From NCBI GenBank assembly GCA_028284665.1, contig JANQRG010000037.1, positions 101,810 through 165,809 of the forward strand: a DNA stretch of 64,000 bases, in the 5' to 3' direction. The number at the start of each line of letters is the position of its first letter. Within the stretch, counting starts at the first letter, position 1. A program made the position numbers and the translations under genes. Under the pieces are notes generated by a model that saw nothing but the letters and a program-made list of their open reading frames with translations, searched no databases and was not told the DNA's origin. Below, piece by piece: positions 1 to 64,000 of this stretch. The stretch comes from Croceivirga sp. Lineage in GTDB: Bacteria; Bacteroidota; Bacteroidia; Flavobacteriales; Flavobacteriaceae.

Positions 1-2
1 GT

Positions 3-1013
3 GTAGAGAGTAATATCTCACAACTGTATTTTCAATCGGCGTCCGAACAGGAGAATCTGGAAACATTACATACGTTTAACTCTGAGCTTATAGCGGAAGA
101 GCTACTCAAAGATTTATCCAAAGATAGTCAGGTAGATAACAATTTGTTAAGGGCTTTATTTAGAAAATTAATTCCTGAACATTTTAGAAGCATTATCAAA
201 TCGAGACCAAATGTTCTTTGGATAATGGATGTAGAAACTGCCAGCTACCCTTTGGAAATGTTTATGGATATGGACAATGATCGATTCCCAACTTTTGTAA
301 ATGTGGGCTTAATAAGGAACGTCATTACTAAATATTCCAGAACAGGATTTACTTCCATTAAAGCAAATACTGCGTTAATTATTGGCGATCCGCATACGGA
401 TGGGTTTCTTGAACAGATTCCTGGAGCTAGCGAAGAAGCAAATTTGGTGTTTGATGTTTTGAAAGAGAAAAACTTCACTATTGATATCCATTTGAAAAAC
501 ACCGGTATAGGAATTATCAATAGTCTGTTCAGTAGAGAACACCAAATAATCCATTTAACCGGACATGGTGTTTACAATCCCAATTCATCTAGCAAAGCAG
601 GTATTGTAATTGGAAAAGATCTCTATTTAACGGCATTGGAAATAGCGTCAATGCCTGTGCCTCCTGAACTGGTTTTTGTTAATTGTTGTCATCCAGAAAG
701 TAGTATGTCAGAAATGGAAAAGCCCGAACATAACTATACTAAATTTGCTGCTTTCTTTGGCACAGAATTAATTGAAGCCGGCGTAAAAGCAGTTGTCGTT
801 GCTGGTTGGGCTATAGATAATGGGGCTTCACAAGTATTTATTAAAGAACTGTATAGTCACGTTTTAGATGGATACCACTTTGGTAAGGCAGTAAAAATGG
901 CAAGAAAAAGTTGTTATTACGCATTTCCTGAAGACAATACTTGGGGAGCATTCCAATGTTATGGAGATCCCTGGTTTGAGTTATCAGCAACACAGATTGG
1001 TGGGGGGAACTGA
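3..1013 (+). CDS. CHAT-domain (caspase-like) protein, 5' end outside window
   Basis: The frame is open from base 3, so the TTG at 144 offered by the ORF track is probably internal and the true start lies upstream of the window. About 336 codons are visible. The C-terminal half carries a CHAT/caspase-like arrangement: a His motif HLTGHG, then about 40 residues later a Cys motif FVNCC, then a strand-rich region with VVVAGWAI and a final WGAFQCYGDP block, which is usual near the end of CHAT domains. CHAT proteins are cysteine peptidases often found downstream of sensor domains, including in gasdermin and type III-E CRISPR contexts. No partner is visible here because the 5' part is missing. The first visible residues are helical and unassigned. 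Function beyond probable cysteine peptidase cannot be said. Confidence 0.72.
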   Translation, partial: VESNISQLYFQSASEQENLETLHTFNSELIAEELLKDLSKDSQVDNNLLRALFRKLIPEHFRSIIKSRPNVLWIMDVETASYPLEMFMDMDNDRFPTFVNVGLIRNVITKYSRTGFTSIKANTALIIGDPHTDGFLEQIPGASEEANLVFDVLKEKNFTIDIHLKNTGIGIINSLFSREHQIIHLTGHGVYNPNSSSKAGIVIGKDLYLTALEIASMPVPPELVFVNCCHPESSMSEMEKPEHNYTKFAAFFGTELIEAGVKAVVVAGWAIDNGASQVFIKELYSHVLDGYHFGKAVKMARKSCYYAFPEDNTWGAFQCYGDPWFELSATQIGGGN

Positions 1014-1086
1014 ATTGTTGAGAATCCAATTCCACACCGAAATCGTAACCAAACTATTGGTAATACTGAAGAAAAATCATTAGTAT

Positions 1087-2256
1087 ATGGCAAAGAGTTC
1101 TAAGAAAAGGATACCTAAAACCAAAACGGTATTCGGTTATTCGAGCATCAAACTTTTCAGTACATATCCTATTCCATTCACCATCCTGTTTTTGATTGTA
1201 ACCTGCCTCGAGGTAAAAGGACAGGATACCAATACGAAGGCCATAGATCAGATCGCCGAGGAGATGGTGGCAAGGATACGAACAGACATAAACCCTGAAT
1301 TTATATATGACTATGAAGATCCTAAGTTTGTTCCTCCTGAGGGTAAAACATTGCTGATCATGGGGCAAACCGTGGAACGTATTACGGAATATATGGATCA
1401 TTTTGGGCATCGCCCCCTCCCCGGTGGTTGGTCAGCCTACTGGGGGATCCCTGAATTTACCGGTATTGCGGAGAAGCATAAAAATGAAACCGGTGCTTCT
1501 CAAAATCACCAGATGCTGATAGATTCGTTTCCAAATACTATTGTTCAAAGTGCGCTATGGATGGTAGGAAAATGGAATGTCGCGCAAAAAGCAGTCAATG
1601 GAGATTACGACCGTGTCGTGAAGAAATACAGTGCCTGGGCTAAAAAGGTGAACAGACCGATTTACCTGAGGATTGGTTACGAATTTGACGGACCCCACAA
1701 CGAATTGGAACCTCGGGAATATGTTAAGGCCTATCGACATATTGTTGATGTTATACGCGCAAAAGGCGCGGACAACGTCGCTTTTGTTTGGCATTCCTAT
1801 GCGTCTAAACCTTTTAAGGACTATCCGATCTCTGCCTGGTATCCGGGGGATAATTATGTAGATTGGGTAGGGATCTCAGTCTTTGGGCATGCGTATGGGG
1901 GTACGGACTTTGGTAGGTATTGTGATAATGTGCTGCAATTTGCCAAACAACACAAGAAACCGGTAATGATCGCTGAGGCTAACCCCATCAAGGGTATCAA
2001 TGAAAACAATAGCGACGTCTGGGAGCAATGGTTTGTTAACTTCTTCACCTTCGCCTACAATAAAAATATTAAGGCCATCAGTTTTATAAACGAAGATTGG
2101 CCTCGGACAAAAATCACCGGAATTTCAGAATGGAAGGACAGTCGGCTCTACAATAACGAATACGTTTCCCGGGCCTGGTTTAAAGAGACCGATAAAGCAC
2201 GTTATTTAAAGCAATCAACGGAACTCTATGAGCGGTTAGGGTATTCGAAGTACTAG
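1087..2256 (+). CDS. GH26-like secreted glycoside hydrolase (beta-mannanase-type fold)
   Basis: A 389-residue protein with a basic N-terminus and a hydrophobic segment near residues 28-42, probably a signal peptide or anchor. The catalytic part looks like clan GH-A, closest to GH26: the acid/base motif RIGYEFDG (Glu about 199) and the nucleophile strand VMIAEANP (Glu about 297), separated by the usual 100 residues. An invariant-looking WHSYAS and a DWVGISVFG strand fit the (beta/alpha)8 barrel. GH26 enzymes cut beta-mannans or related glucans. The beta-mannosidase about 6 kb downstream fits mannan use, but the two genes are not in one operon. The ATG at 1087 is accepted although a shorter start is possible, since the first 25 residues are unusually basic. 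Confidence 0.75.
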   Translation: MAKSSKKRIPKTKTVFGYSSIKLFSTYPIPFTILFLIVTCLEVKGQDTNTKAIDQIAEEMVARIRTDINPEFIYDYEDPKFVPPEGKTLLIMGQTVERITEYMDHFGHRPLPGGWSAYWGIPEFTGIAEKHKNETGASQNHQMLIDSFPNTIVQSALWMVGKWNVAQKAVNGDYDRVVKKYSAWAKKVNRPIYLRIGYEFDGPHNELEPREYVKAYRHIVDVIRAKGADNVAFVWHSYASKPFKDYPISAWYPGDNYVDWVGISVFGHAYGGTDFGRYCDNVLQFAKQHKKPVMIAEANPIKGINENNSDVWEQWFVNFFTFAYNKNIKAISFINEDWPRTKITGISEWKDSRLYNNEYVSRAWFKETDKARYLKQSTELYERLGYSKY

Positions 2257-2346
2257 TCAAGAATGACGCCTGCTACCAAGTTTTGACTTAGGCGATAATA
2301 AAATGCAGTTATGAAGGTAACTTTAACCCCTTAAAAACATTGACCA

Positions 2347-3399
2347 ATGACCAAATCCATCCTGCTTGTTTTCGTAGCCTTGTGGTTACAACCCACTGTA
2401 GCCCAAAATCGCTTTCAGGAAGTTTTTAAAAGCGATAATCGACCACTGCGAGAAAACTTAAGGATCACCTTTGAAGATCCTTTGGGTAATTCAGGGCATC
2501 TTCCGATCACCATTCTCAAAGGTAGTACAGAAGGTCCGGTATTTACCATAGTCGCCGGGGTTCATGGTTTTGAGTATCCCCCCATCGTAGCCTCCCAGGA
2601 GTTGTTGCAGGAAATTGAGGATTCAGAACTCAAAGGCACTTTGATTGTCATTCCTATTGCCAATGTGGCTTCCTTCCATACCCGCACACCATTTATTAAT
2701 CCGCAGGACCAAACCAACTTAAACAATGCTTTTCCCGGAGACCTCAAGGGTACTATTACCCAACAATTGGCCCATTTCATTACAGCCAATATTATTCCGG
2801 TTAGCGATGTGTTCCTGGACATTCATGGTGGGGATGCCTGTGAAGACCTCATCCCTTTTATTTGCTACTACAACAATACCAAAAAGCCGGAACAAACGGC
2901 AGTGGCAAAGACCCTTTCGGAAGTCAGCGGTTTTGAATATATAGTTTCCTATCCCTACACCATTACTGATGCCGAACCCGCAAAGTACACTTTTAAGCAG
3001 GCGGTACAGGATGGCAAAATTGCGTTAAGTATTGAAGCCGGAAAATTGGGCAATGTACAGGAAGAAGCCGTACAACTGATAAAAAAAGGAGTGTATAACA
3101 TGCTTGGGGAAATGGACATGTATCACAAGGGCAGTGCTACTAACGTACCGCGTATTTACCTGAACCATCAAACCTATGTTCGCTCTAAGGTGGAAGGTAT
3201 TTTTTACAGTGCGTTCCAAGCGGGTGATGCTGTAACCCAAGGAGATATGGTAGGGTATACCACAGATGAGTTTGGAAAACGACTGGAGGAATACCGCGCC
3301 CCCAATTCGGGAATCATTTTATACAAATTGGCTACCCCACCGATAAACAAAGGCGATACCGTGATGTGCATCAGTACCCGAAAGGAAGAGAAAGACTAA
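2347..3399 (+). CDS. Exported succinylglutamate desuccinylase/aspartoacylase-family zinc deacylase
   Basis: A 350-residue protein with a short signal peptide (hydrophobic residues 3-18, ending VAQ). Zinc ligands of the AstE/AspA family (M14-like fold) are visible: HxxE in AGVHGFEYPP (His73, Glu76) and the third ligand in LDIHGGD (His160). The catalytic Glu is probably in SIEAGKLG. The C-terminal 60 residues resemble the beta domain that caps the active site in these deacylases. The family hydrolyses N-acyl amino acids or amides. The signal peptide points to an exported member with an unknown substrate. It lies about 90 bp after the GH26-like gene on the same strand. Confidence 0.8.
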   Translation: MTKSILLVFVALWLQPTVAQNRFQEVFKSDNRPLRENLRITFEDPLGNSGHLPITILKGSTEGPVFTIVAGVHGFEYPPIVASQELLQEIEDSELKGTLIVIPIANVASFHTRTPFINPQDQTNLNNAFPGDLKGTITQQLAHFITANIIPVSDVFLDIHGGDACEDLIPFICYYNNTKKPEQTAVAKTLSEVSGFEYIVSYPYTITDAEPAKYTFKQAVQDGKIALSIEAGKLGNVQEEAVQLIKKGVYNMLGEMDMYHKGSATNVPRIYLNHQTYVRSKVEGIFYSAFQAGDAVTQGDMVGYTTDEFGKRLEEYRAPNSGIILYKLATPPINKGDTVMCISTRKEEKD

Positions 3400-3580
3400 C
3401 GGGTTTTCCTGGAAAAGGTGCAGCTTGAGATATTAAGCTTCCAAACCGCCCCAATTACACCAGGGTGCGTGTTCACGAGCTTAGGGTAGTATTGCCTGTC
3501 CTACAACCACTTGTTCCGGAGCTTCCTGTTGCTTTTTCCAGGACCATCAATTGCTTCCAAAAGAGTAATCGGGATTTATG

Positions 3581-3588
3581 TACATTTG
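3581..3588 (+). promoter_or_regulatory. Candidate -7 box upstream of the MFS gene
   Basis: TACATTTG matches the Bacteroidota -7 consensus TAnnTTTG exactly. It would place the transcript start near 3595, only a few bases before the open MFS frame begins at 3601. This argues that translation starts soon after 3600 and not far downstream. No clear -33 TTTG was found at ideal spacing. Confidence 0.4.
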
Positions 3589-3651
3589 AGAATCAAGTAA
3601 CCAACTATCGAAACTCCATCCACAACTCGTGCCCCCTGGTATTATCTAACA

Positions 3652-4872
3652 TTGTTGATCCTGGCCGGTGAGGCGGTATTTATCTTACCTTTTGTCCTTC
3701 CTCGTATTTTTCGTCCTACAGTACTTGACGTTTTTGCGTTGGACAATGTACAATTGGGCCTGTGTTTTTCCATATATGGCATTTTGGCGATACCTTCTTA
3801 CTTGTTTGGTGGCCCCCTGGCGGATAAATACCCGCCCCGAAAATTGATTGCCGTAGCATTATGGCTTACTGCCCTGGGAGGACTCTTCTATGCACAATAT
3901 CCCGACGTCTTTGTGTTACGCATTTTATATGGCTATTGGGGGGTAACCACCATCTTTCTGTTTTGGGCACCCATGATCAAAGCGGCACGGGTATGGGGAG
4001 GGATCAATGCCCAGGGAAAAGCGTATGGGTTTTTAGATGGAGGCAGGGGCCTAACAGGGGCCCTGTTTGGACTTTTAGGGGTTTTGATCTTTTCATTCTT
4101 TTTGACCGAAGCTGCCGATGTCGCTTCACTTTCTGAACGGAAACGAGCGTTCTCCTACATCATTTATACCTCTTCCGGAATCATTTCGATAATCGGCGTA
4201 TTGGTATGGTACTTTATGATCAGCAAAGATGAAGCACAAGGCAATCTGGAGCGGATTACGTTCACCGAAATCCGACAAGTATTGAAATTGCCCTCTGTCT
4301 GGTTGTTGATGGTTATCATCCTGAGTGCCTACGTAGGCTATAAGATTACGGATATCGTTTCACAGTATGCTGAGGAGGTAATGCTTTACGATCAGGTGGA
4401 GGCCGCAAAAACAGGGACACTTCTACAATTTCTGCGACCCACTACAGGGATTTTGGTCGGATTGATCGCCGACAGATATAAGATAACCCGACTCTTGTTT
4501 TTCGGGTTTGTGCTTGCGGTTGTCGGTGGGCTACTCTTTGCCACCGGGATCATCGCGCCGACTACTACCATTTTGTTTTTTCTTTCTGTTGTGGTGATAG
4601 GGGTGGCGGTATATGCATGTCGCGCCTTATATTTTGGTGTGATGCAAGTGGGTAAGATCCCTCTCGCGCTCACAGGTACCGCAGTAGGATTAATATCGCT
4701 TACTGGCTATACCCCGGATATTTTCGCAGGGCCTGCCTATGGCTATTTGCTTGACGCCCATCCCGGGCAGGAGATTGGCCATCAGCATGTTTTTTGGATG
4801 TTCACCGCTTTTTCGTTAATCGGAGGTATAGCGGCTTTTCTCTACGATCGAAAGTATGGAAAAGCAGAATGA
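3652..4872 (+). CDS. Major facilitator superfamily transporter, start uncertain
   Basis: A 12-helix MFS carrier of at least 406 residues. The loop GGPLADKYPPRK between helices 2 and 3 is a good MFS A-motif, and RPTTGILVGLIADRYK repeats it in the second half. Topology and length fit the nitrate/sugar-phosphate-like MFS group; the substrate is unknown. The ORF track starts at a TTG (3652), but that falls inside helix 1. The same frame stays open back to 3601 and reads APWYYLTLLILAGEAVF across the TTG, which looks like the true N-terminus. No ATG, GTG or TTG exists in that extra stretch. An ATC at 3607 would give ME-TPSTTRAPWYY. So either a rare ATC start is used, the start codon has been lost, or there is a sequence error. 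Confidence 0.75.
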   Translation: MLILAGEAVFILPFVLPRIFRPTVLDVFALDNVQLGLCFSIYGILAIPSYLFGGPLADKYPPRKLIAVALWLTALGGLFYAQYPDVFVLRILYGYWGVTTIFLFWAPMIKAARVWGGINAQGKAYGFLDGGRGLTGALFGLLGVLIFSFFLTEAADVASLSERKRAFSYIIYTSSGIISIIGVLVWYFMISKDEAQGNLERITFTEIRQVLKLPSVWLLMVIILSAYVGYKITDIVSQYAEEVMLYDQVEAAKTGTLLQFLRPTTGILVGLIADRYKITRLLFFGFVLAVVGGLLFATGIIAPTTTILFFLSVVVIGVAVYACRALYFGVMQVGKIPLALTGTAVGLISLTGYTPDIFAGPAYGYLLDAHPGQEIGHQHVFWMFTAFSLIGGIAAFLYDRKYGKAE

Positions 4873-4941
4873 ATGGTGTTAAAATAACGCGCTATCCGCA
4901 CACTTTTAATATCTTTCCCGCTTAAATCAAACGAAACACTC

Positions 4942-7900
4942 ATGAGAATTTATGCGCTATTGTTGGCGGTACTGACCACTACTGCCATTACAGCTCAAAT
5001 CCAACCGCAATGGGTACGCTATCCGGCTATTTCACCTGATGGTACTTCCATTGCCTTTACCTACAAAGGCAACCTCTTTCGGGTGCCTACCAGCGGGGGT
5101 GCAGCAACGCAACTCACCTTCCACAAAGCCCACGATTACAAGGCCGTTTGGAGTAAAAATGGAAAGCAAATCGCTTTTGCTTCAGATCGTTATGGCAACT
5201 TTGATGTCTTTGTCATGGATGCCCAGGGAGGAGCCGCTACCCGTTTAACCTATCATAGCAATGATGAGGTACCTTATACCTTTTCAGATGATGACACCGG
5301 GGTACTCCTGGGTGCTGTACGTCAGGATGCTGCGAAACACCGGCAGTATCCTACCCGGGTACAACCCGAACTGTACCAGGTACCTTCCACAGGGGGCAGG
5401 GTAGATCAGGTATTGACGGTTCCGGCACAAGATGTGCAGGTAAACACCGACGGTAGTATGTTGGTGTACCACGATCGCAAAGGCTATGAAAATGAGTTTC
5501 GCAAGCACCATGTCTCTGCCATTGCACGGGATATCTGGAAATACGATGTTAACAACGACAAGCATACGATGTTAACCTCCTTTAAAGGGGAGGACCGGAA
5601 TCCGGTACTGGCTTCCGACGGCAATACCGTCTATTATCTTAGTGAAGCAAGTGGTAGTTTCAACGTACACAAGCTTACCCTGGACAACCCGGGACAAAAC
5701 ACCCAGCTTACCACTTTAACTACCCATCCAGTCCGGCATTTATCCTATGGTAACGGGACGATGGCCTTTAGTTATAATGGTGAGCTTTACACGGTAAAAG
5801 ACGGAGAAACACCCCAAAAGGTAGCTGTGATCATCCGTACTCAAGACGCGGAAAATGCAGATAAATTTGTATCGATCAATTCAGGGATTCGGGAAATGGC
5901 CATTGCACCGAATGGCAAGGAAATCGCTTTTATCGCCAGAGGGGAAGTTTTTGTGACTGCCGTTGAAGGTGGTTTAACGAAACGTTTAACCAATACGCCT
6001 GAACAGGAACGTTTTGTGCGTTTTACCTCCGATGGGAAAGCCGTAGCCTATGCCAGTGAACGGGAAGGAAAATGGCAGATCTATCAAACCGAAAAAGCAC
6101 GTAGTGAAGAGCCCTATTTTTTTGCAGCTACCGTGTTGAATGAAAAATTGATGTTAGGTAAGGAGGTAGATTGTTATTTACCGGAGTTTTCACCCGATGG
6201 CAAATTCATGGCCTTCATTGAAGATCGCCGCACCCTGAAGGTGCTAAACCTAAGCACAAAAGAAGAAAAAACCTTGTTGACCCCAGACGAACTCTACCAT
6301 TTTCAGGACGGGGACAAATATTATAAATGGAGTCCGGATAGCAAATGGTTACTGGTATCCTGGGGGGCTACCTTGAGCAATGGTGAAATCTTATTAGTTG
6401 CTGCTGACGGTACAAAAAAAGAGAACCTGACCCGAAGCGGCTATTACGATTTTTTCCCGAAGTGGGTAGGGGACGGGAATCAAATCTTATGGTTTAGTAA
6501 CCGCGATGGGCTGAAGAGTTATGCGACGAGCGGACGCACCCAGGACGATGTGTACACGCTCTTCCTTACCCAAAAGGGATGGGACAAGTTTCGAATGTCC
6601 AAAGAAGACTACGATCTGCTGCAATTGTTGGAGGAAAAACCCGAAAATGACGAAGACAAGAAAGAGGATGCCGGGAAAAAAACAAAGAAAAAGGGTGATA
6701 CCAAAACAGATGAAAAGGTAAAACCGTTACAATTTGATTGGGAGGATTTGCGGGAACGCAAAGCCCGGTTGACCATTCATTCCTCCAATCTGGCAGATGC
6801 GGTCGTATCCAAAGATGGAGAAAAACTATACTATCTGGCCCGGTTTGAAAAGAACCTGAACTTGTGGGAAACCGAACTTCGGACAAAGAAGACAAAGCTG
6901 CTCATTCCCGTTAATGCAAAGCGTGCCGGTTTGCAATGGGATGCCAAACAGGAACAGCTCTTCCTGCTCAGTGACGGGAAGATACTAAAAGTAGACCTGG
7001 ATGGCGCTAAAACCAAGCCTGTAAAAATGAAATCGGAGATGCAATTGGATACAGATGCCGAGAGACAACATATGTTTGAACATGTTTGGTTGCGGACCAA
7101 TGCCATATTCTATCGTTCCGATTTTCACGGGCAGGATTGGGAGATGCTAAAGAAGGAATACGAAAAGTATGTTCCACATTTGGGTAATTCCTATGAATTT
7201 GCAGAGATGATTTCTGAACTATTAGGGGAACTTAATGTGAGTCATTCCGGGGGACGGTACAATGGTAATATCCCGAATCAGGATGCCACGGCAAGCCTGG
7301 GAATCTTTATGGACTACTCTCATGAGGGTGATGGGATAAAGATTGACGAGATCATTAAGGGAGGCCCTTTGGATAAGGCTGCTTTTACCATTGCACCGGG
7401 AAGTGTTATTGAAAAGGTCAATGGCACCGTCATTGCTGCAACTTCTGACGTGGCCCAATATCTCAATCGTATCGCCGGGCAGTTTGTACTGCTGGACATT
7501 CTAAACCCAACAACCAATAAAAGGCAGCAGATTACGGTAAAACCCATTACCCTTGACGAAGAGAACCGCCTGTTGTACAAACGCTGGGTAAAGCGTAATG
7601 AAAAAGAGGTGGAGGAAAAAAGCGAGGGACTTCTGGGCTATGTGCATATTCCCGGAATGAGCGATGGGCCGTATCGCAATATCTATGAACAGATGTTAGG
7701 CAAGTTTGCAGATAAAAAGGCGGTGATCGTGGACACCCGATTTAACGGCGGGGGTGATCTTGTAGCCGATTTGGCAATGTTCTTTACCGGGGAATCCTTT
7801 ATTTCCTATGAAACGGAAGATCGTAAAGTAGGAGGGGAACCTACTTCGCGTTGGACAAAACCTACCCTGGCTATCTTTAATGAATCCATGTATAGTGACG

Positions 7901-8178
7901 GGCATTGTTTTGCCAGCGGCTATACCGATCTGAATATTGGGACAACCGTAGGGATGCCGGTACCGGGAACTTGTAGTTTTGCGGGCTGGGAGCGCTTACC
8001 CAATGGGGGGACCTGGGGAGTAGTTCCGGTAAGTGCTAAGAACAAAGTAGGAGAATGGATGGAAAACAACCAGACGGAACCCAAGATCTTGGTAAAAAAC
8101 CAGCCTGATGTAATTGATAAAGGGATCGATCAGCAATTGGAACGCGCCATAGCAGAGCTCCTAAAGGAAGTGCAATAA
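4942..8178 (+). CDS. Tricorn-like serine protease (S41) with beta-propeller, PDZ and protease domains
   Basis: A 1078-residue secreted protein with a signal peptide (residues 1-18). Residues 20-390 and about 400-700 are TolB/WD40-like propeller repeats of the form SPDG..IAF. A charged KKEDAGKKTKKKGDTKTDE insert lies near 575. A helical core domain follows with NVSHSGG (His768, matching the tricorn catalytic His), then a PDZ domain (about 780-870) and an S41 protease domain with FNGGGDLV and the nucleophile in MYSDGHC (Ser985). Tricorn proteases degrade oligopeptides in cooperation with aminopeptidases. The bacterial exported relatives probably work in the periplasm. It is the longest gene of the first 11 kb and sits about 70 bp after the MFS gene. 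Confidence 0.88.
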   Translation: MRIYALLLAVLTTTAITAQIQPQWVRYPAISPDGTSIAFTYKGNLFRVPTSGGAATQLTFHKAHDYKAVWSKNGKQIAFASDRYGNFDVFVMDAQGGAATRLTYHSNDEVPYTFSDDDTGVLLGAVRQDAAKHRQYPTRVQPELYQVPSTGGRVDQVLTVPAQDVQVNTDGSMLVYHDRKGYENEFRKHHVSAIARDIWKYDVNNDKHTMLTSFKGEDRNPVLASDGNTVYYLSEASGSFNVHKLTLDNPGQNTQLTTLTTHPVRHLSYGNGTMAFSYNGELYTVKDGETPQKVAVIIRTQDAENADKFVSINSGIREMAIAPNGKEIAFIARGEVFVTAVEGGLTKRLTNTPEQERFVRFTSDGKAVAYASEREGKWQIYQTEKARSEEPYFFAATVLNEKLMLGKEVDCYLPEFSPDGKFMAFIEDRRTLKVLNLSTKEEKTLLTPDELYHFQDGDKYYKWSPDSKWLLVSWGATLSNGEILLVAADGTKKENLTRSGYYDFFPKWVGDGNQILWFSNRDGLKSYATSGRTQDDVYTLFLTQKGWDKFRMSKEDYDLLQLLEEKPENDEDKKEDAGKKTKKKGDTKTDEKVKPLQFDWEDLRERKARLTIHSSNLADAVVSKDGEKLYYLARFEKNLNLWETELRTKKTKLLIPVNAKRAGLQWDAKQEQLFLLSDGKILKVDLDGAKTKPVKMKSEMQLDTDAERQHMFEHVWLRTNAIFYRSDFHGQDWEMLKKEYEKYVPHLGNSYEFAEMISELLGELNVSHSGGRYNGNIPNQDATASLGIFMDYSHEGDGIKIDEIIKGGPLDKAAFTIAPGSVIEKVNGTVIAATSDVAQYLNRIAGQFVLLDILNPTTNKRQQITVKPITLDEENRLLYKRWVKRNEKEVEEKSEGLLGYVHIPGMSDGPYRNIYEQMLGKFADKKAVIVDTRFNGGGDLVADLAMFFTGESFISYETEDRKVGGEPTSRWTKPTLAIFNESMYSDGHCFASGYTDLNIGTTVGMPVPGTCSFAGWERLPNGGTWGVVPVSAKNKVGEWMENNQTEPKILVKNQPDVIDKGIDQQLERAIAELLKEVQ

Positions 8179-8237
8179 CTAGAGATTCTTTTTCGCATAA
8201 ATAATTAGTTGTAAATGCCTAAAATACTTCATGACCT

Positions 8238-10787
8238 ATGCGGTATTTTTTAATTGGATTAGCACTTATGTTGGTCAGCTGTGGTAAAAGAGCTCCGGAC
8301 GAAGTTGTTATTGCCAGCAATTGGGAATTTCGAAAAACCGGGGATACTTCCTGGTTACCCGCTTCAATCCCCGGAACGGTGCATACCGATCTACTAGCGA
8401 ACCAAAAGATCGAAAACCCCTTTTTTCGCCTGAATGAGCTGGACGTTCAATGGGTGGATAAAGAAGACTGGGAGTACCAGACGTCGTTTCAGCTGGAAAA
8501 GAAAGCGCTAAAACGGGATCATTTCGAGCTGATTTTTCAGGGGTTGGATACCTATGCCAAGGTATACCTGAATGACACCTTGCTGCTGGAAACCGATAAT
8601 ATGTTTCGAACCTACAAAGCAGAGGTAACCCAAAAACTAAAAGAGGGTACAAATGACTTGCGGATACTCCTGGAATCACCGATCCGCAGGGGTATTAAAA
8701 AATACGACGCTGTCCCTTATGTTATTCCCGTTTCCGATAATGACCTTGCGGAAATAGGGCAAGTCCCGGAAAACAAAAAAGTAAGCATTTACACCCGAAA
8801 AGCCGGGTATCATTTTGGTTGGGATTGGGGGCCACGTTTGGTAAGCTCAGGGATTTGGCGTCCGGTAATCTTAAAAAGTTGGGATGATTTTAGGATCAAA
8901 GATCTCCATGTCCAGCAAAAAAGGTTGGACACCACCGCTATGCTGAACGCTAATGTGGAGATAAAAGCCCTGGAAGCCACTGAATTGGATATGGAGCTAA
9001 GGGTGGACGGAATGTTGGTCGCAGAGACTCCCCTGTTGGTACAGGCGGGAACCGCCGTCTACGACATTCCCTTTACCATTGTTGAACCCGAACTTTGGTG
9101 GCCGAATGGCTTTGGGGACCAAAAGTTATATGATGTAGGGATTCGGCTGAAGGGAAAAAGAAGTGTGGATACGGCGTCGCGGAGCATAGGACTGCGCACG
9201 GTTGAACTGGTAACCGAAAAAGATAGTATTGGGAGTTCCTTTTACTTCAAGGTCAATGGGCAACCCATCTTTATGAAAGGGGCCAATTATATCCCGAACG
9301 ATGTCTTTCTACCTCGGGTGGATACCACAGCCTATAAAAAGGTGGTAGACGCTGCAGTAGCCGCCAATATGAATATGTTGCGAGTATGGGGCGGAGGGGT
9401 TTACGAGAACGACATTTTTTATGAATTGTGTGACGAAAAGGGGATTCTGGTATGGCAGGATTTTATGTTTGCCTGTGCGATGTTTCCAGGAGATACCGCT
9501 TTTCTGGAGAACGTGAAACAAGAAGCCATCGATAATGTAAAAAGGCTGCGGAACCATCCTTCCATTGCCCTTTGGTGTGGGAACAATGAGATCCTGGTGG
9601 CCTGGAAAAACTGGGGTTGGGAAAACGAGATGATCAAAACTTTTGGCGTATCTGCGGCAGAAGAGGTGTATGCCGCCTATGAAGCCGTTTTTCATGATAT
9701 CCTTCCAGGGGTAGTTGAAGCCTACGATCCTTCCCGTTCGTATTGGGCTTCTTCACCAAGTAGTGCCGAAGGAATACCGGAATCCTTAACCGATGGCGAT
9801 CGCCATTATTGGGGTGTCTGGTGGGGCAAAGAGCCTTTTTCCAACTTTGAAGCCGAAATGCCGCGTTTTATGTCGGAATTCGGATTTCAGTCCTTTCCGG
9901 AGTTATCCACTGTGGAGCAATATGCGCTTCCCGAAGATTATGACATTTATTCCGAAGTGATGAAATCGCATCAGCGATCAAGTATTGGAAATGAGACCAT
10001 TGAGGAGTATATGTTGCGACACTACCAACAACCCAGAGATTTTGCTTCGTATCTCTACATCAGTCATTTGTTGCAGGCGTATGGTATTGGAGAAGGGATA
10101 CACGCGCATAGACGCAATCGCGAACGTTGTATGGGCAGTCTGTACTGGCAAATTAACGATTGCTGGCCGGTGGCTTCCTGGAGCAGTATTGATTATTATG
10201 GCAAATGGAAGGCCTTGCATTATGAAGTGAAACGCGCATTTGCACCGCTGGCCCTTAGTTTTGGGCATACTACCGACGCTACAGAAGTCTTTGCTCTTAA
10301 CGATCATTTGAATCCCGTTTCGGCCAAGCTTACACTGCAACTACTCGATTTTGAAGGCACCCTCTTAGAACAGTGGAACGATACCATTACCATGCCACCG
10401 GGAAGCAGTCAAAAGATACTTATGCTGAGTAAAGAGGAGCTATCGGCATACGACCCTGCTACAACACTGCTTCATGCCAGCTTGCATATTGGCGACAGCC
10501 TGGTTACGGAAAAGGTCCGCTATCGTACAGTTTTTAAGGCACTGGAACTCCCTGAACCCGAATTACAATACGAAGTCCTGGAAAAGGAAAACGTATTTGA
10601 GGTAGTGTTACGAACAAAACACCTGGCAAAAGATGTGTATTTGGCCTCTCGGTCATCGGGTAATTTTTCGGATAACTACTTTGATCTGTTACCCGGGCAA
10701 AGCAAGACCGTAACCATACAAAAGGATAGTACCCTGTTGAATTTCAAGGAAGATTTGCAAGTGGTAAGCTTGAAAGACAGCTATTAG
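8238..10787 (+). CDS. GH2 beta-mannosidase lipoprotein
   Basis: An 849-residue enzyme that removes terminal beta-mannose units. The N-terminus MRYFLIGLALMLVSCG is a lipoprotein signal with the lipobox Cys at residue 15, so it is probably anchored to a membrane. GH2 layout is visible: sugar-binding jelly roll (30-190) with the typical NWEFRKTGDTSWLPASIPG entry, an immunoglobulin-like domain, then a TIM barrel. The acid/base lies in WCGNNEILVAW (Glu about 451) and the nucleophile in MSEFGFQSFPE (Glu about 547). MLRVWGGGVYEND is typical of beta-mannosidases within GH2. Length is normal for the family. The GH26-like enzyme upstream could supply manno-oligosaccharides. Confidence 0.9.
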   Translation: MRYFLIGLALMLVSCGKRAPDEVVIASNWEFRKTGDTSWLPASIPGTVHTDLLANQKIENPFFRLNELDVQWVDKEDWEYQTSFQLEKKALKRDHFELIFQGLDTYAKVYLNDTLLLETDNMFRTYKAEVTQKLKEGTNDLRILLESPIRRGIKKYDAVPYVIPVSDNDLAEIGQVPENKKVSIYTRKAGYHFGWDWGPRLVSSGIWRPVILKSWDDFRIKDLHVQQKRLDTTAMLNANVEIKALEATELDMELRVDGMLVAETPLLVQAGTAVYDIPFTIVEPELWWPNGFGDQKLYDVGIRLKGKRSVDTASRSIGLRTVELVTEKDSIGSSFYFKVNGQPIFMKGANYIPNDVFLPRVDTTAYKKVVDAAVAANMNMLRVWGGGVYENDIFYELCDEKGILVWQDFMFACAMFPGDTAFLENVKQEAIDNVKRLRNHPSIALWCGNNEILVAWKNWGWENEMIKTFGVSAAEEVYAAYEAVFHDILPGVVEAYDPSRSYWASSPSSAEGIPESLTDGDRHYWGVWWGKEPFSNFEAEMPRFMSEFGFQSFPELSTVEQYALPEDYDIYSEVMKSHQRSSIGNETIEEYMLRHYQQPRDFASYLYISHLLQAYGIGEGIHAHRRNRERCMGSLYWQINDCWPVASWSSIDYYGKWKALHYEVKRAFAPLALSFGHTTDATEVFALNDHLNPVSAKLTLQLLDFEGTLLEQWNDTITMPPGSSQKILMLSKEELSAYDPATTLLHASLHIGDSLVTEKVRYRTVFKALELPEPELQYEVLEKENVFEVVLRTKHLAKDVYLASRSSGNFSDNYFDLLPGQSKTVTIQKDSTLLNFKEDLQVVSLKDSY

Positions 10788-10806
10788 AGATACCCACTTT
10801 ACATCT

Positions 10807-11190
10807 TCAGGTGGAAAACAGCCGCTGTACCTTTTCCTGGCGCAACCAGAGGGCTAGCCAAATAACGATGCCAAATATCACCGGGAAGATGGTATTAAAC
10901 AACGGGTCCTGATGAATGACATGGGAAGCAACAGCTCCGCCCAACCATCCGGTGAGCAAGACAGCGCCAAATCCTGATGTTTTTGGAAAAGCATAAAGCA
11001 GCGTGCTCAGTAGTAACGCTATACCCAGGATAAGTACTGCAGACTCCGGATAGCCTAAACCGGTAGCCCCTGCCACGGCTTGTTCGGTCTGTAAAATGTT
11101 CATCACTGCTCCCATAAGGAACATGGTTACAACAATACCTTGAAGGATGTAGGAAATCCAAAGGCGTGCTTTTGAAATTTCGGTGGTCAT
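10807..11190 (-). CDS. DoxX-like four-helix membrane protein
   Basis: The ORF track extends this frame to 11361, but that extension overlaps the neighbouring YdeI-like gene and has no membrane character. The ATG at 11190 (MTTEISKARLWISYILQG) gives a 127-residue protein with four predicted membrane helices, the usual length of DoxX-like proteins. GYPESAVLILGIALLLSTLLYAFP matches the helix 2-3 part of that family. Members often have unassigned roles linked to redox or stress. It follows the YdeI-like gene by 20 bp and is probably cotranscribed. Confidence 0.75.
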   Translation of the reverse strand: MTTEISKARLWISYILQGIVVTMFLMGAVMNILQTEQAVAGATGLGYPESAVLILGIALLLSTLLYAFPKTSGFGAVLLTGWLGGAVASHVIHQDPLFNTIFPVIFGIVIWLALWLRQEKVQRLFST

Positions 11191-11210
11191 AATAGTATCT
11201 GATTTATTGG

Positions 11211-11786
11211 TTATCTCGTCATTCTTGATTTTATACCTTGTCCACATAAGGTAATGATTTCTGCGATACGCTTTTGCCGTGTTTCTTCTCGTTTTGCGTG
11301 ATTCAACCAGTAGAGGTAACTCTTCCGTTGTCCCGGGGTGAAATTTTGAAAGTTGTTCCATGCTTTTCGGTTGTTGGCAAAGGCCTTTTGGAGATCCTTG
11401 GGAACAACTCCATTTTCCACATCATCCAAAGCCTTCCAGGAGCCATTTTCTTTGGCAATGGCAATAGCCTTCCAGCCACTTTCATGCATAAGTTCGGCTT
11501 GTTCAAGGGCTTTGATATGTTCCTTGTTTACTTTGCTCCAAACACTTTTCGGTTTACGGGGACAAAAGTATTGACGTCGTTTCCCATTCCCCAGGCTTTT
11601 TACGGTACTGTCTATCCAGCCGTAGCACAGTGCCACACGTACCGCTTCTTCCCAACGCATGCTGGGCATTTCATGGTCCACTTTGTAAAAGATCAGGTAA
11701 ATCCCTGCGGAGTTGTTATGATTTTTATGTAACCACTTTCGCCAGGCAGTATCATTTTTGAAATAGTGTTCCTTCGGTTCTGCCAT
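11211..11786 (-). CDS. YdeI/OmpD-associated family protein
   Basis: A 191-residue soluble protein. The core contains EAVRVALCYGWIDSTVKSLG and RQYFCPRKPKSVWSKVN, a block strongly conserved in the YdeI (bacteriocin-protection / OmpD-associated) family, followed by the charged C-terminal motif FQNFTPGQRKSYLYWLNHAKREETRQKRIAEI. The biochemical role is not established; E. coli YdeI has been linked to resistance to polymyxin and related peptides. It lies directly downstream of the M20 peptidase (7 bp gap). Confidence 0.82.
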   Translation of the reverse strand: MAEPKEHYFKNDTAWRKWLHKNHNNSAGIYLIFYKVDHEMPSMRWEEAVRVALCYGWIDSTVKSLGNGKRRQYFCPRKPKSVWSKVNKEHIKALEQAELMHESGWKAIAIAKENGSWKALDDVENGVVPKDLQKAFANNRKAWNNFQNFTPGQRKSYLYWLNHAKREETRQKRIAEIITLCGQGIKSRMTR

Positions 11787-11792
11787 AATCCA

Positions 11793-13322
11793 TTAGAGCT
11801 TTTCGTTTAAGATGGATAGCATCGTCAGGATACCTTCGCGGTAATTCCCAAGACGTAAATTCTCATTGGGACTGTGTTGATTATTATCCCTGTTCACCGT
11901 AGGAACAGTTACTGCAGGGATGTTCAGTGTGGTAACAAAGGGTGATATTGGGATGGACCCCCCACTCATGCGTATCCGAATAGGGTCTTCATCGAAGACA
12001 TTTTTAAGGGCCCGGTTTAGCCATAGGCCTACTTCCGAATCAAAATCGGTGCGGAAAGATTGATAGGAGATCTCATGGGTTAAAGTGGCGATTTTAGAGT
12101 ACTTTAATCGCTCCCCTTTAGTGGGCACCCTATCCACAATATGATAGCCCTGGTCTGCAATATGATCTTTGATGAGTCTGATAAGCCGCTCGGGGTCCGA
12201 TTCCAACACTAACCGCACATCAATTTCAGCCCTGGCCCAGCCGGGGACGATGGTCCGAACTTTTTCATTGATCCAGCCCGATTGCATACCCCTGATATTC
12301 AAGGAGGGATATTGAATGGCCGCCTGGTAGTAGTCGGCAACTTTATCTGCGCCTGCGATCTGTAAACGGTATTTGATTAGTTCATCGTTGTCAGGAACGG
12401 ATTTAAGAATTTTCTCGGTTTCGGGATCAATGGAAATTCCATCATAGAAACCTGGAATGATAACCCTGCCATCATCGTCCTTCATGGATGCCAATACCTT
12501 GGAAAGACGGAAAGCAGGATTTGGTGCATAATTCCCAAAATGCCCACTATGTTGGGGAACAATCGGACCATAGGTGGTCAACTGCACTGTGGCAATACCA
12601 CGAGCCCCAAAGGTTAGCGTGGGTTTGTTGGTAATATGCCTTGGCCCATCAAAAATAATAAGCATGTCCGCTTTTAATAGGTCAGCATTTTCAATAACCG
12701 CTTTAGGAAGTCGGGGGGAACCCAATTCTTCCTCAAAATCCATAATGACCTTGATGTTGTAGTTGGGAGTAATCCCCAACGCTGCCGTTCCATCCAAAGC
12801 TGCCAAAAACATGGCCACAGGGCCTTTAGCATCACTTGCCGATCGTGCAAATACCCGCCAATCGTCCTGATACTCCAGGATGGAACTCCACGGAAGGGAT
12901 TCCCAACCCACAGATTTGCCTGGCTTTTTAAGTGTGGGGGTATAGGGGGTTTCTTGAGACCAACGCGTGGAGTCCACGGGTTGACCATCAACTTGCAAAT
13001 AGATGAGTACGGTTTTTTTGGCCTTTTTGTGTTTTCTTTCCGCTAACAACAGCGGGACGGTGGCTGTAGGAATTCGTGTTGTGGTAAAACGTCGTTCGCT
13101 AAACGCCTTTTCGCACCATAGCACATTTTTCTCAATATCCTCCGGATAATAGGCATCGTTGGGAATGCTGAGTAATTCTTTAAGCAAGGGAAAAGAGGAA
13201 ACTGTATATTCCCGAGCCGTAGCTTCCAACTGTGCTCTGGAGATTTGTTGGGAAATTCCTGAGAAACAAAAGCAAAAAGAGAGCCACCAAAGGGAATAGG
13301 TGAGAAAAGAATTGAATTTCAT
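11793..13322 (-). CDS. Exported M20-family metallopeptidase, first metal His replaced
   Basis: A 509-residue protein with a signal peptide (hydrophobic residues 8-22). It shows the M20 dipeptidase plan: a catalytic domain, the EE pair in IMDFEEELGSPRLP, a dimerisation domain with FGNYAPNPAFRL, and the final metal His in DNNQHSPNENLRLG. The usual HxDxQP motif reads IYLQVDGQPVD, so Gln (about 110) stands where the first zinc-binding His is expected while the Asp is kept. I recall similar sequences in other Bacteroidota, so this may be a subfamily trait and not a mutation. Likely role is hydrolysis of dipeptides or acylated amino acids outside the cytoplasm. Confidence 0.8.
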   Translation of the reverse strand: MKFNSFLTYSLWWLSFCFCFSGISQQISRAQLEATAREYTVSSFPLLKELLSIPNDAYYPEDIEKNVLWCEKAFSERRFTTTRIPTATVPLLLAERKHKKAKKTVLIYLQVDGQPVDSTRWSQETPYTPTLKKPGKSVGWESLPWSSILEYQDDWRVFARSASDAKGPVAMFLAALDGTAALGITPNYNIKVIMDFEEELGSPRLPKAVIENADLLKADMLIIFDGPRHITNKPTLTFGARGIATVQLTTYGPIVPQHSGHFGNYAPNPAFRLSKVLASMKDDDGRVIIPGFYDGISIDPETEKILKSVPDNDELIKYRLQIAGADKVADYYQAAIQYPSLNIRGMQSGWINEKVRTIVPGWARAEIDVRLVLESDPERLIRLIKDHIADQGYHIVDRVPTKGERLKYSKIATLTHEISYQSFRTDFDSEVGLWLNRALKNVFDEDPIRIRMSGGSIPISPFVTTLNIPAVTVPTVNRDNNQHSPNENLRLGNYREGILTMLSILNEKL

Positions 13323-13388
13323 AAGATTGTGGCAATTGTTCTTTTTAAAAGTACCGATACTTTGCCTATTTCACCAATTCCGGTCTGC

Positions 13389-14426
13389 TTAAAATGAATT
13401 GATGACCAATACCCCCTTGTGGGTAAAGTCATTCATTTTAGGGAGTAGGTGAATGGCTTCTTCTAAAGCAACCGTTCGATCAATTAGTTTTTCTGGTTGT
13501 AGACGGCCTTCTTCTATCATGTTCAGCATTTCAGGGTACCTGAAGGCTTGCATGCCATGGCTGCCCACAATTTCCAATTCATGGGCAATGACCTTGTCCA
13601 TCGGAACTTTTGGATGTACATGCGCTCCGGTTACCAGGCCTACCTGTACATGACGCCCCCTTTTTTTAAGGTTGGCGATGGAGTTGAAACAGGTAGTAGC
13701 ACTTCCTAAAGCATCCAAGGACACTGCTACACCTCCCTGAGTATACTCCCTTACCGTATTCACCACATCGGTCTGCGCAGCATTTATCGTGAGGTCAGCC
13801 CCTAACTGTTTCGCCAATGCCAGGTTATCCGGATTAATATCTATTGCGATAACCTGGGCGCCCAGGGCGTTTGCGATCATGACTGCGGAAAGTCCAACAC
13901 CACCGCACCCATGGATGGCAACCGTGGAGCCTTGGGAAACCTTACCTTGGTCCACAATTGCACGAAAGGCAGTTATAAAACGACAACCTAAGGTAGCTGC
14001 AGTTATATCGGCTATGGTTTCGGGCAACTTTACCAGATTAGTATCCGCATAGTCCAGGCGGACGTATGTCGCAAAAGAACCCCAATGGGTAAATCCCGGC
14101 TGGAACTGGTAGTCGCAAACCTGGTGATTACCGGAAGCACATTGTGGGCAAGTCCCACAACCACTGACGAAGGGGACGGTTACCCGGTCTCCGACACTAA
14201 AGCGTTTGACGTTTTTGCCTTTCGCAACAATAACCCCTGCCAATTCATGCCCCGGAACATGGGGGAGTGTAATATCCGGATCATGGCCCATCCAACCATG
14301 CCAATCGCTCCTGCATAAGCCGGTGGCTGTCACCTGGACCACTACGCCATCTGCTTTCGGTTCGGGATCGGGTACGTTTTGAATTGATATCTTCCCCTTA
14401 AAGCTTTCAAAAATGGCCGCTCTCAT
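13389..14426 (-). CDS. Zinc-dependent alcohol dehydrogenase (MDR superfamily)
   Basis: A 345-residue medium-chain dehydrogenase. Catalytic zinc ligands are seen in [10 protein letters not shown] and [10 protein letters not shown]. The structural zinc site is [15 protein letters not shown]. The NAD(P) fold is marked by [27 protein letters not shown]. Length is normal. It should oxidise an alcohol or reduce an aldehyde with NAD(P). The exact substrate cannot be read from the sequence. It starts 40 bp after the GNAT gene, possibly as the end of that operon. Confidence 0.88.
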
Positions 14427-14466
14427 TCCTGCAAGGTAACGGTTTGATTTTAGTTCCGGGAATTTG

Positions 14467-14982
14467 CTATTTTTTCAGGACAAATGTAACTCCTGTGGGT
14501 GTTGGGGTGTGTAAGTGTTGCAGAGGGCCCTTTTTATCTATCAAAACACCTCCTAATTTTTCTACGGCTCGTTGGGAGCGATAGTTGTACTGATCCACAT
14601 TGAACAGGATATAATTGAAATATTGAAAAGCATGTACAATCATTAAACTTTTAAAGGAAGCATTGTATACTCCGCCCCAATAGTTTCTACCCAGAAAGGT
14701 CCATCCGATTTCCACGGCGTCCACCGCATTGGGGTGTAACTTAAACCGGGAACTCCCAATAATGGACCCTGTTGCTTTATCTACAATAGCAAAGGCGCCT
14801 TTAGAAGCCATGGCCTCCTGGAAAAAGATTTTGAATACCGGTAATGTATAGCGATCGGGATTTTGATGTAGTTCCCAAATTTTAGGGTCGTTGGCCACCT
14901 CGTAAAGCTCCTGAAAGTCTTCCTCCTGCAGTGGCCGTACGAGCACCAATTCGTTTTCTAAAGTAGGTTGGAGATTGGTCAT
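14467..14982 (-). CDS. GNAT-family N-acetyltransferase (RimJ/RimL type)
   Basis: A 171-residue acetyltransferase. The N-terminus [29 protein letters not shown] and the block [18 protein letters not shown] followed by [10 protein letters not shown] are typical of the RimJ/RimL-like GNAT group, which acetylates protein N-termini, polyamines or small amines. It overlaps the nitrilase stop by 4 bp (ATGA-type coupling), so the two are translated together and may act on the same pathway. Confidence 0.82.
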
Positions 14983-15914
14983 CCGTTGTGATCTTTTTCT
15001 TTTTTTGTTTCCGGTTGATGCCTCACATTGAACCCAAAGATATCGTTTCTGGAATAGTGTCCGTTCACATCAAAATCCATTTTGTTAGGAACAATGGCTT
15101 CCAGATCCAAAGTAGCCGTAAGGACTCCGGATCTACCAAATAACGGACCTGCCAGTACCTCTCCGGAGGGGGCAACAATGAGGCTTCCTCCCGGACAGAT
15201 TTCCTCCTTATCCTCCGGCAACAATAGCTGGTACTTTTTGGGGTACATACTCCTTGTGAAATATTGATTGCAGCCCAAAACAAAGCATCTTCCTTCCAGG
15301 GCAATATGCTGTAGGGTTACTGTCCAATTTGGCCGGGAATCCGCTGTTGGGGCCACATAGATTTCAACACCCTTTTGATACATAGCCATCCGGGCCAGTG
15401 GCATATAGTTTTCCCAGCAAATTAGCCCGCCCAACTTTCCAATTTTAGTGTCAAATGTCACAAGAGATGCTCCCGAATCTTCTGCCCATATTACCCGTTC
15501 TGTCCCCGTAGGTTTTATTTTGCGGTGCACCCCAAGTAGGCCATCTGTTGGCGAAATATAGGCCATACTGCAATACAAGCTCCCATTGTTTTCTTGCCTT
15601 TCGGTGAATCCAATTACCAAATAACAGTTATGCTGTTTGGAAAGGGTAATGAGGTGCTTCATTTCTGTTCCCTCCAGTGTTATGCTATTGCGATAATATT
15701 CCTGGTATAATGCTTTTCCCGCGGATGTCCTACTTCCTATAGTGGCTCCAAAATCAAAGCCTCGAGGGTACCCGGGTAAAAAGGATTCCGGAAATACCAG
15801 GAGTTCGCAGCCTGCCCCCGCATAAGCAGTGACCAGCTTCTCCATCTTTTGGAGGGTTTTCTCTTTATCAAAGAAAATGGGATGGTCTTGTATTAGTCCT
15901 ACTTTTACTTTCAT
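14979..15914 (-). CDS. Nitrilase (carbon-nitrogen hydrolase, branch 1)
   Basis: A 311-residue carbon-nitrogen hydrolase with the Glu-Lys-Cys triad: FPESFLPGYPRG (Glu43), HRKIKPTGTERVIW (Lys132) and LGGLICWENYMPL (Cys166). The H-R-K..PT..ER..W stretch and CWENYMPLAR are typical of true nitrilases, which turn nitriles into carboxylic acids plus ammonia; related amidase activity cannot be excluded. It overlaps the arginase-like gene by 4 bp upstream and the GNAT gene by 4 bp downstream, so the three form a translationally coupled block. Confidence 0.85.
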   Translation of the reverse strand: MKVKVGLIQDHPIFFDKEKTLQKMEKLVTAYAGAGCELLVFPESFLPGYPRGFDFGATIGSRTSAGKALYQEYYRNSITLEGTEMKHLITLSKQHNCYLVIGFTERQENNGSLYCSMAYISPTDGLLGVHRKIKPTGTERVIWAEDSGASLVTFDTKIGKLGGLICWENYMPLARMAMYQKGVEIYVAPTADSRPNWTVTLQHIALEGRCFVLGCNQYFTRSMYPKKYQLLLPEDKEEICPGGSLIVAPSGEVLAGPLFGRSGVLTATLDLEAIVPNKMDFDVNGHYSRNDIFGFNVRHQPETKKEKDHNG

Positions 15915-16717
15915 TTCAGTAGTGCTTCCAGGAGATTGGTAATGGGTTTTAATTCTGTGTCGTTCAGTGCAACAGATTCCAGGACACTTGTTCCAACCAC
16001 CACAAAGTTCTCCTTTAGTACCGCAATACAGCGTTCTGCCGCTGCAATTGGTATTCCGTCAGGTACTTGATAATAGGTTTTATCATATTCCTTGGGATCC
16101 AGGCAATCCACATCGAAATGGAGGTAAAGCTGTTGGATGCCTTTAGCCTGCAAAGTTTGAATAAGGTCAGGGACGTCAACTTTTTCGGAATGATAGATGT
16201 TTCCCAAGCGGATACGTTCTTGCTCTGCGACATCCACATCCCGCAGTCCTACATAGTGGAGCTGCTTGTCCTGAAGTTGGCTGAATAGCAAAGGGTCCAT
16301 TTCAGGGATGCCTTCTCCCAAAAGCGTTCGCAAAGGCATGCCGTGAAAATTATTGCTGGGGGAATCATTCGGGGTGTTGATATCGGCATGGGCATCAAAC
16401 CAGACTACCCCGAGATGGGGATACTTATCATTCAAATAGGATACCGGAACAATTTCCAGTCCACAATCTCCGCCCAGAACGGTTAGTGTTTCCGGTTGCT
16501 TCTCTTCCAAAAAGACCTTGAATCGGGATAGCTGTTGTGTAATTGCATTGTAGTTGTTAATCTTAAAACGTTGTTGCCCATCTCCTCCGGCTGGAAGGTC
16601 GGATAAGAAAAGCTCTTGAAACAGATGCTTTCCAAAATGATCGCGAATGGCAAGTGCACCGTTTTGAATCGATGTTCCATTTCCGGAGCCCTGCCATTGC
16701 GGAAAGAATAGCTTCAT
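15911..16717 (-). CDS. Arginase/ureohydrolase-family protein with a Cys-substituted metal site
   Basis: A 268-residue member of the ureohydrolase fold (arginase, agmatinase, formiminoglutamase). WFDAHADINTP and HFDVDCLDP keep the Asp/His manganese ligands. The first ligand motif, normally GGDHS, reads GGDCGLE, so Cys replaces the usual His. This may change metal choice or activity. The start codon overlaps the stop of the M1 peptidase (TAATG) and the end overlaps the nitrilase by 4 bp. The substrate is unknown; it probably hydrolyses a guanidino or formimino group. Confidence 0.78.
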   Translation of the reverse strand: MKLFFPQWQGSGNGTSIQNGALAIRDHFGKHLFQELFLSDLPAGGDGQQRFKINNYNAITQQLSRFKVFLEEKQPETLTVLGGDCGLEIVPVSYLNDKYPHLGVVWFDAHADINTPNDSPSNNFHGMPLRTLLGEGIPEMDPLLFSQLQDKQLHYVGLRDVDVAEQERIRLGNIYHSEKVDVPDLIQTLQAKGIQQLYLHFDVDCLDPKEYDKTYYQVPDGIPIAAAERCIAVLKENFVVVGTSVLESVALNDTELKPITNLLEALLK

Positions 16718-18360
16718 TACAAGGCTTTGGTTTCGATAAAGAAATTACGGTCGATGACCAATTCTTTTCCTTCGACAGACTCGGTCTTCCATTCGGAGTT
16801 TTTCTTTGGGAACAGCCACTTTTCTTTAGCATCCACAAACACGCGAACCGGCATATCGAAATCTTCCCTGACCTTAGTGTAGCGATATTTCAAGCTTTCT
16901 CCATCAAATTGATACTCCAGCAGAGGTACATCTGTGGTCCTCAAATATTGGTCAAAAAAGGCGGAAAGGTCCTTCCCGGTTTCCTTGCTCAAAAAATCTT
17001 CGATTTGTTGCGTTGTCACCGTTTGATGGTAAAAAGTCGCATTCATTTTTCGTAGTGTTTGGCGCCATTTTTCGTCATCTTCAACCAATTGTCTAAGGGT
17101 GTGAAGGATGTTAGCTCCTTTGTAGTACATGTCTCCGGAGCCCCTACGGTTGAGATTATATCGGCCAATAATTGTGTTATCGTTTTGGATCCGTTTTCGG
17201 GTGCCAATAACATAATCTGCTGCGGCTTGCGTACCAAAATGGTAATCGAGATAAAGATTTTCTGAATAGGCGGTGAAGCCCTCATGGATCCACATATCGG
17301 CAATGTCTTTATACGTTATGCTGTTGGCAAACCATTCATGGCCTGCCTCATGGATGATAATGAAATCGAACTTTAACCCCCATCCTGAATCGGATAGGTC
17401 TGTTCCGCGATACCCGTTCTGATACCCGTTACCGTAGGTCACCGAGCTCTGGTGTTCCATTCCCAGGTAAGGGACCTCGACCAATTTAAAACCGTCTTCA
17501 TAAAAAGGGTAGGGGCCGAACCAGTGCTCAAAGGCTTCCAACATCATAGGAGTTTGCTTGAACTGGTGTTTGGCCTTCTCCAGATTGTCTCGAAGTACCC
17601 AATAGTCGAGATCGAGGGTGCCCTTTTCTCCTTGATATTGTTCTCCAAAATGGATATAATCTCCAATATTGACATTTACCCCATAGTTGTTAATGGGGCT
17701 GCTCACAAACCAATGGGTGGTCTTCATCGTTTCGGTTTCCTCAATTCTTTCCAACCGGCCGTTAGAAACGTTCATCAGATGTTTGGGAAAGCTGACACTA
17801 ATACGCATACTATCTACCTCGTCATACATATGGTCTTTATTGGGCCACCAGATACTCGCTCCCAGCCCTTGGCAAGAGGTAGCGATAAAGGGCTTGCCGT
17901 TGGCATCTTCTTTCCAGGAGAACCCACCATCCCAGGGAGCGCGTACTGCTTCTTTAGGGTGCCCGGAATAATGCACTACGATTTCGTTTAGGGCACCTTT
18001 GTTTTGCGGTTGATCTAATAACACCATATAGGCATTACTACCTTCCTTTCGATAGGAAAGTTCCGTATTGTCCTGGGTAATTTTTTCAATTTTTAACGGA
18101 GGTTGCAGATCGATCTGTAGCGTATTCTTTTCTTCGAGCACCTTGTATTGAATGGTATTTTGCCCGGAAATATATTTGTTTTCGGGATCTACAGTGATCT
18201 CCAGGTGATAATAGGTGAGGTCCCACCACTCCCGCTCAGGAGTAATGCTACCCCTTAGAAACTCCTCTTGGGTGAAACTCAAGTCTTGCTGTGCGTAGGC
18301 GCAAAACCCTAAAAAAAGACTACAATAGAATATCACTTGTTTTGTCAAACGTCTTTTCAT
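16717..18360 (-). CDS. M1-family metallopeptidase (aminopeptidase N-like), exported
   Basis: A 547-residue zinc peptidase with a signal peptide (residues 1-23, ending AYAQ). The HExxH zinc site IIHEAGHEWFAN (His337-His341) and the third ligand in DMWIHEGFTAYSE are complete. The exopeptidase motif appears as LGMEHQSSVTYGNG, with GMEHQ in place of GAMEN. The N-terminal saddle domain (30-230) is present, but the long C-terminal ARM domain of large M1 enzymes is missing, as in short bacterial members. It trims peptides or proteins outside the cytoplasm. It is the first gene of the coupled block with arginase-like, nitrilase and GNAT genes. Confidence 0.88.
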   Translation of the reverse strand: MKRRLTKQVIFYCSLFLGFCAYAQQDLSFTQEEFLRGSITPEREWWDLTYYHLEITVDPENKYISGQNTIQYKVLEEKNTLQIDLQPPLKIEKITQDNTELSYRKEGSNAYMVLLDQPQNKGALNEIVVHYSGHPKEAVRAPWDGGFSWKEDANGKPFIATSCQGLGASIWWPNKDHMYDEVDSMRISVSFPKHLMNVSNGRLERIEETETMKTTHWFVSSPINNYGVNVNIGDYIHFGEQYQGEKGTLDLDYWVLRDNLEKAKHQFKQTPMMLEAFEHWFGPYPFYEDGFKLVEVPYLGMEHQSSVTYGNGYQNGYRGTDLSDSGWGLKFDFIIIHEAGHEWFANSITYKDIADMWIHEGFTAYSENLYLDYHFGTQAAADYVIGTRKRIQNDNTIIGRYNLNRRGSGDMYYKGANILHTLRQLVEDDEKWRQTLRKMNATFYHQTVTTQQIEDFLSKETGKDLSAFFDQYLRTTDVPLLEYQFDGESLKYRYTKVREDFDMPVRVFVDAKEKWLFPKKNSEWKTESVEGKELVIDRNFFIETKAL

Positions 18361-18366
18361 CTTAGC

Positions 18367-18990
18367 TTAATTGCGTTCATGTTTTTTATAGAAATGGTAG
18401 GTATGCCAGGAACAAATGGGCCCCAGTAGCGCATAGAAAAAACCAGGAAGCCCAATCCCAATTCCAATTTCAAAGAGTGCCAGGATCACAGAAATAATAG
18501 CTACGATAACAAAAATGGAAAAATGCCGTGTGTAGAAATACAAATGGATTGCGTTTTTCATGGAGCGGCATTTTTTAAATGCTCGGTAATACATCATAGT
18601 AAAACACAGAAAAATGAGCGAAAAGCCGATGCCGTACATTACAAAAAGATTTGCTAAATCTGTTCTTGTTTTTACGCCTTCCCCCATCAACGATTGCACC
18701 ATAGATTTCAAGGGAAACACGTAGTATAATGCCACAAACAATAAAATGCAATTGAGTACAATGATCCAGTTATCTATGTATTTGGTGCGCCTAAAGAAAT
18801 TATAGTGTACCCACCATAGTGCTACCAATACGAAGAAGCTCACCGAAAAACTGAGGAATCCCGTAGCGGTGGTTTTGTTCAGGGCAAGGTCGCTGTTCAT
18901 ATCAAAATTGACCACCATCAGTGTGGCCGCAAAAGCAAAAACACCATCACTTAATGCCTCGACCCGGCTAATATTGTGCGGCCATTTCAT
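18367..18990 (-). CDS. TMEM175-family (DUF1211) membrane protein, probable cation channel
   Basis: A 207-residue protein with about six membrane helices. The N-terminal signature RVEALSDGVFAFAATLMVVNF is the conserved pore helix of bacterial TMEM175 homologues, which form leaky potassium-permeable channels as tetramers. Length fits the single-repeat bacterial type. It lies 6 bp upstream of the M1 peptidase gene on the same strand and 9 bp after the propeller-SnoaL gene, so a long minus-strand transcript is likely. Confidence 0.85.
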   Translation of the reverse strand: MKWPHNISRVEALSDGVFAFAATLMVVNFDMNSDLALNKTTATGFLSFSVSFFVLVALWWVHYNFFRRTKYIDNWIIVLNCILLFVALYYVFPLKSMVQSLMGEGVKTRTDLANLFVMYGIGFSLIFLCFTMMYYRAFKKCRSMKNAIHLYFYTRHFSIFVIVAIISVILALFEIGIGIGLPGFFYALLGPICSWHTYHFYKKHERN

Positions 18991-18999
18991 CTCGGAAAA

Positions 19000-20517
19000 T
19001 TATTGAATAAAGGTGACTCTGGCAATTTTGCCGTTTTCCACTTCGTAGATGGCCACTGCGGAAAAGTTCTGTCCATTTATGGTCAGATACTCTTCATCGA
19101 TGACCTTATTTCCTATGACGATACGTTTTTTGATCTCGCAATTAAGATCGGGAGTGTTTTCAAAGAAACCCTGGTACATTTTTCGCATTTGCTCCTGTCC
19201 TTCCCCAGTTTTAGTTTCAGGATAGTTAAACAACTGTACCTCTTCGCTGTAGGTCGCTAAAAAAGCGTCGATATCCCTGTTGTTGTAAGCGTCCAGTTGT
19301 TCTTGAACGATGGCAACAGGGTCTTCGGCATCTTGCTTTTCAAAAAGAAAGGTCATACTTGCGATCTCTTCATTTCGGATCTGGTAAATAGCCACCTGAT
19401 GATTTTCCACGCCATCGTCAAAGGCCATTTCCTCGTCAATTACCGTATTCCCAAGAACAATTCTTTTTTGAACGATAACACTTGTCGAATCCGTTCGTTG
19501 AAAGTAGTCACCGTAACTTTTGCGCATTTGCTCGCGCCCAACATACAGGGTATCTCCCGGTAATCGTTGTACCACCACATTTTGGGCATAACAGGACACA
19601 AAACCTTCTAGGTCCCTGGCGTTGTACGTGGCTACCTGCTTGTCTACAATTTGCTCAGGAGATGCTTCTGCCACTAGTACTAAGCTTGTTCCTGTGGAAT
19701 TAATTGCCATTCGGGTAATGGTATACATATCCGGGTCTTCAAATTCCGCAACCAATTCCCAGGAGCCGTCTTTCTTAGGATGATATTTTAGTAGTCTGCT
19801 TCCCCGTGCCGTCAACAAGGTGCCGTCCGGGAGCCAACAAAAATCTTGGGCGCCATCAGGTCTGATTATGGGTTCAGTAGCTCCTGAGATGGGATCCATA
19901 GCTTTAAGCATAGGGCCCTCTTCGGAGAAGTCAAGAAAACTGATCTTCTTGGAGTTCGGGATGTCCAGAAGGGAGCGCCCCACCTGTTTTTGGAAGGTAT
20001 AATTAGAATTGTCTTTTAAATGGCTAACGACCAGGTCCATGCGGTCTTCCACTAAAACCGTGTTTATCAGGATGTCTTTGGAATACCAAAGATGGTACCC
20101 CACTTTAGCATCCTGTAAAATAGGGGTGGACTTTCCGGTTGTGGTATCATAGCGATACAGTCGTTGTAAACCTGTGGTGTCCAACCGAATCGCAGAAATA
20201 GCATTACTTCCGGGTATTCGGGTTGGGGAGTATTCGCTCCCACCGGGTGTGTCCGTTAACCATTTGGATTGGCCTGTGGTGATATCATACCTTCTGATAT
20301 CGGTTTGCCCGTTTCTTGTTCCTGAAAAAATCAGGGTAGTATCATCATAAAAATAGGGTTGGTTGTCATACCCCTGATTATTTGAAATGTTGGTTTTGTT
20401 CGTGAGTTTCGGGATACCTTCGGCGATTTCCAAATCAAACAAGTAGATTTCCGTATTGGGTTGCGCATAGACCAAAGATCCTGATAGGATGCTAATGATC
20501 AAGAGATACTGTTTCAT
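19000..20517 (-). CDS. Exported TolB-like beta-propeller fused to two SnoaL-like domains
   Basis: The ORF track starts at 20553, inside the trehalose gene. The ATG at 20517 gives MKQYLLIISILSGSLVYAQ, a clean signal peptide, and lies just after the upstream stop, so it is preferred. Residues about 20-290 are propeller-like, with repeats such as DNQPYFYDDTTLIFSG. Two tandem NTF2/SnoaL-like domains follow (about 300-400 and 410-505); both carry the series ATYNARD / DAYNNRD ... EQMRK ... VIDEE. SnoaL-like domains hold small hydrophobic ligands or act as isomerases. The fusion is unusual and the job is unknown. Confidence 0.75.
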   Translation of the reverse strand: MKQYLLIISILSGSLVYAQPNTEIYLFDLEIAEGIPKLTNKTNISNNQGYDNQPYFYDDTTLIFSGTRNGQTDIRRYDITTGQSKWLTDTPGGSEYSPTRIPGSNAISAIRLDTTGLQRLYRYDTTTGKSTPILQDAKVGYHLWYSKDILINTVLVEDRMDLVVSHLKDNSNYTFQKQVGRSLLDIPNSKKISFLDFSEEGPMLKAMDPISGATEPIIRPDGAQDFCWLPDGTLLTARGSRLLKYHPKKDGSWELVAEFEDPDMYTITRMAINSTGTSLVLVAEASPEQIVDKQVATYNARDLEGFVSCYAQNVVVQRLPGDTLYVGREQMRKSYGDYFQRTDSTSVIVQKRIVLGNTVIDEEMAFDDGVENHQVAIYQIRNEEIASMTFLFEKQDAEDPVAIVQEQLDAYNNRDIDAFLATYSEEVQLFNYPETKTGEGQEQMRKMYQGFFENTPDLNCEIKKRIVIGNKVIDEEYLTINGQNFSAVAIYEVENGKIARVTFIQ

Positions 20518-20518
20518 A

Positions 20519-22732
20519 TTAGGAAGGATTGACAAAGCTCTTAAGAAGTTCACGAACGCGTTTTACGCCTTCTACGTGGTATTTTGCCTTAGTCTTTTTT
20601 AATCCCACTTTAACGGTAAAGGCAGAATTTGGAAGCTCCTGAAACATAAATTCGTCCGTCCAGTCATCGCCAATGGAGAAGACAAAATCATACTCTTTTT
20701 CACTAAGCATTCGTACTGCAGCCCTTCCTTTGTTGACATTACTGCTTTTTACTTCCATGACTTTGTTGCCATTGAGTACACTAATGTCATCGTTTCCAAT
20801 TAAGCTGGTAAGTACCGTGTTTAATTCTGTGGCCCGCTTTTCGCCAAAATCCGGGTCGGTATTGCGATAATGCCATGCCAGGGAATAATTTTTTTCTTCT
20901 ATAAAGGAACCGGGAGTCCTGTCTACAAAGGATTCCAACACCGGGGTAATCTTATCCATCCAGGCTTTTTTCACCTTTTCCAAAAGTTGAAAGGGTTTTC
21001 CGTTCCGGGAAATCCATACCCCGTGCTCCACGATCATGTTGTATTTTTTATCCAGGAACCATTTGGAAAAGGTCTCTTTGTCCCGTCCGCTGATTAGAAA
21101 TAGGGTTGTTCCTTCCTGATGATGAAGCGTATCTAACAATTCATATAACTCCTTGTCCGGAGCTGCCTTTTGTGGGTCTTTATGGAACCCCACAAGGGTC
21201 CCATCATAATCCAGGAATAACAAACGGTTTTTTGCAACTTTATAGTCTTCCAACATGCCATTTAGGATCCCTGGATTCAATTTTTGAGAGACATAGGGAT
21301 CTGCTCCTTGTTTTTTAGCTTTCAGCGAGTTCATGAACTCATTCGCCCAGACTTCTACATTATATCGGCGCAACCTGTTTTGCAAAAAGATGTTCCGGGC
21401 CATTTGTTGTTCTTTGGGCATCTCAATGGCCATTTTTAAGGTGTCCGCTTGTTGCTCAAAATTGTTAGGGTTTATGAGCAAAGCTTCGTTCATTTCGTAG
21501 GCGGAACCTGCCATTTCGCTTAAGATGAGCACTCCGGTTTTATCCGTTCGGGTAGCAATGTATTCTTTAGCTACCAGGTTCATGCCATCTCGTAGTGGCG
21601 TTAACCAGGCAATGTCACAAGAAGTATAGAGATCTATAAGATTCTCAAAAGGTAGCGATCGGTAGAAATACCAAATCGGTGTCCAGTTCACTGTGGAGAG
21701 TTCTCCGTTTATCCTCCCAACCAGCTCATCGATCTCACGCTTTAACAATTTGTACTGGGGAACGTTGGCGCGGGAAGGGACGGCTAAAATAATCAAGCGT
21801 ACCCGCTCCTTGTAGTCCGGATACTTGTTCAAAAAATACTCAAAGGCGTTAATGCGTTTGGCAATACCTTTGCTATAGTCCAGTCGGTCAATAGAAACAA
21901 TTAATTTGGTTCCCGGAGCTGATGCTTTGTGATCATCAAGCTTTTGCTGCAGATCCGTACGTTCCTTTCCTTTAAGTGCATTGCTGACTTTTGCCGCGCT
22001 ATGGAATTTTTCATAATCAATTCCCATAGGGAAGGAATCTACCTTGATTACGCGATTTTCCAGGTAGACATCATTGAAACTCACATCCAAGCCCAACAAT
22101 CGCCGAACAGAACTTAAAAAATGACGCTCATAATCATAGGTATGAAAGCCGATGAGGTCTGCCCCTAACAGCCCTTCCAGAACCTCTTCCCGCCAGGGCA
22201 AGGTCCTGAAGATCTCATACGAAGGGAAAGGGATATGCAAAAAGAAACCTATAGTAGCTTCCGGGCGTTTTTCTTTTACCATTTGGGGTACCAACATCAA
22301 TTGATAATCATGTACCCAAATAATGTCATCATCATTAGATTGCTCCAAAATGGCGTTTGCAAACTTTTGATTTACGGCTTTGTAGGTCTCCCAAAACTCC
22401 AATTCAAATTCCGTATACTCCAGGAAATAGTGAAATAAGGGCCACACCGTGCGATTACTAAAACCAAAATAAAAGCCTTCCATCTCTGCGGTTGTCAAAG
22501 GCACCCGCAAACATCCATGAACCTGTAACGCCTTGTCAATATCTTGCTCCAGCTCGGGTGGAGTATCCTCCTTGGTCAATCCGGACCATCCAATCCAAAG
22601 ACTCTCTCCCCCGTGATGCACAGACTTCATTCCGGTAGCTAATCCTCCAACACTGGGTTTTGCTGTAAGCCCACCATCACTTATTTGCAATTGTACTGGT
22701 AGCCTATTAGAAATAATTATAGTTTTACTCAT
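20519..22732 (-). CDS. Bifunctional trehalose-6-phosphate synthase/phosphatase
   Basis: A 737-residue fusion. Residues 1-470 are a GT20 synthase (OtsA-like) that joins UDP-glucose and glucose-6-phosphate: [27 protein letters not shown] and the [10 protein letters not shown] donor site are all visible. From about residue 490 on it is a HAD-type phosphatase (OtsB-like) with [12 protein letters not shown] (nucleophile Asp near 505) and [12 protein letters not shown]. The product is trehalose, a compatible solute and stress protectant. It is divergent from the GH15 gene with a 94-bp shared upstream region. Fused enzymes of this kind are common in Bacteroidota. Confidence 0.92.
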
Positions 22733-22826
22733 CGGTTAGTTTTTAACGGGAATGTAATAAACTGGCAGATTTTTCGATTATTAGAAAGAAAATACGTACA
22801 AAACTACCAAAAGATAAGAACTTAGC

Positions 22827-24626
22827 ATGGATAACCTAAATTACGGAATTATTGGCAACTGTAGAAGTGCGGCGCTTATTTCAGCAACCGGATCGTTGGA
22901 TTGGTGTTGTTTGCCCCAATTTGACGCTTCTTCGGTATTTGCGAAGCTTTTGGACGTTAAAAAGGGAGGGAGTTTTGAGATTATTACGAAATACAATTAC
23001 GAGATCACCCAGAAATACCATCCTAACACCGCTTTATTGATCACGCGTTTCTCGGATGGGGAAAATATCTTTGAACTCCATGACTTTATGCCTCGATATT
23101 ACAAGCCTAATGGGCGGTATAACGCTCCTCCGGAGATCATCAGGTATGTAAAACACATTGCCGGGGCGCCTAAGTTTACCGTTTTGTACGATCCAAGGCT
23201 GGAATATGCCAAAGGGGAGACCACGCATCATGTAAAAGCCAATTTTATCGTAAGTATCACCAGTAGGATACAGTTTGACACCTTGTTTCTTTACACCTCC
23301 TTCAATAAAAACCATATCCTTAGCGGGGAGGAGATCACCCTTAAGGAGGACGGGTATTTTTTGGTGTGCTACAACGAAAAGATATTACGGCCTACCACTG
23401 AAAAGATCGCTTTGGAATTGGAGCGTACCAAGATCTATTGGTTGGATTGGGTTGACCGTACCCCTACCTATAAAAAATTCAACAGGGAGATTATCAGAAG
23501 TGCGATCACTTTAAAAATGCTTACGTACGACAAGTCCGGGGCTGTCCTGGCTGCGGCTACCACGTCCCTGCCGGAAACGATAGGGGAGGTGCGGAATTGG
23601 GACTATCGCTTTTGCTGGATTCGGGATGCTTCCATGGTAATCAAGGTGGTTTCCGAATTGGGACATAAAAATTCAGCCAAGCGATTTCTGCAGTTTATTA
23701 TAGATCTGATGCCGGATAAAGATGAAAAGCTACAGATCATGTACGGCATTAACGGGGAAAAGACCTTAACAGAAAAAACCCTGGATCACCTGGAAGGGTA
23801 TAAAGGGTCAAAACCTGTTCGTATAGGTAATGCAGCATATAAGCAACGACAAAATGACATTTACGGGATCCTGATGGATGTCATTTACGAACAGCTGATC
23901 AAGTTCAGCAACGACATCGAAAATGGGGAAGAGCTTTGGAGCATTACCAAGGGTATTGTCTGGATCGTAGAAAAACACTGGCGAGAGCCGGATAAGGGGA
24001 TTTGGGAATTTCGGGGAGAAGACCGGCATTTCACCTTCTCCAAGGTGCTGTGTTGGGTGGCGTTAGATAGGGCGATAAAGGTGGCGAAGATATTTGGAAA
24101 ACATCGCAAAATAGAAAAGTGGTCCGCCATTGAGCAGGAAATACGTTCCGATATCATGGAAAACGCCTGGAATGAAGACATCAAGGCATTTGCGCAGTCC
24201 TATGGCTCGTATCATCTGGATGCCTCAGTGCTGTTGATGGAGTCCTACGGGTTTATTCATGCCAAAGACCCTAAATTCATTAGCACGGTAAAAGCCATTG
24301 AAAAAGACCTTAGCAACGACGGATTACTGTATCGCTATAAGAATGAAGACGACTTTGGCCTGCCGTCTTCCTCCTTTACGATCTGTACGTTTTGGTTTAT
24401 CAATGCCTTGTTCAAAATTGGGGAAGAAGAAAAAGCGCTCCAACAATTTGAGCGTTTGTTGGGCTACAGCAACCACCTGGGATTGTTTAGCGAGGATATT
24501 GATTTCAAGAGCAAACGATTGTTGGGGAATTTTCCACAGGCCTACTCCCATTTGGCCCTGATAGAATGCGCAATTAACTTTTCCCGAAAACAGAGCGAGG
24601 AGCGAATACTGGAATCTATTAGTTGA
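22827..24626 (+). CDS. Glycoside hydrolase family 15 protein (glucoamylase/trehalase-like)
   Basis: A 599-residue cytoplasmic enzyme. The N-terminal super-beta-sandwich begins NYGIIGNCRSAALISATGSLDW, typical of GH15 proteins of this length. The (alpha/alpha)6 barrel has NWDYRFCWIRDASM and, near the end, YRYKNEDDFGLPSSSFTICTFWF. GH15 enzymes are inverting glucosidases acting on alpha-glucans; some bacterial ones are trehalases. Divergent placement beside the trehalose synthase/phosphatase gene suggests a role in trehalose or glycogen turnover, but this is inference. Its end overlaps the convergent decarboxylase by 8 bp. Confidence 0.85.
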   Translation: MDNLNYGIIGNCRSAALISATGSLDWCCLPQFDASSVFAKLLDVKKGGSFEIITKYNYEITQKYHPNTALLITRFSDGENIFELHDFMPRYYKPNGRYNAPPEIIRYVKHIAGAPKFTVLYDPRLEYAKGETTHHVKANFIVSITSRIQFDTLFLYTSFNKNHILSGEEITLKEDGYFLVCYNEKILRPTTEKIALELERTKIYWLDWVDRTPTYKKFNREIIRSAITLKMLTYDKSGAVLAAATTSLPETIGEVRNWDYRFCWIRDASMVIKVVSELGHKNSAKRFLQFIIDLMPDKDEKLQIMYGINGEKTLTEKTLDHLEGYKGSKPVRIGNAAYKQRQNDIYGILMDVIYEQLIKFSNDIENGEELWSITKGIVWIVEKHWREPDKGIWEFRGEDRHFTFSKVLCWVALDRAIKVAKIFGKHRKIEKWSAIEQEIRSDIMENAWNEDIKAFAQSYGSYHLDASVLLMESYGFIHAKDPKFISTVKAIEKDLSNDGLLYRYKNEDDFGLPSSSFTICTFWFINALFKIGEEEKALQQFERLLGYSNHLGLFSEDIDFKSKRLLGNFPQAYSHLALIECAINFSRKQSEERILESIS

Positions 24627-26046
24627 TAGATTTCGCTACTGTTTTGATTTTCTCCATGAGTTGCGTTAAATGATCTGGCGTGGTAAACGGATTCATCAGG
24701 GAAGTTCGCAAATAAGTAATACCCCTGAGTTTGGTTTGTACAATATAGAATTCCCCATCTTCCAAAAGCTGTTGCCGGATTGCGGCGTTCAACCGGTTTA
24801 ATTCCTTGTTGGATTTTTCAGGGACAATCCATCGAAAACAGAGAATGTTGGATTGTGGATGTGTCGCCAGTTCAAAACAGGGATCATCCACCAGCAGCTT
24901 GGCAAATGACTGAGCCAGATCGTATTGACGGGTGACATATTCGTCAAACAACTGCTCGCCATAATTCTTGAGTAATACATACCAATGCAGGCACATCATG
25001 GTTTTGGTACACTCGAAGGTCATTTTACCACTTTGATACCAGATGTCTTCCTGGTTTTCTTCCAGCAAATAATCGGCCTGCTGGCTAAACGTATTTTGGG
25101 CATGGGCTTTGTTTTTAAAGAGTAAAGCGGTAGTAATTGTGGGCATCAGCAACATTTTATGTCCATCGATCACTACAGAATCGGCATCTTCAATACCCTG
25201 AAGAAGCGCTTTGTACTTTTTAGAATAGATTGCGGCACCCCCATGAGCGCCATCCACATGAAACCAAATCTTCTTTTGGCGGGCAAATTGCCCGATGGCT
25301 TCCAGATTATCGTAGGCCCCGGTGGCGGTTGAGGGAGCAGAACCAATGATAGCAAAGACTTCAATCCCTTCGGAAGTCGCCTTGTTAAAGTAAGCCTCGA
25401 GCAACGAGACATTCATGGAAAAGTCTTGTGTTGAAGGAATTTTTATGATCCCTTTTTCTCCGAGCCCCATGATTTTAGCTGCCCGATCCACACAGTAATG
25501 GGATTCTTCACAAACCATGATCCCCAGGGGTTGAGAATGTCCCTCATTCCAAACATCGTGTTTTACAATTGCCTTTCTTGCGGAGAGTAGTGCGGTTAAG
25601 TTGGCCAAACTACCTCCGGAAGTTAAAAATCCTCCGGAATCCCCGGCATACCCTATTTGCTTGCAGATGCGATCGATTACGACCCGTTCAATAGCAGAAG
25701 GCGCCATTCCCATTTCGTAAATGGCCATTCCGTTATTTAAAAGCGAACTTACCATCCCGGTAAGTGTTGTTATTGGGGCGGTTGCAGCCACCTGATGTCC
25801 AACATATTTTGGATGATGGATATGGGTGGTACGACGTAGGATTTCCGGGAAGAAATCGCTTGCAGTAGCATCTTCCATATACGCTTCCCAAAACCGGAGT
25901 TCCTCTTCTAAAGGGGTCCAATGTATGGGTTTTTGATCGCCTTTCATAGCATTGTTTAAGTGCGCCGCAATAAGATCAATTAGTTTAATTCCCTGACTTC
26001 TAAAACTATCTGGGTCATAAGCGAAAGAAAGTGATGTCTTGTTCAT
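24619..26046 (-). CDS. PLP-dependent group II decarboxylase (diaminobutyrate/aromatic type)
   Basis: A 475-residue fold-type I enzyme. The cofactor lysine is in VVIDGHKML (Lys297) and the Asp that pairs with the pyridine nitrogen in FHVDGAHGG (Asp265). LTSGGSLANLTALLSAR binds the phosphate. The family includes glutamate, aromatic amino acid and L-2,4-diaminobutyrate decarboxylases; the sequence does not let me choose. It is alone on the minus strand between GH15 (convergent, 8-bp overlap) and an exported protein (divergent). Confidence 0.85.
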   Translation of the reverse strand: MNKTSLSFAYDPDSFRSQGIKLIDLIAAHLNNAMKGDQKPIHWTPLEEELRFWEAYMEDATASDFFPEILRRTTHIHHPKYVGHQVAATAPITTLTGMVSSLLNNGMAIYEMGMAPSAIERVVIDRICKQIGYAGDSGGFLTSGGSLANLTALLSARKAIVKHDVWNEGHSQPLGIMVCEESHYCVDRAAKIMGLGEKGIIKIPSTQDFSMNVSLLEAYFNKATSEGIEVFAIIGSAPSTATGAYDNLEAIGQFARQKKIWFHVDGAHGGAAIYSKKYKALLQGIEDADSVVIDGHKMLLMPTITTALLFKNKAHAQNTFSQQADYLLEENQEDIWYQSGKMTFECTKTMMCLHWYVLLKNYGEQLFDEYVTRQYDLAQSFAKLLVDDPCFELATHPQSNILCFRWIVPEKSNKELNRLNAAIRQQLLEDGEFYIVQTKLRGITYLRTSLMNPFTTPDHLTQLMEKIKTVAKSIN

Positions 26047-26134
26047 TGCTTTAGAAAAAGAAATATAGAAAAAGCTTCAAAATTTTATGGAAAATGTAGG
26101 ATTTTAATCTCATTATTGGGTTTTAAACTCAAAA

Positions 26135-27340
26135 ATGAAATTAGCAATCTCTTCACTTTTTATATTGATTTTAACAACTGGTTTAAACGCCCAAGTTCAA
26201 TTTGAAAATGGCTATTATATTGACTTGAGTGGAAGAAAAGTAAAGTGTTTAATTAAGAATTCCAACTGGAGCAATAATCCGGAAAGAATCGCATATAAGT
26301 TATCAAACAATGGGGATGTTAACTATTTTGACAACAAAATGGCCAAGGAATTTGGAATTGGCGATACGGTCAAATTCCTTCTGGTAACAGCGGAGTTCCC
26401 CAATACCTACAAAAACCCTGATAAATCAGATAATGACCCAAATCCCGTAATGACAAAAAGAACAGTTTTTGTAAAACAGATTTTACAGGGCGAGGCTACG
26501 CTGTTTGAGTATAGAGGCAATAATCAAGTCTCTTATTTATATCAAATCAATAATGATGAACCAATTGTTTTGAATTACAAGAAGTACGTTGCCGCGGGAG
26601 ACAATAAGATTCGCGAGAATAATATTTTTAGAAGGCAATTGTTGAAAGACTTAAAATGTGGAAACGAAGTGGATATTCAAACGGTGCAATACACTAGAAA
26701 ATCCCTTATATCCTATTTTAGGAAATATAATGCTTGTATTAATCCACAGGGAATAGATAATTCCAAGGAGATTGCCAGAAGAAAGATCAAAACTTATTTC
26801 AAGATTTTTGGAGGTGCACAATCGTATGGATTTACCTTTGAAAGAAACAATAGGACCGTAGATTTTGGCAATGAAATTGGCCCAAAATTTGGGGTTGAAC
26901 TAGAAGGGATGTTACCCTTCAATACTAATAAATGGAGTATTTTTTTATCCGTAGATTATTCCAGTTATTCCAGCGAGGAAATCGTGTCACCAAGTTCAAG
27001 CGCTGTTAGCTATCGAGCGGAGTTGAATAGGTTGGGTACTGTTTTGGGAGGTAGGCACTATATGTTTTTGAATAATACTAACAGTCTATTTATAGAAGGA
27101 GGAATAGCCATTAACAATGATTTTAATGCTAAGATTGATGAATTCATCCAAAATGAGTTTTTTGATGATAATGAATTCGAAGTGTCCGAATTAAGTACTA
27201 CTGGTACATTTGGCATAGGATACAGCTATAAACAACGGATGGCCATAAGACTTAACTATTATCTCAATCAGGGAATTTTAGAAGTTGATAGATCTGATAA
27301 GTTGTCTGTACTTGCTTTGACATTAGTCTATAGACTATAA
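26135..27340 (+). CDS. Exported protein with probable C-terminal beta-barrel, function unknown
   Basis: A 401-residue protein with a signal peptide (residues 1-19, ending LNAQ). The first 200 residues begin FENGYYIDLSGRKVKCLIKN, a start I recall from a Bacteroidota-only group. The second half has alternating hydrophobic strands and ends in LALTLVYRL, an aromatic-poor but plausible outer-membrane barrel end. Base composition is more AT-rich than the neighbours. Relatives are sometimes labelled 'tRNA modification GTPase' in databases; no GTPase motif is visible, so that label looks wrong. A strong terminator follows. Confidence 0.6.
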   Translation: MKLAISSLFILILTTGLNAQVQFENGYYIDLSGRKVKCLIKNSNWSNNPERIAYKLSNNGDVNYFDNKMAKEFGIGDTVKFLLVTAEFPNTYKNPDKSDNDPNPVMTKRTVFVKQILQGEATLFEYRGNNQVSYLYQINNDEPIVLNYKKYVAAGDNKIRENNIFRRQLLKDLKCGNEVDIQTVQYTRKSLISYFRKYNACINPQGIDNSKEIARRKIKTYFKIFGGAQSYGFTFERNNRTVDFGNEIGPKFGVELEGMLPFNTNKWSIFLSVDYSSYSSEEIVSPSSSAVSYRAELNRLGTVLGGRHYMFLNNTNSLFIEGGIAINNDFNAKIDEFIQNEFFDDNEFEVSELSTTGTFGIGYSYKQRMAIRLNYYLNQGILEVDRSDKLSVLALTLVYRL

Positions 27341-27345
27341 AAAAA

Positions 27346-27366
27346 CCGCCCCTAATTTAGGGGCGG
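27346..27366. terminator. Bidirectional terminator
   Basis: A 9-bp perfect stem CCGCCCCTA / TAGGGGCGG with a 3-nt loop lies between convergent genes. A runs on the left and T-rich bases on the right let it serve both strands. Confidence 0.8.
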
Positions 27367-27396
27367 CTTTGATACTTCCTGTAGAAGTCATTTGAA

Positions 27397-29208
27397 TTAG
27401 TCAAAAGTATAACCGTTATCTGCAGCAACCTTATCGGCAATCTGGGTCCGAAGCGCCACCACATTGGGGTAGTTCGTATATTTCGTAAATCGCTTTAATC
27501 CCATAAGCATCATGCGCTGTTCATCGCCTTCGGCGAATGAGATTATAGCTTCTTTACCTTTATCATTCACAATATTTACAGCCCGGTAAAGGTACAATTT
27601 AGACATCGCTATTTGTGTAGCTTGTGCTTCCTCACCATATCGCTTCGCGTTCTTTTCGGTTCGCAACAAAGCGGATTCGGCCAAATAGATCTGGATCAAA
27701 ATATCCGAAGCAGCCAGGAGCAATTGCTGATGCTTTTCCAGGTCCGGTCCAAATTTTTGTACGGCACTACCGGCTACCATCAAAAATACTTTTTTCAACC
27801 GTTTGATCAAATCTTTTTCTTCAGCAAAGAGTTCAGAAAAATCAGGAGTTTCAAAAGAAGGGATCCCCATAAGCTCTTCGCCAACTGCTGTAGCCGGCCC
27901 CAGAAGGTCTACATGACCCTTCATCGCTTTTTTAACCAACATACCTACTGAAAGCATTCTGTTGATCTCATTGGTCCCTTCATAGATCCTGGAGATACGG
28001 GCGTCCCTCCAGGCCGATTCCATGGGTGTATCGGCGCTAAAGCCCATACCCCCAAAGATCTGAATACCCTCGTCCGAGGTATGTTGCACGTGTTCTGACA
28101 CGGCAACCTTTAGAATGGAACACTCAATCGCGTATTCTTCAACACCTTTTAGTTCTGCTTCCTGATGGGAGTTCCCGTCGGCCTCTCGTAAAGCAATGCG
28201 ATCTTCGATGTTCTTAGCGGCTCGGTAACAAGCTGCCTCATCCACATAGGCGTTGGTAGCCATATCGGCTAACTTCGCTTTGATCGCTCCAAAATTGACA
28301 ATAGGCGTTTTGAACTGTACCCGTTCATTGGCGTATTTTGCAGCTTCATTGATAACTCTACGTTGTGCTTCCAGGCAGGCAGCAGCCAACTTTATGCGTC
28401 CAACGTTTAACGCATTCATAGCGATCTTGAAACCGTTCCCGCGTTCCGAAAGCATGTTTTCAACAGGCACTTTAGTTTCATTGAAGAATACCTGCCGGGT
28501 AGAGGAGGAGTGAATCCCCAATTTCTTCTCTTCATCCCCTAAGGTAATCCCATTTTCGGGGTCGTATTCCACAATAAAGCCGGTAATATTCTTATCGTCT
28601 TCAATACGGGCAAATACAATTAACAAATTACAGAAGCCGGCATTAGAGATCCACATTTTTTGCCCTGAGATGCTGTAATATGTTCCATCCTCTGAAAGGA
28701 CCGCTTTTGTTTTTCCGGAATTCGCATCAGACCCTGCACCAGGCTCGGTTAGGCAATAGGCCCCAAACCATTCCCCGGAGGCTAACTTCGGTACATACTT
28801 TGCTTTTTGTGCTTCCGTACCATACAACGTAATAGGCATGGTACCAATTCCGGTATGGGCACCGAAAGCCGTACTAAACGACCCGGTAGCGCCGGAGATA
28901 TAATCGCACACCAACATGGTGGACACAAAGCCCATTCCCATGCCTCCATAGGCTTCAGGGACAGCGATACTTAACAAACCGAGTTCACCGGCTTCGCGCA
29001 TGCATTCCTCCGTGTAGGCATAATCCTTTTTCTCAAAACGTTCCCAATGTGCCCAAAGTTTACGCTCTACAAATTCCTTGGTGCTTCCACGCATCATTTC
29101 CTGTTCTTCGGTGAGATCTTCCAGGGTAAATACCTCTTCGCAGGGGGTTTCCTTCACCAAAAACTGCCCGCCGCGTAGGATTTCTTTATTTAGGGTTTCT
29201 GTACTCAT
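27397..29208 (-). CDS. Acyl-CoA dehydrogenase (FadE/VLCAD-like)
   Basis: A 603-residue FAD enzyme that makes the first double bond in fatty-acid beta-oxidation. AYCLTEPGAGSDA and WISNAGFCNLLIVFAR are the usual acyl-CoA dehydrogenase signatures, and RIYEGTNEINRM carries the catalytic base region. The extra 170-residue helical C-terminus after about 430 matches the very-long-chain type and the Bacillus FadE length. It is the last gene of the fad operon, 19 bp after the thiolase. Confidence 0.92.
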   Translation of the reverse strand: MSTETLNKEILRGGQFLVKETPCEEVFTLEDLTEEQEMMRGSTKEFVERKLWAHWERFEKKDYAYTEECMREAGELGLLSIAVPEAYGGMGMGFVSTMLVCDYISGATGSFSTAFGAHTGIGTMPITLYGTEAQKAKYVPKLASGEWFGAYCLTEPGAGSDANSGKTKAVLSEDGTYYSISGQKMWISNAGFCNLLIVFARIEDDKNITGFIVEYDPENGITLGDEEKKLGIHSSSTRQVFFNETKVPVENMLSERGNGFKIAMNALNVGRIKLAAACLEAQRRVINEAAKYANERVQFKTPIVNFGAIKAKLADMATNAYVDEAACYRAAKNIEDRIALREADGNSHQEAELKGVEEYAIECSILKVAVSEHVQHTSDEGIQIFGGMGFSADTPMESAWRDARISRIYEGTNEINRMLSVGMLVKKAMKGHVDLLGPATAVGEELMGIPSFETPDFSELFAEEKDLIKRLKKVFLMVAGSAVQKFGPDLEKHQQLLLAASDILIQIYLAESALLRTEKNAKRYGEEAQATQIAMSKLYLYRAVNIVNDKGKEAIISFAEGDEQRMMLMGLKRFTKYTNYPNVVALRTQIADKVAADNGYTFD

Positions 29209-29227
29209 AGCGTATGATTTAATAATT

Positions 29228-30418
29228 CTAATTCAAAAATTCAAATATGCCTGCGGCACCTTGTCCGGTGCCTACACACATGGTAACAAGGCCATGTTTG
29301 CCTTGCATATTGCGTTTGCGCATTTCGTCAAAGAGCTGCACTGAAAGTTTTGCACCAGTACAACCCAAAGGATGTCCCAGAGCAATAGCACCCCCATTGA
29401 CGTTAACGATGTCATTGTTTAATCCCAATTCGCGAATAACCGCCAGGGATTGGGAGGCAAAAGCCTCGTTCAATTCGATCAGTTCAATATCCTCTTGCTT
29501 CATGCCTGCTTGCTTCAAGGCCTTTGGTACCGCCTTAACAGGGCCAATACCCATAATCCTGGGTTCTACCCCTGCTGCGGCATAGCTTACCAATCGCGCC
29601 ACAGGTTCCAGATTCAATTCTTTCACCAAATCTTCACTCATGATCATCACAAATGCTGCGCCATCGCTGGTTTGTGATGAATTTCCGGCAGTCACACTAC
29701 CGTTTGCAGCAAAAACCGGTCGTAACCTGGCTAAGGCCTGCAAAGAGGTATCTTTTCTTGGCCCTTCATCTTTGTTGACGGAATATTTTTTCGTTGCTTT
29801 TTTTCCATCGGCGCCAACATAGGTATGTTCCACTTCAATGGGTACAATTTGATCCTGGAACCGGTCTTCGGACTGGGCGTTCAAGGCTTTTTGATGGGAG
29901 TTGTACGCAAATTCATCCTGGTCTTCGCGTGATACCTTGAATTCCTGGGCTACTGCTTCGGCGGTATTCCCCATACCCCAATAATAGTCTTCGTGACCTG
30001 AATTCACCAGATCATAGTTCAATTCCGTTTTAAACCCTGTCATGGGCACGGAACTCATACTTTCCACCCCTCCGGCAATGATACAATCCGCCATCCCGGA
30101 CTGGATTTTGGCTGTTGCAATACCAATGGTCTCTAATCCGGAGGAACAAAAGCGGTTTACGGTGACCCCAGGCACATCCACGATATCCAATCCCATCAAA
30201 GAGATAAGGCGCGCCATGTTTAATCCCTGTGATCCTTCAGGCATGGCATTACCTACAATCACATCATCAATTCGTTTTTTATCGAAATCGGCAAACTGAC
30301 CTACCAAATGTTCAATAGTCTCTGCGGCCATTTCGTCGGCACGTTTAAATCGGAAAGCTCCTTTAGGTGCTTTGCCCACTGCGGTTCTGTATCCTTTTAC
30401 GATATATGATGTTCTCAT
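29228..30418 (-). CDS. Acetyl-CoA C-acyltransferase (thiolase, FadA-like)
   Basis: A 396-residue thiolase. The nucleophile is in [10 protein letters not shown] (Cys91), the catalytic His in [16 protein letters not shown] and the second Cys in [12 protein letters not shown]. It releases acetyl-CoA in the last step of beta-oxidation. It follows a small unknown gene by 3 bp and precedes the acyl-CoA dehydrogenase by 19 bp. Gene order (FadN-like, FadA, FadE) matches the Bacillus fadNAE operon, apart from the inserted small gene. Confidence 0.93.
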
Positions 30419-30421
30419 TTC

Positions 30422-30958
30422 TTAATTTTTAAATTCTGTTGTCGCCCTAAATTCCTCCTTAAGGTGCACATCTGTTTCGGTATCATAAAACCAGTATTCG
30501 TCTAACACGGATTTGTATCCTATTCGCATTCTAACTTTAGGAAAATTCTTCAAAACAACCCGGGTTTCGTCATTATAGGGAAGTCCAAATAACATAATTT
30601 CCTCCCCGGAGGTAAACACATGATTACCTATGGTGTTGTTTCGTAAAATGTTATAGCCAAAAGTCCTATCCGGGTTTAGCGAATCCATTAGCACTTCTAT
30701 GTTTTCGATAGGGGTGCCTTTGTAATCCAACTGCACTGAGGTCACTATCGCAGGCCCAGTGCCTTTGTTCGTAACTTTAATACCAAAACCTTCATTATTA
30801 TAGTGTTCCGTTAAGCTTAAATAGGGCCAAACCATAGATTTTTGCTGTGATCTCATAATACCGGCCTCATAAATAGAGGTAACCATTGCGATAATACTAA
30901 TAGCTAACGCCAAAACGGTTCCTATGCTCTGAAAGCGATCAGCTCTGGTACTTGCCAT
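30422..30958 (-). CDS. Small membrane-anchored protein of unknown function inside the fad operon
   Basis: A 178-residue protein not recognised. One hydrophobic segment (about residues 12-31, VLALAISIIAMVTSIYEAGI) is followed by a soluble beta-rich part (FGIKVTNKGTGPAIVTSVQLDY) of the kind often seen in single-pass proteins with an immunoglobulin-like domain. It is packed between the FadN-like gene (5 bp) and thiolase (3 bp), so it is clearly cotranscribed. Whether it has any role in lipid use is unknown. Confidence 0.65.
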   Translation of the reverse strand: MASTRADRFQSIGTVLALAISIIAMVTSIYEAGIMRSQQKSMVWPYLSLTEHYNNEGFGIKVTNKGTGPAIVTSVQLDYKGTPIENIEVLMDSLNPDRTFGYNILRNNTIGNHVFTSGEEIMLFGLPYNDETRVVLKNFPKVRMRIGYKSVLDEYWFYDTETDVHLKEEFRATTEFKN

Positions 30959-30963
30959 ATGAA

Positions 30964-33369
30964 TTAATTACGCAAAGGTTTACCAGTTTTCAACATATGC
31001 TGTATGCGTTCCAGGGTCTTTCGTTCCGTACAAAGCGATAAAAAGGCTTCCCGTTCCAGATCTAGCAGGTACTGTTCACTGACATAACTGGGCTCGGACA
31101 AATCCCCTCCTGCCATTACATAGGCTAACTTGTCGGCTATTTTTTTATCGTGCTCACTGATGTAATGACTGGCTTCCATGGCATCTGTTCCTACCAGGAA
31201 CATCCCCAGCGCTTGTTTTCCCAATACTTTTACATCTTTTCTTTTCGGCGGTTGCGTATACCCTTGTTCTGCCATAAGCTTGGCATACGCCTTAGCCGTA
31301 GCAATCTGTCGATCTTTGTTTACCACCACGATGTCTTTTCCTTTTTGCAGAATACCCAAATCATACGCCTCATAGGCTGAAGTGGACACCTTGGCCATTC
31401 CAATGGTTAAGAAGTATTCCTGCAATACATTGAGTTCCACATCCCCTTTTCGAAAGGAATCCGATGCCCGCATCGCCATTTCCTTGGATCCGCCACCACC
31501 TGGGATGACCCCTACTCCAAATTCAACCAACCCGATATAGGTTTCTGCCGCAGCAACCACCTTATCGGCGTGCATGGTAAGTTCGCATCCCCCTCCTAAG
31601 CACATACCATGAGGGGCGGAGATTGTTGGAATTGAAGAATACCGCATCCGCATCATAGCGTCCTGGAACATTTTTATTGCCATGTTGAGCTCGTCGTATT
31701 CTTGCTCCACAGCCATCATAAAGATCATACCGATGTTCGCCCCAACTGAAAAGTTAGCAGCTTGATTCCCCACCACGAGTCCTTGAAAGTCTTTTTCGGC
31801 CAAATCTATGGCCTTGGTGAGGCCGGTAACCACATCGGCTCCCAGGGTATTCATCTTTGACTGGAACTCTACATTTACTATACCATCGCCAAGATCCTCT
31901 ACGACTACGCCACTGTTATTATATACTTCGTTGGTTTTCCGGATATTGTCCAGAATGATAAAGGCGTCCTGCCCAGGCACCTTAACCATCGCTTTCTTTG
32001 GAATATCGTAATAGTAAGTAGCCCCGTCTTTTACGGTGTAGAATGAGGACATTCCAGCTGCTTTCATTTCGTTTACCCATGCAGCAGGCTGCTGCCCTTC
32101 GGCGGCTATGAATTCCAAACCGGTATCCAACCCAACGGCATCCCATATCTGGAAAGGTCCATGCTCCCATCCAAACCCTGCTTTCATAGCATCATCGATC
32201 TTATACAATTCATCGGTGATCTCCGGAATACGATGGGATACATAGGCAAACAATTGTCCAAAACTCTTGCGATAGAATTCCCCGGCTTTGTCTTTTCCGC
32301 CACATAGGACACTAAATCGGTCAACTACTTTGTCAATGGTTTTAGTAAGTTCCAGGGTAGCGAATTTGGCGCTTTTCTTGGAGCGATATACCATTGTATC
32401 CAGATCCAGGGTCAGGATCTCACTTTTACCTTCTTTGTTTTTCTCTTTTTTATAAAATCCCTGTCCGGATTTGCTGCCCAGCCATTGGTTCTCCATTAGG
32501 GTGGTAATGAAATCCGGCAGTTGAAACAATGAATGGCGTTCATCCTTGGGACAATTCTCGTAAATACCATTAGCTACGTGGACCAGAGTGTCCAGCCCAA
32601 CAACATCAACAGTGCGGAAGGTGGCCGATTTAGGTCGGCCGATTACCGGTCCAGTAAGCTTATCTACTTCCTCCACCGTCATGTCCAATGCTTTTACCGC
32701 GTGGAAAAGGCTCATAATGCTGAAAATCCCAATCCTATTGCCAATAAAAGCAGGAGTGTCTTTGGCTACTACGGACGTTTTTCCCATGAATTTTTCACCA
32801 TAGCCGTTCAAAAAGTCCAGTACTTCAGGACTTGTCTTGGGACCTGGAATAATTTCAAAGAGTTTCAGGTAGCGCGCAGGGTTGAAAAAGTGGGTGCCAC
32901 AAAAGTGTTGCTGAAAGTCGTCACTCCGTCCATCACTCATAAATTGAATCGGAATTCCCGAGGTATTTGAGGTGATCAACGTGCCCGGAGTTCGATGTTT
33001 TTCTAAACTTTCAAACACCTTTTTCTTAATATCCAGGCGTTCCACTACCACTTCAATGATCCAATCCACATTAGCCACCTTGGCGATATCATCTTCTAAA
33101 TTCCCTGTAGTGATGCGATTGGCAAATTTTTGATGGTAAATGGGGGAGGGCTTTGATTTTAAGGCTTTGGCAAGTGCATCATTTACCAATCGGTTCCGAA
33201 CGATTTTATCGTTCAGGGTAAGCCCTTTTGCGGTTTCTTTTTCCGTGAGTTCGCGGGGAACGATGTCCAACAATAATACCTCCACCCCGATATTGGCAAA
33301 GTGGCAGGCAATACCACTACCCATAATTCCTGAACCAATTACGGCAACCTTATTAATATGCCTATTCAT
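30964..33369 (-). CDS. 3-hydroxyacyl-CoA dehydrogenase / enoyl-CoA hydratase fusion (FadN-like)
   Basis: An 801-residue bifunctional enzyme covering the hydration and second oxidation steps of beta-oxidation. The order is dehydrogenase first: a Rossmann start VAVIGSGIMGSGIACHFANIG (residues 8-28), HFFNPARYLKLFEI, then a C-terminal crotonase domain (about 490-700) with PHGMCLGGGCEL and FGVGVIPGGGGSKEM. This is the reverse of E. coli FadB and matches Bacillus FadN. It heads the operon with an unknown gene, thiolase and acyl-CoA dehydrogenase. Confidence 0.9.
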   Translation of the reverse strand: MNRHINKVAVIGSGIMGSGIACHFANIGVEVLLLDIVPRELTEKETAKGLTLNDKIVRNRLVNDALAKALKSKPSPIYHQKFANRITTGNLEDDIAKVANVDWIIEVVVERLDIKKKVFESLEKHRTPGTLITSNTSGIPIQFMSDGRSDDFQQHFCGTHFFNPARYLKLFEIIPGPKTSPEVLDFLNGYGEKFMGKTSVVAKDTPAFIGNRIGIFSIMSLFHAVKALDMTVEEVDKLTGPVIGRPKSATFRTVDVVGLDTLVHVANGIYENCPKDERHSLFQLPDFITTLMENQWLGSKSGQGFYKKEKNKEGKSEILTLDLDTMVYRSKKSAKFATLELTKTIDKVVDRFSVLCGGKDKAGEFYRKSFGQLFAYVSHRIPEITDELYKIDDAMKAGFGWEHGPFQIWDAVGLDTGLEFIAAEGQQPAAWVNEMKAAGMSSFYTVKDGATYYYDIPKKAMVKVPGQDAFIILDNIRKTNEVYNNSGVVVEDLGDGIVNVEFQSKMNTLGADVVTGLTKAIDLAEKDFQGLVVGNQAANFSVGANIGMIFMMAVEQEYDELNMAIKMFQDAMMRMRYSSIPTISAPHGMCLGGGCELTMHADKVVAAAETYIGLVEFGVGVIPGGGGSKEMAMRASDSFRKGDVELNVLQEYFLTIGMAKVSTSAYEAYDLGILQKGKDIVVVNKDRQIATAKAYAKLMAEQGYTQPPKRKDVKVLGKQALGMFLVGTDAMEASHYISEHDKKIADKLAYVMAGGDLSEPSYVSEQYLLDLEREAFLSLCTERKTLERIQHMLKTGKPLRN

Positions 33370-33391
33370 GTTGTGATTTGAGTTTAGTTGA

Positions 33392-33554
33392 TGAACTCAT
33401 TTAAACTTTTTCCAATTGGCTAAAAAACCATTCTTTTTCACCTGCTTTTTGTCTTTTTTTCCTTCCGTAGCTCTGCTATGCAACTCAAAAAAGCCTTCAA
33501 CCGGGCAAAAAATGATCGATTTTCGCTTCAATCAAAAAATTTTAAATGAGTTCA
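33392..33554. repeat. 14-bp inverted repeat framing the marR-fadN intergenic region
   Basis: TGAACTCATTTAAA at 33392-33405 returns as its exact reverse complement at 33541-33554. The left copy lies 23-36 nt upstream of the fadN-like start; the right copy contains the marR stop codon. They could be two operator copies or pair in RNA across a 135-nt loop. The rest of this 180-bp gap is T-rich on the plus strand; I see no gene in it. Confidence 0.6.
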
Positions 33555-34001
33555 ATCCGTTGTCGTTTTGCTGTATATTTTTTTGTCCTGTATTAGTTTG
33601 TTGATAATCTCAACCGTTTTAAAAAAGCCTTCCAGATTTTTTTCGTCCAGATGTTGCTTTACCACTTCATTGAAGCGCATTACTACCTCCTTGGAGTCTT
33701 TGCGTTTTTCCAATCCCAGAACGGTAAGATGGATCAGTACGCCTCTGCCATCATTTGGATTAGGCCTACGTTCGATGTACCCCCGTTCTTCAATAGTCTT
33801 AAGAATTCTCGACAAGCTGGTAGCTTCCATCCCCATTCTAGGACCCAAGGCGGTACTAGGCGTCCCTTTCTTCGCATCAATACTGAGCAAGGTGAAACCA
33901 ATAGCCATGGTGAGGCCATAGTTTTTGGCTTCTTCGTTATACAATTTTGTTACCGCTTGCCAGGTAGCTCGTAAAGCCCAGTCGATAGTTACGTCCTTCA
34001 T
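33552..34001 (-). CDS. MarR-family transcriptional regulator
   Basis: A 149-residue winged-helix protein. GMEATSLSRILKTIEERGYIERRPNPNDGRGVLIHLT is the MarR recognition helix and wing with the DxR motif. It lies between the acyl-CoA ligase and the fadN-like operon, all on the same strand. A perfect 30-bp palindrome over its own promoter suggests autoregulation; acyl-CoA or a fatty acid is the plausible ligand, by analogy with other fad-linked regulators. That ligand is inference. Confidence 0.88.
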   Translation of the reverse strand: MKDVTIDWALRATWQAVTKLYNEEAKNYGLTMAIGFTLLSIDAKKGTPSTALGPRMGMEATSLSRILKTIEERGYIERRPNPNDGRGVLIHLTVLGLEKRKDSKEVVMRFNEVVKQHLDEKNLEGFFKTVEIINKLIQDKKIYSKTTTD

Positions 34002-34018
34002 AGCATTACTTTGGTTTC

Positions 34019-34026
34019 CAAATATA
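34019..34026 (-). promoter_or_regulatory. marR -7 promoter box
   Basis: On the minus strand this reads TATATTTG, an exact match to TAnnTTTG, 18 bp before the marR ATG and directly downstream of the palindrome. Confidence 0.55.
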
Positions 34027-34028
34027 AC

Positions 34029-34058
34029 AAAATTTATTATGCATGCATAATAAATTTT
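34029..34058. promoter_or_regulatory. Perfect 30-bp palindrome, probable MarR operator
   Basis: All 15 base pairs of both arms match; the centre reads TTATGCATGCATAA and the ends are A/T runs. It sits immediately upstream of the marR -7 box and so covers the -33 region, where a bound dimer would block transcription. The rest of 34059-34360, between this site and the acyl-CoA ligase stop, has a 10-bp inverted repeat (GATCAGAAAA at 34180 and 34223) and no convincing gene. Confidence 0.75.
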
Positions 34059-34360
34059 AAATACGGAAGGATGCGGGAGCTTAGACTTACGGGCACTGTT
34101 TAGTGCTGGTTTTGGCTTTGAGGGTGCTGATTCTAATCGCTAAGAATGGTGGTGAACATAATGGGGAAAACGTTAAAAAGATCAGAAAACAGTTGGGACC
34201 AAAATGAACACCGAGGACGTTTTTTTCTGATCATATCCATACCCAATTCAACTCAGGTGACTCCCAGTGCGATACTACTGGTGATGAGCAATAACCTATG
34301 GCTTTTTTCAATTGTGAGGTGCCCTTTTTCTAACGCCAACGGCACCCTGCTGTGCAGAAA

Positions 34361-36130
34361 TTAGTGCCCGTAGATGTCGTTGTATAAATCGAGATACTTT
34401 TCCTTTACCACTTTGCGACGCAATTTCATGGTTGGGGTTAAATGCCCATCATCTATACTCCAGACATCAGGCGTAAGCCGAAATTGCTTAATCTTTTCCC
34501 ACTTGGCGAATTCCTCATTGGCAAGATCTACTTCTTCCTGGAAATGGGCTATAACCTTGTCATTAACACAAATATCTGAGTTCTCTCCCCAGGTGATGTT
34601 TTGTCCTTCCGCCCAGGAATACAAAAACTCAAAATTCGGTTGTATGAGTGCTGCCGGCATTTTTTCTCCTTCGCCTACGACCATGATCTGTTCTATAAAA
34701 CGGGATTGTTTAAAGCGGTTTTCCAAAAGTTGCGGGGCAACGTATTTGCCCCCCGAGGTCTTGAACATTTCTTTTTTACGGTCTGTGATCTTTAGAATGC
34801 CATTAGCATCAATCTCACCAATATCCCCGGTATGGAAATAGCCATTTTTCAAGACTTCAGCTGTTTTTTCGCTGTCTTTGTAATAGCCTTTCATAACATT
34901 AGGCCCCTTGCACAGGATTTCCCCATCATCTGCAATTTTAACTTCAACGCCATCAATAACACGGCCCACACTGCCAATTTCCCACCCTGCATTAGCCTGT
35001 TCGTTGACTGAAATAACCGGAGAGGTTTCGGTAAGGCCATACCCTTCCATAACTGGCATGCCCGCGGCGCCGAAAACACGAGCCAACCTCGGCTGTAAGG
35101 CTGCACTTCCTGAAACTAACAATTCAACTTCACCCCCCAAGGCCTCTTTCCACTTGCTAAATATTAATTTTCTCGCGACGCCCAATCGTTTTTCATACCA
35201 CCATCCGTTTTTGCCATAAGGCTCAAACTTCAACCCGAGATCGACCGCCCAAAAGAACAGCTTCCTTTTGACACCTTCCAATTCTTCGCCTTTGCCAACG
35301 ATAGCATCGTAAACCTTCTCAAGGAGCCGGGGAACCACGGTCATTACATTGGGATTTACTTCTTTAGCGTTGATCGCTATTTTGTCTAATCCTTCAGCAA
35401 AGTAGATCTGAATGCCACAATACTGGTATAAATACAGTATCATTCGCTCAAAAATGTGACATACCGGTAAGAAACTCAAGGCAGTAGTACCTCCTGTGAG
35501 CGGCACCCTTCGTTCGCTGGCAATAACATTGGAAACAATATTGTCGTGCGTGAGCATAACACCTTTTGGTTTTCCGGTAGTTCCAGAGGTGTAAATAAGC
35601 GTAGCCAAATCGTCAGGTTGTACATTGGCCTTTCTGGTTTCCACTTCGTCCTGATTGGAGCTGTCTTTCCCTTTCTCTAGGACCTCACTCCAATGATTGC
35701 AATTCTCCAATTCATCAAAAGAAAAAACATCTTTCAATTTTTTGGTGTTTCCGCTTATGGCCAATACTTTTTTAAGTACATCACCGCAGGAAACAAAACA
35801 ATATTTTGCCTCTGAGTGATTTAAAACGTATTCGTAGTCTTCCTCAGAAATGGTAGGGTAAATGGGGACATTTTGCGCCCCTATTTGAAGTATCCCGATA
35901 TCCAAAATGTTCCATTCTGTTCGATTGGTCATGGAAATTACGGCGATCTTATCATTGGGTTTAACCCCAATTCGCAGTAGCCCACGGCTAATAGCGTTTG
36001 CCTTATCTATATACTCCTGGGTGGAGGTTTTAACCCACTTTCCATCATATTTGGTGGCAAAAGCGGTTTGGAGGTTATGATTTTTTAACTGGTGGTAGGG
36101 AAAATCAAAGAGTCTGGTTACGGGATGCAT
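34361..36130 (-). CDS. Long-chain fatty acid-CoA ligase (AMP-binding)
   Basis: A 589-residue adenylate-forming enzyme that activates fatty acids with ATP and CoA. The P-loop-like motif LIYTSGTTGKPKGVMLTH, EGYGLTETSPVIS and YFHTGDIGEI with KEMFKTSGGKYVAP mark the three standard blocks. Length is that of bacterial FAA-type ligases. It stands about 360 bp upstream of marR on the same strand and supplies substrate for the downstream beta-oxidation genes. Confidence 0.92.
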   Translation of the reverse strand: MHPVTRLFDFPYHQLKNHNLQTAFATKYDGKWVKTSTQEYIDKANAISRGLLRIGVKPNDKIAVISMTNRTEWNILDIGILQIGAQNVPIYPTISEEDYEYVLNHSEAKYCFVSCGDVLKKVLAISGNTKKLKDVFSFDELENCNHWSEVLEKGKDSSNQDEVETRKANVQPDDLATLIYTSGTTGKPKGVMLTHDNIVSNVIASERRVPLTGGTTALSFLPVCHIFERMILYLYQYCGIQIYFAEGLDKIAINAKEVNPNVMTVVPRLLEKVYDAIVGKGEELEGVKRKLFFWAVDLGLKFEPYGKNGWWYEKRLGVARKLIFSKWKEALGGEVELLVSGSAALQPRLARVFGAAGMPVMEGYGLTETSPVISVNEQANAGWEIGSVGRVIDGVEVKIADDGEILCKGPNVMKGYYKDSEKTAEVLKNGYFHTGDIGEIDANGILKITDRKKEMFKTSGGKYVAPQLLENRFKQSRFIEQIMVVGEGEKMPAALIQPNFEFLYSWAEGQNITWGENSDICVNDKVIAHFQEEVDLANEEFAKWEKIKQFRLTPDVWSIDDGHLTPTMKLRRKVVKEKYLDLYNDIYGH

Positions 36131-36283
36131 ATTAAGTTACTGTAAAGGAATTGCAAAATAGGAAATGCAGCCTATATCTTAAAATGGATTTAGCAAAATA
36201 TTAGGGGAATTTTTAATAATCCACCATTATTTTGATGCATAGAAATAGCCAAACGACGTAGAATAACCAAGCTTGAACAACCT

Positions 36284-36309
36284 GCTCCGCAGTAGTTGTA
36301 CTGCTGCGG
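36284..36309. repeat. REP hairpin, left copy
   Basis: A 26-bp sequence that is the exact reverse complement of 36991-37016. Within it CCGCAGTAGT and ACTGCTGCGG form a stem with one mismatch. It lies 8 bp downstream of the transposase stop. The rest of the 36131-36317 gap shows nothing else I can name. Confidence 0.75.
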
Positions 36310-36317
36310 AAACCTCA

Positions 36318-36893
36318 TTATGTTATCGTTTTCATCATTTGTGGCAATACCATAACCTCTGGTAAAATTGATTCCTCTTCCAAATAATTCGATGCTGAAG
36401 AATACAACCAGTGCTCGGGCTTTACCACAAAATTTTCAACCACGGGATTGTTGTGAATATAACGTATCTTATCCCACAAGAACTTTTCAGTGTACAGTTC
36501 AATAGCATGGTTGCCTGTTTTCCAAAATTTGAACGCCGTACTTTTTGAACTGTTATCTGCGGCATTTTTGAATATGGAAACCAAGTTTTCCCTTCTGGAC
36601 TCTGGCTCTTTTATTATTTGGTTCAATACCGTTCTTGCGGAATGTCTCTTGAAATCCCTTATGGTATCGCTCAATTGAAAAGGTTCCTCGCAATTGGCAA
36701 TTAAATGGATATGATTGGTCATAAGACAATAGGCATACACATTTAGTCCCTTATTTTCAATACAATACCTCAATGACGCTATTATGGCCTGTTTATGATT
36801 CTTTCTTGTAAAAACGTCTGCCCAATCTACCACAGTCAAAGTCATATAGTAAGAACCATTTGTCTTTATCGTATGTTTTACGCCTTGTTGCAT
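36318..36893 (-). CDS. REP-associated tyrosine transposase (RAYT, Y1_Tnp/HUH)
   Basis: A 191-residue single-domain nuclease of the IS200-like superfamily. The HUH motif is NHIHLIA (His61, His63), preceded by YAYCLMTN, and the C-terminus has WDKIRYIHNNPVVENFV and EHWLYSSASNYLEE, standard for RAYTs. These domesticated enzymes act on REP palindromes. Two identical REP hairpins in opposite orientation flank this gene, which supports the call. No other transposase ORF or IS ends were seen. Confidence 0.9.
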   Translation of the reverse strand: MQQGVKHTIKTNGSYYMTLTVVDWADVFTRKNHKQAIIASLRYCIENKGLNVYAYCLMTNHIHLIANCEEPFQLSDTIRDFKRHSARTVLNQIIKEPESRRENLVSIFKNAADNSSKSTAFKFWKTGNHAIELYTEKFLWDKIRYIHNNPVVENFVVKPEHWLYSSASNYLEEESILPEVMVLPQMMKTIT

Positions 36894-36990
36894 ACCTTAA
36901 TTTAATAAAATTATGCCGCAGGGAGAGAACTAAACGGCCATAGCAAGCACTGTGGCCCTCAACATTCTTTATTTACTGCTACTATTTGTG

Positions 36991-37016
36991 CCGCAGCAGT
37001 ACAACTACTGCGGAGC
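36991..37016. repeat. REP hairpin, right copy
   Basis: Begins CCGCAGCAGTACAACTAC and continues to CGGAGC. It is a perfect inverted match to the copy at 36284-36309, about 98 bp upstream of the transposase start. Just beyond it a second hairpin CTTTAGG / CCTAAAG follows (37029-37052 region). Confidence 0.78.
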
Positions 37017-37128
37017 TGGCCAAAAAAGCTTTAGGGTATAAGCCTAAAGTACTCAGCTGTGCTTAGTGTGCTGCCTTATCCTATAAGGTGTTTTGCCCAT
37101 GGTACATTATAAAAGTTTTCCATTTAAA

Positions 37129-37196
37129 ACGGAAGAAATACACTGGCTATTCACGCTAAGTTTTAAAGCGTATAGTTTGATTTAGATTTCTTCCGT
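37129..37196. repeat. 11-bp inverted repeat pair, unassigned
   Basis: ACGGAAGAAAT (37129-37139) and ATTTCTTCCGT (37186-37196) are perfect inverted copies 46 bp apart, with a smaller hairpin CGCT/AGCG between them. It could be a small mobile or structural element left in this decayed region. Confidence 0.5.
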
Positions 37197-37279
37197 ACTT
37201 ACTGTTTAGATAATTAAGGGGTCTATTCCGTGATACTATATAGAGAGAATTTTATGGCATTGTCGCCGTGGTATGACAC

Positions 37280-37417
37280 CTAGTTATCCCAAATTTCCAT
37301 AAGCACTTCTTGGACTACATCTTCACAGATGATCGGATCATTGATAAAGCGATTTGCAAATGCATATAACATGGGACTTAAAGAATCGAATGTCCTTTTA
37401 AACTCTTTTAACGTCAT
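37280..37417 (-). pseudogene. ECF sigma-70 factor fragment (region 2 only)
   Basis: A 45-residue frame too short for the ORF track. It reads MTLKEFKRTFDSLSPMLY, AFANRFINDP and CEDVVQEVLMEIWDN, a close fit to sigma-70 region 2.1-2.2 of FecI-like factors (core binding and helix start), then hits TAG. The rest of region 2 and all of region 4 are missing. Its 5' edge runs straight into a dispersed repeat (about 37411-37460), so an insertion or deletion probably cut the gene. No anti-sigma or SusC/D partner is nearby. Confidence 0.6.
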
Positions 37418-37460
37418 CCCAGATCTTTCGTCTTGCTGAATCTGCGGGATCTGATTGGGT
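37411..37460. repeat. Dispersed flavobacterial intergenic repeat
   Basis: GTCATCCCAGATCTTTCGTC runs into a partly inverted arm ATCTGCGGGATCT, a hairpin of the common 'gtcatccc...gggat' type. From here to 37630 the sequence is purine-rich with no gene I can support. Confidence 0.5.
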
Positions 37461-37635
37461 TATTTGACTAAATCTAACTAAAAAACCAATGCTGTAGGCG
37501 GTTATGGGACTAAAAAGCAGAAAAGTCCGCGAAAAGTTGAGGGAGGGAACAGGAGAAGGGAGGTAAGGACCATATTTACGTTAATGTTCTCCTTTTTAGA
37601 TAAGTTTTAATCCCTATCAGATAAGTTGTCCCAAT

Positions 37636-37643
37636 TATATTTG
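37636..37643 (+). promoter_or_regulatory. Candidate -7 box of the peptide cassette
   Basis: TATATTTG matches TAnnTTTG exactly, 22 bp before the first ATG of the MauE-like gene. No clean -33 element was found. Confidence 0.45.
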
Positions 37644-37665
37644 AACTATTAGTCGGTAATACTGT

Positions 37666-38124
37666 ATGCGTATTATGAAAAAAAATAGTAAGAAAATATT
37701 TATAGAGATAATATACGGTTTATATATTTTATTATTTACCTATGCCGCTGTTAGTAAATTACTCGATTATCAGCAGTTTAACGTACAACTTGGTAAGTCC
37801 CCCGTTTTAGCAGCGTACGCAGATATAATCGTATGGGCGGTCCCTTTTGTGGAAATCGTCATTTCCCTGATGCTGCTCTTTACACGTCTTAGGCTAATCG
37901 GGCTTTTTGCTTCCTTTTTCCTTATGGTCATGTTTACGGCCTATATCATGGTCATTTTGAACTTTAGTGATTATGTGCCCTGTTCCTGTGGTGGTATTTT
38001 GGAAGAATTGGGCTGGACAGAGCATCTCATTTTTAACAGTGTATTTATTGCCCTAGCCTTTATAGGGATACTACTACTAAATGAGGAAAAAAATCCAACC
38101 GAACAAAAATATGTAACTGCATAA
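37666..38124 (+). CDS. MauE/DoxX-family redox-associated membrane protein
   Basis: A 152-residue protein with four predicted membrane helices. IYGLYILLFTYAAVSKLLDYQQFNVQLGKSP and WAVPFVEIVISLMLLF are typical of the MauE/DoxX group. A CxC pair lies in YVPCSCGGILEELGW (Cys106, Cys108), the place where these proteins carry redox cysteines. In methylamine dehydrogenase systems MauE is needed for making disulfide-rich small subunits. ATGs at 37666 and 37675 are both possible. It is followed at 17 bp by a probable propeller protein and then by a four-cysteine exported peptide. Confidence 0.8.
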   Translation: MRIMKKNSKKIFIEIIYGLYILLFTYAAVSKLLDYQQFNVQLGKSPVLAAYADIIVWAVPFVEIVISLMLLFTRLRLIGLFASFFLMVMFTAYIMVILNFSDYVPCSCGGILEELGWTEHLIFNSVFIALAFIGILLLNEEKNPTEQKYVTA

Positions 38125-38141
38125 ACTATAATCAGCAACAG

Positions 38142-39251
38142 ATGACAAATAAAAAGATCTATATCATCCTTTTGTTAGGCTCCATGTTCTGTATTGGATT
38201 GGTTACGGTATTATTTGCCCTTTCGGAAAAGACCATACACCATGAGAACCCATTTATACGGCGTGTCCCTCCCCATACGATTGCCAAAACGCATGATCTG
38301 GACCTTGGTTATAACTCCTATTATATCGCCGGGGTGGACAAGGACAGGATATTTTTGGGAAACCATTCGTCTCCCCTGCATGTATTGGTGCTGGACTCCA
38401 CCTTAAAGGACACCTCTCATATCCAATTACATGTGGACCGCAAGGACCTTCCGGTCTATTCCATGCAAGTACGGGTAGCACCACCCTATTTCTATATCAT
38501 GGACGGCAGGTCTCCCTTCGTCTTTAGGGGAAAGACCACGGATTGGAAAGCTTCGCTCCTTATGTACCAAGGGGCCTATTTTTCATCTGCTGAACCTGTG
38601 GATTCCAGCACCATGATCATTCGGACGAGGAGCAGTATCTCCAAGGAAGATGTACTGGGCAGGATCTCCATGGGGGATTCCGTGCAGGTAGACCTGTCCC
38701 ACAAGCTGCTACAAAAGCAGATCGATGGGATATTCTGCGTGGATGGAAAACTGTTGTTGGCAAAAGAACTACAAAAACTGGTGTATGTCTATACCTATAG
38801 GAACCAATTTGTTGTGGCCAATACCCATCTGGAACAGGAATTTATCGGTAAGACCATCGATACCATAAGCAGGGCACGGATCGAGCTGGCTTCGATAGAT
38901 TCAAAAAATGCGACCACTTTGGCCTCCCGGCCCCTGGTAGTGAACAAACAATGCAGTACCTACGGCAATTATCTCTTTGTAAGCTCAAACCTGTTGGGAA
39001 GATATGATCCTTCAGATATGTTGAACCATGCCGCTATCATCGATGTATACGACCTCAAAAAGAATACTTATGAATTTAGTTTTTATCTCTATGACCACCT
39101 TCAAAAGCGGATGACCGGCTTTCAGGTGCAGGGCGATCGATTGATAGCGTTAATGGAAAAGTACATAGTGTCCTATACCCTAAGACCGGATTACTTTGAG
39201 AAGGGGGAAAACCCCGTGGTGGCAACCTATCCCAAGGTAAACTTAAAATAG
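38142..39251 (+). CDS. Membrane-anchored probable beta-propeller protein of the peptide cassette
   Basis: A 369-residue protein with one N-terminal membrane anchor (about residues 5-26, IYIILLLGSMFCIGLVTVLFAL) and a long extracytoplasmic part rich in short strands (DRIFLGNHSSPLHVLVLD, PPYFYIMDGRSPFVF, GNYLFVSSNLLGRYD). This pattern resembles the 6-bladed propeller proteins that Bacteroidota often encode next to small exported peptides, though I could not assign a named family. Two cysteines remain outside the anchor. It lies 17 bp after the MauE-like gene and 127 bp before the peptide gene. Confidence 0.65.
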   Translation: MTNKKIYIILLLGSMFCIGLVTVLFALSEKTIHHENPFIRRVPPHTIAKTHDLDLGYNSYYIAGVDKDRIFLGNHSSPLHVLVLDSTLKDTSHIQLHVDRKDLPVYSMQVRVAPPYFYIMDGRSPFVFRGKTTDWKASLLMYQGAYFSSAEPVDSSTMIIRTRSSISKEDVLGRISMGDSVQVDLSHKLLQKQIDGIFCVDGKLLLAKELQKLVYVYTYRNQFVVANTHLEQEFIGKTIDTISRARIELASIDSKNATTLASRPLVVNKQCSTYGNYLFVSSNLLGRYDPSDMLNHAAIIDVYDLKKNTYEFSFYLYDHLQKRMTGFQVQGDRLIALMEKYIVSYTLRPDYFEKGENPVVATYPKVNLK

Positions 39252-39328
39252 ACAGGGGTAAACACCCCGGGTAGAAAAAGAAAATTATAATAAAATACTG
39301 GATCAGTGCCAGGGGTAAGACCGAAAAC

Positions 39329-39356
39329 CTGTAAAAAAGAGTAGGTCAATTAATTA
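39329..39356 (+). repeat. Leader repeat, copy 1 (upstream of the peptide gene)
   Basis: CTGTAAAAAAGAGTAGGT followed by CAATTAATTA lies 22 bp before the peptide start codon. A near-identical copy (2 mismatches in 28) occurs at 39862-39889 with no gene after it. Confidence 0.65.
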
Positions 39357-39378
39357 ACAACATAATAAATAGATTATC

Positions 39379-39633
39379 ATGAAAAAACTAATTCCCGTTT
39401 TTGCAATGGCCCTGGCCGTATTAGCAGCTTTTGCCTTTACTACCAATGGTGATTCCGAAGAGGTCTCTCAATTAGGTGTTTATGACTCTAATTCTAATGG
39501 CATTTGCAATATACCATATGACTGTGGACCAGTGGGACCGGATTTTTGTTTCGTCAAAGGTGTGACGCCAATTACACCGGTGTTTGAGAAAACAGATTGC
39601 GCCGTTCAGCTTAGAACGGTGCTGTATGATTAA
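39379..39633 (+). CDS. Small exported four-cysteine peptide (DUF6520-like)
   Basis: An 84-residue product. MKKLIPVFAMALAVLAAFAF is a signal peptide; the start MKKLIPVFAM.LAV resembles the DUF6520 family of Flavobacteriaceae. The mature part of about 62 residues carries four cysteines (43, 49, 57, 74; GICNIPYDCG, DFCFVKG, KTDCAVQ), enough for two disulfides. It has its own leader after the propeller gene and a strong terminator behind it. The neighbouring MauE-like protein suggests that the disulfides matter. Whether it is a signal, toxin, redox carrier or structural peptide is unknown. Confidence 0.75.
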   Translation: MKKLIPVFAMALAVLAAFAFTTNGDSEEVSQLGVYDSNSNGICNIPYDCGPVGPDFCFVKGVTPITPVFEKTDCAVQLRTVLYD

Positions 39634-39664
39634 AGTTCAGAAGTAATAATAGTTAGTAGAAGGT

Positions 39665-39683
39665 GCCCCCTGTAAAAGGGGGC
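39665..39683 (+). terminator. Terminator of the peptide cassette
   Basis: GCCCCCT / AGGGGGC, 7-bp perfect stem, 5-nt loop GTAAA, then ATTTTC. Confidence 0.75.
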
Positions 39684-39727
39684 ATTTTCTGTTGGCACCT
39701 ATCCTTATACTATTAAAATAATTGAAG

Positions 39728-39852
39728 GATCCTCCTCTTCAGAGAAGAGGGGCGGTTTCACCGAAGGTGAGATTAGGAAGTTTTGATATCACTTTCAAAA
39801 CCCTCCGTCCTACTTCGTAGGCCACCTCCCTTTGACTAAAGGGAGGAGTCAG
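39728..39852. repeat. MITE-like dispersed element
   Basis: Begins GATCCTCCTCTTCAGAGAAG and ends CCTCCCTTTGACTAAAGGGA followed by GGAGTC. It holds two strong hairpins (CTCTTC/GAAGAG and CCTCCCTTT/AAAGGGAGG) and imperfect terminal inverted repeats. I recall similar blocks between genes of many Bacteroidota. It encodes nothing. Confidence 0.6.
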
Positions 39853-39861
39853 ATCAAAAAG

Positions 39862-39889
39862 CTGTAAAAAAGAGTAGGTTAATTAATAA
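39862..39889 (+). repeat. Leader repeat, copy 2 (orphan)
   Basis: CTGTAAAAAAGAGTAGGT followed by TAATTAATAA repeats the leader of the peptide gene, but is followed directly by a 151-bp inverted-repeat element and no ORF. It looks like the remains of a second peptide gene. Confidence 0.6.
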
Positions 39890-40041
39890 TTGAATGTCCG
39901 TTTTTTGTCATAACATCGTTTTTTCGTCATGCTGAACTTGTTTCAGCATCTCATAACAGCTGTAAATCAATATTTTATGATGAGACCCTGAAATTAATTT
40001 AGGGTGACGCTTAATTTTATGAATGATTACGGACATTCAAA
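39890..40041. repeat. 151-bp miniature element with 12-bp terminal inverted repeats
   Basis: TTGAATGTCCGT at 39890 and ACGGACATTCAA ending at 40040 are perfect inverted copies. Inside are the hairpins GCTGAACTTGTTTCAGC and CCCTGAAATTAATTTAGGG, typical of a common flavobacterial dispersed repeat. No ORF is present, so it would be a non-autonomous element. Confidence 0.6.
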
Positions 40042-40125
40042 TGATACAATAACACACTCCCACAACCCCTGTATTTACTTTGATTGCTAATAAAAAACAA
40101 TAGTAATACTATCATTAATGAAAAT

Positions 40126-40163
40126 TTAACTCTCAAAAATGAATAATTAACTCTCAAACATGA
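40126..40163 (+). promoter_or_regulatory. Two 17-bp direct repeats upstream of pflB
   Basis: TTAACTCTCAAAAATGA (40126) and TTAACTCTCAAACATGA (40147) differ by one base and are exactly 21 bp apart, two helical turns. They could be tandem operator sites on one face of the DNA. Confidence 0.55.
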
Positions 40164-40173
40164 CAATTGTCAT
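40160..40173. promoter_or_regulatory. Crp/Fnr-like palindrome upstream of pflB
   Basis: ATGACAATTGTCAT is a perfect 14-bp palindrome of the TGAC-N4-GTCA type. With TAATTTCG at 40196-40203 as a near-consensus -7 box, its centre falls close to -41, the place of a class II activator. An oxygen-sensing Fnr-like regulator would fit an anaerobic pyruvate-formate operon. Confidence 0.6.
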
Positions 40174-40249
40174 CTTATTAGATTACGGTGGGTTATAATT
40201 TCGGCCTTCGAAACGAATACGTAAGTAGTAATCTAACAAAGAATATATC

Positions 40250-42475
40250 GTGGTAAAGGATCAAATTAAAGAAGGTGTTTGGACCAAAGAAGTGAACGTT
40301 AGGGACTTTGTCCTAAACAACATCAGACCCTATTATGGTACTGCAGATTTCCTGGTAGGGCCTAGTACCAAAACCAAAAAATTATGGGAGATATGTAAAC
40401 AAGCGATGCAGATAGAGCGCGAGAATAACGGGGTATTAGCCGTTGATACAGAAACAATATCGTCAATAAGCGCTTTTGACGCAGGTTATATTGATAAAGA
40501 AAACGAAGTAATTGTTGGTTTACAAACCGATGAATTGCTAAAGCGCACCATGAAACCCTTCGGTGGGTTCAAAGTAGTGCAAAAGGCATTGCAAGAACAA
40601 GGGCTTGCACCGAATACCAAACTAACAGAACTGTTCTCAAAACACGTTAAAACCCATAACGATGGCGTGTTTAGCGCCTATACCCCTGAGATCAAGAAGT
40701 ATCGTTCCCTGGGGATATTAACCGGTCTACCCGATAATTATGCCAGAGGGCGTCTTATTGGAGATTACCGTCGTGTAGCCCTCTATGGAATATCGTTTTT
40801 AATAGAATCCAAATTAAAGGATTTAGAACAGCTTCAGGGACCCATGACAGACAAGGTGATCCGTCTGCGGGAAGAGGTTTCTGATCAGATACGGGCGTTG
40901 AAGGAAATGATCGCTTTAGGTGTAACCTATGATCTGGATCTAAAACGTCCCGCTCATAATGCCCGGGAGGCGGTGCAATGGACGTATATGGCCTATTTGG
41001 CGGCAGTAAAGGAACAGGACGGAGCGGCGATGTCACTCGGAAATGTATCCTCTTTCCTGGATATTTTTATCGAACGAGACATTGAACAAGGTACACTTAC
41101 CGAGGTGGAAGCACAAGAATTGATTGATCAATTTGTGATGAAGCTTCGCGTAGTGCGTCACTCGCGTATGGCTGCCTATGATGAGATCTTTGCGGGGGAC
41201 CCTACCTGGGTTACGGAAGCGATTGGCGGAATGCTTAATGATGGACGTTCCAAGGTAACCCGAACTTCATTCCGGTTTTTGCATACGCTTTATAACCTGG
41301 GACCTTCTCCGGAACCCAATCTCACCATATTGTGGTCGGAAAGTCTACCGGAGAATTTTAAGGCCTTTTGTGCAAAAGTGGCTATCGCCACCTCTTCCCT
41401 TCAGTTTGAAAATGACGATCTGATGCGAACGCTAAGGGGATCAGATGATTACGGGATTGCTTGTTGTGTTTCTCATCAGGATCTGGGGAAATCCATTCAG
41501 TTCTTTGGGGCTCGTACCAATCTGGTTAAAACCTTGTTGTTGGCCCTTAATGAAGGCCGATGTGAAATTACCGGCAAAAAGGTAATTGACAGCATACCTG
41601 CTTTGGAAGAAGGATATTTGGATTTTGACAGGGTAATGGCCAATTATAAAATTGCTTCTAAAGCAATTGCCCGAGTATATAATGATACCATGAACATCAT
41701 TCATTATATGCACGATAAGTACTATTACGAAAAAGCACAGATGGCATTGATCGACACCAATCCAGGTATCGATATCGCCTATGGTGTAGCAGGATTGTCC
41801 ATATTGGCAGATTCACTTTCTGCCATTAAACACGCCAAAGTGCTACCCATTCGTAATGAAGTAGGGTTAACGGTTGATTTTAGGATTGAAGGAGATTTCC
41901 CCAAATACGGAAATGACGATGATCGTGTGGATAAGCTCGCAGCACAAGCGGTGGCAGATTTTAACCATGAGTTACAGCAATTACCCGCATATAAGGATGC
42001 CCGCCCTACCTTATCTGTATTGACCATTACTTCTAATGTGGTCTATGGTAAAAAAACAGGGGCTACACCGGATGGCAGGGCGATGGGGGTTCCTTTTGCT
42101 CCTGGTGCCAATCCAATGCATGGCCGGGATTCCAATGGGGCGATAGCCTCGCTGAATTCGGTGGCTAAGATCAATTATAAGGATGCGCTGGACGGTATTT
42201 CAAATACCTTTTCCATTGTGCCAAAATCGTTAGGTGCCAATGAAGCAGACCGTATTGAAAATTTGGTAACTATTTTAGACGGTTATTTTTCCAGAAACGC
42301 ACAACATGTGAATGTTAATGTGTTGAATAAGGAAACCCTTATAGATGCGATGGAGCATCCGGAAGAATATCCGCAGTTAACGATTCGGGTTTCGGGTTAT
42401 GCCGTAAATTTTACCAAACTAACCCGGGAGCAACAGCAGGAGGTGATTACGCGCTCCTTTCACGAATCCTTGTAA
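40250..42475 (+). CDS. pflB: Pyruvate formate-lyase (formate C-acetyltransferase)
   Basis: A 741-residue glycyl-radical enzyme that splits pyruvate with CoA into acetyl-CoA and formate without oxygen. The paired catalytic cysteines are in [11 protein letters not shown] (Cys405, Cys406) and the radical glycine in [13 protein letters not shown] (Gly716). Length matches E. coli PflB (760). The start is GTG at 40250; the N-terminus [19 protein letters not shown] fits the family and no nearer ATG suits. Its activase follows at 10 bp and a formate-type transporter after that. The enzyme suggests fermentation or microaerobic life in an otherwise aerobic-looking gene set. Confidence 0.95.
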
Positions 42476-42485
42476 TTATTTTCTA

Positions 42486-43304
42486 ATGGTAAGGGCATCT
42501 GAACAACAACCAAACACTACTATTCAGATGCCCTTTATCACCAAAACAAGCGCTATTACAACTACCCCAACAATATTACGGGTACATTCCGTAGAATCCT
42601 TCGGCACACATGACGGTCCTGGGATTAGAATGGTGATTTTTTTACAGGGATGTAAGTTAAAATGTATCTACTGTCATAATCCGGATACCATTGCCATGGA
42701 TGGAGGAATGGAATGCGATATAGAGCAATTGGTCGCGATGGCTGTAAAAATGAAGCCCTATTTCGGCAAAAAGGGGGGGGTAACGGTCTCTGGCGGAGAG
42801 CCATTGTTACAAGCGAAGGCACTGCTCTCTTTTTTCAAACGATTAAAAGAAGAAGGGATCCATACTAATCTCGATACCAATGGCAGGATACTGAATCACT
42901 TCACAAAAGAATTGCTGGACGACTATACGGACCTTGTGATGCTGGATATCAAGCATATGACTGAAGCTGGCTACCAGGAAATCACCGGTAGGCGAAATAA
43001 GGAGACTACCTTTAGTATTGCAAGATACCGTGAAGCCTCCGGCAAGAAAATGTGGCTTCGTTACGTCCTTATCCCGGGAATCACAGATGACCCAAAGTTG
43101 CTGCACGCGTTGGGAGCGTATTTTAAAGAGTATAAGACCATAGAACGGTTGGAACTCCAACCCTACCACCAACTTGGCGTGCATAAATGGGAAGCCCTCG
43201 GATGGGAATATCCCTTGAAAAATGCCCGGGAAAACACCCAGGAAGAATTGCAAACCGCTGTAACTATCCTTAAAAAATATTTTAAAGAAGTAACCCTTAA
43301 CTGA
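42486..43304 (+). CDS. pflA: Pyruvate formate-lyase activating enzyme (radical SAM)
   Basis: A 272-residue radical SAM enzyme that installs the glycyl radical on PflB. The 4Fe-4S motif is CKLKCIYCHNPDT; THDGPGIRMVIFLQG before it and GGVTVSGGEPLLQ after it are the standard activase blocks. The N-terminus is about 30 residues longer than E. coli PflA; an internal ATG at 42528 would shorten it by 14. A run of eight G bases (42773-42780) encodes the Lys-Gly-Gly before VTVSGGEP and could slip. It is cotranscribed with pflB. Confidence 0.93.
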   Translation: MVRASEQQPNTTIQMPFITKTSAITTTPTILRVHSVESFGTHDGPGIRMVIFLQGCKLKCIYCHNPDTIAMDGGMECDIEQLVAMAVKMKPYFGKKGGVTVSGGEPLLQAKALLSFFKRLKEEGIHTNLDTNGRILNHFTKELLDDYTDLVMLDIKHMTEAGYQEITGRRNKETTFSIARYREASGKKMWLRYVLIPGITDDPKLLHALGAYFKEYKTIERLELQPYHQLGVHKWEALGWEYPLKNARENTQEELQTAVTILKKYFKEVTLN

Positions 43305-43348
43305 TCTGATTTGGACGAGGCTATGTTGCAGTACAAACGAACAACATT

Positions 43349-44611
43349 ATGAACACACAAAAACTTAAAAACCGCTGGTGGATCGCAGCATCTGCGGTGG
43401 GTATTCATATTTCCATCGGATCCGTTTATGCCTATTCCGTGATCACGAATCCAGTCAAAGACCTATTTGAGGTGGAGGGAAGCGTCATTAAATGGGCGTT
43501 TAAGATCGCGATTTTGTTGTTGGGGTTGTCAGCAGCCTTTTTAGGGAGATGGGTGGAGAAAGTGGGACCAAAAACAAGTGGTACTGCTGCTGGTTTATTT
43601 TATGGTGTTGGTATTTTGGGTTCTGGTTTAGCGGTACAATTAGAGTCACTTACCCTGTTTTACCTGTGTTACGGGGTAATCGGAGGGATTGGATTAGGTC
43701 TGGGGTATATCACCCCGGTTAGCACTTTGGTGAAATGGTTTCCCGATAAACGGGGTCTGGCAACAGGTATGGCTATCATGGGCTTTGGCTTTGCCGCACT
43801 GTTATTTGGCCCGGTAATGCAGGCCTTATTTGATTGGGTAGGTGTGGCTACAGCTTTCTATATTTTGGGAGGAATCTATATGTTTTTGATAATCGCCTCT
43901 GCAAACTATATGGAAAAACCCCCGGAAGGTTATGCGCCGGAAGGCTTTGTGCCCGGTGAAGGGAATACGGTAAAAGCCGATCTCGCCAATATTGATGCGA
44001 ATGCTGCCTTGAGAACTAAACGTTTTTATTACATCTGGATCATGATGTTTATTAATATTTCCTGTGGGATTGCTATCATAGCTGCAGCCAGCCCGATGAT
44101 GCAGGAAAAACTGTCGTATTCCCCTATGGAAGCCGCCGGTATTGTTGGCCTGATAGGTGTGTTCAATGGTTTTGGAAGGATTTTATGGTCCGGCCTTTCC
44201 GATTATTTAGGCCGAGCCTCCACCTATATCATCTTCTTCGCCTTTCAGGTATTGGCCTTCTACTTTTTGCCTAAAATTGCGATCGAGTTAGTATTCCTTA
44301 CCGTGTTATTTGTGGTGATCACGATGTATGGCGGTGGATTTGCCACACTTCCTGCTTTCCTGGGGGATCTGTTCGGGACCAAACAATTAGGCGCTATTCA
44401 CGGGATGGTGTTAACGGCCTGGGCACTTGCCGGCGTGGTAGGTCCTACCATTTACGATATGGTAAAAAAAGCCACCGGTTCCCTGGATACCACCTTAGGC
44501 GTGTTTGCCGGCCTGTTTGTCATTGCGTTGATCGTTTCCCTGTTGATGAAACGAACGGTAAACAAGGCCTACCAAAGGAATGAAAAAGAGCTAAAACTTG
44601 CAGAAACATAA
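43349..44611 (+). CDS. OFA-family MFS transporter (oxalate/formate antiporter-like)
   Basis: A 420-residue, 12-helix carrier. The start NRWWIAASAVGIHISIGSVYAYSVITNPVKDLF, GIGLGLGYITPVSTLVKWFPDKRGLATGMAIMGFG and FGTKQLGAIHGMVLTAWALAGVVGP are OFA family hallmarks. Characterised members exchange oxalate and formate or move other monocarboxylates. Placement 44 bp after pflA suggests export of formate or exchange against pyruvate or lactate. That substrate is inferred from context. Confidence 0.88.
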   Translation: MNTQKLKNRWWIAASAVGIHISIGSVYAYSVITNPVKDLFEVEGSVIKWAFKIAILLLGLSAAFLGRWVEKVGPKTSGTAAGLFYGVGILGSGLAVQLESLTLFYLCYGVIGGIGLGLGYITPVSTLVKWFPDKRGLATGMAIMGFGFAALLFGPVMQALFDWVGVATAFYILGGIYMFLIIASANYMEKPPEGYAPEGFVPGEGNTVKADLANIDANAALRTKRFYYIWIMMFINISCGIAIIAAASPMMQEKLSYSPMEAAGIVGLIGVFNGFGRILWSGLSDYLGRASTYIIFFAFQVLAFYFLPKIAIELVFLTVLFVVITMYGGGFATLPAFLGDLFGTKQLGAIHGMVLTAWALAGVVGPTIYDMVKKATGSLDTTLGVFAGLFVIALIVSLLMKRTVNKAYQRNEKELKLAET

Positions 44612-44631
44612 CCGAAACAAGAGAAATGACC

Positions 44632-45090
44632 CTAGGAAGGAAGATGTAGTTTCATTCCTTCGTGAGAAGCGGTAAAACCCAATTGTTCATAGAATTGCAA
44701 GGCTTCCGGGCGTTTTTTATCGGTAGTTAATTGTACCAGGTGTGCTCCCTTTTCTTTTGCCCGAAGGATTGCCCATTCGAAAAGTTGTTTCCCAAGCCCT
44801 TTTCCGCGATGCTCTTTATGGATCCTGACCGCTTCAATTTGCGCGCGTATCCCTCCACGGTAGGTCAGATACGAAATAAAAGAGAGTTGTAGTGTACCGA
44901 TTATATTGCCATATTGCTCTTCCATAACCACCAATTCCTGGTTGGGGTCGGAATGTATTCGCTCAAAAGCATCCAGATATTCTTTGGGAAGGGGGATCTT
45001 AAAGTTTTCCCTTTGTTTTCCCAATGTATCGTCGGCGAGTAGTTCCACGATACCGGGAATGTCCTCTGTTGTGGCTTTTCGAATCTTCAT
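44632..45090 (-). CDS. GNAT-family N-acetyltransferase
   Basis: A 152-residue acetyltransferase. RKATTEDIPGIVELLADD is a typical beta1-alpha1 start; the acetyl-CoA loop is IHKEHRGKGLGKQLFEWAI and the end is ALQFYEQLGFTASHEGMKL. The substrate is unknown. It lies 26 bp downstream of purL on the same strand. Confidence 0.87.
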   Translation of the reverse strand: MKIRKATTEDIPGIVELLADDTLGKQRENFKIPLPKEYLDAFERIHSDPNQELVVMEEQYGNIIGTLQLSFISYLTYRGGIRAQIEAVRIHKEHRGKGLGKQLFEWAILRAKEKGAHLVQLTTDKKRPEALQFYEQLGFTASHEGMKLHLPS

Positions 45091-45116
45091 TTTTACAGTG
45101 ATCCCTTAGCTATCCG

Positions 45117-48100
45117 CTATTTTTCTAACCATTCCCGGGCATTAATAAATGCCTGTAACCATGGAGATACCGTATCCTCCCTGTCCTTTGGGTAATGTGC
45201 CCAGTTCCAGGGAAAGATAGAACGCTCAATATGAGGCATAGTCACCAAATGCCGCCCGGTGGTATCACAGAGCATCGCTACGTTGTAATCGCTCCCGTTG
45301 GGATTGGCAGGGTATTCCGCATAACCATATTTCGCTACGATGCTGTATTGCGCTTCAGACAAGGGCAATTGAAACTTCCCTTCTCCGTGGCTTATCCAAA
45401 CCCCCAGGGTAGCGCCTTCCAGATTGGAGAGCATCACCGAAGAATTTTTTTCAATTTTTACCGAGGTAAAATTGCTTTCGTGTTTGTCGGAATCATTATA
45501 GGTCATTTTTCCGTGACGTTCTCCATGCTCCGGGTTGATCAGATCCAGTTCCATAAACAGTTGGCAGCCGTTACAAATGCCTACAGATAGGGTATCTTTC
45601 CGGGCAAAGAAATCGCGGATCACTTTTTGCGCTTTTGCATTGTATTTGATCGCACCGGCCCAACCTTTGGCACTACCCAGTACATCGGAATTGGAAAAAC
45701 CGCCCACAGCTCCCAGAAACTGAATATCTTCGAGGGTTTCCCTACCGGAGATCAAATCGGTCATATGTACATCTTTCACCTCAAAACCGGCCAGATATAG
45801 GGCGTGTGCCATCTCCCGTTCCGAATTACTGCCCTTTTCCCTGAGAATGGCCGCTTTTGGCTTCTCGATACGATTCCGCAGCGCGGAATCACTCGAAGTG
45901 ACGATATCCGGAAAGGTATACGCTAAAGGCTGTTTTTTATAGTTGTCATACCGTACTTTGGCCAGACCCTTAGCGGTTTGTTTGTCATCCAGGAGATAAG
46001 ACGTTTTGTACCAGGTATCCCGAAGTGAATTGATGTTCAGCCCTAACTCCACACCATTGTTTGTTATGGTCAGGGTACCGGCTTCCGATGGGGTTCCAAT
46101 TTTTACTACATTGACACCCTGGGATTGTAACCGTTCTCCCACCCAATAATCGCCTTGAAAAACGATACCGATATTTTCTGAGAACAGTAGTTTGATCGTG
46201 TCATTTTCGCCCAGCCCACTGAGGTCGATTGCTGCGCCCAAACTGTTGTCCGCAAAACAGAGTTCTAACAAAGTGGTGATCAATCCTCCTGAACCAATAT
46301 CGTGCCCGGACTTGATGGTTCCTGCTTTGATCTCTTGCTGCAGGATATTGAACACTTTTTTAAAGTAACCAGGGTCAACTACGTTGGGAGCAGTAGTGCC
46401 TACTGCATTCAAGACCTGGTAAAAACTGGATCCTCCCAGTTGATAGGCATCCTTACTCAGGTTGATGTAATAAATGTCTCCCCCGTCTTTTTGCAATACG
46501 GGTTCTACCACTTTCTGAATATCCGCACAATGTGCTGCAGCTGAGATGATCACGGTTCCCGGAGCCAATACTTGCTGATCTTTGTATTTCTGCTTCATAC
46601 TCAGGGAGTCTTTACCTGTTGGGATATTGATGCCCAAGGCAATCGCAAAATCCGAACAGGCTTCCACAGCGCGGTACAAACGGGCATCTTCACCGGGATT
46701 CTTACAGGGCCACATCCAATTGGCGGAAAGCGATACTGAAGATAAGCCGTCTTCAAGCGGGGCCCAGAGGATATTCGTTAAAGCTTCTGCAATACTGTTG
46801 CGACTTCCCGCTTCCGGGTCAATTAAACCGGAAATAGGGGAGTGGCCGATACTAGTAGCAATGCCTTCTCTGCCCTTAAAATCCAGGGCCATTACCCCGC
46901 AGTTGTTCAGGGGCAATTGTAAGGGGCCGGCACATTGCTGCTTTGCCACCCGTCCGCCTACGCAACGGTCTACTTTATTGGTCAACCAATCCTTACATGC
47001 TACGGCTTCCAGTTGTAGTACGCTGTCCAGATATGCATGGAAATGCTCCAATTGATAGGGCATATCCTGGTACCGGGCAGGTAGTGTAGCATCTTCAAGG
47101 ATCGTTTTAGGGGAACTGCCAAAAAGGGCAGAAAGTTCCAGGTCCATGGGCTTTTCCCCTGTTCGCGAACTTTCGAAAGTAAACCTATGGTCGCCGGTAA
47201 CCTCACCTACCTCAAAGAGGGGGGAACGTTCCCGCTCTGCTATTCTTTGAAGCAGTTCCATGTCTTTTTCGGCCATCACCAGCCCCATACGTTCCTGACT
47301 TTCATTACCAATCAATTCCTTTGCGGAAAGGGTTGGATCCCCAACCGGCAATGCATCCAGGTTAATGTGGCCGCCTGTAGTTTCCACGAGCTCAGAAAGA
47401 CAGTTCAAATGGCCTCCGGCACCATGATCATGGATAGAAACAATGGGATTCTCTTCACCTTCTACGAGGCCCCGAATGGCGTTGGACGCACGTTTTTGCA
47501 TTTCGGGATTGGACCGTTGTACCGCATTTAATTCGATAGCGCTTTCAAACTCCCCGGTGTCGGCGCTGGATACCGCTGCACCGCCCATACCAATGCGATA
47601 GTTATCACCGCCCAGGATCACAATTTTATCACCCTTTTCCGGATTTCCCTTCAAGGCTTGTTCCGCTTTGCCATAACCAATACCTCCGGCAAGCATGATC
47701 ACTTTGTCATAGGCCAACTTCATATGGTCACTTCGAGTAGCCTCAGTGACCGAACTTCGAGTAGCCTCAGTGACCGAACTTCGAGTTGCCTCAGTGACCT
47801 CCTGGTGCTCAAAGGTTAGTACGGATCCCGCGATCAGGGGTTGCCCAAATTTATTCCCAAAGTCGGAGGCACCGTTACTGGCTTTGATCAAAATATCCAT
47901 AGGGGTTTGATATAACCAATCCCGTTCCGGGAAGGCCTTTTCCCAGGAGCGGTTAGCTTCCAATCGGGAGTACGCCGTCATATACACCGCTGTACCCGCC
48001 AAAGGGAGGCTTCCGGTACCTCCGGCGAGGCGATCGCGGATCTCTCCCCCGGAACCTGTGGCGGCACCATTAAAGGGTTCTACCGTGGTGGGAAAATTAT

Positions 48101-48845
48101 GAGTTTCTGCTTTGAGTGAGAGTACCGAATTAAAGTCGGTTTCCCTGTAAAAATCAGGGATGTCTGCACGTGTTGGAGCAAACTGGACTACTTTGGGGCC
48201 TTTCAAAAAGGCGACATTATCCTTGTAGGCCGAAACAATAGTATTGGGATGTTCCGTTGAAGTTTTCTTGATGAGTTTAAACAAGGAGGTGGGCTGTTCC
48301 TTGCCATCAATCACAAAAGTGCCATTAAAAATTTTATGGCGGCAGTGCTCTGAGTTCACCTGGCTAAAACCAAAGACTTCAGAGTCGGTGAGTTTGCGCC
48401 CCATAGTTTTGGAAAGCTGTTCCAAATAGGCAATTTCCTCCTCGCTCAAGGCCAGGCCTTCCTGTTGGTTATAGGCCCCAATGTCTTCAATCTCCCGGAT
48501 AGGTTCAGGAGCAATATGGATCGTAAAGATGTCCTGATCCAGGTTGGGATATTTTTGAAAAAGCATGGGATCATAGTCCGAAAAATCATCCGTCACTGAC
48601 GTAAACTTTTCGATCCTGGCGATTCCTGTGATCCCCATGTTCTGACAGATCTCGGTAGCGTTGGTGCTCCAGGGGGTGATCATACTCGCCCGGGGGCCAA
48701 TAAAAAAGGCGTCCAGAGACGCCGTGTTGAGTCGTGGTTGGTTGCCGAATAACCAACTGAGTTTTTCTTGATCTTGAGGCGTAAGTTGTTCGGTGGTTTG
48801 CAGCGCAAAAATCGTGGTAGACGGTTCTCCGAAAAAGTGGATCAT
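45117..48845 (-). CDS. purL: Phosphoribosylformylglycinamidine synthase, large fused type
   Basis: A 1242-residue enzyme of purine synthesis that turns FGAR, glutamine and ATP into FGAM. The N-terminal and linker parts lead to FGFSQVNSEHCRHKIFNG; the two ATP-fold halves hold GTGSLPLAGTAVYM and GGDNYRIGMGG. The C-terminal glutaminase has its nucleophile in SVGICNGCQLFMEL and the His-Glu pair in TMPHIERSIFPW. Two in-frame inserts come from intergenic repeat DNA: three copies of an 8-residue VTEATRSS unit (DNA 47727-47799) and DIVTSSDSALRNRIEK at the hinge before the glutaminase (DNA 45872-45902). All catalytic blocks remain intact. Confidence 0.96.
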   Translation of the reverse strand: MIHFFGEPSTTIFALQTTEQLTPQDQEKLSWLFGNQPRLNTASLDAFFIGPRASMITPWSTNATEICQNMGITGIARIEKFTSVTDDFSDYDPMLFQKYPNLDQDIFTIHIAPEPIREIEDIGAYNQQEGLALSEEEIAYLEQLSKTMGRKLTDSEVFGFSQVNSEHCRHKIFNGTFVIDGKEQPTSLFKLIKKTSTEHPNTIVSAYKDNVAFLKGPKVVQFAPTRADIPDFYRETDFNSVLSLKAETHNFPTTVEPFNGAATGSGGEIRDRLAGGTGSLPLAGTAVYMTAYSRLEANRSWEKAFPERDWLYQTPMDILIKASNGASDFGNKFGQPLIAGSVLTFEHQEVTEATRSSVTEATRSSVTEATRSDHMKLAYDKVIMLAGGIGYGKAEQALKGNPEKGDKIVILGGDNYRIGMGGAAVSSADTGEFESAIELNAVQRSNPEMQKRASNAIRGLVEGEENPIVSIHDHGAGGHLNCLSELVETTGGHINLDALPVGDPTLSAKELIGNESQERMGLVMAEKDMELLQRIAERERSPLFEVGEVTGDHRFTFESSRTGEKPMDLELSALFGSSPKTILEDATLPARYQDMPYQLEHFHAYLDSVLQLEAVACKDWLTNKVDRCVGGRVAKQQCAGPLQLPLNNCGVMALDFKGREGIATSIGHSPISGLIDPEAGSRNSIAEALTNILWAPLEDGLSSVSLSANWMWPCKNPGEDARLYRAVEACSDFAIALGINIPTGKDSLSMKQKYKDQQVLAPGTVIISAAAHCADIQKVVEPVLQKDGGDIYYINLSKDAYQLGGSSFYQVLNAVGTTAPNVVDPGYFKKVFNILQQEIKAGTIKSGHDIGSGGLITTLLELCFADNSLGAAIDLSGLGENDTIKLLFSENIGIVFQGDYWVGERLQSQGVNVVKIGTPSEAGTLTITNNGVELGLNINSLRDTWYKTSYLLDDKQTAKGLAKVRYDNYKKQPLAYTFPDIVTSSDSALRNRIEKPKAAILREKGSNSEREMAHALYLAGFEVKDVHMTDLISGRETLEDIQFLGAVGGFSNSDVLGSAKGWAGAIKYNAKAQKVIRDFFARKDTLSVGICNGCQLFMELDLINPEHGERHGKMTYNDSDKHESNFTSVKIEKNSSVMLSNLEGATLGVWISHGEGKFQLPLSEAQYSIVAKYGYAEYPANPNGSDYNVAMLCDTTGRHLVTMPHIERSIFPWNWAHYPKDREDTVSPWLQAFINAREWLEK
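45872..45902. repeat. Dispersed repeat inside purL, hinge copy
   Basis: GATTCCGC and GCGGAATC form a perfect 8-bp hairpin, followed by ACTCGAAGTGAC, the reverse complement of the 12-mer GTCACTTCGAGT found in the other purL insert. It stays in frame. Confidence 0.6.
47727..47799. repeat. 24-bp tandem repeat, three copies, inside purL
   Basis: The unit ACTTCGAGTAGCCTCAGTGA plus CCGA repeats at 47730, 47754 and 47778; the third copy has one A-to-T change. Twenty-four bases keep the frame and add an 8-residue unit each. GTCACT and AGTGAC at the ends of each unit can pair. Confidence 0.85.
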
Positions 48846-48933
48846 TGGCGTAGTTTTTAATTTTTAAAGCTTCGCTTTGAATCCTATTTAGCTATCCCGG
48901 ACGTGATTCGGGAACTGGCCAATTTGGAAAATG

Positions 48934-48941
48934 CAAATGTA
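48934..48941 (-). promoter_or_regulatory. Candidate purL -7 box
   Basis: Minus strand TACATTTG matches TAnnTTTG, 89 bp before the purL ATG, implying a leader of about 80 nt. No purine riboswitch fold was recognised in that leader. Confidence 0.35.
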
Positions 48942-49020
48942 TCAAATTGTAAAGGATTTTTGTAATGGGTACATCGGAGTTGTTAACTGGCGGTGTTGAT
49001 ATCTAAGTGCCTACTGCTGG

Positions 49021-49130
49021 CAAGAGATTTCTCAGTCGCTTTGCTCTTTCGAAATGACATTAATAATATGATGGTCGTTTCGAACTAGCCGGCAATGTGC
49101 TGGCGTATGTGAGAAATCTCCAAGAGGCTT
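49021..49130. repeat. Dispersed intergenic repeat upstream of the CIA30 stop
   Basis: GAGATTTCTCAGTCGCTTTG ... TTTCGAAATGAC and, inverted, GTCGTTTCGAACTAGCC ... GTGAGAAATCTC. The two ends mirror each other. This is a familiar flavobacterial intergenic repeat. The remainder of the 48846-49128 gap holds the purL leader. Confidence 0.5.
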
Positions 49131-49683
49131 ACTTATCATTATCAGGTATCACCTCAATAGCAGCCAACACCAATTCAAATTCCTGTGCCTTTTTATTACC
49201 AATCAAAAAAGTGAGTTCTTCCAGCGTAGTATGGTCAAAATTGGGGAGGTCCAAACGCCGTCCCCGAAAAACGGGATATAGCTCACTTAATCGAAACTCC
49301 AATGTTTGCCAATCTCCCGTGGTTTCAAATCGGGTAGTGTAGCTATAGTTGCGTTTTCCTACATCCCTCACTCTAAATTGGTAGGGATTACCATCGCCTT
49401 TCAGTCGGATTCGGATGGTATTTTCCGGTTGTACAGCTACCGTTTTTAGGGTGCAACGCAGGGAGGAGAACCCTCCGTTGTTTTCGAGGGAAACTGTACC
49501 CGAGAATTCGCCATAACCGTCTTTATTTATGGAAAATTTCCCAGCGGAACGTCCGCCCATAACGACATCGTCAATGACATACCAGTTTGCTGTGGTGGGT
49601 TTGGCATTAAAATCGATAAGGGTTTGGGCATTCATAGTGGAGATTAATAGGAATGGTAATAGTAACAAATTTAAGCTTTGCAT
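49129..49683 (-). CDS. Exported CIA30-family protein
   Basis: A 184-residue protein with a signal peptide (residues 1-19, ending MNAQ). NWYVIDDVVMGGRSAGKFS and FSGTVSLENNGGFSSLRC are the typical beta-sandwich start of the CIA30 (NDUFAF1-like) family, and QTLEFRLSELYPVFRGRRL continues it. The eukaryotic member helps assemble respiratory complex I. The role of bacterial exported members is unknown. Confidence 0.8.
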   Translation of the reverse strand: MQSLNLLLLPFLLISTMNAQTLIDFNAKPTTANWYVIDDVVMGGRSAGKFSINKDGYGEFSGTVSLENNGGFSSLRCTLKTVAVQPENTIRIRLKGDGNPYQFRVRDVGKRNYSYTTRFETTGDWQTLEFRLSELYPVFRGRRLDLPNFDHTTLEELTFLIGNKKAQEFELVLAAIEVIPDNDK

Positions 49684-49769
49684 TGTAGGGATACTTAAAT
49701 AATAAATTGTTCATTTTGTTTCTGCTTCTCGTTTTTGGATTTCTCGTCGCTTTCACTTCCCGACTTTGT

Positions 49770-49895
49770 CATTAAAGTGGTTGATCAGTGTGAAAGCTCT
49801 GTCGAAATGACAATTCGTTGTTCGAGGTCATTTCGAACCTTCCTGACGGTAGGTAGGCCGAATCCTGATTGCAATCAGGAGCGTGTGAGAAATCT
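49770..49895. repeat. Dispersed intergenic repeat block
   Basis: TGTCGAAATGACAATTCG is followed by GGTCATTTCGAACCTTCC, a palindrome CCTGATTGCAATCAGG (49864-49879), and GTGAGAAATCT. It shares ends with the repeat near 49021. No gene was seen here. Confidence 0.5.
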
Positions 49896-49928
49896 AAAAC
49901 AACTTTTTTAAGGCTATGGAGCTAGATA

Positions 49929-49949
49929 AAACCCTGAATTTCAGGGTTT
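49929..49949. terminator. Terminator-like hairpin
   Basis: AAACCCTGA / TCAGGGTTT, 9-bp perfect stem with loop ATT, followed by GTTTTC. Orientation fits a plus-strand transcript, but no plus-strand gene ends here. Confidence 0.5.
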
Positions 49950-49983
49950 GTTTTCGTTATTCTTACGAAAAAGATAGTCTTAT

Positions 49984-50112
49984 TTACTGTTTTACAAAGA
50001 CCCTACAATGCTGCCAGGGTAAATCGGATATGTTTTGCTTCAACCGGAATCCAACTGCCTGCATTTCTTTTACCGCCTAAGCGTAATCGAAGGGTAGGCT
50101 ATAGTGGCGCCA
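49984..50112 (-). pseudogene. Decayed C-terminus of a SAM-dependent methyltransferase
   Basis: In one minus-strand frame the sequence reads WRHYSLPFDYA, a TAG stop, AVKEMQAVGFRL, ISDLPWQHCRVFVKQ, then TAA. The KEMQ-AGF-L...LP-Q---VF pattern is how many small exported or periplasmic methyltransferase-like proteins of this phylum end. A TAA also precedes the fragment. It is too short for the ORF track. The fragment sits just downstream of the S41 lipoprotein gene. Confidence 0.45.
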
Positions 50113-50128
50113 TTACGTTAAGCCACTG

Positions 50129-51568
50129 CTAGCGGCTGTTTTTATTTTCTTCTATAATTTTTATTAAATCAGTTACAGTGTTTTTGTGACTATTAAGTAT
50201 GTTTTCCTTTCTAAAAACCTTTAACTCAATATCAGGTTTAACCCCGGATACCTGATAAAATTCACCGTCAGCATTAATTAATCTTTGATTGGAATAGGTG
50301 GTATAAAAATCACTAATTGATTTTCCTAACATACCAGATAGCGTTCCTAAAGTATTTGTTCCTGCAAGTTTGACATTCGGTAAGGCACTCATCATCATAG
50401 CGAAGCCTTCCGCTGCGCTTCTGCTAATGTCTGTCATAAGCACATAAACGGGTTTTGTAAACCTTATGAAATCAGCAGGATATATGACTACATCATCCTC
50501 ATCATAAAATTCGCCATTATTGTACACCTGACTTGTATGAGAAAAGACGGGTGTATCTGTAAAATAGCTAGCAATTGTGAGTGCTGTTGCGTCATATCCA
50601 CCAAAGTTAAAACTGACATCAATTATGATGGCTTCTTTATTTTGAAAAGCCTCTATTATTCTTCGCATTTGTGTATTCAGGCTATCTATTTGCTGCTTTC
50701 TTGAAAATTCCTTATCTAAAAACCCAGCAAAAGAATGAATATGGATATAGCCAATGTTTTCCGTTAACTGACCCCATTCTATTTTATCATTTGCTATTTT
50801 TTGTCCGTTTCCTTGCAATAAGCTATCCGATATATTTTTATAGTTAGTTTTAAAAAATGAGTCAAAGTATTCGTTAAGTTCTTTTATTTCTGATTGTTCT
50901 TTGAATGCTTCCTTCACAATTTCTGCTGCGGGTGTTATACGATATTGTAGCGTCTCTCCGGTCTCAGAAATGACCTTTGTATGTTGGTCTTTGGTTAGTG
51001 TGGCAATTTTTCCCATAGTTCTGAAAAGCGCTTCTTTCCCTGATGATACACTGTCCTTGTATCTAGCAAGCAATTCGTTCCAATTCAAATTTCTTCGCTC
51101 GCTAAAGGCAAAATTTTCCTGCATTGTCTCCAAATACAATTTAAAGGACTTTTCAGGACTCAATTCCACTAATTCTGAAAATCTGATTGTATTAGTAGGA
51201 AGTCCATCAACTTTGATAAAGTCTTTTTTTGTCTGTAGTATTTGAGTTTTATCGCCAAAATCAGTTAAGTAAATTCCCAAAGTATCTTCACGAATGGTAA
51301 ATGTGCTTTGTGAATTCAATAGACCTTCCAAATAATCATTTTTTTCTTTATAGTTGAAGCTCTTGGTGTAGCTATAAAGTAAAATACTGTCCTTACGGGC
51401 TTCCAGGAAATATCCATTTCCAATTGATTTCCAAACTCCTTGAATTAAAGGATTGATTGTATTATCACCTTCTAAAAATGTGTTTTGAAGATTATTAGTT
51501 GGGTTAACTTTCTTTTTAGTACAACCTGGAAAAAATAAAATAGCTAATACGTAAAGACTAAATCTCAT
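50129..51568 (-). CDS. S41-family peptidase lipoprotein
   Basis: A 479-residue protein. MRFSLYVLAILFFPGCTKKK is a lipoprotein signal (lipobox Cys about 16). The C-terminal S41 (tail-specific protease) domain shows GYIHIHSFAGFLD, IIDVSFNFGGYDATALTIASYF and the nucleophile region LMTDISRSAAEGFAMMMSALP, then KLAGTNTLGTLSG. The N-terminal 150 residues are beta-rich and unassigned. It probably cleaves a periplasmic substrate. Its base composition is more AT-rich than the genes around it, which suggests a different history. Confidence 0.82.
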   Translation of the reverse strand: MRFSLYVLAILFFPGCTKKKVNPTNNLQNTFLEGDNTINPLIQGVWKSIGNGYFLEARKDSILLYSYTKSFNYKEKNDYLEGLLNSQSTFTIREDTLGIYLTDFGDKTQILQTKKDFIKVDGLPTNTIRFSELVELSPEKSFKLYLETMQENFAFSERRNLNWNELLARYKDSVSSGKEALFRTMGKIATLTKDQHTKVISETGETLQYRITPAAEIVKEAFKEQSEIKELNEYFDSFFKTNYKNISDSLLQGNGQKIANDKIEWGQLTENIGYIHIHSFAGFLDKEFSRKQQIDSLNTQMRRIIEAFQNKEAIIIDVSFNFGGYDATALTIASYFTDTPVFSHTSQVYNNGEFYDEDDVVIYPADFIRFTKPVYVLMTDISRSAAEGFAMMMSALPNVKLAGTNTLGTLSGMLGKSISDFYTTYSNQRLINADGEFYQVSGVKPDIELKVFRKENILNSHKNTVTDLIKIIEENKNSR

Positions 51569-51707
51569 AATTAAAAATCCTGACTAACCGTGAATCTAAA
51601 TTGCCGCTAATTCTTTTAGTAGAATACGGATCGCTCTGGGCGATACTATGGGCAATACAAAGAGTCAGGGCACAACAACCTAAGAATAGCTCGGAGTTTA
51701 GCTTCAT
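51558..51707 (-). CDS. Possible short secreted peptide or truncated gene start
   Basis: A 49-residue frame, below the ORF-track limit. MKLNSELFLGCCALTLCIAH plus SIAQ looks like a signal peptide, then SDPYSTKRISGNLDSRLVRIF follows and the frame stops inside the S41 gene start (11-bp overlap). It could be a true small peptide, a leader peptide coupled to the S41 gene, or the surviving front end of a lost exported protein. The remaining 51708-51821 region shows nothing recognisable. Confidence 0.3.
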   Translation of the reverse strand: MKLNSELFLGCCALTLCIAHSIAQSDPYSTKRISGNLDSRLVRIFNYEI

Positions 51708-51821
51708 ATACTACGATAACTTTTGACGAAAGGTTGTGGTATCAAAAATAGGCGATAAAGAGAGAAGACAATTTTAAGAAACCCTTAAAAGTGAGGAGTA
51801 CATCCAAAGGGAATAATTAGG

Positions 51822-54023
51822 TTACAACCTAAAGTTGTACCGCACTTTCAATAAGATCTGGCGGTTTTGAAGCTCCCAGGCTTGGTTGATGTTGTTTAGG
51901 GTATTGTTGTTGAACACCAAAAAGACATCCCCGAGCGGAGAAAAGATCCAATGGATACGTGCATTTAACCCCAAAACACGGCTATCCGTATCGTATTGCA
52001 AGTAGCTATTCAATTGCAGGTTAGAAGTCACATTAAATCGTACGCGGAGACCTGCTAAAGTTTGGTCGAAATCTCCAAAAGGCAAGCGCGCCCGGTTATG
52101 CAACCCATTGAATTCGAAGGCCAATAAGGCACTGGGGTTCCAATTGAGCGTCAATTCAAATTCATCTAAAGTCCCTTCGTAAAAAGTACCAAACCACCAG
52201 GTGGCCTCACCGCTCAACCGTCGTTTACGGGCAAATTCGGCTTCAAGACGATAACGCATAAAGTTGTACTCTCCCACGGGAATGGTAACCCCATCCGATA
52301 TTTCAAAAGGTTCCAAAATATTCTCACCCACCGGCCTTATATTCCCTTCAATACGGTCGCCACTTTCTAATCGCCAGTTGATAGGAGCAGTAAACACGCT
52401 GTACGATTGCCAGGGACCTGAAATAGTATTGATGTAGGTGACAAAAAATTCGTGGAACATCTGTCGGAGCCATGAGATTTTGGGTCTAGGGGCAAAGGTG
52501 CCTCCAAAACGGTAGAAATTAACGCCCTGTCTGGGAACAAAACCCAGGGAGGGGTCAAACTGTTCACCTATACGGGCGTAGGTTATGGCGATATCCCAGC
52601 GGTCGTTGGGATAGTCAATTTTGAAACCGGCTGCCGAACGATCGCCCGACAAATCTTCACGATCAGTAAACAAGGCCCACCCTCCAACTAAAAAGTTTTT
52701 ATCCCCATTGAATCGGGTGGTTTGAAAGGTAAAATCGGCCCCGGACATCCAACTGCCTTCACGGCCCAAGGGGTCGCCTGAAGTTGCGATAAACCCTACC
52801 GAACTTTCTTTGAGTACATTACGACGCACCCGAACCACGCCCATATTTGTGGCATCGAAGCTGCCATCTTCTAAATTGAAATCACCCGTGCGAATGCCCA
52901 ACCCTCCAAAAGCAGTCTTCCCAATACGACCATTCAATTTTGTGCCCCCAACAACAGGGATTTGCACATTATCCCGTAAACCGATCCGTCGACTAAAAAA
53001 TGGAAGTACGGTGCTACGGCCTGTACCAAAGCCAAACTCGAAAATATCGGAACCTTCAAGAAAAAATATTCTTCGCTCAGGAAAAAATAAGGGGAACCGT
53101 GTCAAGTTGGTTTGTCGGGTATCGACTTCGGTTTCGCCAAAATCGGTGTTCACCGTAAAGGTGGCCAGTACGTTTGGGCCAATGCGTTGGTTAGCATCAA
53201 GACTAACATCAGGTTCTAACACCATGGCACCATCCGGCCCTAGTTGGTTCGCATTGGCAATTAATGATGGACGGACATTAACACCAATTCCGTAATTAAA
53301 TTCAGGTAATCCGGTGACCAAGCCGGCCCGACTCGTTTGCGCAAAAAACTGGTCCCGCTTAACATTGGCCCAGCGAATGGTTTCTAAATTGCGTTGTATG
53401 CGTCGTTCTATATTAAAGCCCCATTTCGATAGCCCCTTTTTAAAGGCAATACTCTGGATGGGAATTACAATTTCCGCCGTCCAGCCCTTCTCGGTAATCT
53501 GTGTTTTGGCATCCCAAACAGCATCCCAATCTTCATTCTCACTTTCACCTCGGTTGGATACCAAAGCATCGTAACGCGCCGCCAGGGAATTTATAGCAAG
53601 GATGTAGCCTGATTGCCCGTCTAAAAAGGGGTCTATGACTATTTTTACATGATCTTCTTCTGAAATATCAGCATCCCGAAGTTTGGAGAATCGAATGATC
53701 CCATCAGGATTGCTATCGTTACACGTAATGCCAATCACAACTGTTCGGGCATCTGCAATAACCTGAACTAAGGTAGTCTGTGAGGGGGTTCCCCCTTCTT
53801 CGGGAACAGTGGTCTTGAGATGGGTCAGTATGGGTGCCTGCTGCCAATCATTTTCTGTTAAAGCTCCATCAAATTCAAGGCGTTCGGTGAGCTGCCCGGA
53901 CTGAAACTCAGGCCTTGTTTGCGATTGCACATGCTGTGGGCCACAAACCGATAAACATAAGGAGACCGCAAGCAGGAAGTGGCGAAATAATTTACGCGAT
54001 ATTGAGGAGTAAAGTTGTCGCAA
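51822..54023 (-). CDS. DUF5916 outer-membrane protein with N-terminal CBM9-like domain
   Basis: The ORF-track start (54137) lies inside the SulP gene. A TTG at 54023 gives MRQLYSSISRKLFRHFLLAVSLCLSVCG, a usable signal peptide, and a TACCTTTG -7 box sits 20 bp upstream, so I prefer it (733 residues). Residues about 40-200 form a CBM9-like sandwich (RLEFDGALTENDWQQAP). Then comes WGFNIERRIQRNLETIRW, GETEVDTRQTNLTRFPLFFPERRIFFLEGSDIF, the heart of DUF5916, and a long barrel-like tail ending LKVRYNFRL. It is probably an outer-membrane barrel; the role is unknown. Confidence 0.82.
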   Translation of the reverse strand: MRQLYSSISRKLFRHFLLAVSLCLSVCGPQHVQSQTRPEFQSGQLTERLEFDGALTENDWQQAPILTHLKTTVPEEGGTPSQTTLVQVIADARTVVIGITCNDSNPDGIIRFSKLRDADISEEDHVKIVIDPFLDGQSGYILAINSLAARYDALVSNRGESENEDWDAVWDAKTQITEKGWTAEIVIPIQSIAFKKGLSKWGFNIERRIQRNLETIRWANVKRDQFFAQTSRAGLVTGLPEFNYGIGVNVRPSLIANANQLGPDGAMVLEPDVSLDANQRIGPNVLATFTVNTDFGETEVDTRQTNLTRFPLFFPERRIFFLEGSDIFEFGFGTGRSTVLPFFSRRIGLRDNVQIPVVGGTKLNGRIGKTAFGGLGIRTGDFNLEDGSFDATNMGVVRVRRNVLKESSVGFIATSGDPLGREGSWMSGADFTFQTTRFNGDKNFLVGGWALFTDREDLSGDRSAAGFKIDYPNDRWDIAITYARIGEQFDPSLGFVPRQGVNFYRFGGTFAPRPKISWLRQMFHEFFVTYINTISGPWQSYSVFTAPINWRLESGDRIEGNIRPVGENILEPFEISDGVTIPVGEYNFMRYRLEAEFARKRRLSGEATWWFGTFYEGTLDEFELTLNWNPSALLAFEFNGLHNRARLPFGDFDQTLAGLRVRFNVTSNLQLNSYLQYDTDSRVLGLNARIHWIFSPLGDVFLVFNNNTLNNINQAWELQNRQILLKVRYNFRL

Positions 54024-54042
54024 TAGAACTCTTGGAAAAACC

Positions 54043-54050
54043 CAAAGGTA
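54043..54050 (-). promoter_or_regulatory. -7 box of the DUF5916 gene
   Basis: Minus strand TACCTTTG matches TAnnTTTG. It lies between the SulP stop and the proposed TTG start and supports that start over the upstream ATG. Confidence 0.4.
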
Positions 54051-54081
54051 ACATTTTGAAAAAACCACATACTTTACGGGT

Positions 54082-55731
54082 TTAGTCCAGCTTTGTCTGT
54101 AAATAACCAAAGGCCTCTTCAACCTTCTGAAAAACATCTTCAGAAGGTACCAGATCAGGGATCATATTGATGGATTGCAATAAGTCCATAGGTTGTTCTT
54201 GCAGCCCCGTAAAGATTACTTCAATATCCTGCGTTCGAAGGTCCAGAATAGCATCTTCCAGGGCATAGAGGCCAGATTGGTCGATATAAGGCACTCGGTC
54301 CATGCGGATGATCAGTGCCTTGATGCCATTGCCCAAATTCTTGATCTCGTCTTTGAAGTAGGAGGTAAACCCAAAGAAGAAAGGCCCGTACAAATGTTTA
54401 ATAATGACCTTGTCTTTATACTTTTCGTAAAAATCCATTTCGTCTTGCCAGGGTTGTGCCCCGTCAAAATCGGATACCGGACCGACATCCAGACCTTTCC
54501 GGGCCAGGTCGCTGGATTTCTTCATAAACAATAAGGAAGCCAGCGCAATGCCAATACCAACGGCATTGATAAGACTTCCAAAGGTGGTTACTAATAGGAC
54601 AATAATCAGCACAATAGCATCCGCCCTGGGTACTACCCTTAGGTGACGTAAGCCTTTAAAATCAATGATTTTAAATCCGATAGGGATCAAAAGTCCGGCT
54701 AAAACTGCAAGGGGAATATGCGCCGCCAGTTTTCCCAGGCCCAGCAAAACAGTCAGTAGAAAAATGCCATGAAGTGCCCCGGACAGCCGCGTTCGCCCCC
54801 CGGCGTTGATGTTGACCACGGTGCCTTTGGTAGCTCCGGCCCCCGGAATTCCCCCAATGATCGCTGCCAATGCATTTCCAATACCCTGACCGATCAATTC
54901 ACGATCACTGTCGTGTTTCGTTTTCGTCATATTATCGGCAATAACAGAGGTGAGTAGGGAGTCTATACTGCCCAATACGGCAAGTACCACCGCATATTCC
55001 ACAATAATACCATAGGCTTCGGGAAGCACCGGAAAAAAAGTATCTATTTGTAAGGAGGGCAATCCGGAAGGGATTTCCCCGATAATCGGTACATCCCATT
55101 GTAAAAAATAACCCGCCAAGGATGCGACAATCAAGGCTACCAAGGCACTGGGGATTGCTTTTGTAATTTTTGGAAAGACATAGTAGATAACGATGGTAAG
55201 TGCGCCTAATGCCAGGGCGTAGCCGTTCGCCTCCGTAAACATCCTGGGCAAGTCTTGTATCACGGCTACTGTAGACTTTGGAGAAGATAGCCCTACCAAT
55301 GGAAACAATTGTAAGATGACAATGATCAATCCCACTCCGCTCATAAATCCGGATACCACGGGATATGGAAAATAGCGAACATAACCCGCAATTTTGAGTA
55401 ATCCGAATACAATTTGAATCAGACCTCCCAACAGGAAGGTCAGTAATAGGATTCCCATTGCACTTTCCAAACTTCCGGTCAACTCAATGGCACCGGCAAC
55501 CAGGGCCGCAGAAACCACGGTCATCGGACCGGTGGGACCGCTCGCCTGTGTTTCAGTGCCTCCAAATAAAGCGGCAAAGATCCCTACCGCAATAGCACCA
55601 TACAATCCGGCGGCAGCACCCATTCCGGATTGTACCCCAAAGGCCAAAGCCAGCGGAAGAGCAACGACACCGGCAACAAGGCCCCCGGTCAAATCTCCTT
55701 TGAAGTTTTTAAAATCGTAGAACCTTTTCAT
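54082..55731 (-). CDS. SulP-family inorganic anion transporter with STAS domain
   Basis: A 549-residue carrier. The SulP start LTGGLVAGVVALPLALAFGVQSGMGAAAGLYGA and the conserved ETQASGPTGPMTVV are clear; the membrane part runs to about 410. The C-terminal STAS domain (about 440-549) includes ALIIRMDRVPYIDQSGLYALEDAI, close to the anti-sigma-antagonist fold. Substrate may be sulfate, bicarbonate or another anion; the sequence does not decide. It is divergent from the GntP-type permease gene. Confidence 0.9.
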   Translation of the reverse strand: MKRFYDFKNFKGDLTGGLVAGVVALPLALAFGVQSGMGAAAGLYGAIAVGIFAALFGGTETQASGPTGPMTVVSAALVAGAIELTGSLESAMGILLLTFLLGGLIQIVFGLLKIAGYVRYFPYPVVSGFMSGVGLIIVILQLFPLVGLSSPKSTVAVIQDLPRMFTEANGYALALGALTIVIYYVFPKITKAIPSALVALIVASLAGYFLQWDVPIIGEIPSGLPSLQIDTFFPVLPEAYGIIVEYAVVLAVLGSIDSLLTSVIADNMTKTKHDSDRELIGQGIGNALAAIIGGIPGAGATKGTVVNINAGGRTRLSGALHGIFLLTVLLGLGKLAAHIPLAVLAGLLIPIGFKIIDFKGLRHLRVVPRADAIVLIIVLLVTTFGSLINAVGIGIALASLLFMKKSSDLARKGLDVGPVSDFDGAQPWQDEMDFYEKYKDKVIIKHLYGPFFFGFTSYFKDEIKNLGNGIKALIIRMDRVPYIDQSGLYALEDAILDLRTQDIEVIFTGLQEQPMDLLQSINMIPDLVPSEDVFQKVEEAFGYLQTKLD

Positions 55732-55833
55732 AGTCTAAAAAAAGTAATGGTTAGCTCTGGAAAGATAAGGAAATTGACCCTACCCAACCTTTTTTATTTT
55801 GCTACTTTTAAGGCAAATTCAACCGACCTAAGT

Positions 55834-57147
55834 ATGACCTTACTTATTGTGATCGCCGGCATTTTGTTGTTATTCGCTTTGATTGCCGGACTTAAGCTCA
55901 ATTCCTTTCTCTCTTTTATCATTGTCTGTCTTTTTGTGGGTCTCCTCCAGGGGATGGAACCGCTAACCATTATAGCATCGATTCAGAAAGGCATAGGCAG
56001 TACCCTTGGATTTTTGGTACTGATCTTGGGACTGGGCGCCATGCTCGGAAAGCTGGTAGCAGATTCGGGAGCTGCACAACGAATTACCACCAAGCTGGTA
56101 GATACTTTTGGAATTAGGTATGTGCAATGGGCCGTTGTGTTGACAGGTTTTATTGTGGGTATTCCCATGTTTTACTCGGTTGGCTTTGTAATATTGGTGC
56201 CCTTGGTCTTTACGGTAGCAGCAACCACGCGACTGCCGCTCTTGTACGTTGGACTGCCCATGCTGACCTCATTATCCGTCACCCATGGCTATCTGCCGCC
56301 ACATCCGGCACCTACGGCTATTGTAACCATGTTCAATGCTGATTTTGGCAAGACCTTATTGTATGGGTTAATCGTAGCTGTGCCTGCCATTATTGTTGGC
56401 GGCCCCCTTTTTGCGCGTACCTTAAAAAATGTCGAAGCTAAACCTTTGGCCAAATTTTATAATCCGCAGATACTGGAAGACCATGAAATGCCGAAAACAG
56501 CGGTAAGTCTTTTTACTGCCCTGTTTCCGATCCTACTCATTTTTATGGCTATTGCTGCGGAACAGTTTTTACCAGAAGGAGGGGTGCGCACCTTTTTTGT
56601 CTTTTTGGGCAATCCGGTGATGGCGATGTTGCTTGCGGTTTTACTGGCGATCTACACCCTGGGCATTCGGCGGGGAAAGAAAATGAAAGAGGTCATGGTT
56701 ACTGTTGTTGACGGGGTTGTCGGTATTACCATGATTCTCCTGGTCATTGGCGGGGCAGGCGCTTTAAAACAGGTTTTAATTGATAGCGGGGTAAGCGATT
56801 ATATTGCTGGCCTATTGGAGAATTCGAATTTTAGTCCAATTGTTTTGGCCTGGCTTATTGCGACGGCCATACGTGTTTGTGTGGGTTCTGCCACGGTTGC
56901 AGGTCTTACCGCTGCAGGAATTGTTTTGCCGCTGGCTTCCAGTGCCGGAGTAAGCGCTGAACTTTTGGTGTTGGCAATAGGTTCGGGTAGTTTGATGTTG
57001 TCCCATGTTAATGATTCCGGATTTTGGTTGTTCAAGGAATATTTTAATCTTTCGGTGAAACAAACGTTGCGAACCTGGACGGTTATGGAGACGCTGGTAG
57101 GCATCATGGGGCTTTTGGGTACATTAGTTTTAAGTCAATTTATATAA
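55834..57147 (+). CDS. GntP-family permease (gluconate/hydroxy-acid H+ symporter type)
   Basis: The ORF track starts at 55630, antisense inside the SulP gene. The ATG at 55834 (MTLLIVIAGILLLFALIAGLKLN) gives 437 residues, the normal GntP length, with about 12-13 membrane helices. HGYLPPHPAPTAIVTMFNADFGKTLLYG, a highly conserved GntP motif, and VSATVAGLTAAGI-type and MLSHVNDSGFWLFKEYF blocks confirm the family. Relatives carry gluconate, D-serine or other hydroxy acids. The following D-amino acid type genes make D-serine or a similar compound a reasonable guess. Confidence 0.9.
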   Translation: MTLLIVIAGILLLFALIAGLKLNSFLSFIIVCLFVGLLQGMEPLTIIASIQKGIGSTLGFLVLILGLGAMLGKLVADSGAAQRITTKLVDTFGIRYVQWAVVLTGFIVGIPMFYSVGFVILVPLVFTVAATTRLPLLYVGLPMLTSLSVTHGYLPPHPAPTAIVTMFNADFGKTLLYGLIVAVPAIIVGGPLFARTLKNVEAKPLAKFYNPQILEDHEMPKTAVSLFTALFPILLIFMAIAAEQFLPEGGVRTFFVFLGNPVMAMLLAVLLAIYTLGIRRGKKMKEVMVTVVDGVVGITMILLVIGGAGALKQVLIDSGVSDYIAGLLENSNFSPIVLAWLIATAIRVCVGSATVAGLTAAGIVLPLASSAGVSAELLVLAIGSGSLMLSHVNDSGFWLFKEYFNLSVKQTLRTWTVMETLVGIMGLLGTLVLSQFI

Positions 57148-57154
57148 TTACCGG

Positions 57155-57622
57155 ATGGAAATTTCAATAGAACAAAGAATTAAAGAACTGGGTCTCGAAC
57201 TTCCTCCTGCGCCACCCCCCGCCGGGGTGTATCGCCCTACTTTGGTCGTGGATAATCTTTTATACGTCTCAGGTCAAGGTCCCGTCACTCTCGATGGAAG
57301 TTTGATGACCGGTAGAGTAGGGGATAGTGCGGATAAAGAAGGCGGTAAGCGCGCTGCACAGCAGGTCGGTCTTACCATGTTGTCCACCATTAAAGCACAT
57401 TTTGGGGATTTGGACCGCATTAAAAGAGTGGTTAAGGTCTTGGGTATGGTCAACTGTACTCCGGATTTTGGAGAACAGCCTTATGTTATCAACGGATTTA
57501 GCGAGTTGATGGCCGACGTCTTCGGGCGGGAAAACGGTATTGGGGTACGAAGTGCTGTGGGGATGATGCTACCCGGTAATATTTTAGTCGAAATAGAAGC
57601 GCAATTCGAATTACATCGCTAA
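57155..57622 (+). CDS. RidA/YjgF-family enamine deaminase
   Basis: A 155-residue protein. LPPAPPPAGVYRPTLVVDNLLYVSGQGP and the C-terminal RSAVGMMLPGNILVEIEAQFEL contain the RidA pocket; the Arg in GVRSAVG is the usual carboxylate binder. RidA proteins drain reactive imines and enamines released by PLP enzymes. It starts 8 bp after the permease and its stop overlaps the start of the PLP enzyme gene (TAATGG), which fits such a role well. Confidence 0.9.
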   Translation: MEISIEQRIKELGLELPPAPPPAGVYRPTLVVDNLLYVSGQGPVTLDGSLMTGRVGDSADKEGGKRAAQQVGLTMLSTIKAHFGDLDRIKRVVKVLGMVNCTPDFGEQPYVINGFSELMADVFGRENGIGVRSAVGMMLPGNILVEIEAQFELHR

Positions 57623-58734
57623 TGGAGACTCCGGCGTGGTATGAGGTAGCGGGCGTTGAGAATATCAACACGCCTTGTTTATTGGTTTTTCCTGAGCGAA
57701 TTGAGCATAACATTCTGGAAATGCTTCGAATTGCAGGGGGTCCGGAGCGACTGCGACCGCATGTCAAAACCTACAAAATGGCCGAGGTGATTCAGATGCA
57801 ACGAAAACATGGCATCGAAAGCTTCAAATGCGCAACGATAGCCGAGGCCGAAGTACTGGCCGATACAGGAGCCAAGGACATTCTTTTGGCCATGCAGCCT
57901 GTGGGACCCAATATCTCAAGATTGTTCGATCTGGCAGCCCAGTATCCTGATTTGCACTTTTCGTGCCTTGTTGATAATCCAAAGTCGGTAGAAGAAATCG
58001 CGGCAGCAGCCCAAAAAAGAAATTTGAGTTTGGGTGTTTTTATTGATATCAACAATGGGATGGATCGGACTGGAATTGTACCAGGTCCAGAGATTATAGA
58101 ACTGTTTGGGGTTATTGCCAATACGCCCATGCTTCAGGCCAGAGGATTTCACGTCTACGACGGCCACCTACGCATTCATGATTTCGAGGAACGCAAAAGG
58201 GCCTGCGAAGCGGCATTACAACCTGTTTTTGAGCTAAAGACGCAACTTGAAAGTCTCGGGCACAAAATAGAATCGGTGATTGTGGGGGGGTCTCCGACCT
58301 TTCCTGCACACGCCCACCATGATGCTATTGTACTTTCTCCGGGCACGGTAATGTTATGGGATGCAGGATACGGCACCAAATTCCCGGATATGAATTTTCA
58401 GTACGCAGCAGTTTTGGTTACCCGGTTGATAAGTAAACCCCAAAAGGACCGGTTTTGCCTTGATTTGGGTCACAAGGCGTTGGCTTCGGAGATGAACTTT
58501 CCTCGGGTTGAATTTTTGAATACGCAAGACTTTGAACAAATAGGGCAGAGCGAAGAACACTTTGTGGTGTCTGTGAAGCATCCGGAAAACTATGAAATTG
58601 GCGATATGTTTTATGCGGTTCCCATGCATGTTTGTCCGACTGTGGCTAAATATCCTGAAGTGAAAGTTGTTGAGCACAGTAAAATAACCAACCGATGGAA
58701 GGTAGCGGCCCGCGATCATAAAATCACCTTTTAA
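57622..58734 (+). CDS. D-threonine aldolase-like PLP enzyme (DSD1 family)
   Basis: A 370-residue fold-type III enzyme. The PLP lysine is in LRPHVKTYKM (Lys49). The metal site of D-threonine aldolase and eukaryotic D-serine dehydratase is seen as VPMHVCPTVAKYPEV, with His and Cys ligands. Such enzymes split D-beta-hydroxy amino acids into glycine plus aldehyde, or dehydrate D-serine. It is coupled to ridA upstream and overlaps the M19 dipeptidase start by 1 base (TAATGG). Confidence 0.88.
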   Translation: METPAWYEVAGVENINTPCLLVFPERIEHNILEMLRIAGGPERLRPHVKTYKMAEVIQMQRKHGIESFKCATIAEAEVLADTGAKDILLAMQPVGPNISRLFDLAAQYPDLHFSCLVDNPKSVEEIAAAAQKRNLSLGVFIDINNGMDRTGIVPGPEIIELFGVIANTPMLQARGFHVYDGHLRIHDFEERKRACEAALQPVFELKTQLESLGHKIESVIVGGSPTFPAHAHHDAIVLSPGTVMLWDAGYGTKFPDMNFQYAAVLVTRLISKPQKDRFCLDLGHKALASEMNFPRVEFLNTQDFEQIGQSEEHFVVSVKHPENYEIGDMFYAVPMHVCPTVAKYPEVKVVEHSKITNRWKVAARDHKITF

Positions 58735-59807
58735 TGGACAATCCTTTCATTTTTGATGCCCATCTGGACCTTTCCATGAATGCTATGGAATGGAATCGGG
58801 ATTTGCGTTTGCCGGTTCATGAGATTCGGCAGATGGAAAAGGGGATGAGGGATAAACCCGACCGTAGTAATAATACGGTATCGCTGCCCGCGATGCGCGA
58901 GGGAAATATTGGTCTTTGTGTGGCCACCCAAATTGCCCGCTACGTTAAAAGGGGAAGCAACTTGCCGGGATGGCATTCCCCCGAACAAGCATGGGCACAG
59001 ACCCAGGCCCAATTGGAATGGTATAAAATGATGGAGGCTTGTGGCGAAATGGTGCAAATCACCAATTTGAAAGGCTTACGAAAGCATTTGGATAGTTGGA
59101 AAAAAGACGCCCAAACCACTCCAATAGGGTATATTTTAAGTCTTGAAGGCGCCGATTCTATCATTAATATGGGCTATTTGGAACGGGCATATGCGTCTGG
59201 TCTTCGCGCCATAGGTCCTGCACATTACGGCCCGGGCACCTATGCTTATGGTACTGATTCTGATGGTCCGTTGGGGAAAAGGGGGAAAGAGCTAATCAAA
59301 AAGATTGAAGCACTCGGGTTGATTTTGGATGTTACCCATTTAAGTGATACCTGTTTTTGGGAAGCCTTGGATAGTTACTCCGGTCCGCTCTGGGCTAGTC
59401 ATAACAATTGTCGCGCTCTGGTCGATCATAACCGTCAGTTTTCTGATGAACAAATCAAGGAAATCATTAGCCGTGAGGGTGTTATTGGTGTGGCCCTGGA
59501 TGCCTGGATGATGGTGCCCAACTGGCAACGAGGTGTCTCTACACCTGAGGGCATGGGGGTCAGTTTGGAGCAAGCGCTTGATAACATCGATCATATTTGT
59601 CAATTAGCAGGTAACTGTGAACATGTCGGCATAGGCACCGATTTGGATGGTGCTTTTGGTAAAGAACAATCCCCTATGGATTTGGATACCATTGCTGATT
59701 TACAAAAGCTGCCGCAAATGCTTACCAAAAGAGGATACAGTGACCAGGACATCACCCGAATACTTAGTGAAAACTTCCTGTCCTTTTTGGAACGTGTGTG
59801 GTCTTGA
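58734..59807 (+). CDS. M19-family (membrane/renal) dipeptidase
   Basis: A 357-residue zinc dipeptidase. The first metal pair is in IFDAHLDLSMNAM (His10, Asp12), the bridging Glu in YILSLEGADSI, further ligands in DVTHLSDTCFWEAL and ASHNNCRAL, and the Asp in IGTDLDGAFG. Renal-type dipeptidases tolerate D-residues at the C-terminal position, which suits the D-amino acid theme of this operon. No signal peptide, so it acts in the cytoplasm. It is the last gene of the four-gene operon. Confidence 0.9.
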   Translation: MDNPFIFDAHLDLSMNAMEWNRDLRLPVHEIRQMEKGMRDKPDRSNNTVSLPAMREGNIGLCVATQIARYVKRGSNLPGWHSPEQAWAQTQAQLEWYKMMEACGEMVQITNLKGLRKHLDSWKKDAQTTPIGYILSLEGADSIINMGYLERAYASGLRAIGPAHYGPGTYAYGTDSDGPLGKRGKELIKKIEALGLILDVTHLSDTCFWEALDSYSGPLWASHNNCRALVDHNRQFSDEQIKEIISREGVIGVALDAWMMVPNWQRGVSTPEGMGVSLEQALDNIDHICQLAGNCEHVGIGTDLDGAFGKEQSPMDLDTIADLQKLPQMLTKRGYSDQDITRILSENFLSFLERVWS

Positions 59808-59854
59808 TTGTACCCATTACGTTGCAGTTCACTTCTCACAAAGACAAGCGGCAC

Positions 59855-60043
59855 TTAATGCTCAGTCTTAAGTAATCCAAAATAGCGTTGCAAAGATTTC
59901 TGAAGCCATGGCGCCATGTAAACCTCTTGCGGAACCCGTACCGTAGGCACACCAAACCGCAATCCTGTTATTGTATTGAAAACCATTGGCAGTATACTAA
60001 AAATCAGTTTTTTAAGTTTTGTATACCAACCCCAAACATTGAA
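59855..60043 (-). pseudogene. Open minus-strand frame, possible gene remnant
   Basis: An open frame of about 62 codons reads NVWGWYTKLKKLIFSILPMV, then FGVPTVRVPQEVYMAPW and LQKSLQRYFGLLKTEH before TAA. The only ATG (59986) leaves 43 residues, so the track misses it. Codon choice looks coding-like. I do not recognise the family. It may be the tail of a lost gene or chance. It fills most of the 238-bp gap between the dipeptidase and the next gene. Confidence 0.25.
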
Positions 60044-60045
60044 TT

Positions 60046-60822
60046 ATGACTTTTAAAACCAAACTCTTTACGTGTTTATTGCTTATTGGCGTGCTTGCCG
60101 GTTCTATTGCACAAGAAGAAGAAAGCACCCGATGTGCTGATTACTACAAAGGAACGTATACCCTTAAAAAAGGAAAGACAAAAGAAGGTTACATTTTTAT
60201 AAACGATTGTAAGCCGCATCTTTTTCAGCAAAGTTTACGAGTTATCGATGAAAAAGCGTACACCCGATATAAAAAGGGCAAAAAAATAAAAAAGAAAGCC
60301 ATTGAGAAGTTCAAGGTTAAAGAAATAAAAGCTTTTGCCCTTGAGAATGGACGCACATTTCGTCAGGTAAAATATGTGAACCTTGCCTCAACCACCAAAG
60401 TAGGAATGCTACCGAAACGGTTTTTGCTAGAGGTGGCTGCTGATGGCGATATCGTTGTCTATAAGAAATATTATCGTACGGATAACGGTGTGATTCACGG
60501 AGAAGTTATGGACTCGAAACTTGCCGGTGGACCTGCCCATACCGAGTTTATGAAGAACAATTTTCAAATCTTGATCCAAAAGGATAAATCAAAGAATCCG
60601 AAGAATATCAGGTCGGTTAACATCAAAAACTATTTTGGTGATAATACAGAGATCATCGAGAAATATCAAAACGGCGATTACGAATTCAGAATCCAATTAC
60701 AGCGAGAAGCTGCCTTCGGGTATAACTGTGATATGCTCTTTTTAAATGCGTTAGTTGAAATGGCGAATGACTACAATAAAGGAATTAACACGGAGTTGTC
60801 AAGTAACAGTTTTGATAATTAA
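60046..60822 (+). CDS. Exported protein of unknown function
   Basis: A 258-residue protein with a signal peptide (residues 1-22, ending SIAQ). CADYYKGTYTLKKGKTKEGYIFINDCKPHLFQQSLRVIDEKAY starts the mature part; a lysine-rich stretch RYKKGKKIKKKAIEKFKVKEIKAF follows. The plan (GTYTLK..G..EGYIFIND..) recalls Bacteroidota proteins of the same size whose role is not known. Two cysteines near the mature N-terminus could pair. A strong terminator follows. Confidence 0.6.
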   Translation: MTFKTKLFTCLLLIGVLAGSIAQEEESTRCADYYKGTYTLKKGKTKEGYIFINDCKPHLFQQSLRVIDEKAYTRYKKGKKIKKKAIEKFKVKEIKAFALENGRTFRQVKYVNLASTTKVGMLPKRFLLEVAADGDIVVYKKYYRTDNGVIHGEVMDSKLAGGPAHTEFMKNNFQILIQKDKSKNPKNIRSVNIKNYFGDNTEIIEKYQNGDYEFRIQLQREAAFGYNCDMLFLNALVEMANDYNKGINTELSSNSFDN

Positions 60823-60847
60823 ATAACGTTGTGACGTAGCAAAAAGG

Positions 60848-60879
60848 GGATTTGGATCTAACTCCAAATCCTTTTTTTT
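60848..60879 (+). terminator. Intrinsic terminator
   Basis: GGATTTGG / CCAAATCC perfect 8-bp stem with loop ATCTAACT, followed by eight T bases. Confidence 0.88.
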
Positions 60880-60898
60880 GTTTTTTACACAATTACTG

Positions 60899-62110
60899 CT
60901 AGAGACGCTGAAGCAGGGCCATATAAAAGCCATCATAGCCACTTTCTGAGGCATATAGCGTTTCTTCTTTTTCAAAGGTGAACGACTTCCCGGCTTCAGA
61001 AGCCAGAAATGCCTGGACTTGCTGTTGGTTTTCCTCTGGTAGGATGGAGCAGGTGGCGTAGACCAATTTCCCCCCGGGTTTTACCATTTTGCTATAGTCA
61101 CGTAGGATATTTTGTTGTGTTTTCTTAACGTTTTGAATAAATTCCGGGGTCAGCTTCCACTTGCTGTCCGGGTTGCGCCTTAGCACCCCTAAACCTGAGC
61201 AGGGGGCATCCAATAAGACCCTGTCCGCCTTCTGATGTAGTTTTTTTATGGTTTTGGTAGAGTCAATCAAACGGGTCTCCAGATTGTGGGCGCCGTTTCT
61301 TCTTGCACGTATTTTGAGTTTCTTCAGCTTACTCTCGTAAATGTCCATGGCAATAAGCTGTCCCTTGTTTTCCATTAGGGCGGCAAGATGAAGGGTTTTG
61401 CCACCCGCACCGGCACAGGCATCCACCACACGATGTCCTGGAGCCACTTCCAGAAAAGGGGCTACTTTCTGGGAGGAGGCGTCCTGTACTTCAAACCAAC
61501 CGTCTTTGAACGCTTGTGTAGAAAAAACATTTTTACGTTCTACCAGTTCTAACCCATCGGGATGGTCAGGAAGGGTAGTAGTAGGGATTCCCGCCTTGTC
61601 CAATACCCGTTGCACCGTGTTTTTTGTTGTTTTTAAGGTATTGGTACGAAGAATTACAGATGCAGGACGATTTAATGCGGCAACTTCCTTGGTCCACAAG
61701 GCTTCTCCTAGCGCTTTTTCGCCCATTGTATCCAACCAATCCGGAAGCGACTCTCGATATTTGCGAATTTTGGAGAGTTGGTCAAAACGGCCTTTAATCC
61801 TTCTGGAAGGTGTACCCTGCAATTGTTTCCAGTCGGGCAAGGGAATACCCCGTAGTACACACCAAACCCCAAACATTCGAAAAAGAGCTTCCCGGGGATA
61901 CGGGATATCCACCTCAACAATTTTTGCATACAACCGCTGCCAGCGTACGATTTCATACGTAGTCTCTGCAATAAAATTCCGATCTCGAACCCCCCAACGC
62001 TTATCGTATTTTAAAACCTTTTCAACCACCTTATCGGCATAATGTTGCTCATTGAAAATGAGATGCAACGCATCAATAACGGCAAAAACCAGGTTTCTGT
62101 GAAGACGCAT
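60899..62110 (-). CDS. RsmB/NOP-family rRNA m5C methyltransferase
   Basis: A 403-residue SAM enzyme that methylates cytosine C5 in rRNA. It has an N-terminal NusB-like helical domain (about 1-130), a VVDACAGAGGKTLHLA SAM motif, and the two family cysteines in LLDAPCSGLGVLRRNPD and LVYATCSILPEENQQQV. Length fits bacterial RsmB-type enzymes, though the target base cannot be fixed from sequence. Divergent from the YCF48-like gene. Confidence 0.9.
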   Translation of the reverse strand: MRLHRNLVFAVIDALHLIFNEQHYADKVVEKVLKYDKRWGVRDRNFIAETTYEIVRWQRLYAKIVEVDIPYPREALFRMFGVWCVLRGIPLPDWKQLQGTPSRRIKGRFDQLSKIRKYRESLPDWLDTMGEKALGEALWTKEVAALNRPASVILRTNTLKTTKNTVQRVLDKAGIPTTTLPDHPDGLELVERKNVFSTQAFKDGWFEVQDASSQKVAPFLEVAPGHRVVDACAGAGGKTLHLAALMENKGQLIAMDIYESKLKKLKIRARRNGAHNLETRLIDSTKTIKKLHQKADRVLLDAPCSGLGVLRRNPDSKWKLTPEFIQNVKKTQQNILRDYSKMVKPGGKLVYATCSILPEENQQQVQAFLASEAGKSFTFEKEETLYASESGYDGFYMALLQRL

Positions 62111-62127
62111 ACTCGAATTTAAGGAGG

Positions 62128-62135
62128 CAAAGGTA
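62128..62135 (-). promoter_or_regulatory. -7 box of the rRNA methyltransferase gene
   Basis: Minus strand TACCTTTG, 18 bp before the ATG, matching TAnnTTTG. Confidence 0.5.
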
Positions 62136-62163
62136 ATGGTAAACTTGAAGAGATTCTAATCGC

Positions 62164-62171
62164 TACTTTTG
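62164..62171 (+). promoter_or_regulatory. -7 box of the YCF48-like lipoprotein gene
   Basis: TACTTTTG matches TAnnTTTG, with a TTG at 62145-62147 spaced 16 bp upstream as a possible -33 element. It faces the divergent promoter at 62128-62135. Confidence 0.5.
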
Positions 62172-62187
62172 AGGAAATCTTACATTC

Positions 62188-63222
62188 ATGCATAAACTAC
62201 TGTTTGCTTTTGGGATAGTTATACTCCTGGTTTCCTGTACACCCAACGAAACATCGCATAATTTTTCTTCTGTTCAAATTGAAACCGTATTCAAGGACTC
62301 GGTAAGTATACGTGCCATAACGCTTTTGGATAACAACACCTTGGCCTTTGCCGGTAGTCAAGGCATCTACGGTAGTGTAGATTTGAGAAAGCATACGGTA
62401 CGGACCAATATACAAACCTATGACACTTTACTTCCGGAGTTCAGAGCCGTAGCACAAACCAAAACCGATTTTTTTATGCTCTCTGTTGCAAATCCGGCAC
62501 TACTTTATAAAACCGGGACAGCAGGGAAAATGGAATTGGTATACACAGAAGAAGGAGAAGGCGTGTTTTACGATGCCATGAAATTCTGGAATGATAGCGA
62601 AGGCATCGCGATTGGCGATAGCAGGAACGGATGCCTTTCCATACTAATTACAAGGGATGGCGGGACTACCTGGAATAAAGTTAAGTGCTCATATCTACCT
62701 CAGGGCGTTGATGGGGAAGGGGCTTTCGCGGCCAGTAATACCAATATTGAAATGATGGGTGATTCGACCTGGATGGCCACTACCGAAAGCCGAATTTATT
62801 TTTCTCCGAATAAAGGTAAAACCTGGAAAATTCAAACTGTACCCATACGCCATAAAAAACCAACCGAGGGCATTTATTCAGTCGATTTTTACAATGCGCT
62901 TTTGGGCGTTGCTATTGGAGGGGATTATACCGATCCTAATGATCCAAGAAGTAATAAAGCGTTGACCACTGACGGCGGTGCAACCTGGAAACTGATTGCC
63001 GATGATAATCCGCCCGGGTACAAAAGTTGCGTGCAATTTGTTCCGAATTCTGGGGGAGAGGATATAGTTGCCTTAGGTTTTTCGGGAATTGCTTATTCGA
63101 ACAATAGGGGAACATCTTGGACATCTTTGAGCGGTGAAGACTTTTACACCATTCGATTTTTAAATGATTCCATAGCGTATGCGGCTGGAAGAAATAGGAT
63201 TTCAAAACTCACTTTTCGGTAA
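62188..63222 (+). CDS. YCF48/BNR-repeat propeller lipoprotein
   Basis: A 344-residue protein with lipoprotein signal MHKLLFAFGIVILLVSCT (lipobox Cys 17). Repeats of the Asp-box type appear: ITRDGGTTWNKV, FSPNKGKTWKIQ, LTTDGGATWKLI, YSNNRGTSWTSL. These form a sialidase/YCF48-like propeller. YCF48 helps photosystem II assembly in cyanobacteria, but Bacteroidota members are unassigned and often called oxidoreductase without evidence. It is likely a surface or periplasmic binding protein. Confidence 0.82.
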   Translation: MHKLLFAFGIVILLVSCTPNETSHNFSSVQIETVFKDSVSIRAITLLDNNTLAFAGSQGIYGSVDLRKHTVRTNIQTYDTLLPEFRAVAQTKTDFFMLSVANPALLYKTGTAGKMELVYTEEGEGVFYDAMKFWNDSEGIAIGDSRNGCLSILITRDGGTTWNKVKCSYLPQGVDGEGAFAASNTNIEMMGDSTWMATTESRIYFSPNKGKTWKIQTVPIRHKKPTEGIYSVDFYNALLGVAIGGDYTDPNDPRSNKALTTDGGATWKLIADDNPPGYKSCVQFVPNSGGEDIVALGFSGIAYSNNRGTSWTSLSGEDFYTIRFLNDSIAYAAGRNRISKLTFR

Positions 63223-64000
63223 CTATGCCAATGGCTTTTGTTGCAGTTGAAGGGTAAAGCTATCAGCATCCAATACCGCTTCAACGCCAATAGGAAAAGT
63301 AAAGTTTTCGGTAATGTGCCCAAAACTCATCCCGTAAACGGCAGGAATGCCCATGGGTCCAATTCGGTCCATAACCACTTCTTTTAAGGAAAAAGAGTCA
63401 GAACCTTCTTCTTTGTCACAGTCTTTACACACTCCAAATAGTACGCCAGCCGCTCTTTTAAAACTGGAAGTGGATAATAATTGGGTCAGCATGCGATCGA
63501 TACGATACGGGGCTTCACCAATATCTTCAATACAGACAAGGCAATTGCTGTAATCAATATCGTAATCCGTGCCGTTCATGGCCGATAATAAGGAAAGATT
63601 CCCTCCAACCAATTTACCGGAGGCCTTTCCGGAGGTTATTACATATCTGTCATATACGGGATCCGTCAAGGTCTCTTCATCAAAGTCATAATTTTTTATG
63701 GTGAGTTTTTCCGCAGGGTGCATCACCATGGTTTCTACACTCCCATAGGCATAAGAACCCAATTCAGGCCCCATGGCTCCATGAAAACCGATCAATCCAA
63801 TTTTCTTGTAAAAGGCATTTAGTAAGGCTGTAATGTCACTATATCCTAGAAGGACTTTTGGATTATGTTTGATGACGTCAAAATTGAGCATGTCCAGGAT
63901 ACGTGTGCAACCATAACCTCCGCGAATGCAAAAAATACCCTTAACTTTTGTATTGGTAAACATGTGCATAAGATCTTTGACACGTTCATCATCAGTATTG
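63223..64000 (-). CDS. LD-carboxypeptidase (S66 family), 5' end outside window
   Basis: The frame stays open past 63969 to the window edge (…TDDERVKDLMHMF), so the ATG of the ORF track is internal and the gene begins beyond 64000. The S66 layout is clear: GIFCIRGGYGCTRILD, the Ser nucleophile in LLGYSDITALL, the Glu in LVCIEDIGEAPYRID and the His in GMSFGHITENFTFPIG. The enzyme removes the terminal D-alanine from tetrapeptides of murein or murein fragments in cell-wall recycling. It is convergent with the YCF48-like gene with no gap. Confidence 0.88.
   Translation of the reverse strand, partial: NTDDERVKDLMHMFTNTKVKGIFCIRGGYGCTRILDMLNFDVIKHNPKVLLGYSDITALLNAFYKKIGLIGFHGAMGPELGSYAYGSVETMVMHPAEKLTIKNYDFDEETLTDPVYDRYVITSGKASGKLVGGNLSLLSAMNGTDYDIDYSNCLVCIEDIGEAPYRIDRMLTQLLSTSSFKRAAGVLFGVCKDCDKEEGSDSFSLKEVVMDRIGPMGIPAVYGMSFGHITENFTFPIGVEAVLDADSFTLQLQQKPLA

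Follow-up and report, generated by a model that had tools for sequence, protein, structure and literature searches.

A probable single-copy RAYT unit of TnpAREP subclass 2.6 between identical inverted hairpins in a Croceivirga genome

A 64,000-nucleotide stretch of the Croceivirga sp. genome (hereafter, the window) carries one RAYT gene framed by two identical hairpins in inverted orientation. The arrangement is very probably a single-copy RAYT unit (i.e., a REPtron) of TnpAREP subclass 2.6, also called RAYT group 5, whose protein would process its own hairpins and occasionally mobilise hairpin-bounded segments. The group was reportedly also described by Bertels et al. in 2017. The features discussed are listed in Table 1; throughout, G### denotes genomes (G000 being the genome of the window itself), C## contigs, and L### loci.

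Table 1. Features of the RAYT unit and its surroundings in the window
Feature	Position	Strand	Basis
3.79-kb segment containing the RAYT unit, absent from congeners	36253-40043	.	Comparison with congeners
Outward 5' tag CCTGCT, foot of left hairpin	36281-36286	+	Similarity to other copies begins here
Left hairpin, 26 bp, GCTCCGCAGTAGTTGTACTGCTGCGG	36284-36309	+	Sequence, pattern scan, folding
RAYT gene, TnpAREP subclass 2.6, 191 aa	36318-36893	-	ORF, family models, motifs, fold
Leader, 97 bp, start codon to right hairpin	36894-36990	-	Sequence
Leader stem-loop GGCCA..TGGCC	36936-36957	-	Folding
Right hairpin, 26 bp, exact reverse complement of GCTCCGCAGTAGTTGTACTGCTGCGG	36991-37016	-	Sequence, pattern scan, folding
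Outward 5' tag CCAGCT, foot of right hairpin	37014-37019	-	Read on minus strand
Sigma-70 region 2 fragment in 3.79-kb insertion, 45 codons then stop (pseudogene piece)	37283-37417	-	Pfam E 1.6e-6
MauE-family gene in 3.79-kb insertion	37666-38124		
ORF, no family given, in 3.79-kb insertion	38142-39251		
DUF6520 gene in 3.79-kb insertion	39379-39633		

The hairpin pair and the RAYT gene

The first-pass annotation described two 26-bp sequences flanking a transposase as exact reverse complements that each fold into an imperfect hairpin, and the sequence, a pattern scan, shuffled controls, and folding all agree with that description. The hairpin is an imperfect palindrome, with a stem of 10-11 bp that includes one T.G wobble and a loop of 3 nt. 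At up to 3 mismatches, exactly two matches to it occur in the window and none in 100 dinucleotide shuffles. Both copies fold as single-stranded DNA at -8.7 to -10.1 kcal/mol; the z-scores of the left hairpin are -4.4 and -3.2, and those of the right hairpin are weaker (about -2.1 to -2.3) because its own flanks compete. No GT[AG]G is present at the 5' foot of the window hairpins, which reads CCTGCTC or CCAGCTC; the one place where GTAG can be read is within the stem, and L041 and L042 do not retain it.

The sole long ORF between the hairpins lies on the minus strand, and its product passes the NCBIfam REP-associated tyrosine transposase model REP_Tyr_transpos (86.3 bits against a cut-off of 80), which is matched by 40 of 40 homologs as well; it also matches Pfam Y1_Tnp. 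The HuH motif is found at H61/H63 (N60-H-I-H63, i.e., NHIH), and 84 amino acids separate it from the Y motif Y145-IHNNP, in which Y145 is the probable catalytic residue. Residues H61, H63, K142, Y145, N149, P150, S165, and S166 are invariant among 40 homologs, the two serines forming the C-terminal SS motif within a conserved YSSA (Y164-S165-S166-A). Such proteins are known from TnpAREP subclass 2.6 (RAYT group 5), which is found mostly in Bacteroidetes and is marked by NH[LIV]H and YIH[QN]NP about 82 amino acids apart and by an SS motif (PMC6006769). Because the NHIH, YIHNNP, spacing, and YSSA of the window protein are these published marks, we assign it to subclass 2.6. W124 is invariant, but the residue that follows is K in the window protein and in Maribacter, as against Q at L041 and in Pedobacter; the WQ of the subclass is a consensus and not an absolute criterion (PMC6006769).

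The AlphaFold model of the protein has a pLDDT of 91.6, and its best structural match (E 4e-7) is 4er8, the E. coli TnpAREP with a bound REP hairpin, which is also the top PDB match in a profile search. The model predicts an extra helix at residues 101-113, where subclass 2.6 has an insertion of ~21 amino acids between alphaC and beta4. The earlier identification of a RAYT gene within an inverted hairpin pair, in a REP/RAYT-like (REPtron-like) layout, is borne out by the family models, the motifs, the fold, and a comparison across 58 homologous loci. The window RAYT belongs to a known, little-studied Bacteroidetes branch; the earlier remark that such units are less well described in Flavobacteriia was fair, Quentin et al. 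(2018) having placed such proteins in the Bacteroidetes subclass 2.6 (PMC6006769).

The stem-loop in the leader is weak in the window (z -0.9), but strong in relic copies elsewhere in the genome (z -2.6 to -5.5) and likewise in the congener G008; the window version is a weakened form of the one kept there. In IS200, a leader stem-loop stops read-through into the transposase gene, and by analogy the one described here may be an attenuator against read-through into the RAYT gene.

Copies in the genome and in the family

For the genome itself, copies were counted from searches by pattern and by sequence, with a 400-kb sample in addition. Three exact copies of the hairpin were found, two in the window and one at G000:C18:30574-30599, and a search with the half-site TACTGCGGAGC brings in four variant ends more, all on contig 18, giving about seven recognisable ends in the genome. 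The first-pass annotation had held that only two copies in the genome would count against its reading, and that is not the situation here. There is nevertheless no genome-wide population of copies in paired orientation, as all of the approximately seven ends are confined to two loci, the window unit and a relic cluster on contig 18. A further match to the half-site on contig 16 sits inside a gene and was rejected as a chance match. A de novo hairpin scan over 464 kb of the genome yielded no tagged hairpin population besides the known loci, and the RAYT itself is present in one complete copy. That the hairpins are REPs therefore holds only in part: they are inverted around a RAYT gene, but strictly speaking they are not REPs, since the GT[AG]G foot is absent and the copy number is low. 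Across the family, the hairpin was found within 3 mismatches in 9 of 400 genomes, with a maximum of nine copies per genome (a reversed-pattern control over the family genomes gave no matches), and RAYT homologs were detected in 53 of 251 genomes at E<=1e-30.

The cluster on contig 18 (L010, 27-33.5 kb) consists of relics of RAYT units. It includes right ends that retain 16-22 codons of the RAYT gene, one left end fused to a right end, and long-loop hairpins carrying an inserted CCTGCCTGCCGTCAGGCAGG palindrome, interleaved with ORFs that weakly match a pre-toxin domain (below the cut-off); doublets of a different hairpin type (GCTCTGCGAAGT..) are also present. In the long-loop variants (L010 1680-1745, 2895-2945, and 4915-4985), the palindromes (CCTGCCTGCCGTCAGGCAGG, TATATACCGTTGGTATATA core) lie between the stem halves. 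A hairpin family other than that of the window (GCTCTGCGAAGTG.. / CCCGCTGTGCGAAGTT..) forms outward-tagged doublets at L010 1400-1540, 2945-3055, and 3690-3800; its type is that found beside the RAYTs of L172-L180, and no such RAYT was found in the Croceivirga genome. A second RAYT, on contig 22 (G000:C22:34972-35471; L011 1444-1999), is frameshifted, 34% identical to the window RAYT, and has its own hairpin type, GCTAGCGCTCGT..ACGAGTGC (GCTAGCGCTCGTTTGCAACGAGTGC).

At 6 of 19 distinct places, hairpins of the window type had RHS core motifs no more than 1.5 kb away, compared with 7 of 400 control stretches from the same genome (p about 5e-6, with a motif list picked after the first cases were seen). 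The loci concerned are L040, L152, L154, L203, L204, L212, L217, L219, and L225, and other RAYT types do not share this proximity. The window hairpin subtype may accumulate preferentially in RHS-repeat loci.

Deletion derivatives and mobility

The congener G008 contains a 253-bp element (G008:C82) with both hairpins, in which the ends of the unit are joined at window positions 36363 and 36856. A contig-18 relic in the Croceivirga genome shares this join, with another hairpin doublet lying over its right part; the two derivatives have unrelated flanks. The same deletion junction between unrelated flanks in two species shows that a hairpin-bounded unit has been mobile, and more generally that stretches of DNA between inverted hairpins have changed place. 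However, the identical derivatives may have passed between toxin-cassette regions by homologous recombination or by gene transfer instead of being moved by the RAYT. Two inverted hairpins also occur 1 kb apart in G007, where they flank an ORF weakly matching DUF3592. In Maribacter sp. 4G9, which has a RAYT of 82% identity, there are seven hairpins, among them two doublet segments that are 97.5% identical, together with a relic of the RAYT 3' end. Hairpins of this RAYT branch sometimes spread without the gene.

A shared outward tag

Visual inspection of one set of loci first drew attention to a (C)CYGCT tag. The inverted repeats flanking homologs at 35-82% identity differ in their stems and have in common (C)CYGCT as their outward start, 0-2 nt ahead of the stem; a second set of loci that had not been used to notice the tag again has it. 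When all trinucleotides 5' of outward hairpin feet were ranked over the 58 RAYT loci, GCT came first at 5.0 times expectation, and at the feet it was found 73 times outward versus 21 times inward; a different hairpin finder also ranks GCT first.

Mapped onto the RAYT tree, hairpin core type requires 11 changes, against a possible minimum of 9 and a mean of 31.7 after shuffling, with 0 of 200 shuffles as low; the class of tag spacer (one or two bases after GCT) requires a single change. Core types were labelled by hand, and the relatedness of the rows inflates the test; despite this relatedness, the direction is clear, and hairpin type appears to follow the RAYT tree almost perfectly. The direction matches the coevolution reported from gammaproteobacteria (PMC2817692). 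No (C)CYGCT foot tag was found in the main text of Quentin et al. (2018) (PMC6006769). It is this shared tag, together with the gene-deleted derivatives, that is new beyond the known subclass, and both are testable. At L170 (G178:C1:822911-823381), a RAYT that is 76% identical is interrupted at about codon 34 by a segment carrying the hairpin of a different RAYT type.

Genomic setting

In G001 (91% identical), an acyl-CoA ligase gene adjoins a pfl-like gene such that window position 36252 meets 40044, and five more congeners have the same adjacency; none of the 10 congeners has the RAYT unit at this position. A search of these 10 genomes for an empty site matching just the RAYT unit was negative, the only gap being the larger one of 3.79 kb. 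As the whole segment is lacking in congeners, the RAYT unit is not a clean single-unit insertion. DNA similar to the MauE gene of the segment is also found at C28:11439 of the same genome and in G008:C15.

Comparison with known systems and other explanations

Like the window unit, subclass 2.6 RAYTs are flanked by hairpins without GT[AG]G, termed "atypical secondary structures" (Quentin et al. 2018, PMC6006769), and have copies elsewhere in the genome; the window member differs in its W-K, and with its relatives it shares the (C)CYGCT tag. E. coli TnpAREP and its REPs (group 2) resemble the window system in fold, HuH and Y residues, a 5' tag with an imperfect hairpin, and inverted pairs, although the proteins are only 13% identical over the fold alignment, and the abundant E. 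coli REPs have a GTAG tag and a two-base bulge where the window has GCT, a wobble, and no abundant population. The canonical GTAG REPtron also places rayt between two inverted hairpins, but it has >100 hairpin copies per genome. In having two inverted, outward-tagged hairpins around a short spacer, the segments in G008 and Maribacter sp. 4G9 (and, decayed, on contig 18) are REPIN/BIME-like; unlike REPINs or BIMEs, the G008 spacer consists of both ends of the rayt unit itself, and there are only a handful of copies. A TIRYT (subclass 2.1) was rejected, as no GGGGWSAS is found at the ends, and the protein stops shortly after the SS motif, with no HTH family found.

The unit might instead be an IS200/IS605-like insertion sequence that moves in its entirety, with the hairpins as its left and right ends. 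The Y1 HuH transposase domain, hairpin ends, and leader stem-loop are common to both, the boundaries at the tags are element-like, and the deletion derivative common to unrelated sites and the relic ends on contig 18 would also fit. However, the protein scores only 26.8 bits with the IS200 transposase model, far under the cut-off of 55, and IS200/IS605 end hairpins have the same orientation and are recognised on one strand, whereas those of the window are exactly inverted. With only a single complete copy and no terminal target-site pattern found, we consider this explanation unlikely, and IS200 membership as such was rejected on score and end orientation. It is less likely still that the RAYT has been domesticated for a host function, its hairpins being regulatory or binding sites and its mobility negligible. 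The single copy, the leader stem-loop, and the description of RAYTs as vertically kept, domesticated genes (PMC8049555) favor such a role, but none of the 10 congeners has the gene here and only a minority of family genomes carry it, so it is not vertically kept here, and the relics and deletion derivatives reveal past mobility. That the hairpins are ordinary bidirectional terminators of the RAYT gene is hardly credible: one lies directly past the stop codon and the stem is GC-rich, but neither is followed by a T-run or detected by a terminator scan, the outward tag is conserved, and the upstream hairpin would have no such role for this gene; Rfam readings were likewise rejected after scans.

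The preferred explanation remains a RAYT unit acting on its own hairpins. The HuH/Y1 protein would bind its hairpin on single-stranded DNA, probably guided by the outward (C)CYGCT immediately 5' to the foot and by the wobble-marked stem; it would cut the strand beside the hairpin through Tyr145 and rejoin strands, and occasionally short segments between two inverted hairpins would be mobilised, including REPIN/MITE-like copies from which the middle of the RAYT gene has been deleted. Present-day activity of the unit is something that we infer. Counting against this explanation are the very low copy number, the location of all extra copies within the genome in one relic cluster, the lack of a unit-precise empty site, and the W124-K in place of WQ.

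Significance

We suggest, tentatively and as a proposal that falls a little short of being probable, that (C)CYGCT serves subclass 2.6 RAYTs throughout Bacteroidetes as the counterpart of GTAG, and that internal deletion of rayt units directly gives rise to their REPIN-like non-autonomous elements. If this is true, the birth of REPINs from RAYT units could be watched in low-copy genomes. The biochemistry of RAYTs has been limited to groups 2 and 3 and their GTAG systems (PMC8266576), and a different conserved foot tag in a Bacteroidetes group yields a prediction, directly open to test, of the sequence that these enzymes recognise. The GCT tag also allows such hairpins to be found by machine in place of a search by eye, and a gene-deleted unit in two species offers a concrete example of a way in which REPINs could begin.
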